A program made the position numbers and the translations under genes. A DNA stretch of 46,362 nucleotides from contig JAFYNQ010000116.1 of the NCBI GenBank assembly GCA_017548065.1, forward strand, positions 1 to 46,362, in the 5' to 3' direction. Numbering within the stretch: position 1 is the stretch's first letter; each line of letters begins with the position of its first letter. This document shows positions 1-46,362 of the stretch, piece by piece. This stretch comes from Oscillospiraceae bacterium (GTDB lineage Bacteria; Bacillota; Clostridia; Oscillospirales; Oscillospiraceae). The notes beneath the pieces were generated by a model that saw only the letters and a program-made list of their open reading frames with translations, had not been told where the DNA came from and did not search any database.

Positions 1-140
1 AGTCTGCAGCTGGCTTTGACACCGCAGTTCTGCGTGTGGCAGCTACCGACAAGAGAAACGGCTACCAGTACCGCTGTGTCATCACCGATATGCTCGGCGT
101 TGAATTCATCACCGATGCAGCGACCCTGACTGTCAACTAA
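1..140 (+). CDS. C-terminal end of an Ig-like domain surface protein (partial)
   Basis: Only the last 45 residues are inside the window, read in frame 3 up to the TAA at 138-140. The tail reads like the last strands of a bacterial Ig-like domain: a tyrosine-containing strand (NGYQYRCVITD) followed by the closing strand (AATLTV). This pattern repeats many times in large secreted or wall-bound clostridial proteins. The protein ends right after the domain, with no LPXTG motif or other anchor, so any attachment signal would lie upstream. A strong terminator follows at once. The domain class is inferred from the pattern; the function is unknown. Confidence 0.6.
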   Translation, partial: SAAGFDTAVLRVAATDKRNGYQYRCVITDMLGVEFITDAATLTVN

Positions 141-147
141 TAAAAAT

Positions 148-186
148 CACCGGTGTGGGAGAAATCCCACACCGGTGTGTTTTTAT
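148..186. terminator. Bidirectional rho-independent terminator
   Basis: A perfect 13-bp stem (148-160 with 165-177) closes on a GAAA tetraloop and is followed by TGTTTTTAT on the plus strand. Read from the minus strand, the same hairpin is followed by a T-rich stretch (GATTTTTATT). It sits between two convergent genes and can end both transcripts. Confidence 0.9.
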
Positions 187-881
187 AGAATATCAATTCG
201 TTCCATGTAGTTGAGTCCGTCATCTTCTTTCTTAAGACGCAATACGAATGGAACAGAATTTAGATTTGTACAAAGTTCAAAATCACGCTGAGGAAAAATG
301 TGTTGCCGTTCCGGATCAAAGAATTTTGCGCCGCTGGTATATTTCAGTGCAGCCATTCTTTCGTGGATGTCTTCCAACGGCTTGTTTTCAAGAAGGCTTT
401 TGATATAGTCTGCACAAAGATTATCTTCATCTGTTTGCTTGTTTGCCATGAGACCCATGCAAACAAGGGATACACATTTTGGGTTCTTTCTCTTGATATA
501 CTCGGCAACTGCAGAAGCGTTAACAAGGCTTCCAGTGATGATCTCATCTGCATTGGAAGCGTTAGCGATTCCTTGCGTTCCTGCGCTTGTTGTATGAACA
601 ACGGTTTTTCCGGTTAAATCAATTTTTTCAAGGTCTGTAGGACAGTTACCGTAGTCAAAACCGTCAATAATAATGCCTTTACGTTCACCGCAAAGAATGG
701 CGTCTGGGTGCCTTTTCTTGAAGTTACGTGCAATTTCAACATCACCAACAGGAATGATTTTTGCAGCGTTATTTCGCATAAGATAAGTTTCTACGGTAAA
801 AGCCCTGAAAACATCAATAATAACTGCAATTCCTCGTGCTTGTTTAGCGCCCTCAACCATATGTAAAATTTTAATATCCAT
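183..881 (-). CDS. comB: 2-phosphosulfolactate phosphatase family protein (ComB-like)
   Basis: This 232-residue protein belongs to the ComB family, whose founding member removes phosphate from 2-phospho-3-sulfolactate. In methanogens this is a step of coenzyme M synthesis; in bacteria the family is linked to sulfolactate or has no assigned role. Visible family motifs are the N-terminal VIIDVFRAF strand, HTTSAGTQG near the middle and GSLVNASAV. The start at 881 is chosen because AGGAGG lies 5 bases upstream; an in-frame ATG at 935 has no such site and would overlap the promoter. No other coenzyme M or sulfolactate gene is nearby, so the substrate in this organism is open. The family call is firm, the substrate is not. 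Confidence 0.85.
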   Translation of the reverse strand: MDIKILHMVEGAKQARGIAVIIDVFRAFTVETYLMRNNAAKIIPVGDVEIARNFKKRHPDAILCGERKGIIIDGFDYGNCPTDLEKIDLTGKTVVHTTSAGTQGIANASNADEIITGSLVNASAVAEYIKRKNPKCVSLVCMGLMANKQTDEDNLCADYIKSLLENKPLEDIHERMAALKYTSGAKFFDPERQHIFPQRDFELCTNLNSVPFVLRLKKEDDGLNYMERIDIL

Positions 882-906
882 AGGAGCCTCCTGAATTTTT
901 TTCGTT

Positions 907-935
907 ATTATATCACTTAATAATTTGTGTGTCAA
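907..935 (-). promoter_or_regulatory. Consensus sigma-A promoter for comB
   Basis: On the minus strand, TTGACA (930-935) and TATAAT (907-912) are separated by exactly 17 bases, a full match to the vegetative consensus. The start codon lies 25 bases past the -10 box. Confidence 0.9.
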
Positions 936-948
936 CGAACTAAATCCC

Positions 949-977
949 TTGCAAAATCTTGAAAATGCGGCTATACT
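949..977 (+). promoter_or_regulatory. Sigma-A promoter for the murD-ispDF operon
   Basis: TTGCAA (949-954) and TATACT (972-977) have a 17-bp spacer. It diverges from the comB promoter, with the two -35 boxes 13 bases apart. Confidence 0.85.
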
Positions 978-1009
978 ATAAGAAACGCAATTATAAGTGA
1001 GGAATGTTT

Positions 1010-2371
1010 ATGAATCCGTTATTTGATGCATATTTTAAAAACTTGAGTAGTAAGCGCATTGCTGTTCTTGGTTTGGGTGTAAGCAATCGTCCGCTGGTTC
1101 GCTTGCTTTTGAATTACGGCTGTGATGTTACCGGTTGCGATAAGACACCTAGAGAGAAGTTGGATGCTGAAGTCCTGGAATTGGAAAAGCAAGGTTGTAA
1201 GCTTCAATCCGGCGAGGGGTATCTTAATGACCTTGTTGCGGATATTGTTTTCCGCACTCCCGGTATGCACCCCGGTAATCCTGCTTTGGTGTCTTTACGT
1301 GAAACCGGTGCATTGGTGACCAGCGAAATGGAACTGTTCTTTGAACTGTGTCCGTGTAAGATTATTGCCGTCACAGGTTCAGACGGAAAGACAACCTCCA
1401 CAACTTTGATTTCCGAACTTTTGAAGGCAGCAGGAAAGAAGGTTTGGCTTGGAGGCAATATTGGTACACCGCTGTTGCCGGTTTGCGATCAGATCAGCGC
1501 AGAGGATGTTGCGGTTGTTGAACTAAGCTCTTTCCAATTGATGGATATGCAGAGAAGTGCTAATGTTGCTGTTGTAACAAACCTTGCACCAAATCACCTG
1601 GATGTTCATAAGGATATGGACGAATATATTGAGGCAAAGCGGAATATTTTTAAATTCCAGGATTCTGCTGATACTTTGATTTTAAATGCCGACAATGAAA
1701 TTACATCCGCATTCAAGGGGAATGGTAAGACCCGTTTCTTTTCCAGAAAAAAACATGCAGACGTTTGCGTTGAAGGAGATTTGATCCTGCGTGATGGTAT
1801 TGCGGTTTTGAATAAGAAGGACATCCTGATTCCCGGTGAGCACAATGTAGAAAATTACATGGCTGCGATCTTGGCTGTGGAAGGTATCGTTGGGGATGAT
1901 GTGATTGAACGTGTAGCGAAGACTTTTGGCGGCGTTGAGCATAGAATAGAGCTTGTTCGTGTGAAGGATGGTGTGCGATTCTATAACGATTCCATCGCTT
2001 CTTCTCCCAGCCGAACGATTGCCGGTCTTCGTAGCTTCCGTGAGAAGGTGATTCTGATCGCAGGTGGTTATGACAAGCACATTCCTTATGATGTTCTTGG
2101 ACCTGAAGTGTGCGAACATGTTAAAACTGTATTTGTAAACGGTGCAACTGCGATACAAATCAAGACTGCAGTGGAAAATGCACCCCAGTATAAGCCGGGC
2201 ACTCCTGAAATTGTTGTGTGTGATGATTTTACCGATGCTGTTGAGAAAGCTGCAAATGCTGCGGAAAATGGTGACGTTGTTCTTATGAGCCCTGCTAGTG
2301 CTGCTTTTGATCAGTTTAAGAATTTCATGGAGCGCGGAAAATATTTCAAGAAACTTATTATGGAGCTGTGA
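1010..2371 (+). CDS. murD: UDP-N-acetylmuramoylalanine--D-glutamate ligase
   Basis: MurD adds D-glutamate to UDP-MurNAc-L-Ala in the cytoplasm, using ATP, during peptidoglycan precursor synthesis. The 453-residue length is normal. Visible are the N-terminal Rossmann-like UDP-binding domain (VLGLGVSNRPL), the ATP loop TGSDGKTTST near residues 122-131, the following ELSSFQL and NLAPNHLDVH motifs, and the C-terminal domain motif NDSIASSPSRT. I place the start at 1010, because the SD-like AGTGAGG at 996-1002 is 7 bases upstream; the in-frame ATG at 1004 is only 1 base from it. First gene of an operon with ispD and ispF, so cell wall and isoprenoid (lipid carrier) synthesis are linked. Confidence 0.96.
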   Translation: MNPLFDAYFKNLSSKRIAVLGLGVSNRPLVRLLLNYGCDVTGCDKTPREKLDAEVLELEKQGCKLQSGEGYLNDLVADIVFRTPGMHPGNPALVSLRETGALVTSEMELFFELCPCKIIAVTGSDGKTTSTTLISELLKAAGKKVWLGGNIGTPLLPVCDQISAEDVAVVELSSFQLMDMQRSANVAVVTNLAPNHLDVHKDMDEYIEAKRNIFKFQDSADTLILNADNEITSAFKGNGKTRFFSRKKHADVCVEGDLILRDGIAVLNKKDILIPGEHNVENYMAAILAVEGIVGDDVIERVAKTFGGVEHRIELVRVKDGVRFYNDSIASSPSRTIAGLRSFREKVILIAGGYDKHIPYDVLGPEVCEHVKTVFVNGATAIQIKTAVENAPQYKPGTPEIVVCDDFTDAVEKAANAAENGDVVLMSPASAAFDQFKNFMERGKYFKKLIMEL

Positions 2372-2373
2372 GC

Positions 2374-3093
2374 ATGAAAGCGAATGTTATAACAAGGTAC
2401 ATGCGGAAGGTTTTACCTTTGCGTCGTACCGGTGTTGTTATTGTTGCAGCTGGTTCTGCATCCAGAATGTGTGGTATTGATAAAGTGATGGCGCCTTTGG
2501 GCGGCGGTCCCATGATTTTGAAAACGGTTACCGCTTTTCAAAATTGCGATGCAATTTCTGAAATCGTCATTGTTACCAGACAGGATCTTATGATGCAGAT
2601 CATGGAGCTTTGCGCAGAATATGACAAGGTTCGGGGCGTTGTAGTAGGCGGTGCCACACGTCAGGAATCTGTTGAAGCCGGCATTGCGGCATTGTCAAAA
2701 GATGTAAAACTGATTGCAGTTCATGACGGCGCCAGACCGCTTGTTTCTTGCGAACTCATTGACCGAGTTGTGCGTGCTGCTAATACATTTCATGCAGCTG
2801 TTCCTGTGATCCCGGTGAAAGACACGATCAAGTTTGTTCAAGGTGGTGTTGTGAAGTCAACACCTGACAGAAGCAAGCTTTTTGCGATCCAAACGCCGCA
2901 AGCGTTTGATCGTGATCTGTTGTGTGCCGCATTAAAGAAGGTTCACGTCAATGAAGTTCAGGTGACCGATGACAGCAGTGCGGTTGAATATCTCGGCTTT
3001 ACGGTCAAGACCGTTGATGGCGATGAAAAGAATCTGAAGGTGACAACGCCTATTGATTTGAAAATTGCTGAGTTTTTTATGGAGGAAACGTAA
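2374..3093 (+). CDS. ispD: 2-C-methyl-D-erythritol 4-phosphate cytidylyltransferase
   Basis: IspD joins MEP and CTP to give CDP-methylerythritol in the non-mevalonate isoprenoid pathway. The nucleotide-binding motif [12 protein letters not shown] lies at about residues 20-31, followed by DKVMAPL, and HDGARPLV is near residue 116. There are about 19 residues ahead of the first core strand, longer than usual. A GTG at 2368 overlaps the murD stop but is only 2 bases from GGAG; the ATG at 2374 has 8 bases and is preferred. An ATG at 2401 would give a more typical N terminus. Ends in a TAATG overlap with ispF. Confidence 0.94.
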
Positions 3094-3578
3094 TGCGTAT
3101 TGGTCATGGCTATGATGTACACAGACTGGTTGAGGGAAGAGCACTTGTTTTAGGCGGTGTTCAGATTCCTTATGAAAAAGGTTTGGATGGTCATTCTGAT
3201 GCTGATGTTTTGCTTCATGCTGTCTCTGATGCTCTTTTGGGCGCTGCTGCACTGGGGGATATCGGTCAGCATTTTCCTGATACGGATCCTGCATTTAAAG
3301 GAGCAGATTCTCTTGTTTTACTGAGGCACGTCTTTGAGAAAATTGCGGATAAAGGTTATAAGATCGCTAATATTGATGTAACTATGATCGCACAGAGACC
3401 GAAGTTGCGTCCGTATATTCCGAAAATGGAGGAGAATATTTCACGTGCTTTGAATATTGCGTCGGATCAAATCAACATTAAAGCAACAACGGAAGAACAT
3501 CTGGGTTTTACCGGTGACGGCAGCGGCATGTCTTGTCATGCAGTTTGTCTCTTGGAGAAAGCGGATGGCAGAGGATAA
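3093..3578 (+). CDS. ispF: 2-C-methyl-D-erythritol 2,4-cyclodiphosphate synthase
   Basis: IspF closes the cyclodiphosphate ring of the MEP pathway intermediate and releases CMP, two steps after IspD. The 161-residue length is standard. The divalent-metal ligands are all visible: D8 and H10 in GHGYDVHR, and H42 in LLHAVSDAL. The flexible-loop motif GHSDAD and the C-terminal [10 protein letters not shown] are also present. Its ATG shares one base with the ispD stop, so translation is coupled. IspE is not in the window. Confidence 0.97.
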
Positions 3579-4017
3579 GAAATTACTCGGTAGTCCGTTG
3601 GTTAGATTTCTTTTTCTTGTTTATGTGGCATTGATGATATGGCTTCTTTTCCTTCAACGTATGGAGACGGCAATGGTTGCTGAAGAGAACTGGAACTTTG
3701 TCTTTTTGGCAACGTTGAAGCTGTATTGGAAGCTGTTGTTTTCCGGCAATTTATATTACGCTCGGCAGGCTGTAATAAACTTGGCAGGAAACGTTGTTAT
3801 GTTCATTCCCCTCGGTTTTTTCTTACCTGCTATATGGTCAGGTTGCAGGAAATTTTTACGATTGATTGCTGTTTCTGTTTCCTTGGTTTTTCTAATTGAA
3901 ACGCTGCAGTATGTTACAGGGCTTGGTAGTTGCGATGTGGACGATCTGCTGCTGAATATTCCCGGCATAATCATAGGTTATTTTATATGGAAGATAATCG
4001 TCAGAAAACGCCGATAA
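3565..4017 (+). CDS. VanZ-like family membrane protein
   Basis: A 150-residue integral membrane protein with about four hydrophobic segments (residues about 12-26, 68-86, 94-114 and 128-143). The family signature is visible as [17 protein letters not shown] and the downstream [20 protein letters not shown]. VanZ from the vancomycin cluster gives low-level teicoplanin resistance by an unresolved route; most chromosomal homologues have no known role. The ATG at 3565 lies inside the 3' end of ispF (14-base overlap) with GGAG (3554-3557) upstream, so it is co-translated. The family call is firm; resistance should not be assumed. Confidence 0.85.
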
Positions 4018-4030
4018 AATCACATATTCA

Positions 4031-4066
4031 ACCTCCCGGACATAGATTGTTCCGGGAGGTTTTTCT
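4031..4066 (+). terminator. Terminator-like hairpin that also carries the next gene's SD
   Basis: A perfect 10-bp stem (4031-4040 with 4051-4060) and a 10-base loop are followed by TTTTTCT, the form of a rho-independent terminator. The 3' arm contains GGGAGG (4054-4059), 7 bases before the ATG at 4067, so the folded hairpin would hide the Shine-Dalgarno site of the next gene. Confidence 0.75.
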
Positions 4067-4321
4067 ATGAAGAATACTTGGATAACGTTTCGTTCTGTTA
4101 CACCGGCACAACGTGGCGAGACGGTGCTTCGCAGGAACGGTTTATCCTGCATATTGCGACGCACACCCCGCTGGATGCAGGAAAAGGGATGCGGATACAG
4201 CCTGCAAATTCGGACGATCAATACTGAGGTTTGTATTCGGTTGTTTCGTGAAAATAATATAGAGTTTAAAAAAGTATATCTTATTCGTGATAACGGCTCT
4301 GCGGAGGAAATGACATTATGA
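4067..4321 (+). CDS. DUF3343 protein, putative Se/S carrier
   Basis: An 84-residue protein resembling the DUF3343 (putative Se/S carrier) family. Features supporting this are the N-terminal ITFRSVTPAQRGE strand-helix start, the mid-protein glycine-cysteine motif KGCGYSLQI, and the C-terminal helix-strand with NNIEFKKVYLI. Members usually sit next to a cysteine-desulfurase-like aminotransferase, as here (ATGA overlap with the next gene). This suggests a small partner that receives sulfur or selenium, but the carrier role is a family prediction. Its SD lies in the 3' arm of the preceding hairpin. Confidence 0.7.
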   Translation: MKNTWITFRSVTPAQRGETVLRRNGLSCILRRTPRWMQEKGCGYSLQIRTINTEVCIRLFRENNIEFKKVYLIRDNGSAEEMTL

Positions 4322-5433
4322 TCTATCTGGATAATGGCGCAACAAGTTATTACAAACCGGATTCTGTTAAGCGTGCAGTGTTGTGGGCTATGGAAAATTG
4401 TGCGAATCCTGGGCGTGGTGGATACGAGCAATCAAATAAAGCTGCACATGTTGTTTTGGGATGCCGGGATCGGGCATCCCGTCTTTTTAATTGCGATCCT
4501 GAACACGTTGTCTTTACTTCAAACTGCACCCATGGTCTGAATATAGCCATTCGCTCGTTGATAAAGCCAGGTGCAAAAGTTTTGATTTCAGGGTTTGAGC
4601 ATAATGCGGTTTTAAGACCACTTGTTGATATTGGCGTGAAGCTTTCGATTGCCGCAACAAAGCTATTTAATTGGGATGATACGCTGAGTTCCTTTGAAAA
4701 GTTTTTGCGTCAAGGTGTAGATGCTGCGGTCTTTACTCATGTTTCAAATGTATTTGGATATGTTTTGCCAGTTGAGGAAATAGCTGAGCTTTGTAAATAT
4801 TATAATGTACCTTTTGTTATTGATGCTGCGCAATCTGCTGGTTCTCAGAAAATTTCTTTTGGTGATTTGGGCGCTGATTTTATTGCAATGCCAGGACACA
4901 AAGGACTTTTAGGGCCGCAAGGCACCGGTTTATTATTATGTAAAGATATGTGTGAACCGCTTCTGTTTGGCGGAACGGGTAGTATGTCAGCAGAGACATC
5001 AATGCCGGATTTTTTACCCGACAGACTGGAAGCTGGGACTTTGAATGTTCCGGGAATCGCAGGTTTAAGTGCTGGACTGGCGCATTTACTGCAGGTTGGG
5101 ACAGATAAAATTTGTAGTAGGGAAGTAAGGCAGGCAGATATTTGCGCAGAAGGACTCAAAGAATTGGGGGTTCAAGTCTTTGACGGTGAGCATCGTTCAG
5201 GTACAGTTTCGTTTGTATCCAAAATGGATTGTGAGGAACTTGCTCAACTTTTGAGCGATATGGGGATTGCGGTCAGGGCGGGACTTCATTGCGCGCCCAT
5301 CGCGCACAGAAGTGTCGGCACATTTAACAGCGGCACAGTTCGTGTCAGCTTTGGTTTGGATGCATCGCCAATACAATCAAAAAGATTGCTGGAATCTTTA
5401 AATAAAATTAAATCTAAAAGAAAAATTTTGTGA
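4318..5433 (+). CDS. Class V aminotransferase, cysteine desulfurase family
   Basis: A 371-residue PLP enzyme of the group that strips sulfur (or selenium) from cysteine (or selenocysteine). Visible are YLDNGATS at the N terminus, the cofactor-stacking His in FEHN (about 95), the PLP-binding Asp in VIDAAQSAG (about 169), the Schiff-base lysine in PGHKG (about 195) and the persulfide cysteine in RAGLHCAP (about 325). The RxGxHCAP context is that of the SufS/CsdA-like group rather than IscS. It resembles the subfamily paired with DUF3343 proteins, sometimes near selenium genes; none of those are in the window. The start overlaps the previous stop (ATGA). It could serve Fe-S, tRNA thiolation or selenium supply. 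Confidence 0.85.
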   Translation: MIYLDNGATSYYKPDSVKRAVLWAMENCANPGRGGYEQSNKAAHVVLGCRDRASRLFNCDPEHVVFTSNCTHGLNIAIRSLIKPGAKVLISGFEHNAVLRPLVDIGVKLSIAATKLFNWDDTLSSFEKFLRQGVDAAVFTHVSNVFGYVLPVEEIAELCKYYNVPFVIDAAQSAGSQKISFGDLGADFIAMPGHKGLLGPQGTGLLLCKDMCEPLLFGGTGSMSAETSMPDFLPDRLEAGTLNVPGIAGLSAGLAHLLQVGTDKICSREVRQADICAEGLKELGVQVFDGEHRSGTVSFVSKMDCEELAQLLSDMGIAVRAGLHCAPIAHRSVGTFNSGTVRVSFGLDASPIQSKRLLESLNKIKSKRKIL

Positions 5434-5440
5434 ATAAGTA

Positions 5441-5469
5441 TTGCCAATATTGTATCCATCCGCTATAAT
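5441..5469 (+). promoter_or_regulatory. Sigma-A promoter for cdaA
   Basis: TTGCCA (5441-5446) and TATAAT (5464-5469) with a 17-bp spacer. It opens the long housekeeping run that reaches rsgA with no convincing terminator inside. Confidence 0.85.
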
Positions 5470-5522
5470 AGAAAAGATAATAGGCTAGTTATGCACATTT
5501 GATGGATTGGGGATGGAATAGA

Positions 5523-6392
5523 ATGGAAGGTTTTCAGGCTTTGATCGAAAATTTGCCGGTTATTAAGCTTTGGGATATCGTAGACGTTTTAATCGTTACT
5601 TTTTTGATTTATAAGTTGATTCCGGTATTTAAGTCTACAGGAACCGGCAAAATCGCCTGTATTATTGCGGTCGTTCTTGTAGTGACTTGGCTGACCGGTG
5701 TGCTTGAGCTGTATGCGCTTAATTACATCCTCAGTCAGCTTGTCGCTGTTGGTTTGCTTGCTGTTGTGATTTTGTTCCAGCCGGAGATTCGACGAATGAT
5801 CGATCATATGAGCAACCTGAAGTTCAAAAAGTTCCTCTCAACAGAAAAGACAACAAAGCAGATGGAACTTGTCATTGATCATACAGTGAAAGCTTGTGAG
5901 ATCATGAGTCAGGAGCATTACGGTGCGCTGATTGTGTTCTCCCGTGAAAAGCAGCTGGACGAATATTACAAAACCGGCACACTGCTGGATGCTCAAGTGT
6001 CCGACCAGCTCCTTCGTAATTTGTTCTACCCCAAGTCTGCGCTTCATGATGGTGCTGTTATTCTCCGGGGTGACCGCATTGCTGCTGCTGCCTGTGTTCT
6101 TCCGCTTTCCGACAGTGATCGGATCAGCGCTGATTTGGGTACAAGACACAGAGCAGCTCTCGGCGTCAGTGAGATTTCCGATGCTGTTGTCGTTGTTGTT
6201 TCTGAAGAAACCGGCGCTATTTCCGTTGCTACCGGTGGTGTGCTCAAGCGTCACCTTGCAGCAGAGACACTGAAGCAGCTTTTAACAAACGAGCTTTGTC
6301 CTGAAGAAGAGAAGACAGAGAAGAAATTCAGCTTCCTGCTTCGTCAAAAGCTGCAAAAGAATGAGAAGGAGGAGAAGCAGGATGAAAAATAA
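5523..6392 (+). CDS. cdaA: Diadenylate cyclase CdaA
   Basis: CdaA makes cyclic di-AMP from two ATP at the membrane; the messenger controls potassium, osmotic balance and wall homeostasis. Three N-terminal hydrophobic segments precede a DAC domain. The catalytic DGA motif (LHDGAVIL) is at residues 176-178 and the GTRHRAALG motif at about 206-214. The C-terminal tail is charged and rich in K and E. I chose the ATG at 5523 because MEGFQALIENL lines up with known CdaA starts and GGGGAT lies upstream. ATG 5502 has no SD. The start is the least certain part. The next gene, cdaR, overlaps by 11 bases. Confidence 0.95.
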   Translation: MEGFQALIENLPVIKLWDIVDVLIVTFLIYKLIPVFKSTGTGKIACIIAVVLVVTWLTGVLELYALNYILSQLVAVGLLAVVILFQPEIRRMIDHMSNLKFKKFLSTEKTTKQMELVIDHTVKACEIMSQEHYGALIVFSREKQLDEYYKTGTLLDAQVSDQLLRNLFYPKSALHDGAVILRGDRIAAAACVLPLSDSDRISADLGTRHRAALGVSEISDAVVVVVSEETGAISVATGGVLKRHLAAETLKQLLTNELCPEEEKTEKKFSFLLRQKLQKNEKEEKQDEK

Positions 6393-7593
6393 AATTTTAA
6401 CAGCTCTTCTTTCTTTTGCAATCGCCGTCAGCGTCTGGCTCTATGTTGTCACTGTAGTTAGCCCCAATTCTGATAAGAAATATGAAGATATTCCCATCGT
6501 AAGGCAGAATGAGATCATTTTGCAGGATCGTGGATTTATGGTGACGCATATTGATGCGGAAACCATTGATCTTCATCTTGGTGGAAATCGCTCGGATCTT
6601 AACAAACTGCATGTTGGCAATATTATTGCTTCTCTTGATTTGTCAAAAATTCATCAGGCTGGTACGCATTCCATTCCTTGCGATATCAGCTATCCTGAAG
6701 CAAAAGGTGCTATATCTGTCATTTCCAATACACCGTCCACTGTTATGGTAACTGTGGAAGAGCGTGACAATCAGCCGATTCCGGTTGAGGTGATTTACAA
6801 CGGTACCGTTGCTAATGATTTTGTAGCAGACAAGGACAATAAAGTATTGACTCATACCGAGGTGAATGTTGCCGGCCCGAAGTCTGTTGTAGAGAAGATC
6901 AAGACTGCACGGATCACTGTTGAGCTTGAGGGCAGATACGAAAGCATCAACGAGAACTTTGTTTATACTTTCTATGATGCTGACGGTCAACCGGTAGACG
7001 CTCAAATGATCAGCACTGATGTCACAGAAATCGGCTTGTCTTTGAAAATTATGCGTATGAAGGAAATTCAGTTGCTGGTAACTGTGATTGATGGCGGTGG
7101 CGCTACCGCTGCAAATAGCGAAATTATCATTGAACCGCAGACTATTTGGGTATCCGGTAGTGATACGCTGCTTGAAAAGCTTGAGAATATTGAGCTTGGA
7201 ACACTTGATCTTTCCGAAATTGCGGAAGACACCGAGAAAAGCTTTGCTATTAAGCTTCCTGAGGGCATTACTGATGAGACCGGCGTTACAGAAGCGAAAG
7301 TTACTGTGCGATTCCCGGAACTGGCTACCAAGGTATTTACGTTCACTGAATTTACTCCTGTAAACGTATCTGCTGACCTGGATGTTGAATTCATGACCAA
7401 GGTGCTAGAAGTGAAGGTTCGTGGTCCGAAAGATAAAATTGAGGCATTGAAAGCGGAGGATTTAAGCATTACTGCTGATTTCACCAATACAGAAATGGGT
7501 GCGGTGAAGATCAAAGTTACAGTTGTCTGCGAAGATGCAGAAATTGGTGCTGTGGGAGCTTATTTTATTTCTGCAAACGTTACCGAAAAGTAA
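6382..7593 (+). CDS. cdaR: CdaA regulatory protein, YbbR domains
   Basis: A 403-residue protein with one N-terminal membrane anchor (residues about 5-24: ILTALLSFAIAVSVWLYV) and an extracytoplasmic part made of consecutive YbbR-like beta domains, probably four (about 30-110, 115-220, 225-310, 315-400). CdaR binds and tunes CdaA in Firmicutes. The ATG at 6382 follows GAAGGAGGAG and lies inside the end of cdaA, which supports coupled synthesis of the pair. In many Firmicutes glmM follows cdaR; here it does not. Confidence 0.92.
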   Translation: MKNKILTALLSFAIAVSVWLYVVTVVSPNSDKKYEDIPIVRQNEIILQDRGFMVTHIDAETIDLHLGGNRSDLNKLHVGNIIASLDLSKIHQAGTHSIPCDISYPEAKGAISVISNTPSTVMVTVEERDNQPIPVEVIYNGTVANDFVADKDNKVLTHTEVNVAGPKSVVEKIKTARITVELEGRYESINENFVYTFYDADGQPVDAQMISTDVTEIGLSLKIMRMKEIQLLVTVIDGGGATAANSEIIIEPQTIWVSGSDTLLEKLENIELGTLDLSEIAEDTEKSFAIKLPEGITDETGVTEAKVTVRFPELATKVFTFTEFTPVNVSADLDVEFMTKVLEVKVRGPKDKIEALKAEDLSITADFTNTEMGAVKIKVTVVCEDAEIGAVGAYFISANVTEK

Positions 7594-7633
7594 ATTACAG
7601 CTGTTATCACAGCCATAAAAGGGGATAGTTGAT

Positions 7634-8512
7634 TTGATTAAAAGTATGACTGGTTACGGACGTGCCGTAGAAACGGTGAATGGCAGAGAATTTACGGTTG
7701 AGATTCGCTCTGTAAATAACCGTTATCTGGATTGCACTGTTCGCCTTCCTCGTGCTGTATCTTTTGCTGAGGATGTTGTTAAGCAGGCCATTAAGCAGTC
7801 TGTAACCAGAGGCAAAGTTGAGGTTTATATTTCTCTTCGTAGCGAAAACGGAGAAGAGACCCAGGTTACCCTCAATAAGTCAGTTTTGGAGGGTTACCTT
7901 ACCGCAATGCGTCAGATGGTTAATGATTTCGGGGTAAAGGATGACATCAGTACATCCTCTTTGTCCCGTTTGCCGGATGTCTTTGTTGTTGAGAAGCCTG
8001 AGGTGGACGAAGAGCAGCTTACCCAGGATCTTCTGTCTGTAGTGGCAAAGGCGATTGAGAATTACAATACCATGCGCACAACCGAAGGCAGGGCGCTTGA
8101 TAAGGATCTTCGTACAAGAGGCGAAACTATTCTCGGTTTTGTGGCGCTTGTTGAGAGCGGAAATGCACAGACGGTTATTGATTACCGTGCCCGTTTGGAA
8201 GCCAAGCTTCGTGAGGTGCTGGAGAATACCAACATTGACGAGAGCAGAATCCTTACGGAAGCCGCTATCTTTGCCGATAAGGTTGCTGTTGATGAAGAAA
8301 CTGTTCGTCTCCGCAGCCATCTGGAACAGATGAATGCAATGCTGGATGCCGGTGGTGCTGTGGGCAGAAAGCTTGACTTCCTGCTTCAGGAAATGAACCG
8401 TGAGGCAAACACCATCGGTTCCAAGTGTACAGATGTGAAGCTGGCACGGATCGTTGTGGATATCAAGGCGGAGCTGGAAAAGATCCGTGAGCAAACGCAG
8501 AATATTGAGTAA
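7634..8512 (+). CDS. yicC: YicC/YloC family endoribonuclease
   Basis: The 292-residue protein begins with the family signature IKSMTGYGRA and contains SVNNRYLD and, near the C terminus, the conserved LDFLLQEMNREANTIGSK. E. coli YicC is an endoribonuclease affecting small RNA stability. The start codon is TTG at 7634, chosen because the signature begins at residue 2 and GGGGAT lies upstream; no ATG fits. The neighbour order yicC-remA-gmk-rpoZ is widely kept in Firmicutes. Confidence 0.93.
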   Translation: MIKSMTGYGRAVETVNGREFTVEIRSVNNRYLDCTVRLPRAVSFAEDVVKQAIKQSVTRGKVEVYISLRSENGEETQVTLNKSVLEGYLTAMRQMVNDFGVKDDISTSSLSRLPDVFVVEKPEVDEEQLTQDLLSVVAKAIENYNTMRTTEGRALDKDLRTRGETILGFVALVESGNAQTVIDYRARLEAKLREVLENTNIDESRILTEAAIFADKVAVDEETVRLRSHLEQMNAMLDAGGAVGRKLDFLLQEMNREANTIGSKCTDVKLARIVVDIKAELEKIREQTQNIE

Positions 8513-8521
8513 GGTGACTAT

Positions 8522-8782
8522 ATGAAGCTTATCAATATTGGTTTTGGTAGCATGGTTGCCGCTAACCGTGTGCTTGCGTTTATGGACCCTGACTCTGCGC
8601 CAATCAAGCGTATTGTCCAGGAAGCAAAAGACCGTGGAATGCTGGTGGATGCTTCCTATGGCAGAAAAACAAAGTCCGTGTTACTTATGGATACAGATCA
8701 TGTAATCCTTTCTGCGCTGACTCCTGATGTTTTGTCGGGTCGCTGGGAGGGAAGAGAAGACACAGTAAAGGAGGAAGAATGA
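8522..8782 (+). CDS. remA: DUF370 / RemA-like DNA-binding protein
   Basis: An 86-residue protein matching the RemA (DUF370) family: [17 protein letters not shown] at the start, then the conserved [19 protein letters not shown] and GRKTKSVLL. In Bacillus subtilis RemA is a transcription activator of matrix and osmoprotection genes; in clostridia its targets are largely unknown. It sits between yicC and gmk, its usual place, and its TGA overlaps the gmk start by one base (TGATG). Confidence 0.92.
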
Positions 8783-9345
8783 TGGGTAAGGGAAAACTCT
8801 TTATTATCTCCGGTGCGTCCGGCGTGGGCAAGAGTACAGTTTTAAAGAAAATCATGAAACTCTATCCTGAGCTGCGCTTCTCTGTTTCTGTTACAACCAG
8901 AGCCCCCAGAAACGGTGAGGTTGACGGTGTTGACTATGATTTTATCACCATGCAGACATTTGAGCAGATGGTAAAGGATTCTGCTTTTGTAGAGTATGAT
9001 TTGCATATGGATTGTGGATATGGAACTCCCCGTGCTCAGCTTGAAGAAAAGATGCTTAACGCCGGTGTTATTTTGGACATTGAGCCTAATGGCGCCTTTA
9101 ATGTGCGTAAAGAGTATACAGATGCAACGCTGATCTTTATTGCCCCTCCCAGCTTTGAGGAGCTGGAGAGACGGCTTCGTAGCCGTGGTGACACTTCTGA
9201 GGAACAGATCCTGAAGAGACTTGCCCGTGCAAAATGGGAGATTGAGCAAAGTGTTCATTATGATCATGTGGTTGTCAACGATGAAGTAGACACCTGTATG
9301 AATAAAATTATTGAAATTATCACAAAGAAATTGGAGGAAAATTAA
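8782..9345 (+). CDS. gmk: Guanylate kinase
   Basis: Gmk phosphorylates GMP to GDP with ATP. The P-loop GASGVGKST starts near residue 11, SVTTRAPRNGEVDGVDY is the GMP-binding region, and RLRSRGDTSEEQI is the lid. The usual VxGNxYGT is here MDCGYGTPRAQ, and the usual EVQGA is DIEPNGA, small variations on the GMP site. ATG 8782 is 7 bases from AAAGGAGG, against 4 for the ATG at 8779, so I use 8782; the difference is one residue. Confidence 0.95.
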   Translation: MGKGKLFIISGASGVGKSTVLKKIMKLYPELRFSVSVTTRAPRNGEVDGVDYDFITMQTFEQMVKDSAFVEYDLHMDCGYGTPRAQLEEKMLNAGVILDIEPNGAFNVRKEYTDATLIFIAPPSFEELERRLRSRGDTSEEQILKRLARAKWEIEQSVHYDHVVVNDEVDTCMNKIIEIITKKLEEN

Positions 9346-9346
9346 T

Positions 9347-9550
9347 ATGTTGTACCCCCCTGTAGCTGATATGCTGAAGAATGTGAGCAGCCGTTATTTG
9401 CTGGTGAATGTTGTTGCACAGCGTGCAAGACAGATTTCTGAAGAAGCAGAAACAAATCACATTGAACTGCCCGAAAAGCCTGTTACCCTTGCAATTCGTG
9501 AGGTTGCTGATGGCAAGCTGACTGCGACACTGAAGGACGAATATATGTAA
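9347..9550 (+). CDS. rpoZ: RNA polymerase omega subunit
   Basis: A 67-residue omega subunit, which helps assemble and stabilise the beta-prime subunit. The family pattern shows in the Tyr-Pro start, SSRYLLVNVVAQRARQI and the C-terminal KPVTLAIREVADGKL. It starts at ATG 9347, 9 bases after GGAGG (9333-9337), inside the gmk-rpoZ cluster where it is expected. Confidence 0.93.
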   Translation: MLYPPVADMLKNVSSRYLLVNVVAQRARQISEEAETNHIELPEKPVTLAIREVADGKLTATLKDEYM

Positions 9551-9586
9551 TTTTTGCTATCCTGATATCAGAAAGGAGTGGGGAGC

Positions 9587-12034
9587 TTGATCGCTAAAAT
9601 TGCCGTAGACGCGGCCACTTTTGCCATTGATAAACCCTATTCCTATCTGGTTCCGGAAAACATGCAACTTCATGCCGGTATGCGTGTTCAGGTACCTTTC
9701 GGTAAAGGTAATCGCTGTGTGGAAGGTGTTGTCATTTCTCTGGAAGCTGACGATGCTTCAGGTTTGAAAGCAGTGGAAAAAGCTTTGGATGAAGAGCCGC
9801 TTTTATCTGACAGAATGCTTCAATTGGCGGCTTTTATGCGTGAACGGTATTTCTGCACGTTTTATGATTCCGTAAAGACCATGTTACCTTCAGGATTGTG
9901 GTTTCAGGTAAAGGAGACTTATAGTCTTACAACTGACAGAAGTTGGGAAGGAAAAAACATTCGGATACCTGTTGCCATGGAGATTTTACAGCTCCTTGCT
10001 GATTGCGGCGGCGTTACAGAAGGAAAGATTCTTCGTGATCTTCTTCCTGATGAGGATGTCCGGGAACGTGCGATTACGTATTTGCTCCGTAAAAAGTGGC
10101 TTTCCACTGAGGTGGATCACCTTCGCCGATTAGGCGATAAGGTTGAAAAAATCGTGTCACTTGCCGTTCCTGCTCATGAAGCTATGCGTTATGCCGAGGG
10201 CTTGGGAAAATCTGCGAATATGCAGAAAGCTGTACTTTCATTGATTTGTTCTGTTGGCGAGGTTTCGGTAAAAGAACTTTGTTATTTTACCGGCGCCAAG
10301 GCACCGACGGTTAATCGTCTTGTTTCTTTGGGGCTTCTCAATTCTTATCAGCGTGAGGTTTTACGTTGTAGGGAAATTGTGCCTAATCAGAATGCAGAGC
10401 CGATTATATTAAACGAGGAACAACAGTCTGCGTTTCATGGTCTTGAGGATACGCTGTTGGCTTCTAAGTCTAAACCTGCGCTTTTACATGGTGTGACCGG
10501 TTCAGGAAAGACGGCTGTTTATATTCGTTTGATTCAATCTTGTATTGATCAGGGAAAGCAAGCTGTTTTGCTTGTTCCTGAAATTGCGCTGACGCCCCAA
10601 TTATTGGGTCTTATGGCAGCGTATTTTCAAAACCGTGTGGCTGTTTTGCATAGCAGCCTGCCTGCTACAGAGCGTTATGATCAGTGGAAACGAATCCGTG
10701 ACGGCGAGGCCAGCGTTGTGGTTGGCACCAGATCAGCCGTGTTTGCACCTTGCACAAATCTCGGACTGATTATTATGGACGAGGAGCAGGAACATTCATA
10801 TAAATCAGAAAACACCCCACGTTATGATGCCAGAGAAATCGCACTTTGGCGTGGAATTAAAGAGAAGGTTTTGGTACTTTTCGGTTCTGCTACACCTTCA
10901 ATACAGACTATGTATCATGCAAAGAATGGTGATTACAGCTATTATCAACTGAAAAGCAGATATAACGGTAAGCCGCTTCCAAAGGTGGAGATCGTTGATA
11001 CCAAAGCGGATCTGCAGCTTGGCAACAGTTTTTCAATTTCCTATGCTTTGCAGGATGCGATTGGTGAAAATCGGAATGCCGGAAAACAAACGGTTCTCTT
11101 TTTGAACAGACGCGGTAACAGCAGAGCATTGGTCTGCATTGACTGTCGGGAAGCACCGGAATGTCCCAGATGCAGTTCAAAGCTTACATATCATAGCGCA
11201 AACGAACGCTTGATGTGTCATTATTGCGGTCACTCTCAAAAGGTTACTAAAAACTGCCCGAAATGCGGCGGTGAATTAAAAAGAATGGGGACGGGCACAC
11301 AAAAGATCCAGCAGGAGCTGGAGTGCATCCATCCCGGAATTTCCGTGCTTCGCATGGATACGGATACGGTGAGTGCGACCAATACCCATGAAATGATTTT
11401 ATCTAAATTTAAAAACGAGAAGGCGAATGTGCTTCTAGGGACGCAGATGGTTGCAAAGGGATTGAATTTTCCCGATGTGACACTGGTGGGTGTTTTAGAC
11501 GCTGACATGGGACTTTTTGCCGACAGTTACCTGGCGGCTGAAACTACATTCAATATGATCACCCAGGTTGTCGGAAGAGCCGGCAGGGGAGATGTCCCCG
11601 GCAGAGCGATGCTCCAGACCACAATGCCGGATCATAAAGTTATCAAACTGGCGGCCGTTCAGGACTACGACGGCTTTTATGATCTTGAGATTGAAATCAG
11701 AAAATTACAGAAGTATCCCCCTTTTGGGGAATTGGTTTCTTTTACATTTACCGGTAAGGATGAAATCAGAGTTTTGCGAAGTGCCGCAAAGTTTCGTGAT
11801 GGAATTCTGTCTTGCCTGAAAATGGATACTTATCGCAGAGAAAGCTGTGATGTACTTGGTCCCGCACCTTGTCCGGTGCCTAAAATCAACTTTAATTATC
11901 GTTACCGTCTTACGGTTCGGTGTGGTTTGAACAAAAATCTGCGCCAGTTATTTGCCCATTTGTTGCGGCAATTTTCCCAGGATCGTGAATGCAGAGGCGT
12001 GTCTGCTTTTGTGGATGTGAACGGTACGGAATAA
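9587..12034 (+). CDS. priA: Primosomal replication restart helicase PriA
   Basis: PriA reloads the replicative helicase at stalled forks. The 815-residue protein has the N-terminal DNA-binding region, Walker A in GVTGSGKTAVY (near residue 306), an HQ-type helicase core, and eight zinc-binding cysteines in CIDC, CPRC, CHYC and CPKC between about residues 517 and 561. Motif II reads DEEQ, where most PriA proteins have DEEH. Walker A and the zinc knuckles are intact, so it should be active. The start is TTG at 9587: AAAGGAG (9572-9578) is 8 bases before it, whereas the GTG at 9578 lies on the SD itself. Confidence 0.95.
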   Translation: MIAKIAVDAATFAIDKPYSYLVPENMQLHAGMRVQVPFGKGNRCVEGVVISLEADDASGLKAVEKALDEEPLLSDRMLQLAAFMRERYFCTFYDSVKTMLPSGLWFQVKETYSLTTDRSWEGKNIRIPVAMEILQLLADCGGVTEGKILRDLLPDEDVRERAITYLLRKKWLSTEVDHLRRLGDKVEKIVSLAVPAHEAMRYAEGLGKSANMQKAVLSLICSVGEVSVKELCYFTGAKAPTVNRLVSLGLLNSYQREVLRCREIVPNQNAEPIILNEEQQSAFHGLEDTLLASKSKPALLHGVTGSGKTAVYIRLIQSCIDQGKQAVLLVPEIALTPQLLGLMAAYFQNRVAVLHSSLPATERYDQWKRIRDGEASVVVGTRSAVFAPCTNLGLIIMDEEQEHSYKSENTPRYDAREIALWRGIKEKVLVLFGSATPSIQTMYHAKNGDYSYYQLKSRYNGKPLPKVEIVDTKADLQLGNSFSISYALQDAIGENRNAGKQTVLFLNRRGNSRALVCIDCREAPECPRCSSKLTYHSANERLMCHYCGHSQKVTKNCPKCGGELKRMGTGTQKIQQELECIHPGISVLRMDTDTVSATNTHEMILSKFKNEKANVLLGTQMVAKGLNFPDVTLVGVLDADMGLFADSYLAAETTFNMITQVVGRAGRGDVPGRAMLQTTMPDHKVIKLAAVQDYDGFYDLEIEIRKLQKYPPFGELVSFTFTGKDEIRVLRSAAKFRDGILSCLKMDTYRRESCDVLGPAPCPVPKINFNYRYRLTVRCGLNKNLRQLFAHLLRQFSQDRECRGVSAFVDVNGTE

Positions 12035-12046
12035 TAAGGAGTCAAT

Positions 12047-12523
12047 ATGGGATTACGAAAGATTTTAACAGATGCCGAGCCTGCTTTGCATAAGACTTGC
12101 AGACCGGTGGAAAAATTTGATAATAAGCTTCATAAACTGCTGGATGATATGCGTGAGACATTGGTGGATTCCGGCGGAGTTGGTCTTGCTGCGCCCCAGG
12201 TCGGCATCCTGCGCCGTGTGGTTCTGGTTGACATTGGTGATGAGATCCTGGAACTGGTGAATCCTTCTTTGGTGGAAACCAGTGGCGAGCAGGTGGGTGC
12301 TGAAGGTTGCCTGAGCATTCCCGGTCGTTATGGTCTTGTAAAACGTCCCTATGTTGCTAAGGTGCGCGCCCAAGATCGTGATGGCAATTGGTATGAAGCC
12401 GAGGGTGAGGAATTGATCGCCCGCTGTTTCTGTCACGAGCTTGACCATTTGGATGGTATTCTGTATACTCAGGTGATGGAACGTTTCCTGACAGAGGATG
12501 AATTAGACTTTTCGGAGGAATAA
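12047..12523 (+). CDS. def: Peptide deformylase
   Basis: Removes the formyl group from the N-terminal methionine of new proteins. All three signature motifs are present: GVGLAAPQVG, EGCLSIPG (metal-binding Cys) and CHELDHLDG (two metal His and catalytic Glu). At 158 residues it is the short type-1 form. It lies directly before fmt, the formylating enzyme of the same cycle, with an AAGGAG site upstream. Confidence 0.96.
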   Translation: MGLRKILTDAEPALHKTCRPVEKFDNKLHKLLDDMRETLVDSGGVGLAAPQVGILRRVVLVDIGDEILELVNPSLVETSGEQVGAEGCLSIPGRYGLVKRPYVAKVRAQDRDGNWYEAEGEELIARCFCHELDHLDGILYTQVMERFLTEDELDFSEE

Positions 12524-12526
12524 GCG

Positions 12527-13441
12527 TTGCGTATTGTTTTTATGGGAACGCCGGATATTGCGGCAACTTGCTTAACAAAGATCATAGAGGATGGGTTTAA
12601 CGTTGTTGGTGTGTACACCCAGCCGGATAGACCCAAGAACCGTGGCATGAAGTTGGCTTTTTCTGCAGTTAAAGAAGTGGCTGTTGCCCATGACCTTCCC
12701 GTTTTTCAGCCCGAGAATTTCAGGGATGAGGAAACGGTGGACACGCTTCGCCAGTTGCAGCCGGATCTGATTGCAGTTGTTGCATATGGTCGGATCCTTC
12801 CACAGTCCGTGCTGGATATTCCTGGAAAAGGATGCATTAATATCCATGCCAGTATTTTGCCTGAATACCGTGGCTCTGCGCCCTATCAGTGGGCAGTGCT
12901 TGATGGTAAGAAGGAAACCGGCGTTACAGCCATGTATCTCTGTCGGGAGATGGATGCTGGTGACATTATTGATGTTTCCAAAACACCCATTGAACCCAAT
13001 GAGACAGCAGGTGCGCTTCTTGACCGCCTTGCGGTTCTTGGTGCTGACTTACTGAGTAAAACCATTACTAATATTGCCGGCGGCACTGCAAACTCTGTTC
13101 CTCAGGAGCACGAGAAGGCGACTTATGCGCCGATGTTGGATAAAACCATGTGTCCCATTGACTGGAATAAAACTGCGCAGCAGGTGCATGATCACGTTCG
13201 TGGTATGAATCCCTGGCCTGTTGCTACTGTAGAGTTTGCAGGTAAGCGCTTTAAGGTTTATGAGACAGCTATCGTAGCAACGGAGCCTGAGGCTGCACCC
13301 GGTACTGTTCTTGGCCTTACAAAAACCGGCTTGCGTGTTGCCTGTGCCGATGGTGTTGTTGAGATTCGTTTGCTGCAGGCAGAAGGCGGTAAGCGTATGG
13401 CAGCGCCCGACTATTTCCGTGGACATCCGCTGGAGTTATAA
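12527..13441 (+). CDS. fmt: Methionyl-tRNA formyltransferase
   Basis: Formylates initiator Met-tRNA with 10-formyl-THF. The 304 residues show MRIVFMGTPDIA at the start, the folate-site motif NIHASILPEYRGSAPYQWA with the catalytic Asn and His, and the C-terminal tRNA-binding barrel. The start is TTG at 12527, with CGGAGG ending 7 bases upstream and the def stop between; the start context MRIVFMGTP fixes it. Confidence 0.96.
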   Translation: MRIVFMGTPDIAATCLTKIIEDGFNVVGVYTQPDRPKNRGMKLAFSAVKEVAVAHDLPVFQPENFRDEETVDTLRQLQPDLIAVVAYGRILPQSVLDIPGKGCINIHASILPEYRGSAPYQWAVLDGKKETGVTAMYLCREMDAGDIIDVSKTPIEPNETAGALLDRLAVLGADLLSKTITNIAGGTANSVPQEHEKATYAPMLDKTMCPIDWNKTAQQVHDHVRGMNPWPVATVEFAGKRFKVYETAIVATEPEAAPGTVLGLTKTGLRVACADGVVEIRLLQAEGGKRMAAPDYFRGHPLEL

Positions 13442-13443
13442 TT

Positions 13444-14751
13444 ATGAGTGCAAGAGAGACGGCGCTGTGTGCTTTGATCGCCTGCCGTAAGGGGGGCGCA
13501 TGGTCAAACGGGGTTTTAAAGGAATATTGTGAACGGGACAATTTGGACCGTCGTGAATCTGCGTTGGCTTCCAGACTTTGCTATGGCGTTTTGCAGAACC
13601 GTGCTAAATTGGATTTCTACCTGAAGCAGTTATTGACGGGAAAGCTGCGTGATCTTCATCCTGCTGTTCATGATATTTTGCGGCTTGGACTGTACCAGAT
13701 TTATGAAATGGACAGAATCCCTGATTCTGCGGCTGTTAATGAGTCAGTGGTTTTGGCAAAAAAGTATTGCCCGAAGGTAAGAAATTCCGGTGGGCTTGTG
13801 AATGCTGTTTTGCGTAATGCTGTGCGTACCAAAGGTACCTTGAAAGCGCCCGAAAGTCTTTCAGATCGCTTTTCTCATCCCGAAAATCTCGTCATGCTGT
13901 TGAAAAGCTATGTAGGGGAAGACAGACTGGAAGCCATGCTTCGGGCAAACAACGAGGCGGCGCCTACAGTTATTCAGGTAAACACGAAGTTAGCAACTTC
14001 CGCTGCTGTGCTGCAAAGTCTTGAAGCGGACGGTGTGTCTGCAGAAAACCATAGGTGGCTGCAGGATTGTCTTGTGCTTCGGGATACAGGCAACATGGAA
14101 CAGCTTGAAGCTTTTAAAAAAGGCTGGTTTTATGTGCAGGATGCGGCTGCAAGATTAAGTGTTCTGTGCGCAGAAATACCGCTTGGTGCAAAGGTTTTGG
14201 ATTGTTGCGCTGCACCGGGGGGAAAGAGCTTTGCGGCTTTGGTCGCCGGTGCCGGCTCTGTGATTTCTTGCGATGTGCATTCTCACAAGCTGAATTTGAT
14301 CAAGAACAGCGCCAATCGTCTGGGTTTTGAGAATATTACTGTTATTGATCAGGATGGCTCTGTGTTTAATCCAACCTGGGCAGAACAGATGGACGTTGTC
14401 ATTGCGGATGTTCCTTGCTCTGGTTATGGTATTATCCGTAAGAAGCCGGACATTCGTTATAAAGACCCGGACACCATGAAGGAACTGCCGGCTTTGCAAC
14501 TTGCCATTCTGTGTAATCAGGCAAGATATGTGCGTCCCGGTGGCACCTTGATGTATTCAACCTGCACGCTGGTGCGCAGGGAGAATGAGGGTGTTGTTGA
14601 GAAATTCTTGAAGCAAAACCCCGAATTTTATCTTGAAGCATTAAGACTTCCTTGTGTATTTCCTGAAAATCAATCCGGCATGCTGGCGTTGGTACCCGGT
14701 GAATATGATACAGATGGCTTCTTTATTTGCCGTCTGCGGAGAAAAGTATGA
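13444..14751 (+). CDS. rsmB: 16S rRNA (cytosine-967-C5)-methyltransferase
   Basis: RsmB methylates C967 of 16S rRNA with SAM. The N-terminal NusB-like RNA-binding domain (about 1-135) is followed by a Rossmann methyltransferase domain with the SAM motif LDCCAAPGGKS (about 252), the catalytic motif ADVPCSGYG, and the second conserved cysteine in YSTCTL. 435 residues is normal. It starts 2 bases after fmt and ends with ATGA overlap with rlmN. Confidence 0.94.
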   Translation: MSARETALCALIACRKGGAWSNGVLKEYCERDNLDRRESALASRLCYGVLQNRAKLDFYLKQLLTGKLRDLHPAVHDILRLGLYQIYEMDRIPDSAAVNESVVLAKKYCPKVRNSGGLVNAVLRNAVRTKGTLKAPESLSDRFSHPENLVMLLKSYVGEDRLEAMLRANNEAAPTVIQVNTKLATSAAVLQSLEADGVSAENHRWLQDCLVLRDTGNMEQLEAFKKGWFYVQDAAARLSVLCAEIPLGAKVLDCCAAPGGKSFAALVAGAGSVISCDVHSHKLNLIKNSANRLGFENITVIDQDGSVFNPTWAEQMDVVIADVPCSGYGIIRKKPDIRYKDPDTMKELPALQLAILCNQARYVRPGGTLMYSTCTLVRRENEGVVEKFLKQNPEFYLEALRLPCVFPENQSGMLALVPGEYDTDGFFICRLRRKV

Positions 14752-15773
14752 ATATTAAATCCATGACAATGGAAGAGATTTCCCATGTCCTCAAAGATAT
14801 GGGACAACCTGCCTTCCGAGCCAAACAAGTATATACATGGCTTCACAAAGGTGTTCGGAGTTATGATGAAATGTCAAATCTTCCGAAGGCTTTACGGGAT
14901 GTTTTGACAGAACAATATCCCATTTTTGTGCCGGAAGTGGTACGGAAGCAGGAATCGCAAAAGGATGGTACGATCAAGTATCTGTGGAAATTGCATGATG
15001 GCAATTGCGTTGAGACAGTACTTATGCGATACCATTACGGTAATACGGTTTGTATTTCTACAGAGGTGGGCTGCCGAATGGGGTGCGCATTTTGCGCATC
15101 TACCCTAGGTGGTCTTGTGCGAAAGCTTGAACCCTTTGAAATGCTGAATCAGGTGCTTTTCACCCAGGTGGATTCAGAACTTCCGATTTCCCACATTGTG
15201 CTTATGGGCATCGGTGAACCTCTTGATAATTTTGATAATGTCATGCGGTTTCTGGAACTGGTAAACAGTGCTGACGGTATGAACATATCTATGCGGCATA
15301 TCAGTCTTTCTACCTGTGGGCTTGTACCCGGTATTGATAAGCTTGCAGAGAAAAAACTGCAGCTTACATTGTCTGTATCTTTGCATGCTCCCACAGATGA
15401 GATCAGAGATACGATCATGCCTGTGAATAAGGCATATCCCACAGAACAGCTGATCGCTGCTTGCCGCAGATATTATGATAAGACCGGCAGACGCATTTCT
15501 TTTGAATATGCCATGATCAACGGTGTGAATGATACACCTGAAGCAGCCAGAGTTCTCCTGAAACGGCTGAAAGGACTTCCTGCACACATGAACCTGATTC
15601 CGCTTAATCACGTGGAAGAAAGCCCGCTGAAGCCTAGCACAAGGGAAGCTGTTCATAGATTTCAAAACATTCTTGAGGACGGTGGTATTCCTGCCACTGT
15701 TCGCAGAACCCTTGGAAGTGATATTGATGCTTCCTGCGGTCAGCTTCGCAGAAAGTATACCAAGGGCGAATAA
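14748..15773 (+). CDS. rlmN: 23S rRNA (adenine-2503-C2)-methyltransferase RlmN
   Basis: A radical-SAM dual-specificity RNA methyltransferase that modifies A2503 of 23S rRNA (and a tRNA adenine in known members). The 4Fe-4S cluster motif CxxxCxxC is at C109, C113 and C116 (GCRMGCAFCAST). The GIGEPLDNFDNV motif and the C-terminal SCGQLR, holding the methyl-carrying cysteine, are present. Length is 341 residues. The ATG overlaps the rsmB stop. In this family Cfr-type enzymes look similar, but length and the housekeeping position favour RlmN. Confidence 0.94.
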   Translation: MNIKSMTMEEISHVLKDMGQPAFRAKQVYTWLHKGVRSYDEMSNLPKALRDVLTEQYPIFVPEVVRKQESQKDGTIKYLWKLHDGNCVETVLMRYHYGNTVCISTEVGCRMGCAFCASTLGGLVRKLEPFEMLNQVLFTQVDSELPISHIVLMGIGEPLDNFDNVMRFLELVNSADGMNISMRHISLSTCGLVPGIDKLAEKKLQLTLSVSLHAPTDEIRDTIMPVNKAYPTEQLIAACRRYYDKTGRRISFEYAMINGVNDTPEAARVLLKRLKGLPAHMNLIPLNHVEESPLKPSTREAVHRFQNILEDGGIPATVRRTLGSDIDASCGQLRRKYTKGE

Positions 15774-15797
15774 TCATTGCGAAAGGATTGTTGCGAT

Positions 15798-16529
15798 ATG
15801 AAATATTGGGGTGTTACAGATCCTGGCTGTGTTAGAACACAGAACCAGGATGCATACCAATTAGAAACACTGAATAAAAATACGCTGCTTTGTGTCGTTT
15901 GCGATGGCATGGGCGGTGCAAAGTCCGGCAACGTGGCAAGTTCTTTGGCTGTGGATGTTTTTGCTCAGGAGGTCAAAAGATCCTGGAAATCCGACATGAA
16001 GCAGGATGAATTGGATCAGATGCTCCAGGGTGCAGTGAAGCTTGCAAACTTTACTGTATTTGATCAGTCAAAACAGTTTGATGAATTTTCCGGTATGGGA
16101 ACAACACTGGTCGCTGTGCTTGTACACGGTAAATATGCGACTATTGTCAATGTAGGTGACAGCCGTTGCTATTGCGTACATAAAGATGGTGTTTCTCTTT
16201 TGACAACAGATCATTCTGTGGTTCAGCTGATGATCCAAAGAGGTGAGTTGACACCTGATCAGGCCAGAAGCTTCCCTGGTAAAAATCTCATTACAAGAGC
16301 AATTGGCACAGAAACGGTTGTAACACCCGATATTTTCCATAAAAAACTGGAAAATAATGATTGCTTGCTTCTGTGCACTGACGGTTTGTCCAATTTGGTG
16401 GATGAGCAAGAGATTTTGTTTGAGATCGTTCATGGTGCTGATAAGCAGAGTGGGTGTGAGAGGCTTCTTGAGATTGCCAAGAAGCGTGGCGCGCCTGATA
16501 ATGTAACCTGTGTTTTGGTCCAGGTCTGA
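15798..16529 (+). CDS. stp: PP2C-type serine/threonine phosphatase Stp/PrpC
   Basis: A 243-residue PPM-family phosphatase that reverses phosphorylation by the kinase encoded next. Metal-site motifs are visible: GCVRTQNQDA, VCDGMGGAKSGN, NVGDSRCY, LLLCTDGLSN and the final GAPDNVTCVLV. No membrane segment, so it is cytosolic. ATG 15798 is 10 bases from AAAGGA. The pairing with prkC 24 bases on is the standard Firmicutes arrangement. Confidence 0.95.
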   Translation: MKYWGVTDPGCVRTQNQDAYQLETLNKNTLLCVVCDGMGGAKSGNVASSLAVDVFAQEVKRSWKSDMKQDELDQMLQGAVKLANFTVFDQSKQFDEFSGMGTTLVAVLVHGKYATIVNVGDSRCYCVHKDGVSLLTTDHSVVQLMIQRGELTPDQARSFPGKNLITRAIGTETVVTPDIFHKKLENNDCLLLCTDGLSNLVDEQEILFEIVHGADKQSGCERLLEIAKKRGAPDNVTCVLVQV

Positions 16530-16553
16530 TACGATGACGAAAGGAGTTTCAGT

Positions 16554-18782
16554 ATGGATAAATATATAGGTCGTCTGTTGGATAACCGGTATGAGATCCT
16601 TGAAGTCATCGGTACCGGTGGTATGGCAGTGGTTTATAAAGCACGTTGCCATAGATTGAATCGTTTTGTTGCGATAAAAATTTTGAAGGATGATTTTATG
16701 GAGGATGAGGAGTTCCGTCGTCGCTTCCATTCCGAGAGCCAGGCTGTTGCTATGCTCAGTCATCCTAATATTGTTTCCGTTTACGATGTCTCCACATCGC
16801 CTTCTGCAGATTACATTGTCATGGAGCTGATTGATGGTATTACCCTGAAACAGTACATGGAGAAGAAGGGCGTTCTGAACTGGAAGGAGACGCTGCATTT
16901 TGCCATCCAGATCGGCAAAGCTTTGGAGCATGCACACGGACGTGGCATCGTTCACCGTGATATCAAGCCGCATAACATCATGGTTCTGAAAAACGGCTCT
17001 GTTAAAGTTACAGACTTTGGCATTGCACGTATGATGTCCCAAGGTAACACCCTGACAAAGGAAGCGCTTGGTTCTGTTCACTATATTTCTCCTGAGCAAG
17101 CAAAGGGTGTGCGTGTGGATCACCGCTCCGATATTTATTCTCTTGGCGTCGTTATGTATGAAATGATGAGCGGCAGACCGCCCTATGACGGTGAGTCTCC
17201 CGTTGCAATTGCCATCAAGCATATTAACGGAGGCGCTTCCATGCCTTCCTTGCTTAATCCCAATATTCCCGGTGGTCTGGAACAGATTATCATGAAAGCA
17301 ATGGAGAATGATGCTGATAAGCGCTTCAAATCTACAACCCACATGCTGAAGGATATGGATGAATTCCGCAAGAGTCCTGTGATGCTCTTTGATTACAACG
17401 TGCCGCCTACGGACGATGTAACAAAGCTGCAGCATGTTACCGATCCCGTTGTTCAGCAGCCTCCGAAAACAACAGCGGAGAAGCTGGAACAGAAGCGGGG
17501 CGGTGAGAATGCAAATGGTGGTAACCGTACAACTACCGACCGTCCGGCACGCAGAACAGATGCCGGTAGCCGCAGAACGACACACGGCAGAAACGAGAAG
17601 AAGGTAGATAAAAGCGCAAATGTGGCAACCATTGCAATTATTGCTTGCTCTCTTGTTATGGTGGTTGCGATTGTTATTTTCCTTGTTGTCCTCCTTAGCG
17701 GCGGTGCGACTCAAAAACCTGAGCAAGTGAGTGTTCCGGATTTGGTTGGTGAGGTGTACGATGAGGTTGGAGATTACGAAAACTTTATCATAAGGCTCAA
17801 TGAGCGAGTCTATAACAACGATTTCCCGGAAGGTCAGATTATCAGTCAGACACCGGAAGCCAACGATTTGGTTGATAAAAATACCGAAATCTACGTAAAT
17901 GTCAGCATGGGCAAAAAGGTTGAACCTGTTTATATGCCGGATGCAACCAATCAGGAAGAAAAGCAGATTAAGAACGTCCTAAAAAATCTTCAGATGGATC
18001 TATGGGTTGAGACTGTAACCGAGTTTAATGATGAGATCCCCGAAGGAAATATCATCCGCACAGAGCCGGAAGCCAATGCGCTTCTTGAAATCAGACAAGA
18101 GGTTATTCTGTATGTTTCTGCAGGTCCTGAAATTAAGAAGGACACAATGCGCGATGTGGTTGGTCAAACCCAAGAAAATGCTATAAAGATTTTAGAATCC
18201 CTTGAACTGAATCTTGAAATTGAGACTGAAGAGGTATTTGATTCCAATATTGAAGCAGGTTGTGTTGTAAGAACCGATCCGAAGGCAGATGCACCCCTTG
18301 AGACCGGCAACAAAGTAAAACTTTATATTAGCAAGGGTGCCGAAATGGTTACGATGCCCAATGTTACAGGTATTGATATTGATAAGGCAATTGTAATTTT
18401 GATTAATTCCGGCTTTAAGAATTACGAAATTGACACAGTAAAAAGTGATCAAGAGAAGGATACTGTAGTAAATCAGTCTGTTGAGAAGAATACCGAGGTT
18501 GATGTTCAGACTAACATTGTACTTTCGGTATCTCAGGGACCTGCCGACGCTCCGGTTGTAACCAAAGACGTTGTTATTGATCTTCGTGGTTCTGCTACAG
18601 CCGGCGAATGCCATGTGAAAATCAAACTTGGTGACACTGAGGTATTTAATGAAGTTGTTCAGCAGGGAACTGCGTCTGTTACTTTAAAAGATCAAAGCGG
18701 TTCCGGTTCTGTATTCTATGAAGTGATCATAGGTGATCAAGACGGCTGGATAGAAAAGGTGTCTTTTGATGATGCACAATAA
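16554..18782 (+). CDS. prkC: PASTA-domain Ser/Thr protein kinase (PrkC/Stk1)
   Basis: A membrane kinase that senses muropeptides or lipid II and phosphorylates wall and division proteins. The 742 residues contain a cytosolic kinase domain (about 10-275: glycine loop GTGGMAVVY, lysine in VAIKIL, HRDIKPHN, DFG, and ISPEQAKG), a charged R/T-rich linker, a transmembrane helix at about 356-382, and four extracellular PASTA repeats (about 390-455, 456-525, 526-594, 595-663). A C-terminal beta-rich domain of about 75 residues without recognised family follows. An AAAGGAG site precedes the ATG. Confidence 0.96.
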   Translation: MDKYIGRLLDNRYEILEVIGTGGMAVVYKARCHRLNRFVAIKILKDDFMEDEEFRRRFHSESQAVAMLSHPNIVSVYDVSTSPSADYIVMELIDGITLKQYMEKKGVLNWKETLHFAIQIGKALEHAHGRGIVHRDIKPHNIMVLKNGSVKVTDFGIARMMSQGNTLTKEALGSVHYISPEQAKGVRVDHRSDIYSLGVVMYEMMSGRPPYDGESPVAIAIKHINGGASMPSLLNPNIPGGLEQIIMKAMENDADKRFKSTTHMLKDMDEFRKSPVMLFDYNVPPTDDVTKLQHVTDPVVQQPPKTTAEKLEQKRGGENANGGNRTTTDRPARRTDAGSRRTTHGRNEKKVDKSANVATIAIIACSLVMVVAIVIFLVVLLSGGATQKPEQVSVPDLVGEVYDEVGDYENFIIRLNERVYNNDFPEGQIISQTPEANDLVDKNTEIYVNVSMGKKVEPVYMPDATNQEEKQIKNVLKNLQMDLWVETVTEFNDEIPEGNIIRTEPEANALLEIRQEVILYVSAGPEIKKDTMRDVVGQTQENAIKILESLELNLEIETEEVFDSNIEAGCVVRTDPKADAPLETGNKVKLYISKGAEMVTMPNVTGIDIDKAIVILINSGFKNYEIDTVKSDQEKDTVVNQSVEKNTEVDVQTNIVLSVSQGPADAPVVTKDVVIDLRGSATAGECHVKIKLGDTEVFNEVVQQGTASVTLKDQSGSGSVFYEVIIGDQDGWIEKVSFDDAQ

Positions 18783-19665
18783 AGTTCTAACCGGACGAAT
18801 TGTCCGATCTTTAAGTGGCTTCTATGACGTCCAAACAGCCGACAGTGTTATAACCTGCCGGGGACGTGGTTCTCTTCGTCGCACAGGCATGACGCCTCTT
18901 ACCGGTGACTTCGTTGAGATCACTGTTGAAAAAGGGAAGGGAATGGTGGAGAGGATCCTCCCCAGAAAGAACTGTTTTGTTCGTCCTGCTGTGGCAAATG
19001 TAGATGCTTTGGTTGTGTTTGCTGCTAATACGAATCCGGTTACAGACCCCTTTCTTATTGATCGGGTTGCTGCAATTGCAGGAGACCAGGAGGTTCCGGT
19101 CTATTTGTGCATCAACAAGTGCGACCTTGACCCGGCACTGGATCTGCAAAAGATCTATACCAATGCAGGCTTCTCTGTAATTTGCGCCAGTGCAGAAACC
19201 GGCGAGGGCGTAGAGGCACTTCGTGCGCTGCTGCGTGGCAAGTTAACTGCCTTTACCGGTAATACCGGCGTAGGAAAGAGCAGTATGCTCAATGCGTTGT
19301 GTCCTTCCTTGTCGCTTCCCACTGGAGAGGTTTCTGAAAAGCTCGGAAGAGGCAGACACACAACTCGTCATGTGGAGCTGTACTGTCTGGACGATGATAC
19401 ATTCGTGGCAGACACCCCCGGATTTTCTTCCTTTGACACAGATCAGATGGACGTGTTGCTGAAAGAGAATTTGCAATACGCTTTTTTGGATTTTGCGCAG
19501 TATCTTGGATGCTGCCAGTTCAGAGATTGCTCGCATCGTGCAGAACCCGGTTGCAGCATAAGGCAGGCTGTAGAGTCAGGCGTACTTGAAAAGAGCCGCT
19601 ATGACAGCTACCTGCGCCTTTATGAAAAAGCTGAGCAGGTCAAGCTTTGGGAGTTAAACAAATAA
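18769..19665 (+). CDS. rsgA: Ribosome small subunit-dependent GTPase A
   Basis: RsgA is a circularly permuted GTPase checking 30S subunit maturation. It has an N-terminal OB-fold, then the permuted order G4 (INKCDL) before G1 (GNTGVGKSS, near residue 163) and G3 (DTPGFSSF), and a C-terminal zinc knuckle (CQFRDCSHRAEPGC). The start overlaps the end of prkC. ATG 18769 is 7 bases from AAAGGTG; ATG 18772 is also possible. The usual clostridial rpe and thiN genes do not follow; a terminator does. Confidence 0.94.
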   Translation: MMHNKVLTGRIVRSLSGFYDVQTADSVITCRGRGSLRRTGMTPLTGDFVEITVEKGKGMVERILPRKNCFVRPAVANVDALVVFAANTNPVTDPFLIDRVAAIAGDQEVPVYLCINKCDLDPALDLQKIYTNAGFSVICASAETGEGVEALRALLRGKLTAFTGNTGVGKSSMLNALCPSLSLPTGEVSEKLGRGRHTTRHVELYCLDDDTFVADTPGFSSFDTDQMDVLLKENLQYAFLDFAQYLGCCQFRDCSHRAEPGCSIRQAVESGVLEKSRYDSYLRLYEKAEQVKLWELNK

Positions 19666-19669
19666 AATG

Positions 19670-19727
19670 ACCATCTTGCGTAGATCGGAACTTTATGTTC
19701 TCTGCCTGCGCAAGATGGTTTTATTTT
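19670..19727. terminator. Bidirectional terminator after rsgA
   Basis: An 11-bp stem (19670-19680 with 19709-19719) with a long loop, followed by TTTATTTT on the plus strand and by CATTTTATT on the minus strand. It separates convergent genes and ends the housekeeping run. Confidence 0.8.
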
Positions 19728-20425
19728 GGGCATAGCTGTTGACACAATCCTGCGGCGATTTTTATTCCTAAGGATTGCGCTTCCTGCAGCAATAAAGAAA
19801 GTTCTTCGGAAGTGCGTTCAATAATGATTTTTGCATTATTTTCTTTGACCGCTGCACGATATCTGCTTTTTAGCTTTTCATCATATAGATCTGTTTCTGT
19901 TAAAAGTGAGTAATTTACTCTTTCAAAAGTTGTATTGCCTTTTGAAATCGTTATGATTTCTGTTTCTGTTGCCAGTTCTAACCACAGTTCACGGGTTTTC
20001 CATTTTGAAAGTTTGTCAGGAAGCGATTGGTGGGGGAGCGGACATGTGATGAATACTGCACATGACGCACAATGTGCGTATGCCTCGGTAACACCAACTT
20101 TGCCTCTGAGTTTGGTAGTAAGTTCTTTGACAATGTTTTCTGTGTGATGATTATTTTTTCGTTGAAAATCCAAAAGAAATATATCTGTTTTATATTTGTC
20201 TGCAAGGGAATTCAGCTGCATGGCTATAACATCTGTATCATGGTCACACGGTGGTGTTCTGTCATCTAATATGATCATGCTACCTGCCGGCAGCCAATCA
20301 GGTATATTGGAAAGACCATTTCCGTAAGAAGAAAAATGACACGCCATCCATGCCGGCAGATCTTCTGCGACGGGAAAAGTTGCTAACTCAGCCTTCGTCA
20401 TTGCAACATATCGCTTAATATCCAT
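19721..20425 (-). CDS. Protein of unknown function
   Basis: I do not recognise this 234-residue protein. It has no signal peptide or membrane helix. Alternating strands and helices (a strand around WMACHF, then SMIILDDRTPP, then DIFLLDFQRK) suggest an alpha/beta barrel or Rossmann-like fold. It is cysteine-rich: CASCAVFITCP mid-protein and CQQLCPK at the very end. Its own SD (GGGGG, 7 bases before the ATG at 20425) supports that it is expressed. The first codons overlap the -35 box of the divergent yqeG promoter. An in-frame TTG at 20431 is less likely. A TIM-barrel-like enzyme is only a guess. Confidence 0.7.
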   Translation of the reverse strand: MDIKRYVAMTKAELATFPVAEDLPAWMACHFSSYGNGLSNIPDWLPAGSMIILDDRTPPCDHDTDVIAMQLNSLADKYKTDIFLLDFQRKNNHHTENIVKELTTKLRGKVGVTEAYAHCASCAVFITCPLPHQSLPDKLSKWKTRELWLELATETEIITISKGNTTFERVNYSLLTETDLYDEKLKSRYRAAVKENNAKIIIERTSEELSLLLQEAQSLGIKIAAGLCQQLCPK

Positions 20426-20453
20426 GGACAAACCCCCAATACTGTGTTATAAT
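20425..20453 (+). promoter_or_regulatory. Sigma-A promoter for yqeG
   Basis: TGGACA (20425-20430) and TATAAT (20448-20453) have a 17-bp spacer. The -35 box overlaps the start codon of the divergent unknown gene. Confidence 0.75.
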
Positions 20454-20485
20454 ACTTTAAAAATATATGAGGATGGAGAGTAAAT

Positions 20486-20989
20486 ATGTCCTTTTCCTTT
20501 TTGCCGGATATTATCCTGGATTCTATTACTGAATTGACACCGGAGTTTTTGAAAGAACGCAGTATCAGTCTGTTAATGCTTGATTTTGACAATACGATCG
20601 TTCCGTATACCACATCGGTACCCACCGAAGAAATGTCTGCTTGGTTAAAGGTTATGGCTGATTCGGATATTCAAATTTGTATTGTCTCCAACAGTCACAA
20701 GGATCGTGTTAAAATTTTCTGCGATAAATACGCCTTGGAGTGCATTACCGGCGCAAAGAAGCCTTTTTCAAAAGGTATTGTTGCATGCTTAAAAAAGTAC
20801 GGAATGCAGCCTTCTCAGGCTGCAATAGCCGGTGATCAGATCTACACAGATACTTTGGGCGGCAATTGCTGTGGTGTTACTACAATTTTGGTCAAAGCAA
20901 TCCATAATCATAACATTTGGCTTAAGCTTCGTCATGTTGCGGAGATACCTTTTATTTGCATTGCAGGAAAGAGGAGAATTGAATTATGA
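20486..20989 (+). CDS. yqeG: YqeG family HAD IIIA-type phosphatase
   Basis: A 167-residue HAD-superfamily protein. The four HAD motifs are visible: DFDNTIVPY (nucleophile Asp), VSNSH, the lysine in GAKKPFSKG, and GDQIYTD. Family members are predicted phosphatases of unknown substrate; the relative GEP4 in yeast acts on phosphatidylglycerophosphate, so a lipid role is possible. ATG follows GGATGGAGAG. Ends in ATGA overlap with the peptidase gene. Confidence 0.88.
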   Translation: MSFSFLPDIILDSITELTPEFLKERSISLLMLDFDNTIVPYTTSVPTEEMSAWLKVMADSDIQICIVSNSHKDRVKIFCDKYALECITGAKKPFSKGIVACLKKYGMQPSQAAIAGDQIYTDTLGGNCCGVTTILVKAIHNHNIWLKLRHVAEIPFICIAGKRRIEL

Positions 20990-22050
20990 AGAATATTGAT
21001 AAATATTTATCTTTGCTTAGCGAGGAACTTGACGGTTTACTTCTTACCAGCCGTTACAGCAGACATTATGGCACTGAATTTGACATTGCGGAAGGCGTAG
21101 CGATCGTCACAAAAGCAGGCTGCTGTTACTTTACGGACAGCCGTTATATTGAGTCTGCACAGAATAACATCTCCGGTTTTGAAGTCGTGGAGATGAACAG
21201 AGAAAACCCCTATAATAAGCTTTTAAACGATGCTATCGCTCGCTTTGGTGTTAAGACTTTGGGTTATGAAGAGAGTTATCTTACAGTATCCGAATGGGCT
21301 TCTTTCCGCGATGGACTCAACGCCGAATTGGTGGAAGCAGGGGAGAGGATCAATAGCTTCCGTTCTGTCAAAGAGCCTTGGGAGCTGGAAAGAATGCGTG
21401 AAGCGCAGAGAATTACCGATGCTGCATTTTCTGAGGTTCTCCAGAGAATTAAGCCGGGTTTGACCGAAAAGCAGTTACAGGCAGAACTGATTTATTGTTT
21501 GTACAAGAATGGCGGCGAAGGTCTTTCCTTTGATCCCATTGTTGTCAGTGGTCCGAATACTAGTCTGCCCCATGGCGTAGCAGGGGACAGAGTGATTTGT
21601 GACGGAGATTTTGTTACTCTTGATTTCGGAGTTACCTACGGTGGTTACTGTTCCGATATGACAAGAACTGTGGCTGTGGGACATGCAACAGAGGAAATGC
21701 GAAAGGTTTATGAAACTGTCCTGGAGGCACAGACTGCTGGTATTTCTGTGACTAAGGCCGGTGTCACCGGCGCTGAAATTGACGGTGTAGCACGAAAGGT
21801 GATTACAGATGCCGGTTATGGCAAGTATTTCGGCCATGGCTACGGTCACAGCCTTGGTATGGAGTGCCATGAATGGCCGAATTGCAGTCCTTCCGGCAAA
21901 GTTCCTATGGAAGTAAATATGATCACATCTGCTGAACCCGGCATCTATTTGCCCGGTAAATTTGGCGTTCGTATTGAGGATGTAGTGATCTTTACAGAAG
22001 ACGGTTGTGAAAATATCACGAAAAGCCCGAAAAATCTGCTGATTATTTGA
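20986..22050 (+). CDS. M24 family aminopeptidase (Xaa-Pro type)
   Basis: A 354-residue cytosolic metallopeptidase of the aminopeptidase P / proline dipeptidase group, cleaving peptides with proline in the second position. An N-terminal creatinase-like domain (about 1-125) precedes the pita-bread domain with dinuclear metal ligands: two Asp in TLDFGVTYGGYCSDMTR, His in GHGYGHSLG, Glu in SAEPGIYLPG and Glu in VRIEDVV. Placed immediately before efp, as in many Firmicutes; EF-P helps translate proline runs, so both relate to proline-rich peptides. Confidence 0.9.
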   Translation: MKNIDKYLSLLSEELDGLLLTSRYSRHYGTEFDIAEGVAIVTKAGCCYFTDSRYIESAQNNISGFEVVEMNRENPYNKLLNDAIARFGVKTLGYEESYLTVSEWASFRDGLNAELVEAGERINSFRSVKEPWELERMREAQRITDAAFSEVLQRIKPGLTEKQLQAELIYCLYKNGGEGLSFDPIVVSGPNTSLPHGVAGDRVICDGDFVTLDFGVTYGGYCSDMTRTVAVGHATEEMRKVYETVLEAQTAGISVTKAGVTGAEIDGVARKVITDAGYGKYFGHGYGHSLGMECHEWPNCSPSGKVPMEVNMITSAEPGIYLPGKFGVRIEDVVIFTEDGCENITKSPKNLLII

Positions 22051-22069
22051 AAAAAGTAAAATTTTGCTA

Positions 22070-22098
22070 TTGCAATTGACAACGCTATGCGTTATAAT
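22070..22098 (+). promoter_or_regulatory. Sigma-A promoter for efp
   Basis: TTGCAA (22070-22075) and TATAAT (22093-22098) with a 17-bp spacer. A leader of about 57 bases follows before the ATG. Confidence 0.8.
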
Positions 22099-22162
22099 AT
22101 ACCAGCTATAAGTTTGTAAACTATGCTTCGTTAAAGAAGTAAACTATTAGGAGGAAAATGTT

Positions 22163-22723
22163 ATGATTTCTGTTAGCGATTTTAGAAACGGTATTACCTT
22201 TGACATGGACGGCAAGGTAATGCAGATCATTGAGTTCCAGCACGTTAAGCCCGGTAAGGGTGCTGCATTCGTTCGTGTTAAGATGAAGAATGTCATCACC
22301 GGCGGCGTGACTGAAACTACCTTCAACCCCAACGATAAGTATCCCACCGCTTACATTGAGCGCAAGAAGATGGAGTACTCCTACGCAGACGGCGATCTGT
22401 ACTACTTCATGGACGGCGAGACTTACGAGCTGATCCCCATTGAGAAGTCCATCCTGGACGACAGCTTCCGTTTTGTCAAGGAGAACGACACCTGCACAAT
22501 CATGAGCTACAAGGGCAACGTGTTTGGTGTTGAGCCTCCCCGTTTTGTTGAGCTGGAAGTTACTGCTACCGAGCCCGGTTTCGCAGGCAACACCGCTACC
22601 AACACCCTGAAGCCCGCTACCGTTGAGACCGGCGCTGATGTTAAGGTTCCTCTGTTCATTAACGAGGGTGAGAGAATCCAGATCGACACCACCACCGGTG
22701 AGTACCTGGGCCGTGCAAAGTAA
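22163..22723 (+). CDS. efp: Translation elongation factor P
   Basis: EF-P relieves ribosome stalling at polyproline. The 186 residues form three beta-barrel domains. The tip of domain I, HVKPGKGAAFVR, holds K32 at the position modified in many bacteria; no modifying enzyme (EpmA/B, EarP, YmfI) is in the window. The C-terminal GERIQIDTTTGEYLGRAK is the family signature. Codon choice is strongly biased (CGT, AAG, GAG, ACC), typical of a highly expressed gene. AGGAGGA precedes the start. Confidence 0.97.
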   Translation: MISVSDFRNGITFDMDGKVMQIIEFQHVKPGKGAAFVRVKMKNVITGGVTETTFNPNDKYPTAYIERKKMEYSYADGDLYYFMDGETYELIPIEKSILDDSFRFVKENDTCTIMSYKGNVFGVEPPRFVELEVTATEPGFAGNTATNTLKPATVETGADVKVPLFINEGERIQIDTTTGEYLGRAK

Positions 22724-22733
22724 GGTGAACGGA

Positions 22734-23219
22734 ATGACGATTACAGAAAAGGCTGCTTATCTGAAGGGTCTTATGGAAGGTAGTTCTCTGGACACCGAGA
22801 AGCCTGAAGGCAAGATGATCGCTGCTATCGTTGAACTGCTGGGTGACATTGCAAAGCGTGTTACCGACATTGAGGAGACCACCATTGCCATCTCTGACGA
22901 GTTGGACGAGATCGAAGAAGATCTGGATGCCATTGAAGACTTCATTCTTGATGAAGAGGATGAGGACTACGATGACTATGAGGATGACTTTGAGGACGAT
23001 GACGAAGATGATGACGATGACTACGATGATGAGGGTTTTGACTTCGGCGACGAAGAGACCACCATCTACGAGGTCAAGTGCGTTTGCGGCAATGTGATCA
23101 ACTTTGACGAAGAGACTCTGATTGCAGGTTCTATTCATTGTGATCAGTGCGGTGAGCTTCTTGAGTTCTCCATTGATGATGAAGAGGACGAGGAAGAGAC
23201 CGATGAGGACAATGCTTAA
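22734..23219 (+). CDS. Acidic zinc-ribbon protein, CD1247-type N-terminal domain
   Basis: A 161-residue protein with three visible parts: an N-terminal helical domain (about 1-65) resembling the CD1247 N-terminal domain found in clostridia, a run of about 45 residues made almost only of Asp and Glu (about 66-110), and a C-terminal zinc ribbon with CVC (about 115-117) and CDQC pairs. The tail is again acidic. Function unknown. It starts 10 bases after efp, so is likely co-transcribed, suggesting a translation- or transcription-linked role. The start at ATG 22734 follows AAGGTGAACGG. Confidence 0.8.
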   Translation: MTITEKAAYLKGLMEGSSLDTEKPEGKMIAAIVELLGDIAKRVTDIEETTIAISDELDEIEEDLDAIEDFILDEEDEDYDDYEDDFEDDDEDDDDDYDDEGFDFGDEETTIYEVKCVCGNVINFDEETLIAGSIHCDQCGELLEFSIDDEEDEEETDEDNA

Positions 23220-23251
23220 TCATTTGCCCTCACAGGTAATTGTATAATCTA

Positions 23252-23287
23252 AATCCGGGACATGTTTGTGTCCCGGATTATTTTTTT
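23252..23287 (+). terminator. Rho-independent terminator after efp operon
   Basis: An 11-bp stem (23252-23262 with 23269-23279), a 6-base loop and then ATTTTTTTG. The unit ends the efp transcript 30 bases ahead of the pyrE -35 box. Confidence 0.92.
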
Positions 23288-23316
23288 GATTTTTCAAGGA
23301 AATATCGCAATGCACC

Positions 23317-23345
23317 TTGACTATATTTGCGAATTTAGGTAAAAT
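23317..23345 (+). promoter_or_regulatory. Sigma-A promoter for pyrE-pyrB
   Basis: TTGACT (23317-23322) and TAAAAT (23340-23345) with a 17-bp spacer. The leader is only about 30 bases, too short for a PyrR attenuator. Confidence 0.8.
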
Positions 23346-23380
23346 ATATCCATCTATATACATAGAAAGGATTTAGAATT

Positions 23381-24034
23381 ATGGAAAGCTATAAAAGAGA
23401 ATTTATTCAGTTCCTGCAGAGTGCAGGCGTTTTGAAGTTTGGTGACTTTACCGCCAAGTCCGGCAGAAAGATCCCTTACTTTATTAACGCCGGTATGATC
23501 AAGACCGGTGATGAAATCGCAAAGCTGGGCGAGTTCTATGCTAAGGCTTATTTTGATAAGGTCGGTAATAAGAAGGCTGTTCTTTACGGTCCTGCCTACA
23601 AGGGTATTTCTATCGCTGTATCCGCAGCGGTTGCTTTAAGCAAGAATGGATTGGATGTTCCTTTCTTCTTCAATCGTAAAGAAGCTAAGGATCACGGCGA
23701 AGGCGGTGTGTTCGTTGGTTATGTTCCTCAGGCCGGTGAAGAGATCGTAATCGTTGAAGACGTTATAACTGCAGGTACTGCAATTCGTGAGAGTATGGCA
23801 ATTTTGGGCGCTCTTGAGGGCGTCAAGGTGGCTGCAACCTTCGTTATGGTCGACCGTAAGGAAAAGGGTCAGGGCGAGAAGGGTGCAATGCAGGAGATTG
23901 AGGAGCAGTTTGGTTTCCCTGTATATTCTGTTGTTGATGTTTATGATATCATTGAGTACCTGGAAGAGGATCCTGCAAACGAGGAAAATGTTACAAGAAA
24001 TAAGAACTACCTGGCTGTGAACGGAGCAAAGTAA
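23381..24034 (+). CDS. pyrE: Orotate phosphoribosyltransferase
   Basis: PyrE joins orotate and PRPP to give OMP in pyrimidine synthesis. The PRPP-binding motif [16 protein letters not shown] (about 124-139) is intact, and the catalytic lysine loop [13 protein letters not shown] precedes it. 217 residues is normal. AGAAAGGA precedes the ATG. The TAATG junction couples it to pyrB. Confidence 0.95.
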
Positions 24035-25122
24035 TGAGAAGCTTGATTGATATTACGGATTTTTCTGTAGCAGAGCTGGATGAACTGATGCAGGTGGCAT
24101 GTGACATCAGCGAGAATCCCGCTAAGTATGCTGAAGCTTGCCACGGCAAGAAGTTAGCTACTTTATTCTTTGAACCCTCTACCCGTACCCGTTTGAGCTT
24201 TGAAGCGGCAATGATGGAGTTGGGCGGTAATGTGCTGGGCTTTTCTGATGCCGGCTCTTCTTCTGCATCCAAGGGTGAGAGTGTTGCAGACACCGCTAAA
24301 ATGATCAGCTGTTATGCTGATATTATGACGATGCGCCATCCTAAAGAGGGCGCTCCTTACGTTGCTGCAAAAGCTGCAACCATTCCCGTTATCAATGCCG
24401 GTGACGGCGGTCACTGCCATCCTACACAGACCCTTGCTGACCTGCTGACAATTTACCGTGAGCTTGGTCGCTTGAACGATTTGACTATCGGCTTCTGCGG
24501 CGATTTGAAATACGGGAGAACTGTTCACTCTTTGATTTCTGCATTGGCTCGTTATGAGAATATTAAGGTGATCCTTATCTCTCCGGAAGAACTGAAGCTT
24601 CCTAAGTATGTCAAATATGAAGTGCTTGATAAGAATGGCATGATTTACGAAGAGCTTACTTCTTTGGAGGATGCTATTTCCAAGCTGGATGTTCTGTATA
24701 TGACTCGCATTCAGCGTGAACGCTTTGATAGCTTTGATGAATACGAGCGTTTGAAGGATAGCTATATTCTGACTGAAGAAAAAATGCAACTGGCAAAAGA
24801 GACTATGCGTGTCCTCCATCCGCTGCCTCGTGTTAACGAGATCAGCGTAAAGGTTGACAATGACCCCAGAGCTGCTTATTTCCGCCAGGCGCTGAATGGT
24901 AAGTATATGCGTATGGCACTGATCCTGAAACTGCTAAAGGAAGCAGGGGAGGGACTGCAGATGCAGGAACCAAAGGATGTAGTGATCAACGAAATCACTT
25001 GCGACAATCCTCGGTGCATTACTTCCACAGAGCAGGAGCTGGATCATGTGTTCAAGTGCGTGAATCGTGAGAACGGCATCTATCGCTGCATCTATTGCGA
25101 GGCAAAGAAAACACTCCAGTAA
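24034..25122 (+). CDS. pyrB: Aspartate carbamoyltransferase with fused PyrI-like zinc domain
   Basis: PyrB condenses carbamoyl phosphate and aspartate, the committed pyrimidine step. Residues 1 to about 310 form a complete catalytic chain: carbamoyl-phosphate motif [33 protein letters not shown] and VLHPLPR. About 52 more residues follow, with cysteines at 323, 328, 352 and 355. The spacing C-x4-C-x23-C-x2-C equals that of the zinc domain of E. coli PyrI, and flanking words ([12 protein letters not shown]) match it. The allosteric nucleotide domain of PyrI is absent. So this is a catalytic chain carrying its own zinc clamp, perhaps for assembly of the holoenzyme. No separate pyrI lies nearby. 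Confidence 0.93.
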
Positions 25123-25126
25123 ATAT

Positions 25127-25179
25127 TACCCCCGGTGGCAGGCAAAAGATACACAAAATTTTCGCCCACGCCGGGGGTA
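25127..25179 (+). terminator. Hairpin after pyrB, possible terminator
   Basis: A GC-rich 9-bp outer stem (25127-25135 with 25171-25179) with further imperfect pairing inside. No proper U-run follows (TATTCGTG), so termination is uncertain; it may protect the 3' end. Confidence 0.5.
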
Positions 25180-25223
25180 TTCGTGTTGAAAGAAACAAAA
25201 TTGCAAAAACATTATGTTGTTTC

Positions 25224-25252
25224 TTGACACCGCTTTACTGGCATGTTAAAAT
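25224..25252 (+). promoter_or_regulatory. Sigma-A promoter for the pur operon
   Basis: TTGACA (25224-25229) and TAAAAT (25247-25252) with a 17-bp spacer. The transcript would begin about 20 bases ahead of the ZTP aptamer. Confidence 0.88.
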
Positions 25253-25278
25253 TGACAAGTAAATTATATACCGCTTTC

Positions 25279-25358
25279 TGCGACTGACGGATAATGTGGA
25301 GCACCACGGAGGAACAGAGAGCGTTGGCGCAAGCCAATAAGCCGACCGTCTGGGCGCA
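25279..25358 (+). promoter_or_regulatory. ZTP (pfl) riboswitch aptamer
   Basis: Both conserved halves of the ZTP/ZMP-sensing RNA are present: GCGACTGACGGAT at about 25280-25292 with the GTGGAGCACCAC hairpin after it, and GCCGACCGTCTGGGCGC at 25341-25357. The class turns on folate and purine genes when ZMP/ZTP builds up because 10-formyl-THF is short. It sits directly before purE and the AICAR transformylase gene lies in the same operon, so ligand and target match. Confidence 0.93.
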
Positions 25359-25389
25359 TTTAGCTGTATAGGCTGAGTGCGCTCTTTTT
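25354..25389 (+). terminator. Riboswitch-controlled intrinsic terminator
   Basis: An 11-bp stem with three G-U pairs (25354-25364 with 25372-25382), a 7-base loop and TCTTTTT. Its 5' arm uses the last bases of the aptamer 3' strand (GCGC of CTGGGCGC), so ligand binding and terminator folding exclude each other: an ON switch. Confidence 0.88.
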
Positions 25390-25410
25390 GCGCTTGTAAG
25401 GAGGATATTT

Positions 25411-25899
25411 ATGAAAAAAGTTGGTATCGTAATGGGTAGTGACAGTGATCTGCCGATCATTCAGAAGGGTGTAGACATGCTTCGTGCGTTGGATATTCCT
25501 TTTGAAGTTCATGTATACTCTGCCCACAGAACACCCGTTGAAGCTCGTGACTTTGCACTGAATGCAAGAGAGAACGGCTTTGGTGCGCTGATCTGCGCAG
25601 CAGGCATGGCAGCACACCTGGCAGGTGCTATTGCAGCTAATACAACTTTGCCGGTCATTGGTATTCCTTGTAAAGGCGGCATGATGGACGGCCTGGATGC
25701 ACTGCTTGCAACTGTGCAGATGCCTACCGGCATTCCTGTTGCAACTGTTGCCATCAACGGCGCTGCAAATGCCGCGCTGCTGGCTGCACAGATCATTGCA
25801 GTTGAAGATGCGGAGCTTGCTCGCAAGCTGGATGATAAGCGTAAAGCGGATGCTGCAGCTGTCCTGGCAAAGGATGCCGGCATTCTTGAAAGACTGTAA
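25411..25899 (+). CDS. purE: 5-(carboxyamino)imidazole ribonucleotide mutase PurE
   Basis: PurE supplies CAIR in step 6 of purine synthesis. The 162 residues show GSDSDLPI, the substrate motif SAHRTP and [16 protein letters not shown]. These are closer to class I PurE, which uses N5-CAIR made by PurK. No purK is in this operon, so it is made elsewhere or this enzyme carboxylates AIR directly. AAGGAGG precedes the ATG. First gene of the riboswitch operon. Confidence 0.95.
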
Positions 25900-25940
25900 T
25901 ATACGGTGAATAACCGCAATTAATAAAGGAGAAACGAAAT

Positions 25941-26627
25941 ATGGAAAAGAAGCTTGTTTACACCGGTAAGACAAAGGACGTTTTTGCTCTTGAAAATGGT
26001 AATTATCTGCTGAAGTTTAAGGATGACTGCACCGGTAAGGATGGCGTGTTTGATCCCGGCGAAAACTCTGTTGGCCTGACCATTGAGGGTGTTGGCGACG
26101 TCAACCTGCGTATGTCCATTTATTTCTTTGAGAAGATCAATGCAGCTGGCATCAAGACTCATTTCGTAAACGCTGACCTGGAGAACACCACCATGGAAGT
26201 TCTGCCCGCAAAGGTCTTCGGCAAAGGTCTGGAAGTTATCTGCCGTTACAAGGCTGTTGGTTCTTTCTTCCGCCGTTATTCCGATTACTGCACCGAGGGT
26301 CAGGATCTGCCTGCTTACGTTGAGACCACCTTCAAGAACGACGAGAAGGGCGATCCGCTGGTTACCAAGGACGGCCTGGTTGATTTGGGCGTTATGACCG
26401 CTGAACAGTACGATGACCTGAAGGCTATGACCCAGGCAATCACCAAGATCGTTGCTGATGACCTGAAGGAAAAGGGTCTGGATATGTACGATATCAAGTT
26501 TGAGTTCGGCTACGATGCTGACGGCAAGGTGATGCTCATTGACGAGATCGCTTCCGGCAACATGCGTGTTTACAAGGATGGTCAGTATATTGATCCCATG
26601 ACCCTCAACAAGCTGTTTTTCGCTTAA
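25941..26627 (+). CDS. purC: SAICAR synthase
   Basis: PurC adds aspartate to CAIR with ATP. The 228 residues contain the N-terminal [11 protein letters not shown] loop and the conserved [34 protein letters not shown] and SGNMR motifs. Normal length; AAGGAG upstream. The following step, PurB, is not encoded in the operon. Confidence 0.96.
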
Positions 26628-26649
26628 TCACTAACTGAAGGAGAGTATC

Positions 26650-28074
26650 ATGGGAGGCTTTTTTGGTATAACATCCCGCACAGATTGCATGACCGATGTT
26701 TTCTTTGGCGTGGACTACCATTCTCATTTGGGTACACGTCGCGGCGGCATGGCTGCTTATGATGCCGAGATCGGTCTGCAAAGGGAGATTCACAATATTG
26801 AAAATTCTCCTTTTCGTACCAAATTTGAGCATGTTCTGGAGGAAATGAAGGGCAATGCAGCTATTGGCTGTATCAGCGATTCCGATCCTCAGCCCTTGCT
26901 CATCAGTTCCTGCATTGGCACGTTTGCCATCACTACTGTTGGTCTGATTAATAACTCCAAGCAGTTGATTGATCAGTATTTGTCCTTCAGCGGCGGCCAT
27001 TTTAATGCTATGACCGGCAGCAAGATCAACTCCACGGAATTGGTTGCAGCGCTGATCAGCCAGAAGAGCAGCTTTACCGAAGGTGTTCAGTTTGCACAGC
27101 GTGTAATTGACGGCACTGCAAATATTCTGATCTTGACCGATAGCGGTAAGCTGATCGCAGCTCGTGACCGTCTTGGCAGAATCCCGGTTCAGATCGGTAA
27201 AAATGATGACGGCTGGTGTGCATCCTTTGAACAATTTGCATACACAAAGCTGGGTTATGAGCACGTTAAGGAGCTTGGCCCCGGCGAAATCGTTGAGCTT
27301 ACACCTGACGGTATGACTCAGTTGGCCGCACCCGGCAAGGAAATGCGTATGTGCGCCTTCCTTTGGAGCTATTACGGCTATCCCACATCAATCTACGAGG
27401 GAATCAATGTTGAGGCAATGCGTTACCGTAATGGCGCAGAGATCGCAGACCGTGATATGTCCCAGGGTCGCTCTATGGAGATTGACTATGTTGGTGGCGT
27501 TCCTGATTCCGGTACGCCCCATGCCATCGGCTATGCTAACCGTACCGGCAAGGCCTTTGCACGTGCTTTTATTAAGTACACACCTACCTGGGCAAGAAGT
27601 TTCACACCTGCCCGCCAGACTGATCGGAACAAAATCGCCAAAATGAAGCAGATCCCCGTTCACGAACTGATCGTTGACAAGAATCTGCTCTTTGTGGACG
27701 ATTCCATTGTTCGTGGTACACAGCTTCGTGAAACCGTTGAGTTCCTCTATGAGAACGGTGCGAAATCTGTCCATATGCGCTCTGCATGTCCTCCCATCAT
27801 GTATGGCTGTAAGTATTTGAATTTCTCCAGAGCTACCAGTGATATGGAGCTCATTTCCCGCCAGTCCATTGTTGAACTGGAAGGTGAGGAAGGACTTAAG
27901 CATATTGAAGAGTATGCTGACGGTAATACTGAGCGTGGCAAGAAGATGCGCAAACTGATTTGCGATAAGTTTAAATTTGACTCTCTGGGATTCCAGACGA
28001 TTGAGGGTGTTATCAAAGCGATTGGTCTTGAGCCTTGTAAGCTTTGCACCTATTGCTGGAACGGAAAGGAATAA
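26650..28074 (+). CDS. purF: Amidophosphoribosyltransferase-like protein with altered glutaminase site
   Basis: PurF normally takes ammonia from glutamine and puts it on PRPP, the first purine step. The phosphoribosyltransferase half is intact: PRPP loop [14 protein letters not shown] at about 347-360, and C-terminal cysteine pair CKLCTYC, which suits the Fe-S ligands of Bacillus-type PurF. The N-terminal half is odd. The protein starts MGGFFG where active PurF has CGVFG after the start or propeptide, so the Cys1 nucleophile is Gly. The Asn-Gly glutamine loop reads VGLINN and the SDTE motif reads NSTE. The SD GAAGGAG lies just before this ATG, so no longer N terminus is hidden. It may use free ammonia, or another PurF exists elsewhere. 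474 residues. Confidence 0.88.
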
Positions 28075-28079
28075 AAGAT

Positions 28080-29129
28080 ATGTCTGAAAAGAGTTACTCT
28101 GCCAGTTATGCCGCTGCCGGTGTGGATATTACTGCCGGTTATCGTGCTGTTGAGCTGATGAAGAAGCATGTTGCCCGTACGCGCAATGCAGGCTGCCTGG
28201 ATGACGTTGGCGGCTTTGGCGGTTGCTTCGGTCTTCCTGTTGCAGGAATGGAAGAGCCCGTTCTGGTGTCCGGCACTGACGGTTGTGGCACAAAGGTTAA
28301 GCTTGCTATTTTGATGGACAAGCATGACACCATCGGTATTGACGCTGTTGCTATGTGCGTTAATGACATTATTTGCGTCGGCGCAAAGCCTCTGTTCTTC
28401 CTGGATTACATTGCCTGCGGCAAGAACATCCCTGAAAAGATCGCCGAGATCGTCGGTGGTGTTGCAGAAGGCTGCGTGCAGTCCGGTGCTGCTTTGATTG
28501 GCGGCGAGACTGCAGAACATCCCGGCATGATGCCCGTTGAAGAGTATGACCTGGCCGGTTTTGCTGTTGGTATCGTTGATAAGAAGAAGATTATTGATAA
28601 CACTAAGATGGCTGCAGGCGATGTTGTGATCGCACTGCCTTCCACCGGTATTCACTCCAATGGTTTCAGCCTTTGCCGTAAGGTATTCAACATTGATAAC
28701 AATGATCCTGCCCTCTATGAGCCTAAGGAAGAACTGGGCGGAAAGACTACTGCAGAGGCCCTTTTGGTTCCTACCCGTATCTATGTGAAGCCTGTTTTGG
28801 CTCTGCTGGAGAAGGTTAACGTGAAGGGTATCAGCCACATTACCGGCGGCGGTTTCTACGAGAATATTCCTCGTAGCATTCCCGATGGTCTTGGTGCGGT
28901 TATTGACCGCAGCGCTGTTAAGGTTCTGCCTATCTTTGATTTGATTGCAAAGACCGGCAATATTCCTGAGCGTGATATGTTCAATACTTACAACATGGGT
29001 GTCGGCATGAGCATCGTTGTTCCTGCAGAAGAGGTGGAAACAGCGATCGAGATCCTGAAGGCACACGGAGAAGATGCATACGTTATCGGTAAGATCGTTG
29101 CATCCGAAGAGAAGATCGTCATTGAATAA
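28080..29129 (+). CDS. purM: Phosphoribosylformylglycinamidine cyclo-ligase
   Basis: PurM closes the imidazole ring to give AIR. The 349 residues start [12 protein letters not shown] and show [35 protein letters not shown] and [12 protein letters not shown], all family marks. ATG 28080 follows AAAGGA near the end of purF. Usual length. Confidence 0.96.
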
Positions 29130-29142
29130 GAGGGGATAGACC

Positions 29143-29745
29143 ATGTCTAAAGCAAAAATTGCTGTGCTGGTCTCCGGCGGCGGCACAAATCTCCAGGCGT
29201 TGATTGATGCGCAAAATAGTGGAATTATTAACAATGGTGAGATCGTGTTGGTAATCTCCAACAATTCTTCTGCTTATGCGTTGGAGCGTGCAGCAAAGGC
29301 CGGAATCAAAAGCCTCGTGGTTTTGAAAAAGGAATGTGGCAGTCAGGCTGCTTTTGAGCAGAAGATCAAAGATGCGTTAACGGAAAATAATATTGATTTG
29401 ATCGTGCTTGCTGGCTTTATGTCCATCCTGAGCGAGGACTTTACAAATGATTACCCCGAACGGATCATCAATGTCCACCCGTCCTTGATCCCTTCTTTCT
29501 GCGGTGCCGGTTTTTACGGGCTGCGGGTACATGAGGAGGCACTGGCTTACGGTGTTAAAGTTACCGGCGCAACAGTGCATTTTGTCAATGAAATTCCCGA
29601 TGGCGGTAAGATCATTGCACAAAAAGCAGTGGAAATCCAGGAGGGGGACACCCCTGAAATTTTGCAAAAAAGAGTCATGGAGCAGGCAGAGTGGATTATT
29701 TTACCTGCCGCTGTTGAACTTGTCAGCAAGCAGATTGTTAGCTAG
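29143..29745 (+). CDS. purN: Phosphoribosylglycinamide formyltransferase
   Basis: PurN formylates GAR with 10-formyl-THF. The 200 residues show the N-terminal VLVSGGGTNLQAL, the catalytic NVHPSLIPSF (Asn and His) and, at the usual catalytic Asp, IPDGGKII in place of the common VDTGPII. SD GAGGGG lies upstream. The folate-independent enzyme PurT is not present. Confidence 0.95.
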   Translation: MSKAKIAVLVSGGGTNLQALIDAQNSGIINNGEIVLVISNNSSAYALERAAKAGIKSLVVLKKECGSQAAFEQKIKDALTENNIDLIVLAGFMSILSEDFTNDYPERIINVHPSLIPSFCGAGFYGLRVHEEALAYGVKVTGATVHFVNEIPDGGKIIAQKAVEIQEGDTPEILQKRVMEQAEWIILPAAVELVSKQIVS

Positions 29746-29759
29746 AGAGGAAAGTACTT

Positions 29760-30479
29760 ATGAATGTTTATGAAGTCGGTTCTTTGAGTGAAAAACTCTC
29801 CACAAATGCATATCCCGGTCGTGGTATCGTACTGGGTGTTTCTCCTGACGGTAAGAACGCCATTGCAGCCTATTTTATTATGGGCAGAAGCGTTAACAGC
29901 CGTAATCGTATCTTCGCACTGGAGTCTGACGGTATCCGTACAGAGGCACATGATCCCAGCTTGATGAAAGATCCTCACCTGATTATTTATCATCCCGTTC
30001 GCGAAGCTGGTTGTGGCCTGATCGTTACAAACGGTGATCAGACAGATACCATTTGGGAGTATCTTGCAAAGGGTGAGAACTGGGAAGCTGCACTGCGCTC
30101 AAGAATGTTTGAGGATGACGGCCCCAACTGGACACCTCGTATTTCCGGTCTGCTTGCACAGAATGGCAGCTACAAGATGTCTATCCTGAAGTCTGCCGAT
30201 GCAGAGGGAAGTGCGTGTGCACGTTTCTTCTATGAATACCCCGGCATCGCAGGTTTAGGTCATTTTATCCACACCTATGTTTGCGATGGCAATCCTGTGA
30301 TCCCTACTTTCCAGGGTGAGCCTGAGCGTGTGTCTATGGTCAACGATATTGATGAAATGACAAAGATGCTGTGGGAAAACCTGAATGCTGACAATAAGAT
30401 TTCCTTGTTCGTCCGTTACACCGATATCAAGACCGGTGAATTCCAGCAGCGTATTCTTAACAAGCACGAAGGAGACTGA
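29760..30479 (+). CDS. purO: IMP cyclohydrolase, PurO type
   Basis: A 239-residue protein of the archaeal-type IMP cyclohydrolase family (PurO; Pfam IMP_cyclohyd-like), which closes FAICAR to IMP. It starts with YPGRGIVLGVSPDG, as in PurO, and lacks any likeness to the N-terminal domain of bacterial PurH. It sits directly before the gene for the previous step, so together they replace bifunctional PurH. GAGAGGAAAG precedes the ATG. The role rests on family likeness plus context. Confidence 0.88.
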   Translation: MNVYEVGSLSEKLSTNAYPGRGIVLGVSPDGKNAIAAYFIMGRSVNSRNRIFALESDGIRTEAHDPSLMKDPHLIIYHPVREAGCGLIVTNGDQTDTIWEYLAKGENWEAALRSRMFEDDGPNWTPRISGLLAQNGSYKMSILKSADAEGSACARFFYEYPGIAGLGHFIHTYVCDGNPVIPTFQGEPERVSMVNDIDEMTKMLWENLNADNKISLFVRYTDIKTGEFQQRILNKHEGD

Positions 30480-30484
30480 TAAAC

Positions 30485-31669
30485 ATGAATGAGTTTGAAC
30501 TGAAATATGGTTGTAATCCCAACCAGAAGCCTGCCAAGCTGTATATGCATGACGGCAGTGATCTGCCCTTTACCATTTTGAACGGCAGACCCGGCTACAT
30601 CAACTTTATGGATGCGCTGAATTCCTGGCAGCTGGTTAAGGAACTGAAGGAAGCTACCGGCATGGTATGTGCAACTTCCTTTAAGCACGTTTCTCCCACT
30701 TCCGCAGCTGTCGGTAAGGTTCTGCCTGCTGATTTGAAGAAGGCTTGCTTTGTTGATGATATTGAAGGTCTGGATGAGAATCCCTTGGCTTGCGCTTACG
30801 CCCGTGCCCGTGGCACCGACCGTATGTGTTCCTTCGGCGACTGGGTTGCACTGTCTGATGTTTGTGATGCTATGACTGCATCTCTGATCGCACGTGAAGT
30901 TTCCGATGGTGTTATCGCTCCCGGTTACACCGATGAAGCACTGGCTATCCTGAAGACCAAGCGTAAGGGTAGTTACAATGTTGTTGCTATTGATCCTGAC
31001 TACGTCCCTGCAGAAGCAGAAAATAAGCAGGTCTTTGGCATTACATTCCAGCAGGGTCGTAACAATTTTAAGATTGGCGAAGAGCTTCTTACAAATATTG
31101 TTACCGAAAACAAGGACATTCCCCAGGATGCAAAGATTGACCTGATCGTCGCTTTGATCACCCTGAAGTATACTCAGTCCAATTCTGTTTGCTACGCTGT
31201 TGACGGTCAGGCAATCGGTGTCGGCGCCGGTCAGCAGAGCCGTATTCACTGCACTCGTCTTGCAGGCTCCAAGGCTGATACCTGGTTCCTGCGTCAGCAT
31301 CCCAAGACTCTGGCACTGCCTTTCCGTGAGGATCTGGGCCGTCCTAATCGTGACAATGTCATCGATGGTTATATTAACGGTAACGAAGAGGACGTTTGCG
31401 CAGAGGGCATCTGGCAGAACTACTTCACCCAGCAGCCCGAGCGTTTGACTGAAGAAGACAAGAAAGCATGGCTGGCTTCCCGTCAGAATGTTGCACTGGG
31501 TTCCGATGCATTCTTCCCCTTCAGTGACAATATCAAGCGTGCAGCAGCTTCCGGCGTTAAGTACATTGCAGAGCCCGGCGGCTCCATTCGTGATGACCTT
31601 GTCATTGAAGAGTGCAACAACCGTGGTATTGCCATGGCCTTTACCGGCATGCGTTTGTTCCACCACTAA
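30485..31669 (+). CDS. purH: Stand-alone AICAR transformylase
   Basis: A 394-residue protein equal to the transformylase part of PurH only; it formylates AICAR (ZMP) using 10-formyl-THF. The catalytic Lys-His motif appears in SFKHVSPTSAAVG, and the C-terminal DAFFPFSDNIKRAA and RDDLVIEECNNRGIAMAFTGMRLFHH match PurH ends. The MGS-like cyclohydrolase domain is missing; the neighbour purO supplies that step. This enzyme's substrate is the ligand family sensed by the operon's riboswitch. Confidence 0.94.
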   Translation: MNEFELKYGCNPNQKPAKLYMHDGSDLPFTILNGRPGYINFMDALNSWQLVKELKEATGMVCATSFKHVSPTSAAVGKVLPADLKKACFVDDIEGLDENPLACAYARARGTDRMCSFGDWVALSDVCDAMTASLIAREVSDGVIAPGYTDEALAILKTKRKGSYNVVAIDPDYVPAEAENKQVFGITFQQGRNNFKIGEELLTNIVTENKDIPQDAKIDLIVALITLKYTQSNSVCYAVDGQAIGVGAGQQSRIHCTRLAGSKADTWFLRQHPKTLALPFREDLGRPNRDNVIDGYINGNEEDVCAEGIWQNYFTQQPERLTEEDKKAWLASRQNVALGSDAFFPFSDNIKRAAASGVKYIAEPGGSIRDDLVIEECNNRGIAMAFTGMRLFHH

Positions 31670-31683
31670 TAAGCGTTATTTCA

Positions 31684-31703
31684 GGCGGGGTGTTTACCCC
31701 GCC
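31684..31703 (+). other. Intercistronic hairpin between purH and purD
   Basis: A perfect 8-bp GC-rich stem (31684-31691 with 31696-31703) with loop GTTT, flanked by an outer GCGTT/AACGC pairing. No U-run follows, so it is more likely an mRNA processing or stability element than a terminator. Confidence 0.6.
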
Positions 31704-31732
31704 AACGCAGCGATTATAAGGAGTTTTTCTTT

Positions 31733-32998
31733 ATGAATATTTTAGTAGTCGGAGGCGGCGGAAGAGAGCACGCCATTATTAAAAAGTTAAAAGAAAATTC
31801 TGCTATCAAGACCATTTACGCTCTGCCCGGTAACGGTGGTATGGCAAAGGATGCAACATGCGTTGACATTGCAGCCACCGATCTTGATGGTATTGTTAAT
31901 TTTGCAAAAGAGAACGCAATTGACTATGCAGTCGTGGCACCTGATGATCCGCTGGTGCTTGGCTGCGTGGACAGACTGAACGAAGTCGGCATTCCTTGCT
32001 TCGGTCCGAAAGCCAATGCTGCAATTATTGAAGGCAGTAAGGCTTTCTCCAAGGATCTCATGAAGAAATACAATATCCCCACCGCTTCTTATGAGATCTT
32101 CACAGAATTAGATAAGGCTTTGGAATACCTGAAGACAGCTCCGATTCCCACTGTTGTCAAGGCTGACGGTCTTGCATTGGGTAAGGGCGTTATCATAGCC
32201 CAGACCCGTGAGGAGGCTGTGGAAGCGGTCACTGATATGATGGCAAACGCAAAGTTCGGCAAGTCCGGCTCTACTGTTGTTATTGAAGAGTTCCTGACAG
32301 GCCCTGAGGTTTCTGTACTGGCATTTACTGACGGTAATGTTGTAAAGCCTATGGTTTCTTCCATGGATCATAAGAGGGCAGGGGACAATGATACCGGCCT
32401 CAACACCGGTGGTATGGGTACCATCGCACCCAATCCTTACTACACGGAAGATATCGCCAACGAGTGCATGGAGACCATTTTCATTCCTACCATTAATGCC
32501 ATGAACGCAGAGGGCAGAACTTTTAAAGGTTGCCTTTATTTTGGCTTGATGCTGACACCCAACGGTCCTAAGGTTATTGAGTATAACTGCCGCTTTGGCG
32601 ATCCTGAAACTCAGGTTGTGCTGCCCCTTTTGGAGAGTGACCTGCTCACCGTTATGCAGGCAACCACTAATGGCACGCTGGCTACCACAGATGTAAAATT
32701 TGCTGACAGACATGCATGCTGTGTCATCACCGCATCTGCCGGATATCCCGAAAGCTACAAAAAGGGCTTTGAGATCACCATGAGTGCAGAAGCAGAAGCA
32801 CATACATACGTTGCCGGCGCAAAGCTGCAGGATGGTCAGCTTCTTACCTCCGGTGGTCGTGTTACCGGAACAACCGCTGTAGCTGATTCTTTGGAGCAGG
32901 CAATTTCTGACGCCTACAAGTTGGCAAAAGAGGTTTGCTTTGAAGGCGCATACCGCAGAAGTGATATTGGTCAGCGTGGCCTGGCCGCATATAAATAA
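31733..32998 (+). CDS. purD: Phosphoribosylamine--glycine ligase
   Basis: PurD joins phosphoribosylamine and glycine with ATP, step 2. The 421 residues form an ATP-grasp enzyme: ILVVGGGGREHAI at the start, KADGLALGKGV, VIEEFLTGPEVSVLAF, NTGGMGTIAPNP and EYNCRFGDPETQ are all present. AAGGAG is upstream. Its substrate is unstable and comes from PurF, so the PurF variant described here must feed it. Confidence 0.96.
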   Translation: MNILVVGGGGREHAIIKKLKENSAIKTIYALPGNGGMAKDATCVDIAATDLDGIVNFAKENAIDYAVVAPDDPLVLGCVDRLNEVGIPCFGPKANAAIIEGSKAFSKDLMKKYNIPTASYEIFTELDKALEYLKTAPIPTVVKADGLALGKGVIIAQTREEAVEAVTDMMANAKFGKSGSTVVIEEFLTGPEVSVLAFTDGNVVKPMVSSMDHKRAGDNDTGLNTGGMGTIAPNPYYTEDIANECMETIFIPTINAMNAEGRTFKGCLYFGLMLTPNGPKVIEYNCRFGDPETQVVLPLLESDLLTVMQATTNGTLATTDVKFADRHACCVITASAGYPESYKKGFEITMSAEAEAHTYVAGAKLQDGQLLTSGGRVTGTTAVADSLEQAISDAYKLAKEVCFEGAYRRSDIGQRGLAAYK

Positions 32999-33013
32999 GG
33001 AGGAATTCCCCCT

Positions 33014-36000
33014 ATGGTCTATCGCGTATATGTAGAGAAAAAGCCCGGACAGACCCACGAAGCTGACGGTCTTTTGAAAGAGGTTAAAGACTTTCTGCAG
33101 ATAAAAGGTCTTGAAAGCGTTCGTCTTTTGAACCGTTATGATGTAGAAAAGATTGAAAAGTCCTTGTTTGATTATGCGGTTGGTACAGTCTTTTCTGAGC
33201 CGCAGGTTGATAATGTCTCTTATAATGTTCCTCAGGGACAGATCGTATTCGCTGTTGAGCCGCTGCCCGGTCAGTTTGACCAGCGTGCTGACTCTGCTGC
33301 ACAGTGTATTCAGATCCTCTCTCAGGGTGAGAGACCTTTGGTAAGAACCGCAAAGGTATATGTCCTTTCTGGCAATCTGTCCGAAGCCGATGTACAGGCA
33401 ATCAAGCACCATGTTATTAACCCCGTTGAGTCCCGTGAAGCCAGCCTTGCCGAGGCTGAAACATTGGAGATGGAGGTTACCGTTCCTGAGTCTGTGGCAA
33501 CTGTGGAAGGTTTTCTGGAACTGGACAGCGCAGGTCTTTCTGCTATGGTGAAGGATCTGGGTCTTGCTATGGATCTGGATGACATTACTTTCTGCCAGGC
33601 TTACTTCAAGTCTGAAAATCGTAATCCCACCATTACTGAGATTCGCATGATTGACACTTATTGGTCCGATCACTGCCGTCACACTACTTTCAATACCACA
33701 ATTGACAATGTTTCCTTTGAGGATGCTCTTCTGCAGAAGGCTTATGAGGACTACCTTGCCACCCGTAAGGAGCTGGGTCGCACCAAACCCATCAACTTGA
33801 TGGATATTGGCACACTGGCAGGCAGGTATCTGCGCAAGAACGGCATGCTGGAGAAGCTGTACGAGTCCGAAGAGATCAACGCATGTACTGTACGTATGAC
33901 TGTTACTGTGGATGGCGAGGAGCAGCCCTGGTTGCTTTTGTTTAAGAACGAGACCCATAACCATCCCACTGAAATTGAGCCCTTTGGCGGTGCTGCTACC
34001 TGTATCGGCGGTGCGATCCGTGATCCTTTGGCTAGCCGTGCATATGTGTACGCTGCTATGCGTGTCACCGGTGCTGCTGATCCTTTGAAGAGTGTAGGTG
34101 AGACTATTAAGGGTAAGCTGCCCCAGAGAAAGATCGTCACCACCGCTGCCGCCGGTTACTCCTCCTACGGTAACCAGATCGGTCTTGCAACCGGTATGGT
34201 TGATGAACTGTATCACCCCGGTTACGCTGCAAAGCGTATGGAGATCGGTGCTGTTATTGGTGCAGTTCACGAGGATCATTCCAAGCCTGACTTCCCTGCA
34301 CCCGGTGATAAGGTCATTCTTTTGGGTGGCAAGACCGGTCGTGACGGTTGCGGCGGCGCAACCGGCTCCTCAAAGAGCCATACTGTGGAATCATTGGCTT
34401 CCTGCGGCGCAGAAGTTCAGAAGGGTAATGCACCTGAAGAGAGAAAGCTTCAGAGACTGTTCCGTAACGGCGAAGCTGCTGTTATGATCAAACGCTGCAA
34501 TGACTTTGGTGCAGGCGGCGTTTCTGTTGCCATCGGCGAGCTGGCTGACGGCCTGATTATTGAGCTGAATAAGGTTCCCAAGAAGTACGAGGGCCTTGAC
34601 GGTACAGAACTGGCTATTTCCGAGTCTCAGGAGCGTATGGCAATCGTTGTTGCAGAAAAGAATGTGGAGCGGTTCCTGGAACTGGCTGCGCAGGAAAACC
34701 TGGAGGCAACTGTTGTTGCTACTGTTACCGAAGAAGCTCGCCTGAAGATGATCTGGAACGGTCAAACAATCTGTGATATTAACAGAGAGTTCCTGAACTC
34801 CAACGGTGCTGAAAAGCATGTGGATGTAGAGCTGGCAGCACCTGCTGACTTTACTCCTGAGATCACCGGCACCTTCACAGAGAACATGACTCGTGTTGCT
34901 ACTGATCTGAATACTTGCTCTAAGCGTGGTCTTTCTGAGCGTTTTGACGCTACCATCGGCGCCGGTACTGTCCTGATGCCCTTCGGTGGCAAGCATCAGC
35001 AGACTCCCATCCAGGCAATGGTTCATAAAATCAGCCTTGAGAAGGGTCATACCGATGATTGTTCTGTAATGAGCTGGGGTTACAATCCCTTTATTACCGA
35101 GAAGAGTCCCTATCATGGTGCTTACCTTGCAGTTGTGGAATCTGCTGCTAAGCTGATTGCTACAGGCGCTTCTTTTGAAGATGTATACCTGACCTTCCAG
35201 GAGTATTTCCTCCGTGTCGGTAAGGATGCAAAGCGTTGGGGTCAGCCTACTGCTGCACTGCTTGGTGCTTTCAAGGCACAGATGGATCTGAAGATCGCTG
35301 CAATCGGCGGTAAGGACTCCATGTCCGGCACATTTGAGGATATTGATGTTCCTCCGACATTGGTTTCTTTCGCTGTTACCACCGATAAGATTCCCAACAT
35401 TGTTTCCAACGAGTTCAAGAAGGCCGGTTCTTCCGTTGTTCTTCTGCAGCCTGAATATGATGAGAACGGTTTGCCCAACGCAGAATCTCTGCTTGCACTG
35501 TTTAATCGTGTCACAAAGCTGATGCGCGAAGGCAAGGTGCTCTCTGCATACACTCCCACCATTGGCGGTATTGGTGAGGCTGTCCTGAAGATGTCTATCG
35601 GTAACGGTTTCGGCTTTGCATTCAATAGCAAACTGTCTGTTGAGGACATCTTTGGATATGCCTACGGCAGCTTCCTCCTTGAGGTTACCGAAGCTGTAGA
35701 CGGCATTGAGATCGGTACTGTAACTCAGGAACCTGCAGTTGTTTACGGCGAAGAGAAGCTTTCTATCTGCGACCTGCAGAAGGCCTACGAGGACAAGCTG
35801 GAGAGTGTTTATTCCTGCAACATCCCCGATGCTGTTACTCCCATTGAGACTGTTTCTACACCCGAAAAGGCTCGTGTAGCGCCTGCAGTTAAGGTCGCAA
35901 AGCCCAAGGTGCTGATTCCCGTATTCCCCGGTACAAACTGTGAATACGATTCCGCAAAGGCTGTTGCCGATGCCGGTGGTGATCCCGAGATCTTCGTTGT

Positions 36001-36697
36001 GAAGAATATGTCTGCAGATGCAATCGCACGTAGTGTTGAGGACTTTGCCGGCAAGATCGCACAATCCCAGATGATTTTCGTACCCGGCGGCTTCTCCGGC
36101 GGCGACGAGCCTGATGGTTCCGGTAAGTTCATTACTGCATTCTTCCGTAATGCGGCTATTAAGGAAGAGGTTACCAAGCTTTTGGAGAACCGTGACGGTC
36201 TGATGTGCGGTATCTGTAACGGCTTCCAGGCGCTTGTGAAGCTCGGACTCGTTCCTTACGGAAAGATTATTGACACCGATGAGAATTGTGCTACATTGAC
36301 ATTCAATGTCATTGGTCGCCACCAGAGCCGCATTGTGCGTACTCGCGTTGCTTCCAATAATTCTCCTTGGCTTGCAAATACCAAGGTTGGCGACGTTTAC
36401 AATGTTGCCATTTCCCACGGTGAGGGTCGCTTCTACTGCTCCGAAGAATTGGCACGTCAGCTGATCGCAAACGGTCAGGTCGCTACCCAGTATGTGGATC
36501 TGAATGGTGAGGCTACTGCTGATGTTCGTTTCAACCCCAATGGATCTATTTTCGCAATTGAGGGTATTACATCTCCTGATGGCCGTGTCTTCGGTAAGAT
36601 GGGTCACAGCGAGCGTATTGGTGAGGGTCTTTATAAGAACGTTCCCGGTAATTACGACATTCAGATGTTCAAGTCTGCTGTGGAATATTTCAAATAA
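33014..36697 (+). CDS. purL: Phosphoribosylformylglycinamidine synthase, large one-chain form
   Basis: PurL amidates FGAR using glutamine. At 1227 residues this is the fused type used by clostridia, with an N-terminal PurS-like part, a synthetase core (NHPTEIEPFGGAATCIGG near residue 317, and SHTVESLASCG), and a C-terminal glutaminase domain. There the nucleophile C1068 lies in GICNGFQ and a conserved His in SHGEGRF; the domain starts at FPGTNCEYDSAKA. So this glutaminase is intact, unlike that of PurF in the same operon. AAGGAGG precedes the ATG. Confidence 0.96.
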   Translation: MVYRVYVEKKPGQTHEADGLLKEVKDFLQIKGLESVRLLNRYDVEKIEKSLFDYAVGTVFSEPQVDNVSYNVPQGQIVFAVEPLPGQFDQRADSAAQCIQILSQGERPLVRTAKVYVLSGNLSEADVQAIKHHVINPVESREASLAEAETLEMEVTVPESVATVEGFLELDSAGLSAMVKDLGLAMDLDDITFCQAYFKSENRNPTITEIRMIDTYWSDHCRHTTFNTTIDNVSFEDALLQKAYEDYLATRKELGRTKPINLMDIGTLAGRYLRKNGMLEKLYESEEINACTVRMTVTVDGEEQPWLLLFKNETHNHPTEIEPFGGAATCIGGAIRDPLASRAYVYAAMRVTGAADPLKSVGETIKGKLPQRKIVTTAAAGYSSYGNQIGLATGMVDELYHPGYAAKRMEIGAVIGAVHEDHSKPDFPAPGDKVILLGGKTGRDGCGGATGSSKSHTVESLASCGAEVQKGNAPEERKLQRLFRNGEAAVMIKRCNDFGAGGVSVAIGELADGLIIELNKVPKKYEGLDGTELAISESQERMAIVVAEKNVERFLELAAQENLEATVVATVTEEARLKMIWNGQTICDINREFLNSNGAEKHVDVELAAPADFTPEITGTFTENMTRVATDLNTCSKRGLSERFDATIGAGTVLMPFGGKHQQTPIQAMVHKISLEKGHTDDCSVMSWGYNPFITEKSPYHGAYLAVVESAAKLIATGASFEDVYLTFQEYFLRVGKDAKRWGQPTAALLGAFKAQMDLKIAAIGGKDSMSGTFEDIDVPPTLVSFAVTTDKIPNIVSNEFKKAGSSVVLLQPEYDENGLPNAESLLALFNRVTKLMREGKVLSAYTPTIGGIGEAVLKMSIGNGFGFAFNSKLSVEDIFGYAYGSFLLEVTEAVDGIEIGTVTQEPAVVYGEEKLSICDLQKAYEDKLESVYSCNIPDAVTPIETVSTPEKARVAPAVKVAKPKVLIPVFPGTNCEYDSAKAVADAGGDPEIFVVKNMSADAIARSVEDFAGKIAQSQMIFVPGGFSGGDEPDGSGKFITAFFRNAAIKEEVTKLLENRDGLMCGICNGFQALVKLGLVPYGKIIDTDENCATLTFNVIGRHQSRIVRTRVASNNSPWLANTKVGDVYNVAISHGEGRFYCSEELARQLIANGQVATQYVDLNGEATADVRFNPNGSIFAIEGITSPDGRVFGKMGHSERIGEGLYKNVPGNYDIQMFKSAVEYFK

Positions 36698-36712
36698 GAC
36701 CAGTTAGAGAAT

Positions 36713-36770
36713 AAAAAGCTTCCCTTTCTTTGGAAAGTATGTTATACTGACCAGAGAAAGGGACTTTTTA
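36713..36770 (+). terminator. Terminator after purL with a promoter-like loop
   Basis: A 9-bp stem (36721-36729 with 36755-36763) with flanking A-run and CTTTTTA. The 25-base loop contains an extended -10 box, so the next gene's promoter is nested in the hairpin. Confidence 0.65.
36740..36748 (+). promoter_or_regulatory. Extended -10 promoter for the FAD oxidoreductase gene
   Basis: TGTTATACT is an extended -10 element. The -35 position, 17 bases upstream (TTCCCT), is poor. Transcription would start near 36755. Confidence 0.5.
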
Positions 36771-36785
36771 TAGGAGGATTTTGAT

Positions 36786-38006
36786 ATGACGAAGATTTTG
36801 GAGCCTGCAAAGGAATTAAATATATCCGGCAGCTTTGATACCGTTGTTGTTGGCGGTGGTTTTGCCGGTGTGGCAGCTGCTTTGGCAGCTGCAAGAGGTG
36901 GCAATAAGGTTCTTTTGTGTGAAAGAGTTTTTATGCTCGGTGGTCTGGGCACTGCCGGTCTTGTTACCATTTATTTGCCTCTTTGCGACGGCAGGGGACA
37001 CCAGGTAAGTTTTGGTATTGCAGAAGAACTGCTGAAAGTGTCTATTCAGGACGGCTACGAGGATAGATATCCCAAGCCTTGGCTGGAGGGTGGCACTTTG
37101 GAAGAGAAGGCTGCCCAGCGTTATCTTGTTCGTTATAATGCTGCAGCCTGCGCTATTGCATACGAAAAGCTTTTGCTTGATGAGGGTGTAAAGATCCTCT
37201 ACGGTACAACCGTGTGCGATACGATCGTTGAGGACGGTGTTATTACACACCTGATCGTTGAAAATAAGTCCGGCAGAAGCGCAATTGCCTGCGGCAATGT
37301 AATTGACTGCTCCGGCGATGCTGATGTTGCTCGTTTTGCAGGTGAGGAAACTGCGCAGTATGGACGTGGTAACATTTTGGCTGCTTGGTATTACCATACC
37401 GATGAAGAGGGAAATAAGCTTCAGATGCTGGGCTTCTCTGATGTTAACATTGAAAAAGGCTCTAAGCGTGTTGGCGAGAACGAAGCAATGGTCAATAAGA
37501 GACGCTATGCTGGTTTGGAAGCGGAAGAAATCACGGATTTTGTCATTTCCTCTCACCGTTCTACTTATAATCACTATTTGCTGGGTAAACCTTTGTCCAA
37601 CACCCATATGCTGACTTCCATTGCAACGATCCCCCAGGTGCGTATGACACGCGGCTTGAAGGGTGATTACTGGATGACAAGAGAAGATAACCATAAATAT
37701 ATGGAAGATTCTGTTGGCATGTTCAGTGATTGGCATGGTAAGGGTGACGGGTCTGTTTATGAGGTACCCTTCAGAGCGCTGCACGGCAGTAAGATCAAGA
37801 ATCTTGCCGCTGCGGGCCGTACCATTGCAGCAGATGACATGATGTGGGATCTTACTCGTGTCATTCCGGTTTGCTCTGTTACCGGCGAAGCTGCAGGAAC
37901 AGCGGCTGCGTTGGCAAAGAATTTTACGGATGTAGACATTAAATCACTGCAGAAGAAGTTGGAAGACAACGGCGTTATGCTTCATAAGAATTGGGAAGTT
38001 GAATAA
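36786..38006 (+). CDS. FAD-dependent oxidoreductase
   Basis: A 406-residue flavoprotein of the FAD_oxidored group. The dinucleotide motif VVVGGGFAGVAAALAAARGG lies at about 21-40, followed by GGLGTAGLVT, a family mark. IDCSGDADVARFAGE and the C-terminal AAGRTIAADDMMWDLTRVIPVC-TGEAAGTAAALA complete the FAD site. No signal peptide or membrane segment, so it is cytosolic. Substrate unknown. AGGAGG upstream. It stands between the pur operon and a CoA-related gene block and has its own promoter and terminator. Confidence 0.85.
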   Translation: MTKILEPAKELNISGSFDTVVVGGGFAGVAAALAAARGGNKVLLCERVFMLGGLGTAGLVTIYLPLCDGRGHQVSFGIAEELLKVSIQDGYEDRYPKPWLEGGTLEEKAAQRYLVRYNAAACAIAYEKLLLDEGVKILYGTTVCDTIVEDGVITHLIVENKSGRSAIACGNVIDCSGDADVARFAGEETAQYGRGNILAAWYYHTDEEGNKLQMLGFSDVNIEKGSKRVGENEAMVNKRRYAGLEAEEITDFVISSHRSTYNHYLLGKPLSNTHMLTSIATIPQVRMTRGLKGDYWMTREDNHKYMEDSVGMFSDWHGKGDGSVYEVPFRALHGSKIKNLAAAGRTIAADDMMWDLTRVIPVCSVTGEAAGTAAALAKNFTDVDIKSLQKKLEDNGVMLHKNWEVE

Positions 38007-38048
38007 TAAATGCCGGCAGCTGATCAAAACAGCTGCCGGCATTTATTA
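38004..38048. terminator. Bidirectional terminator sharing both stop codons
   Basis: A perfect 19-bp stem (38004-38022 with 38030-38048) and 7-base loop. The arms include the TAA of the plus-strand oxidoreductase and the stop of the minus-strand deacetylase-like gene. Confidence 0.85.
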
Positions 38049-38888
38049 TGGAATTTTAATGGTTTCACCCGGCTTGATTTCGTAGACATTGGCCTTCTTG
38101 TCCCGAATCCATACAGAACGGACGCTGGGGTTAAAAATCACAGAACCGTCTGCGGAGCTTTCTAAACGGGAATAATCCAGGCACGCATTGTAGATTTCTA
38201 TGTTTGTTGCATACCAGATATCATCCTTGTTAGCCATCTTTTCTGTAAAGTCCTCAATAATCTTCCAGTTGTCATGGTCGTCAAATTCATAGGAATGACC
38301 CCATACATAAAAGACCTGAGGTTGATAGGGGACTTTCGTTGTTAGAAATCTATCCGCCAATTCCATAAGCCTTGGATTCTTGTGGTGACAGGTAGCAGGA
38401 AGGCGTAGCCAATCCTGGGGCAGCACGAAATTTTCTGTTGATACAGTTGTTCGTGCATAGTAGATCCCGGTGCATTTGAGCATATTGACAATGCTGTCGC
38501 TATAAATGCCGTTGGGGTAGGCGAATCCGTGAACCTGCGTTTGAAAGAGGGTTTCAAGATTCTTACGATCTTCAAGTACTTCCATGGCACCGCAAGCGAT
38601 ATCGGTTGCAGAAAGATAAGCATGGGTGACACAATGAGAAGCAACCTCAAATAAGTCGGGAGTATAGACGGTAAGTGCTTCTTTAACAGAAAGCTTTCTG
38701 TGTCTTTCTCCGGGCTTCTTAACACCGTCATCTGAACCAAAATAGCCCGAATTGAGGTTAAAAGTTGCTTTCATATTGTGAGATCTAAAAATATTTGCCA
38801 AACGAATATCCTGCTCAACACCATCATCATAACTGAAGGTGAGTGCTTTTCGTTTTCCTCCGGGGAAGCAAAGAAAACGCGTAGTCAT
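38046..38888 (-). CDS. Polysaccharide deacetylase family protein
   Basis: A 280-residue NodB-homology (CE4) protein. Metal and catalytic motifs are visible: SYDDG (about 19-23), SHCVTHAYL (His-x3-His), FAYPNG and VWGHSYEF. Members remove acetyl groups from sugars such as chitin or peptidoglycan. No signal peptide is visible, so it may act in the cytoplasm. A C-terminal part of about 70 residues carries no motif I can name. It follows the SDR gene by 5 bases, with a weak SD (GAGAGG) inside that gene's end. Substrate unknown. Confidence 0.83.
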   Translation of the reverse strand: MTTRFLCFPGGKRKALTFSYDDGVEQDIRLANIFRSHNMKATFNLNSGYFGSDDGVKKPGERHRKLSVKEALTVYTPDLFEVASHCVTHAYLSATDIACGAMEVLEDRKNLETLFQTQVHGFAYPNGIYSDSIVNMLKCTGIYYARTTVSTENFVLPQDWLRLPATCHHKNPRLMELADRFLTTKVPYQPQVFYVWGHSYEFDDHDNWKIIEDFTEKMANKDDIWYATNIEIYNACLDYSRLESSADGSVIFNPSVRSVWIRDKKANVYEIKPGETIKIP

Positions 38889-38893
38889 TTAAA

Positions 38894-39643
38894 TTAGCCT
38901 CTCATCTTCAAACCGCCGCAGGCGAGAATGGTGTTTCCTGTGACCCAGGAGGAGTCGTCGCTGGCCAGGAAAGATGCAACAGAAGCAATTTCAGAAGGCT
39001 GTCCCAGACGGTTTGCAGGAACATTTGCAATCTTTGTCTTCATAATGTCTTCGGGAATGGTCTTTAGAATATCAGTCTCAATCATGCCGGGAGCAATGGA
39101 GTTAACAGTGATGTTCTTTCTTGCACTCTCCAGTGCCAAGGTGCGGGTGAAGCCGTCAATAGCAGCCTTGGATGCAGCGTAGTTGGTCTGACCAATGTTA
39201 CCGAAAGCGGAGGTGGAGGAGATGTTGATAATCTTTCCGTATTCACGCTCACGCATACCTGCGATAACAGCCTGGCAGCAGTAGAAGGTGCCATAGAAAT
39301 TAACATCCAGAACCATTCTTGCCTGTGCATCGGTCATCTTGTGGAACATAGCATCTCTTGTGATACCGGCATTGTTTACCAAAATATCAATGCGACCGAA
39401 TTTTTCGGTGACTGTTGCCATTGCAGCATTGACGTTTTCCTGATCTGCGACATTGCACTTAATAGCAATCACACGCTCACCGGTGGGGTCAAGCTCCAGG
39501 GCGGTTTGCTGTACAAGAGCTTCGTCCATGTCAAAGAGTGCTACACCTGCTACATCGTCAGCAAGGAAACGCTCTGCGATGGCTCTGCCGATGCCCTTTG
39601 CGGCGCCGGTAACAACTGCGTAACGGTTAGTAAGTTTACTCAT
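38894..39643 (-). CDS. Short-chain dehydrogenase, FabG/PhaB-like
   Basis: A 249-residue NAD(P)-dependent short-chain dehydrogenase. Motifs: TGAAKGIGRA (cofactor loop, about 12-21), NNAGIT, the catalytic Ser in NISSTSAFG and Tyr/Lys in YAASKAA, and the C-terminal APGMIETD. It resembles 3-oxoacyl-ACP and acetoacetyl-CoA reductases. The divergent thiolase gene makes a 3-oxoacyl-CoA reductase more likely than fatty acid synthesis, but this is inference. SD GGAGG lies 11 bases before the ATG. Confidence 0.85.
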   Translation of the reverse strand: MSKLTNRYAVVTGAAKGIGRAIAERFLADDVAGVALFDMDEALVQQTALELDPTGERVIAIKCNVADQENVNAAMATVTEKFGRIDILVNNAGITRDAMFHKMTDAQARMVLDVNFYGTFYCCQAVIAGMREREYGKIINISSTSAFGNIGQTNYAASKAAIDGFTRTLALESARKNITVNSIAPGMIETDILKTIPEDIMKTKIANVPANRLGQPSEIASVASFLASDDSSWVTGNTILACGGLKMRG

Positions 39644-39673
39644 AATAAATAACCTCCAAGAGTTTTTTCTAAT

Positions 39674-39702
39674 ATTTTAGAACTTTGTTTTTCGTGTGTC
39701 AA
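39674..39702 (-). promoter_or_regulatory. Sigma-A promoter for the SDR operon
   Basis: On the minus strand TTGACA (39697-39702) and TAAAAT (39674-39679) have a 17-bp spacer. Confidence 0.85.
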
Positions 39703-39725
39703 TAGGTGAGGGAAGAAAACCTATA

Positions 39726-39742
39726 AAATATCAAGAATATTT
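39726..39742. promoter_or_regulatory. Candidate operator in the divergent SDR/thiolase region
   Basis: A 6-5-6 inverted repeat (AAATAT-CAAGA-ATATTT) halfway between the two divergent -35 boxes. The region also holds TTTGCC-GATT-GGCAAA at 39807-39822 in the thiolase leader. Both are short and AT-rich, so chance occurrence is possible. Confidence 0.3.
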
Positions 39743-39763
39743 GCAACTGAGAGTCACTTTTTG

Positions 39764-39793
39764 TTGACATGAAAGCGTTTCTTGTGGTATTCT
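39764..39793 (+). promoter_or_regulatory. Promoter for the thiolase gene
   Basis: TTGACA (39764-39769) and TATTCT (39788-39793) with an 18-bp spacer and an extended -10 TG at 39785-39786. Confidence 0.75.
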
Positions 39794-39843
39794 TATATAG
39801 TACAAATTTGCCGATTGGCAAAACATAATGAGGAGATGTACTT

Positions 39844-41034
39844 ATGAAAAATATTGTTATCGTTGACGGCGTACGTACCCCCTTTGGCCGACTGGGCGGT
39901 GGCCTGAAGCAGTTCCACACCGCTGACCTGGCAGCTATTGCTACCAAGAAGCTGATTGAAAGAACCCAGATTGATCCCAAGGAGATTGACGCTGTATACA
40001 TGGGCTCTGCAAAGGGCGATGCTCGTTGCCCTAACCTGGCTCGTTATACATCTTTGTTGGCTGGTCTGCCTTACGAGCTGTCTGCTACCGGTGTTGAAAT
40101 GCAGTGCGGTTCTGCTATTGCTGCTTTGAATCATGCCGCTTACCGTATTATGGCAGGCGACGGCGATTGCATCGTTGTTGGCGGTGCTGAAACCTTCAGC
40201 CAGCTGTTCTTTAAGTTCTCCACCTCTCAGGAGCCTTATAAGATGACTCCTCCCGTTGCCTTTGAGAACAATCTCGCTCCCAAGGCAGAAGACAACCTGA
40301 TCATGATCCAGGTTGCTGACAACATGGCAAAGAAGTGGGGTATCACCCGTGAGGAATGCGATGCTTACGCACTGCGCAGCCAGATGCTGACCAAGCAGGC
40401 AATGGAAAGTGGCTTCCTGGACAACCAGGTCATTGACGTTGTCATTCCTGCTACCAAGAAGACTCCTGAAATCGTAATTTCTAAGGACGAGCATCCCCGG
40501 CCCCAGACCACAGCTGAAGCATTGACAAAGCTGAAGGCTATTTACGAGGGCGGTGTTACCACTGCCGGTAATGCTTCTGGCCGTAACGACGGCGGCGCAG
40601 CTTTGCTGATGATGACCGAAGAGAAGGCTAAGGCTTTGGGCTATACACCTATCGTTCGTTGGGTTGCCGGCTCCGATGTCGGTGTTGATCCCAAGCTCAT
40701 GGGTATCGGACCTGCTTACTCCAACATGAAGATTCTTGACCGTCTGGGCATGAAGCCTTCCGATGTGGGTGTTTACGAGTGTAACGAGGCTTTCGCTGCA
40801 CAGAACCTGGGCGTTATTCGCCAGATGGAAATCATGAGTGGCGAGACCATCAACATGGATTCCTGGAACCCCAATGGCGGCGCTATTTCCTTCGGTCACC
40901 CCAATGGTGCTTCCGGCGGACGTATTGCTATTTCTGCTATCCGTCACATGGAGAAAACCGGCACTCAGTTCGGCATGATTTCTTCTTGCTGCGGCGGTGG
41001 TATTGGCGTTTCTGCACTGTTTGAGCGTATCTGA
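39844..41034 (+). CDS. Thiolase family protein (acetyl-CoA acetyltransferase-like)
   Basis: A 396-residue thiolase, which joins or splits acyl-CoA units through a cysteine thioester. All catalytic motifs are present: nucleophile Cys in VEMQCGSAIAAL (about 88), NEAFAAQ, His in SFGHPNGASGGR (about 348), and Cys in SCCGGGIG near the end. Length and motifs fit the biosynthetic acetoacetyl-CoA type, though the usual nucleophile context (VCGSG) reads QCGSA. The SDR, divergent, and the CoA-transferase, downstream, suggest a small 3-oxoacyl-CoA or acid-activation pathway. Strong biased codons suggest high expression. Confidence 0.9.
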   Translation: MKNIVIVDGVRTPFGRLGGGLKQFHTADLAAIATKKLIERTQIDPKEIDAVYMGSAKGDARCPNLARYTSLLAGLPYELSATGVEMQCGSAIAALNHAAYRIMAGDGDCIVVGGAETFSQLFFKFSTSQEPYKMTPPVAFENNLAPKAEDNLIMIQVADNMAKKWGITREECDAYALRSQMLTKQAMESGFLDNQVIDVVIPATKKTPEIVISKDEHPRPQTTAEALTKLKAIYEGGVTTAGNASGRNDGGAALLMMTEEKAKALGYTPIVRWVAGSDVGVDPKLMGIGPAYSNMKILDRLGMKPSDVGVYECNEAFAAQNLGVIRQMEIMSGETINMDSWNPNGGAISFGHPNGASGGRIAISAIRHMEKTGTQFGMISSCCGGGIGVSALFERI

Positions 41035-41039
41035 TTTAT

Positions 41040-41069
41040 ATTGCTCCCACGGTGTTCCGTGGGAGCAAT
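41040..41069 (+). other. Intercistronic hairpin between thiolase and CoA-transferase
   Basis: A perfect 13-bp stem (41040-41052 with 41057-41069) and TGTT loop without a U-run. It probably sets differential mRNA stability or partly terminates. Confidence 0.6.
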
Positions 41070-41089
41070 CCACATAGGAGGTAATTAAA

Positions 41090-42304
41090 ATGGCAAAACC
41101 TTTGGACGGTGTAACCGTAGTTGAGCTTGCTACCTTTGTTGCAGCTCCTGTTTGCGGTCGTTTGTTGGCTGACCTTGGCGCTCGTGTCATCAAGGTTGAG
41201 GCAGCAAGAGGCGATAATTGGCGTGGTGTGGGAAGTGTTCATTGCCCGAACCGTTACAACAAGGATGAGAATCCCGTTTTTGATATTTACAATACCGGCA
41301 AGGAGTTTGTATCCCTGAACCTGAAGGCACCTGAAGGTAAGGAAGCAATGATGAAGCTTTTGAGCGGCGCTGATGTTTTCCTGACTAACACTCGTCCTGC
41401 CGCATTGAAGCGCCTGGGTCTTGACACCGAAGAAATCTGCGCTAAATTCCCCGGTCTTATTTATGCTCTGTTGCTCGGCTACGGCGAAAAGGGTCCCGAC
41501 GCCGACAAGCCCGCTTTTGACTCCACTGCATTCTGGTCCAAGAGTGGCTTCCTGCATGACCAGGCACTTCGCAGAGATGACTTTGCACCTATCAACCCTC
41601 CTTTCAGCATGGGTGATACAGTTTGCGGTTACTTGCTGCTTGCTGAAATTTGCGCAGCACTTTTGCGCAAGGAGAAGACCGGCGAGGGTGATATTGTTTC
41701 TTCCGGTTTGTTCCACAACGGCATCTTCACCACCGGCACGATGACACTGATCAATCAGCGTCCTTTCGGCAAGAAGTATCCCGTGACCCGTATTGAGCAC
41801 AGCGTACCCGGTGGTATGTATCGTTGCTCTGATGATGCATGGGTTTATGTTGGTATTTCTTCTGCGCCCGGTAAAATTCCGGATATGCTGGCCGCTTTGG
41901 GTCACCCTGAGGTTGCAACAGATCCCAACTACCTGACTCCTGAAATGCGTGTTGTTGACAAAGAGGGTATTTATGAGATCTGCCGCAAGGCATTCCTGAC
42001 CAACACCAGTGAATACTGGCTGCAGAAGGGCGTAGAACACGATTTCCCCATTGTTAAGCTGAATACTTACGGTTCTGTATATGAGGATGAGCAGGCTTGG
42101 GCAAATGGTTACCTGGAGAAGGTGGCTTTTGCCAGCGGCAATGTGGATATTATGCCTACCAGCCCCATTGAAATGAAGTCTGTGGGTGAGCTGAAGACCG
42201 TTCCTGCGGAAGGCGTGGGCGCTCATACAAGAAGAGTCCTGGCTGAGCTGGGCTATTCCGAAGAGCAGATTGAAGCAATGATGGCAGCCGGTGCTGCAAA
42301 ATAA
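41090..42304 (+). CDS. Family III CoA-transferase (CaiB/BaiF)
   Basis: A 404-residue formyl-CoA-transferase-like enzyme that moves CoA between acids. It begins PLDGVTVVELATFVAAPVCG and KVEAARGDNWR, both family marks. The catalytic Asp is likely the one in AFDSTAFWSKSG (about 143). Known relatives act on carnitine, bile acids, oxalate, phenyllactate or 2-hydroxyisocaproate; length and lack of insertions do not decide between them. Co-transcribed with the thiolase gene; AGGAGG upstream. Confidence 0.88.
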   Translation: MAKPLDGVTVVELATFVAAPVCGRLLADLGARVIKVEAARGDNWRGVGSVHCPNRYNKDENPVFDIYNTGKEFVSLNLKAPEGKEAMMKLLSGADVFLTNTRPAALKRLGLDTEEICAKFPGLIYALLLGYGEKGPDADKPAFDSTAFWSKSGFLHDQALRRDDFAPINPPFSMGDTVCGYLLLAEICAALLRKEKTGEGDIVSSGLFHNGIFTTGTMTLINQRPFGKKYPVTRIEHSVPGGMYRCSDDAWVYVGISSAPGKIPDMLAALGHPEVATDPNYLTPEMRVVDKEGIYEICRKAFLTNTSEYWLQKGVEHDFPIVKLNTYGSVYEDEQAWANGYLEKVAFASGNVDIMPTSPIEMKSVGELKTVPAEGVGAHTRRVLAELGYSEEQIEAMMAAGAAK

Positions 42305-42308
42305 GATT

Positions 42309-42344
42309 AAAAAGAGAGTCTGCAAAATGCAGACTCTCTTTTTT
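42309..42344. terminator. Bidirectional terminator after the CoA-transferase gene
   Basis: A 16-bp stem (42309-42324 with 42328-42343) with a 3-base loop, A-run on one side and TTTTTT on the other. It ends the CoA-transferase unit and, on the minus strand, trmO. Confidence 0.92.
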
Positions 42345-43023
42345 AGTTGATATCAAGTACAGTCAATGTGTTTTCAACTACCTTAAAGCGGATGTTCTTT
42401 TGGGCAAAGGACAGACCGTAGACACGATCCGGGTCCTGCTGATAAGAAGGCCGAGGATCGTGGGAGAGTACACCCAGCAAGGCGCTACGCTTGTTTTCCG
42501 GCACTTTAGACAGAAGACCGTCATCAATATTGACCTGCAGCAGAAAGCTTCCTGCGGAATCTGTAAAGCCACCAACAGCATCGCCATGACAGTCGCTGTA
42601 AGGAATATACGGCTTTATGTCAAATATTGGAGTACCGTCCATAAGGTCGGCGCCTTCTACATGAATCACAGTGCCGTATTCTTGTGTGCGCTCAATACCC
42701 GCAATTCGGACAGACGACAAGCCAATCTCATTGGGACGGAAAGGGGAGCGGGTAGCAAAAACACCCATTCTGGTATTTCCGCCAAGTCGGGGCGGTCTGA
42801 CCGTCGGTGACCACTCACTGCGTACAGCCTTGGAAAATTGCCAGATTATCCAAAGATGAGAGAAATCTTCAAGCCCTCGAAGTGCATCTTCATTACGATA
42901 TTCAGGTTCAAATACAATGGTGGACCGTAGCTCCGGGACAAGACCACTTTGTCTCGGGATTCCGAATTTATCAGGGAAATCGCTTTTCATCTTGGCAATG
43001 ATATTCATTTGGACAGTTTCCAT
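42343..43023 (-). CDS. trmO: tRNA (N6-threonylcarbamoyladenosine-37) methyltransferase TrmO
   Basis: TrmO (TsaA/YaeB) methylates t6A37 in certain tRNAs with SAM. The 226 residues contain the signature MGVFATRSPFRPNEIGLSSV, preceded by FSHLWIIWQF, and a C-terminal DPRPSYQ. Its ATG directly abuts the stop of the transporter permease gene (TAAATG), with GGTGGGTGG as SD, so it is the last gene of the metal-transport operon. No other tRNA gene lies nearby. Confidence 0.92.
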   Translation of the reverse strand: METVQMNIIAKMKSDFPDKFGIPRQSGLVPELRSTIVFEPEYRNEDALRGLEDFSHLWIIWQFSKAVRSEWSPTVRPPRLGGNTRMGVFATRSPFRPNEIGLSSVRIAGIERTQEYGTVIHVEGADLMDGTPIFDIKPYIPYSDCHGDAVGGFTDSAGSFLLQVNIDDGLLSKVPENKRSALLGVLSHDPRPSYQQDPDRVYGLSFAQKNIRFKVVENTLTVLDIN

Positions 43024-43863
43024 TTAACCACCCACCTTTCTGAAAAGGAAGGAGATCATAAAGAATATACCTAACACCAGGGAGATTGATGCGCCTGCGG
43101 ATGTTCCCAGATAATAAGATATGCACAATCCAATGATGGATGCAATCAGCGCAATCAGGACAGAATAGCCGTGATATTGCTTTGTGTTCTTGGCAATATT
43201 CCGGGATGTTGCAGCCGGCAGCACCAAAAGGGAATTGAGAATCAGCAAACCGACCCAGGATATGGAAAGGGTAACCACAACTGCAATCAGCGTTGTAAAG
43301 ATAGTTTGGGTTAAATGTACAGGAACACCACGGGAGGATGCAAGCTGGGGATAAATTGATGTAAGTGTCATTTTATTGGATGCAAAGAGCCAGAACACCA
43401 ATACACCGATAAGCACAAAAAACAGCAGTAACAACTCGAGGGATGTAACAGACAGTATATCACCGATCAGATACTGATTGTATTTTGTGAAGCTGCCGCC
43501 ACCATAAGTTGCGATAAAGATGCCAAGGGCAACTGCTGTACTGGAAAAGACACCAATCAATGTGTCAGCTGCATGGTTGCTTTTTGCCCGCACAAAAGAA
43601 AATAGAAGGGAAAACAGCACCGAGAATATAACAGCGACTACCGTGGGTGCTGCAATGCCCAAGATGGCACCTATCGCAATACCGGTGAATGCAGAATGTC
43701 CAAGAGCATCGGAAAAGAAACTCATTTTGCCGGTAACAATGTTAGTAGACAGGATACCAAACAGTGGCGCCATAAGCAGCACGGCCAAAAGCGCATTTTT
43801 CATGAAGTTCCAGTGGAACATTTCAAAAGGAAGCATATCCCAAAAAGCGTACCAAATGCTCAT
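43024..43863 (-). CDS. znuB: Zinc/manganese ABC transporter permease
   Basis: A 279-residue integral membrane protein of the ABC-3 family with about eight hydrophobic segments. The family loop appears in SDALGHSAFTGIAIGAI and in SISWVGLLILNSLLVLPAATSRNIA. It forms the membrane channel for the metal delivered by the binding lipoprotein. ATGA overlap with the ATPase gene. Confidence 0.93.
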   Translation of the reverse strand: MSIWYAFWDMLPFEMFHWNFMKNALLAVLLMAPLFGILSTNIVTGKMSFFSDALGHSAFTGIAIGAILGIAAPTVVAVIFSVLFSLLFSFVRAKSNHAADTLIGVFSSTAVALGIFIATYGGGSFTKYNQYLIGDILSVTSLELLLLFFVLIGVLVFWLFASNKMTLTSIYPQLASSRGVPVHLTQTIFTTLIAVVVTLSISWVGLLILNSLLVLPAATSRNIAKNTKQYHGYSVLIALIASIIGLCISYYLGTSAGASISLVLGIFFMISFLFRKVGG

Positions 43864-44612
43864 TGTGTGCCTCCTTTTCTATGAAAGACGGTTTGGAATT
43901 CTTTGGAATTCAAAACTTCAGAGGGCGTTCCCTGGCACAGAACTGCACGATCCAGGAGAATTACGTGATCAGCATAGGTTTCCAGGGTGGAGAAGTCGTG
44001 GGTAGTCATAAGAATGGAGAGATCATATACCTGACGGATCTCATCAAGCATATCCATAAGCATGGACATGCCTTCCACATCAACACCGGACAGAGGTTCA
44101 TCCAAAATTAAAATATTAGGAAGCGGTTCCAGTGCGAGAGCAAGAAGGACTCGCTGCAGTTCACCGCCGGACAGCGTTCCCACACGTTTGTTGATCAGTT
44201 CTTCACCATGTACACGCTCAAGGCATTCTTCAATTTTTTCTTTCATTTTTTTGGAAATGCCAAGAAACGCAGGGCGCTTACTCATGCAGCAAGCAAACAG
44301 ATCCGCTACCGTTACGGGGTCACCGGGATCAAAAGTAGGACTTTGGGGGACATAGCCAATCGTAAGCTTGCGATTACGCTGTCCCGGGATAGCGAAGGAT
44401 ATAACGCCGGTGGATTCCTGCTGACCTAAAATAGCTTTCAATAATGTGCTTTTACCGGCACCGTTAGGGCCGATAATAGCAATCATCTCCCCGCAATGGG
44501 CATGGAGGCTGATATTTTCAAGGATCATATCGGAACCGATCTTTACAGAAAGATCCGCAATACGCAAGCAGCAAGAATGACCGCAGTTGCCGCCATGGGA
44601 TCCTAAATTCAT
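43860..44612 (-). CDS. znuC: Zinc/manganese ABC transporter ATPase
   Basis: A 250-residue ABC ATPase: Walker A GPNGAGKST (about 49-57), Q-loop VPQSPTF, signature LSGGELQR, Walker B ILILDEPLSGVD and switch His in TTHD. The first 20 residues carry a Cys/His-rich segment, NLGSHGGNCGHSCCLRI, not part of the ABC fold; it could bind the transported metal. AAAGGAGG precedes the ATG. ATGA overlap with znuA. Confidence 0.94.
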   Translation of the reverse strand: MNLGSHGGNCGHSCCLRIADLSVKIGSDMILENISLHAHCGEMIAIIGPNGAGKSTLLKAILGQQESTGVISFAIPGQRNRKLTIGYVPQSPTFDPGDPVTVADLFACCMSKRPAFLGISKKMKEKIEECLERVHGEELINKRVGTLSGGELQRVLLALALEPLPNILILDEPLSGVDVEGMSMLMDMLDEIRQVYDLSILMTTHDFSTLETYADHVILLDRAVLCQGTPSEVLNSKEFQTVFHRKGGTQ

Positions 44613-45469
44613 TTTAACGCCTCCTTTAGTGTATCTATATTTTTATACATGGCATCAAACCAACTATCGCCGGACATGGCCATATCCAGAGTATATACGG
44701 GAATACCGCATTCTCTTGCAATGATGTTAGCGGCAGAATCGCTGCCGTTTGTTTCGGTGAATACTGCTTTAATATCATTTTTTTCAATCAGGGAAATAAT
44801 TTCGGTCAATTCTTTTGCAGAAGCTTCACTTCCGGATTCTTCTTCAATTGCCTTAATGATCGTTAATCCATATTCTTCAGCCATGTGCCCAAATCCATCA
44901 TGAAATGTGATGATTTTGCGGCTCGTCATGGAAGAAAGCTGACTTTCACCATAAATTTCTACATCATTGATCTTGTTCAGAAGCTTGTTTTTGTTATTTT
45001 CAAAAGTTTCCTTATATTGCGGATAGTGAACAATAAGACCGGCGCAAATGTTTTCGCACATCTCTTTTGCGTGTGTAACCGAAAGCCACAGATGGGGGTC
45101 GCTTTCGTGACTGTGCTCGTGGTCATGCTCATGGTCGTGTTCTTCTTCGTTGGGAATACCGGTAGCTATGATCAATTCTTTTTCTTCCGGCAAAATATCA
45201 CTCATGAAGCTCTCAAGACCTGCCCCTGAAATGACGACCAGCTCTGCTGCTTCTATTTTCTTCGTTTGCTTGACCTGCAAAGTGTAGTCGTGGAGGCAGG
45301 AAACGCTTTCAGTGATAAGTCTGTCTACCGTAATATCTGTACCTTCACAGAGCAAAGCTGTAAATTCATAGACAGGAAGGGTAGTGGCAACGATATGTGC
45401 AGGCTGTGTTTCTTCACAGCCTGAAATTAGAAATATTAACAATAATACTATCGGAATAATTCGTTTCAT
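44609..45469 (-). CDS. znuA: Metal-binding lipoprotein, zinc/manganese ABC transporter
   Basis: A 286-residue cluster A-I solute-binding protein. Signal peptide with lipobox LISGC, Cys18 being the lipid anchor. Metal ligands: His in CLHDYTL, His in DPHLWLS, His in TFHDGFGH, and Asp near TLDMAMSGD. A His/Glu/Asp-rich loop (residues about 107-122) is typical of zinc-type members, so zinc is more likely than manganese. The ATG at 45469 has no strong SD; a TTG at 45478 is in frame. First gene of the operon, controlled at the inverted repeat upstream. Confidence 0.93.
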   Translation of the reverse strand: MKRIIPIVLLLIFLISGCEETQPAHIVATTLPVYEFTALLCEGTDITVDRLITESVSCLHDYTLQVKQTKKIEAAELVVISGAGLESFMSDILPEEKELIIATGIPNEEEHDHEHDHEHSHESDPHLWLSVTHAKEMCENICAGLIVHYPQYKETFENNKNKLLNKINDVEIYGESQLSSMTSRKIITFHDGFGHMAEEYGLTIIKAIEEESGSEASAKELTEIISLIEKNDIKAVFTETNGSDSAANIIARECGIPVYTLDMAMSGDSWFDAMYKNIDTLKEALK

Positions 45470-45487
45470 TCGTATCAACTCGGTTCA

Positions 45488-45510
45488 TGTTATAATTACT
45501 CATTATAACA
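45488..45510. promoter_or_regulatory. Perfect 9-5-9 inverted repeat, probable metal-regulator operator
   Basis: TGTTATAAT (45488-45496) and ATTATAACA (45502-45510) flank 5 bases. It covers the -10 region of the znuA promoter, so bound protein would block transcription. The half sites are like those of Fur-family boxes but with a 5-base gap instead of 1, so Zur, an ArsR-type or another metalloregulator are all possible. Confidence 0.65.
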
Positions 45511-45530
45511 CAGTTGATGCGGAATAACAA
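45503..45530 (-). promoter_or_regulatory. Promoter for the znuACB-trmO operon
   Basis: On the minus strand TTGTTA (45525-45530) and TATAAT (45503-45508) with a 16-bp spacer; the -10 box lies inside the inverted repeat. Confidence 0.65.
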
Positions 45531-45535
45531 GGATA

Positions 45536-45572
45536 AAACAAAAAGAGCAGGTGCAACCTTTGTTGCACCTGC
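45536..45572 (-). terminator. Terminator of the small unknown gene
   Basis: An 11-bp stem (45547-45557 with 45562-45572) with a 4-base loop, followed on the minus strand by TCTTTTTGTTTT. Confidence 0.9.
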
Positions 45573-45578
45573 TGCGTA

Positions 45579-45812
45579 TTAACTATGCTCTGCCAGCCAC
45601 TGTTCAGCTTTTCCTTTTCCGAGACGCTTGATATCTTCTGTTGCATAAGGGGATGCTTCGCCGCCGTTTGTGTAAATGAAATAAAAGCCTTCCGGAGTCT
45701 GATACAGTGTTTCTTCGTAGCCATTGGGATCGCCATAATAGCTGTAAGTAAATTTCTTGATCAGCGTTGCAGTTAGTGTGTCGTAGATTTTGTTGCAAAT
45801 CCTTTTCTTCAT
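45579..45812 (-). CDS. Small protein of unknown function
   Basis: A 77-residue soluble protein I cannot name. It is basic at the start (KKRICNKIYDTLTATLIKKF), then has aromatic-rich strands (EETLYQTPEGFYFIYTNGG) and a C-terminal helix ending EQWLAEHS. It looks like a group of small clostridial proteins of unknown role, sometimes seen in mobile regions. AAGGAGG 10 bases before the ATG, a promoter with an inverted repeat and a good terminator all show that it is a real, monocistronic gene. Confidence 0.75.
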   Translation of the reverse strand: MKKRICNKIYDTLTATLIKKFTYSYYGDPNGYEETLYQTPEGFYFIYTNGGEASPYATEDIKRLGKGKAEQWLAEHS

Positions 45813-45844
45813 AATAATATAGCCTCCTTGTGTTTTGCAGCATT

Positions 45845-45872
45845 ATTATACTTGCTTTTTCATAAAAAGCAA
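45845..45872 (-). promoter_or_regulatory. Promoter for the small unknown gene
   Basis: On the minus strand TTGCTT (45867-45872) and TATAAT (45845-45850) with a 16-bp spacer. The spacer and -35 box are covered by an inverted repeat. Confidence 0.65.
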
Positions 45873-45874
45873 GT
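45850..45874. repeat. Perfect 11-bp inverted repeat with 3-base centre, operator candidate
   Basis: ACTTGCTTTTT (45850-45860) and AAAAAGCAAGT (45864-45874) flank CAT. It lies between divergent genes and over the promoter spacer, so a repressor site is likelier than a terminator, since the U-run would be part of the stem. Confidence 0.6.
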
Positions 45875-45948
45875 CATTTTCTGTTGAAACCATATTTTTA
45901 CTGGATTCTTTTCTTTCAATATGTTACTATTACAAGGAGGTGAGAACA

Positions 45949-46362
45949 ATGCATGATATACCGTTTTTTCAAACCGAAAACGGAATTGCTTCCTTGATAC
46001 TGAAAGAAATCGTATACAAAAAAATTGCCTACATTAGAATTCAAAACGCACTACATCCGGATGCGCTGCTTCAAGAGTGCATAGATTTTTGTCGGGCAGT
46101 TGGAGCAGAACAAATTTTTGCCACCGGAAATAATCATCTGACAAAATACCCATTGTATACATCCATTGTTGATATGGCTTGTAATAAGAACGAGATTCCT
46201 ATTGTCAATTTAAACCTTGTTCCCGCAGATAAGGATAACTACGAACAATGGAGAAGAATCTATAACGAAAGAATGTATAGTGTGCCCAATGCTGCGACCA
46301 TAACACTCCAGGACGCAGATAAACAAATTCCGGGGTCGTTTTTTGTTTATGAGAAGGAAACA
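45949..46362 (+). CDS. Protein of unknown function, 3' end outside the window
   Basis: The first 138 residues are open to the window edge with no stop. The ATG at 45949 follows AAGGAGG (45934-45940). The visible part starts IPFFQTENGIASLILKEIVY and shows a strand-helix-strand pattern (IAYIRIQ, then AEQIFATGN), with a later VNLNLVP strand. It could be an acetyltransferase-like (GNAT) fold, but no cofactor motif is seen, so I leave the function open. No clear promoter was found. Confidence 0.75.
   Translation, partial: MHDIPFFQTENGIASLILKEIVYKKIAYIRIQNALHPDALLQECIDFCRAVGAEQIFATGNNHLTKYPLYTSIVDMACNKNEIPIVNLNLVPADKDNYEQWRRIYNERMYSVPNAATITLQDADKQIPGSFFVYEKET

Follow-up and report, generated by a model that had tools for sequence, protein, structure and literature searches.

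In standard teaching, the committed step of purine synthesis depends on glutamine. The purF gene of the window, by which we mean the whole 46,362-nt stretch of Oscillospiraceae DNA that was analysed, encodes a protein lacking the cysteine nucleophile of PurF, and it is the sole purF of the window's purine operon, situated between purC and purM (Table 1). How, then, does such an operon begin purine synthesis? We propose, with a probability of about three in four, that this Cys-less PurF is an ammonia-dependent phosphoribosylamine synthase and the working first enzyme of the operon, the ammonia chemistry being what we infer from the residues lost and kept, the gene neighbourhoods and the distribution among genomes.

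Table 1. Features of the purine operon and of the Cys-less PurF (window positions)
Feature	Position	Strand	Basis
ZMP/ZTP riboswitch (pfl motif), head of purine operon	25270..25362	+	Rfam RF01750, 57.9 bits (gathering 39)
purE	25411..25899	+	Pfam AIRC
purC	25941..26627	+	Pfam SAICAR_synt
Shine-Dalgarno sequence GGAGAG of Cys-less purF	26640..26645	+	Sequence inspection
Cys-less purF, 474 aa, begins MGGFFG	26650..28074	+	TIGR01134 161.3 bits; 1ao0 E 1.4e-39
Degenerate class-II glutaminase domain, residues 1-229 (end at residue 229 set by the authors)	26650..27336	+	Pfam GATase_7, 27.9 bits vs 25
Cys235, first Fe-S ligand position	27352..27354	+	Cys in 132/132 variant and 40/40 PurF rows
PRPP-binding motif DDSIVRGT, residues 350-357	27697..27720	+	Alignment
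Cys387, second Fe-S ligand position	27808..27810	+	Alignment
Cys466 and Cys469, third and fourth Fe-S ligand positions	28045..28056	+	Alignment
purM	28080..29129	+	Pfam AIRS, AIRS_C; start 5 nt past purF stop
purN	29143..29745	+	Pfam Formyl_trans_N
IMP cyclohydrolase-like gene	29760..30479	+	Pfam PF07826
AICAR formyltransferase gene	30485..31669	+	Pfam PF01808
purD	31733..32998	+	Pfam GARS_N, GARS_A, GARS_C
purL, single polypeptide, C-terminal glutaminase domain, motif GICNGFQ	33014..36697	+	Pfam GATase_5, 273.4 bits

The initial annotation took the start of the gene to be fixed by its Shine-Dalgarno sequence, and an in-frame stop five codons upstream of the ATG bears this out. The same stop rules out a missed start or a propeptide hiding the cysteine, as does the family at large, where Cys at residue 2 occurs in none of 128 distinct relatives. 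That this is the only purF of the operon was likewise correct for the window. Only 22 bases separate the gene from purC and 5 from purM, so that no extra gene fits between the three. With the riboswitch lying ahead of purE, ZTP probably controls the operon that carries the Cys-less PurF. The PurL of the same operon keeps its glutaminase domain, including a motif cysteine that we take to be catalytic, and glutamine is therefore probably used later in the pathway.

Judged by score and residue content, the protein falls outside the PurF equivalog TIGR01134: its 161.3 bits do not reach the curated cut-off of 350, the Cys nucleophile is absent and the glutamine-binding residues are gone, and the PRPP motif and the Fe-S cysteines are present. 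The alignment with B. subtilis PurF called for by the initial annotation covers most of its length (1ao0, E 1.4e-39). It thus shares with canonical PurF (TIGR01134, EC 2.4.2.14, B. subtilis 1ao0/1gph) the two-domain layout, the PRPP motif, the loop Arg and Lys, the four Fe-S Cys positions and the operon slot, and differs from it in having neither Cys1 nor the glutamine-binding residues. A quick tree built from 45 variant rows and 40 ordinary ones sets the variants apart across a long branch (SH-aLRT 100).

To see which residues were lost and which kept, 132 variant rows (128 distinct, full-length) were aligned with 40 rows of ordinary clostridial PurF (39 distinct). Cys1 is present in 40/40 ordinary rows, which were retrieved with a pattern that itself demanded the cysteine, and in 0/132 variant rows; residue 2 of the 128 distinct variants is Gly in 127, Ser in one and Cys in none. 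The MGGFFG start reported for the window protein is thus real, and the Cys-less PurF is not a sporadic mutant; the loss is a family-wide state. Four further positions, which we take to be glutamine-binding residues of PurF, changed with it. Arg26, found in 40/40 ordinary rows, is Leu in 132/132 variants; Arg73 (39/40) lies in what is presumably the carboxylate-binding loop, deleted in 132/132 variants; Asn101 (40/40) is replaced by Val, Ile or Thr; and Asp127 (40/40) by Ser, Ala, Gln, Thr or rarer residues. This family-wide loss of binding positions supports the view in the initial annotation that glutamine use was lost. Its reading of VGLINN as a changed Asn-Gly loop was right in part, as Asn101 is lost and the Gly is retained.

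The other half of the protein shows the opposite pattern, and the earlier observation that the PRPP loop and the C-terminal cysteines are intact extends to the 132 variant rows. The D, D, S, R, G and T of the PRPP motif do not vary across the 132 variant and 40 PurF rows, and DDSIVRGT as a whole is kept among the variants save for one Val for Ile. Arg316 and Lys333 are kept in 132/132 variant rows and Arg326 in 130/132; the motif and these loop residues presumably bind PRPP as in PurF. At the four positions that we assume to be Fe-S ligands of the B. subtilis PurF type, Cys occurs in every row of both sets (128/128 distinct variants). Two copies of the variant are exceptional in other ways: that of G009 is partial, and the match in G372 (C70, 35816-37572) is split in two, which may reflect a broken gene or a misassembly.

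The degenerate N-terminal domain does not appear to be drifting freely. Of its 229 positions, 50 show conservation of at least 98% among the variants; some are common to ordinary PurF (e.g., N102) and others are invariant residues specific to the variant (e.g., D22-S25, L27, H48, P54-R56, D77 and N127). Compared with the two nearest relatives, its dN/dS is approximately 0.1, with dS near saturation, which suggests purifying selection; its dN is about twice that of the PRPP domain in these two nearest pairs. A decaying pseudogene was rejected for the family on this ratio, read with dS near saturation, and on the lack of internal stops in the printed rows. Since the domain has invariant residues of its own, it appears to do something that "dead glutaminase" does not explain. 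One might suppose that it works with another amide donor or another nucleophile, as a new invariant residue set stands in place of the old pocket and Gly2 is nearly invariant (127/128). We regard this as the least probable of the alternatives, with very little chance of being right, because the Arg73 loop, which presumably binds the carboxylate, is deleted and the cysteines at hand are not invariant: Cys74 occurs in 112/128 distinct variants, and Cys13, considered as a substitute nucleophile, was rejected for its presence in just 64/128.

A protein that lost glutamine binding, kept the PRPP site and replaces ordinary PurF genome-wide should be an ammonia-dependent synthase. According to one paper, which cites Mei and Zalkin, E. 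coli PurF without Cys1 is unable to use glutamine and still uses ammonia (PMC3261824). The Cys-less PurF would bind PRPP as ordinary PurF does, and free ammonia would attack the PRPP, the glutaminase site having been discarded. It would draw on abundant ammonia, and the ordinary glutamine-dependent PurF of relatives would be the low-ammonia version, kept together with GS-GOGAT and serving when ammonia is scarce.

The genome-wide replacement was assessed in two samples. In 196 genomes of the class, the variant occurs in 60 and ordinary PurF over cut-off in 153; 20 of the 60 carriers have no ordinary PurF over cut-off, one of which (G139) has an intermediate PurF match (4.9e-80). In 218 genomes of the order, the variant occurs in 125 and ordinary PurF over cut-off in 163, and the sample divides into 82 genomes with both, 43 with the variant alone (counting G340, which has a sub-cut-off PurF match of 1e-71 beside the variant), 81 with ordinary PurF alone and 12 with neither. 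The initial annotation guessed that such variants may be widespread, which these figures confirm. Many of the genomes compared are probably metagenome-assembled. Assembly gaps as the reason for the missing ordinary PurF are argued against by the completeness of 217 of the 218 genomes, given as at least 97%; the window's own genome (88.9% complete, 126 contigs) may be affected. A search of it for a second, canonical PurF, as had been advised, gave no other match near the family score at that 88.9% completeness. The genus of the window (G261, G344, G384 and G414) holds three states: Cys-less PurF alone, both forms together, and ordinary PurF alone, which then takes the same slot in the operon.

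Among named genomes, at least 596 stretches code for a Cys-less PurF relative. Judged by title, metagenome-assembled genomes make up most of the best 80 of these, with many from animal guts, and it is on these titles that the agreement with the suggested gut-anaerobe carriers rests. Isolates among the same best 80 of at least 596 include Evtepia gabavorous KLE1738, Flavonifractor sp. An112 and Frisingicoccus caecimuris DSM 28559. Of 12 named genomes searched, completeness not given, six, including E. gabavorous, lack an ordinary PurF over cut-off.

Gene neighbourhoods tie the variant to purine synthesis. Among the best 80 of the at least 596 named loci, several of them cut by contig ends, 75 contain purM, 71 purE and 6 ordinary PurF. 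Of the 43 variant-only genomes, 40 contributed a locus, and in 33/40 the variant lies with at least two pur genes; the loci devoid of any pur gene are L192 and six of a distant subfamily. Conversely, in the 20 loci fetched from the 81 canonical-only genomes, ordinary PurF fills the same operon slot in 12, one of them in the window's genus. As either PurF can fill this slot, the two genes appear to be mutually substitutable.

The same loci bear on the idea that the variant is a regulator or some other phosphoribosyltransferase, purines being made from phosphoribosylamine of non-enzymatic or side-reaction origin or obtained by salvage. PurF-independent formation of phosphoribosylamine, sometimes with ammonia, is described for Salmonella (PMC3485032), and one (G218) of 12 variant-only genomes tested has no purM match, purM being found in the other 11. 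Against this stand the occupation of the purF slot, the replacement of ordinary PurF beside other pur genes in the 33/40 loci, and the retention of the PurF PRPP motif, Arg316 and Lys333 in all rows, Arg326 in 130/132 and the Fe-S cysteines. We therefore hold a role other than synthase to be improbable, by a small degree less so than another amide donor or nucleophile.

In genomes with both genes, the ordinary PurF is often found elsewhere. Seventy-six of these have printed coordinates, with the two genes within 6 kb of each other in 23 and apart in 53. Setting the tandem pairs aside, 30 of the 53 separate ordinary PurF loci were fetched as stretches of 13-20 kb, a non-random choice from printed rows. 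Twenty-four of these 30 loci lie near GS, GOGAT, pyrG or asnB (19 with GS or GOGAT), and none has two or more core pur genes, as might in part be foreseen given that the variant often occupies the operon and tandem pairs had been excluded. A purC copy adjoins ordinary PurF in four of the 30 (L227, L233, L257 and L258). Among the canonical-only loci, ordinary PurF is near a member of the GS/GOGAT/pyrG/asnB set in 3/20. This set was chosen on the first 10 loci (9/10), so the fair test is on the remaining 20, where the contrast is 15/20 vs 3/20 (p = 3e-4), or 10/20 vs 3/20 for GS or GOGAT alone (p = 0.04). By family models, representatives of these neighbours are GlnA-like and type III glutamine synthetases, glutamate synthase domains, CTP synthase, asparagine synthase B and an ANTAR regulator; one that we labelled gltD is an oxidoreductase to which no clear name could be given. 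The ANTAR-type regulator gene, beside glutamine synthetase in L217, L221 and L229 (Pfam on the L229 copy), suggests antitermination control of this gene set.

Thirty variant loci from genomes with both genes were also fetched, taken from printed rows like all the fetched loci. Half of them (15) lie in the pur operon. The rest comprise 14 from the distant subfamily, a deliberate choice, and one (L295) that adjoins a GOGAT-type gene. In L286 the variant has a gltD-like neighbour. In the distant subfamily, which has 55-59% identity to the window protein, the majority of fetched loci are outside the pur operon, with no pur genes near the variant in L209-L214, L276-L281 and L283-L290. These loci, L295 and L286 included, weigh against the proposed reading.

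The initial annotation proposed that the enzyme may use either free ammonia or ammonia from a partner. Gene context and the absence of GOGAT from most variant-only genomes argue strongly for the former. For the latter, the variant would be a synthase subunit fed by ammonia channelling from a separate glutaminase, be it the tandem ordinary PurF, the PurL domain or another protein. The two PurF genes within 6 kb in 23 of 76 genomes, the conserved N-terminal domain that seems to be under purifying selection, and the PurL with its own glutaminase domain in the same operon would all suit such a complex. However, ordinary PurF over cut-off is missing from 43 carriers, and in 53 of the 76 genomes with both it lies away from the variant; the stretch from purC to purM has no room for another gene; and the absence of GOGAT is not what one would predict of a complex fed with glutamine. 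A candidate partner was sought in the window's own genome, which encodes three stand-alone glutaminase-like proteins of approximately 350 aa with an MCNIAGY start (L004, 745-2821; L005, 763-1815) that match the PurF model weakly; the one of the three that was scanned gave no Pfam match at 1e-8. This family was rejected as the partner, having a relative in just one other of the 218 genomes. We consider channelling unlikely, though the strongest of the alternatives.

GS-GOGAT is an ammonia-scavenging route and GDH a high-ammonia route. Were the Cys-less PurF ammonia-dependent and ordinary PurF in use when ammonia is scarce, ordinary PurF would be expected to track GOGAT among the carriers of the variant. 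A glutamate synthase (GOGAT) domain was found in 79/82 genomes with both, 63/81 with ordinary PurF alone, 4/43 with the variant alone and 2/12 with neither. For both vs variant-only, p = 3e-24, a value that takes genomes as independent though they are related, so that the comparison within families is the fairer view. There the contrast has the same direction in 7/7 families having both states (both vs variant-only: f1, 15/17 vs 1/6; f2, 1/1 vs 0/2; f3, 16/17 vs 0/8; f4, 18/18 vs 0/2; f5, 19/19 vs 0/1; f75, 2/2 vs 1/7; f76, 8/8 vs 1/14). G340 is one of the four variant-only genomes with GOGAT, and without it the count is 3/42.

Variant-only genomes are somewhat reduced, as seen with ilvC, the control for genome reduction (67/82 with both vs 19/43 variant-only), a weaker contrast than that of GOGAT. 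General genome reduction was rejected as the cause of the association, since among ilvC-positive genomes GOGAT is still present in 66/67 vs 1/19. GOGAT and ordinary PurF are sometimes neighbours, and part of their joint absence could be physical; linkage as the main cause was rejected because tandem PurF pairs keep GOGAT in 22/23. Nor is GOGAT required by ordinary PurF, which occurs without it in 18/81 canonical-only genomes. A GDH-family match was found in 124/125 carriers vs 84/93 non-carriers, the Pfam family also taking in related amino-acid dehydrogenases. The window's own genome has a GDH-family gene and neither ordinary PurF nor GOGAT, which fits the ammonia-type picture with the caveat of 88.9% completeness. 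Genome content points to the Cys-less PurF as a probable adaptation to guts rich in ammonia.

Paired enzymes that make the same product from ammonia or glutamine are familiar from AsnA and AsnB, which are unrelated to each other; here, in contrast, both types are PurF homologues. The closest precedent, as described by Brown et al. 2011 (PMC3261824), appears to be crenarchaeal PurF', a PurF homologue without Cys1 near pur genes, for which ammonia dependence was proposed and not shown. Each crenarchaeon studied there has one PurF' and one normal PurF, whereas 43/125 carriers of the bacterial variant have no ordinary PurF over cut-off; the likeness is drawn from that description and does not imply common descent. 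A literature search, outside which lay most subscription papers and bioRxiv preprints, found no account of a bacterial Cys-less PurF family.

A wider picture, to which we give somewhat better than even odds, is that a large ammonia-only bacterial PurF family makes the first purine step glutamine-free; that many gut Clostridia divide this step between a Cys-less PurF in the pur operon and a glutamine-dependent one located with GS, GOGAT and further genes linked to glutamine; that high-ammonia lineages lost GOGAT and glutamine-dependent PurF together several times; and that the old glutaminase domain, with its new invariant residues, may be an ammonia gate or a nitrogen-status sensor. If true, purine synthesis would be tied to ambient ammonia, and Cys-less PurF without GOGAT would be a genome marker for bacteria bound to ammonia-rich niches. 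Pathway reconstructions would also change, as variant-only genomes, which do not reach the PurF equivalog cut-off, could be scored as auxotrophs.

Two further observations concern the window itself. At 29760-31669, the final purine steps are seemingly split between an IMP cyclohydrolase-like gene and an AICAR formyltransferase gene instead of a single purH. Far upstream of the operon, the ORF at 183-935 resembles what we take to be a 2-phosphosulfolactate phosphatase.
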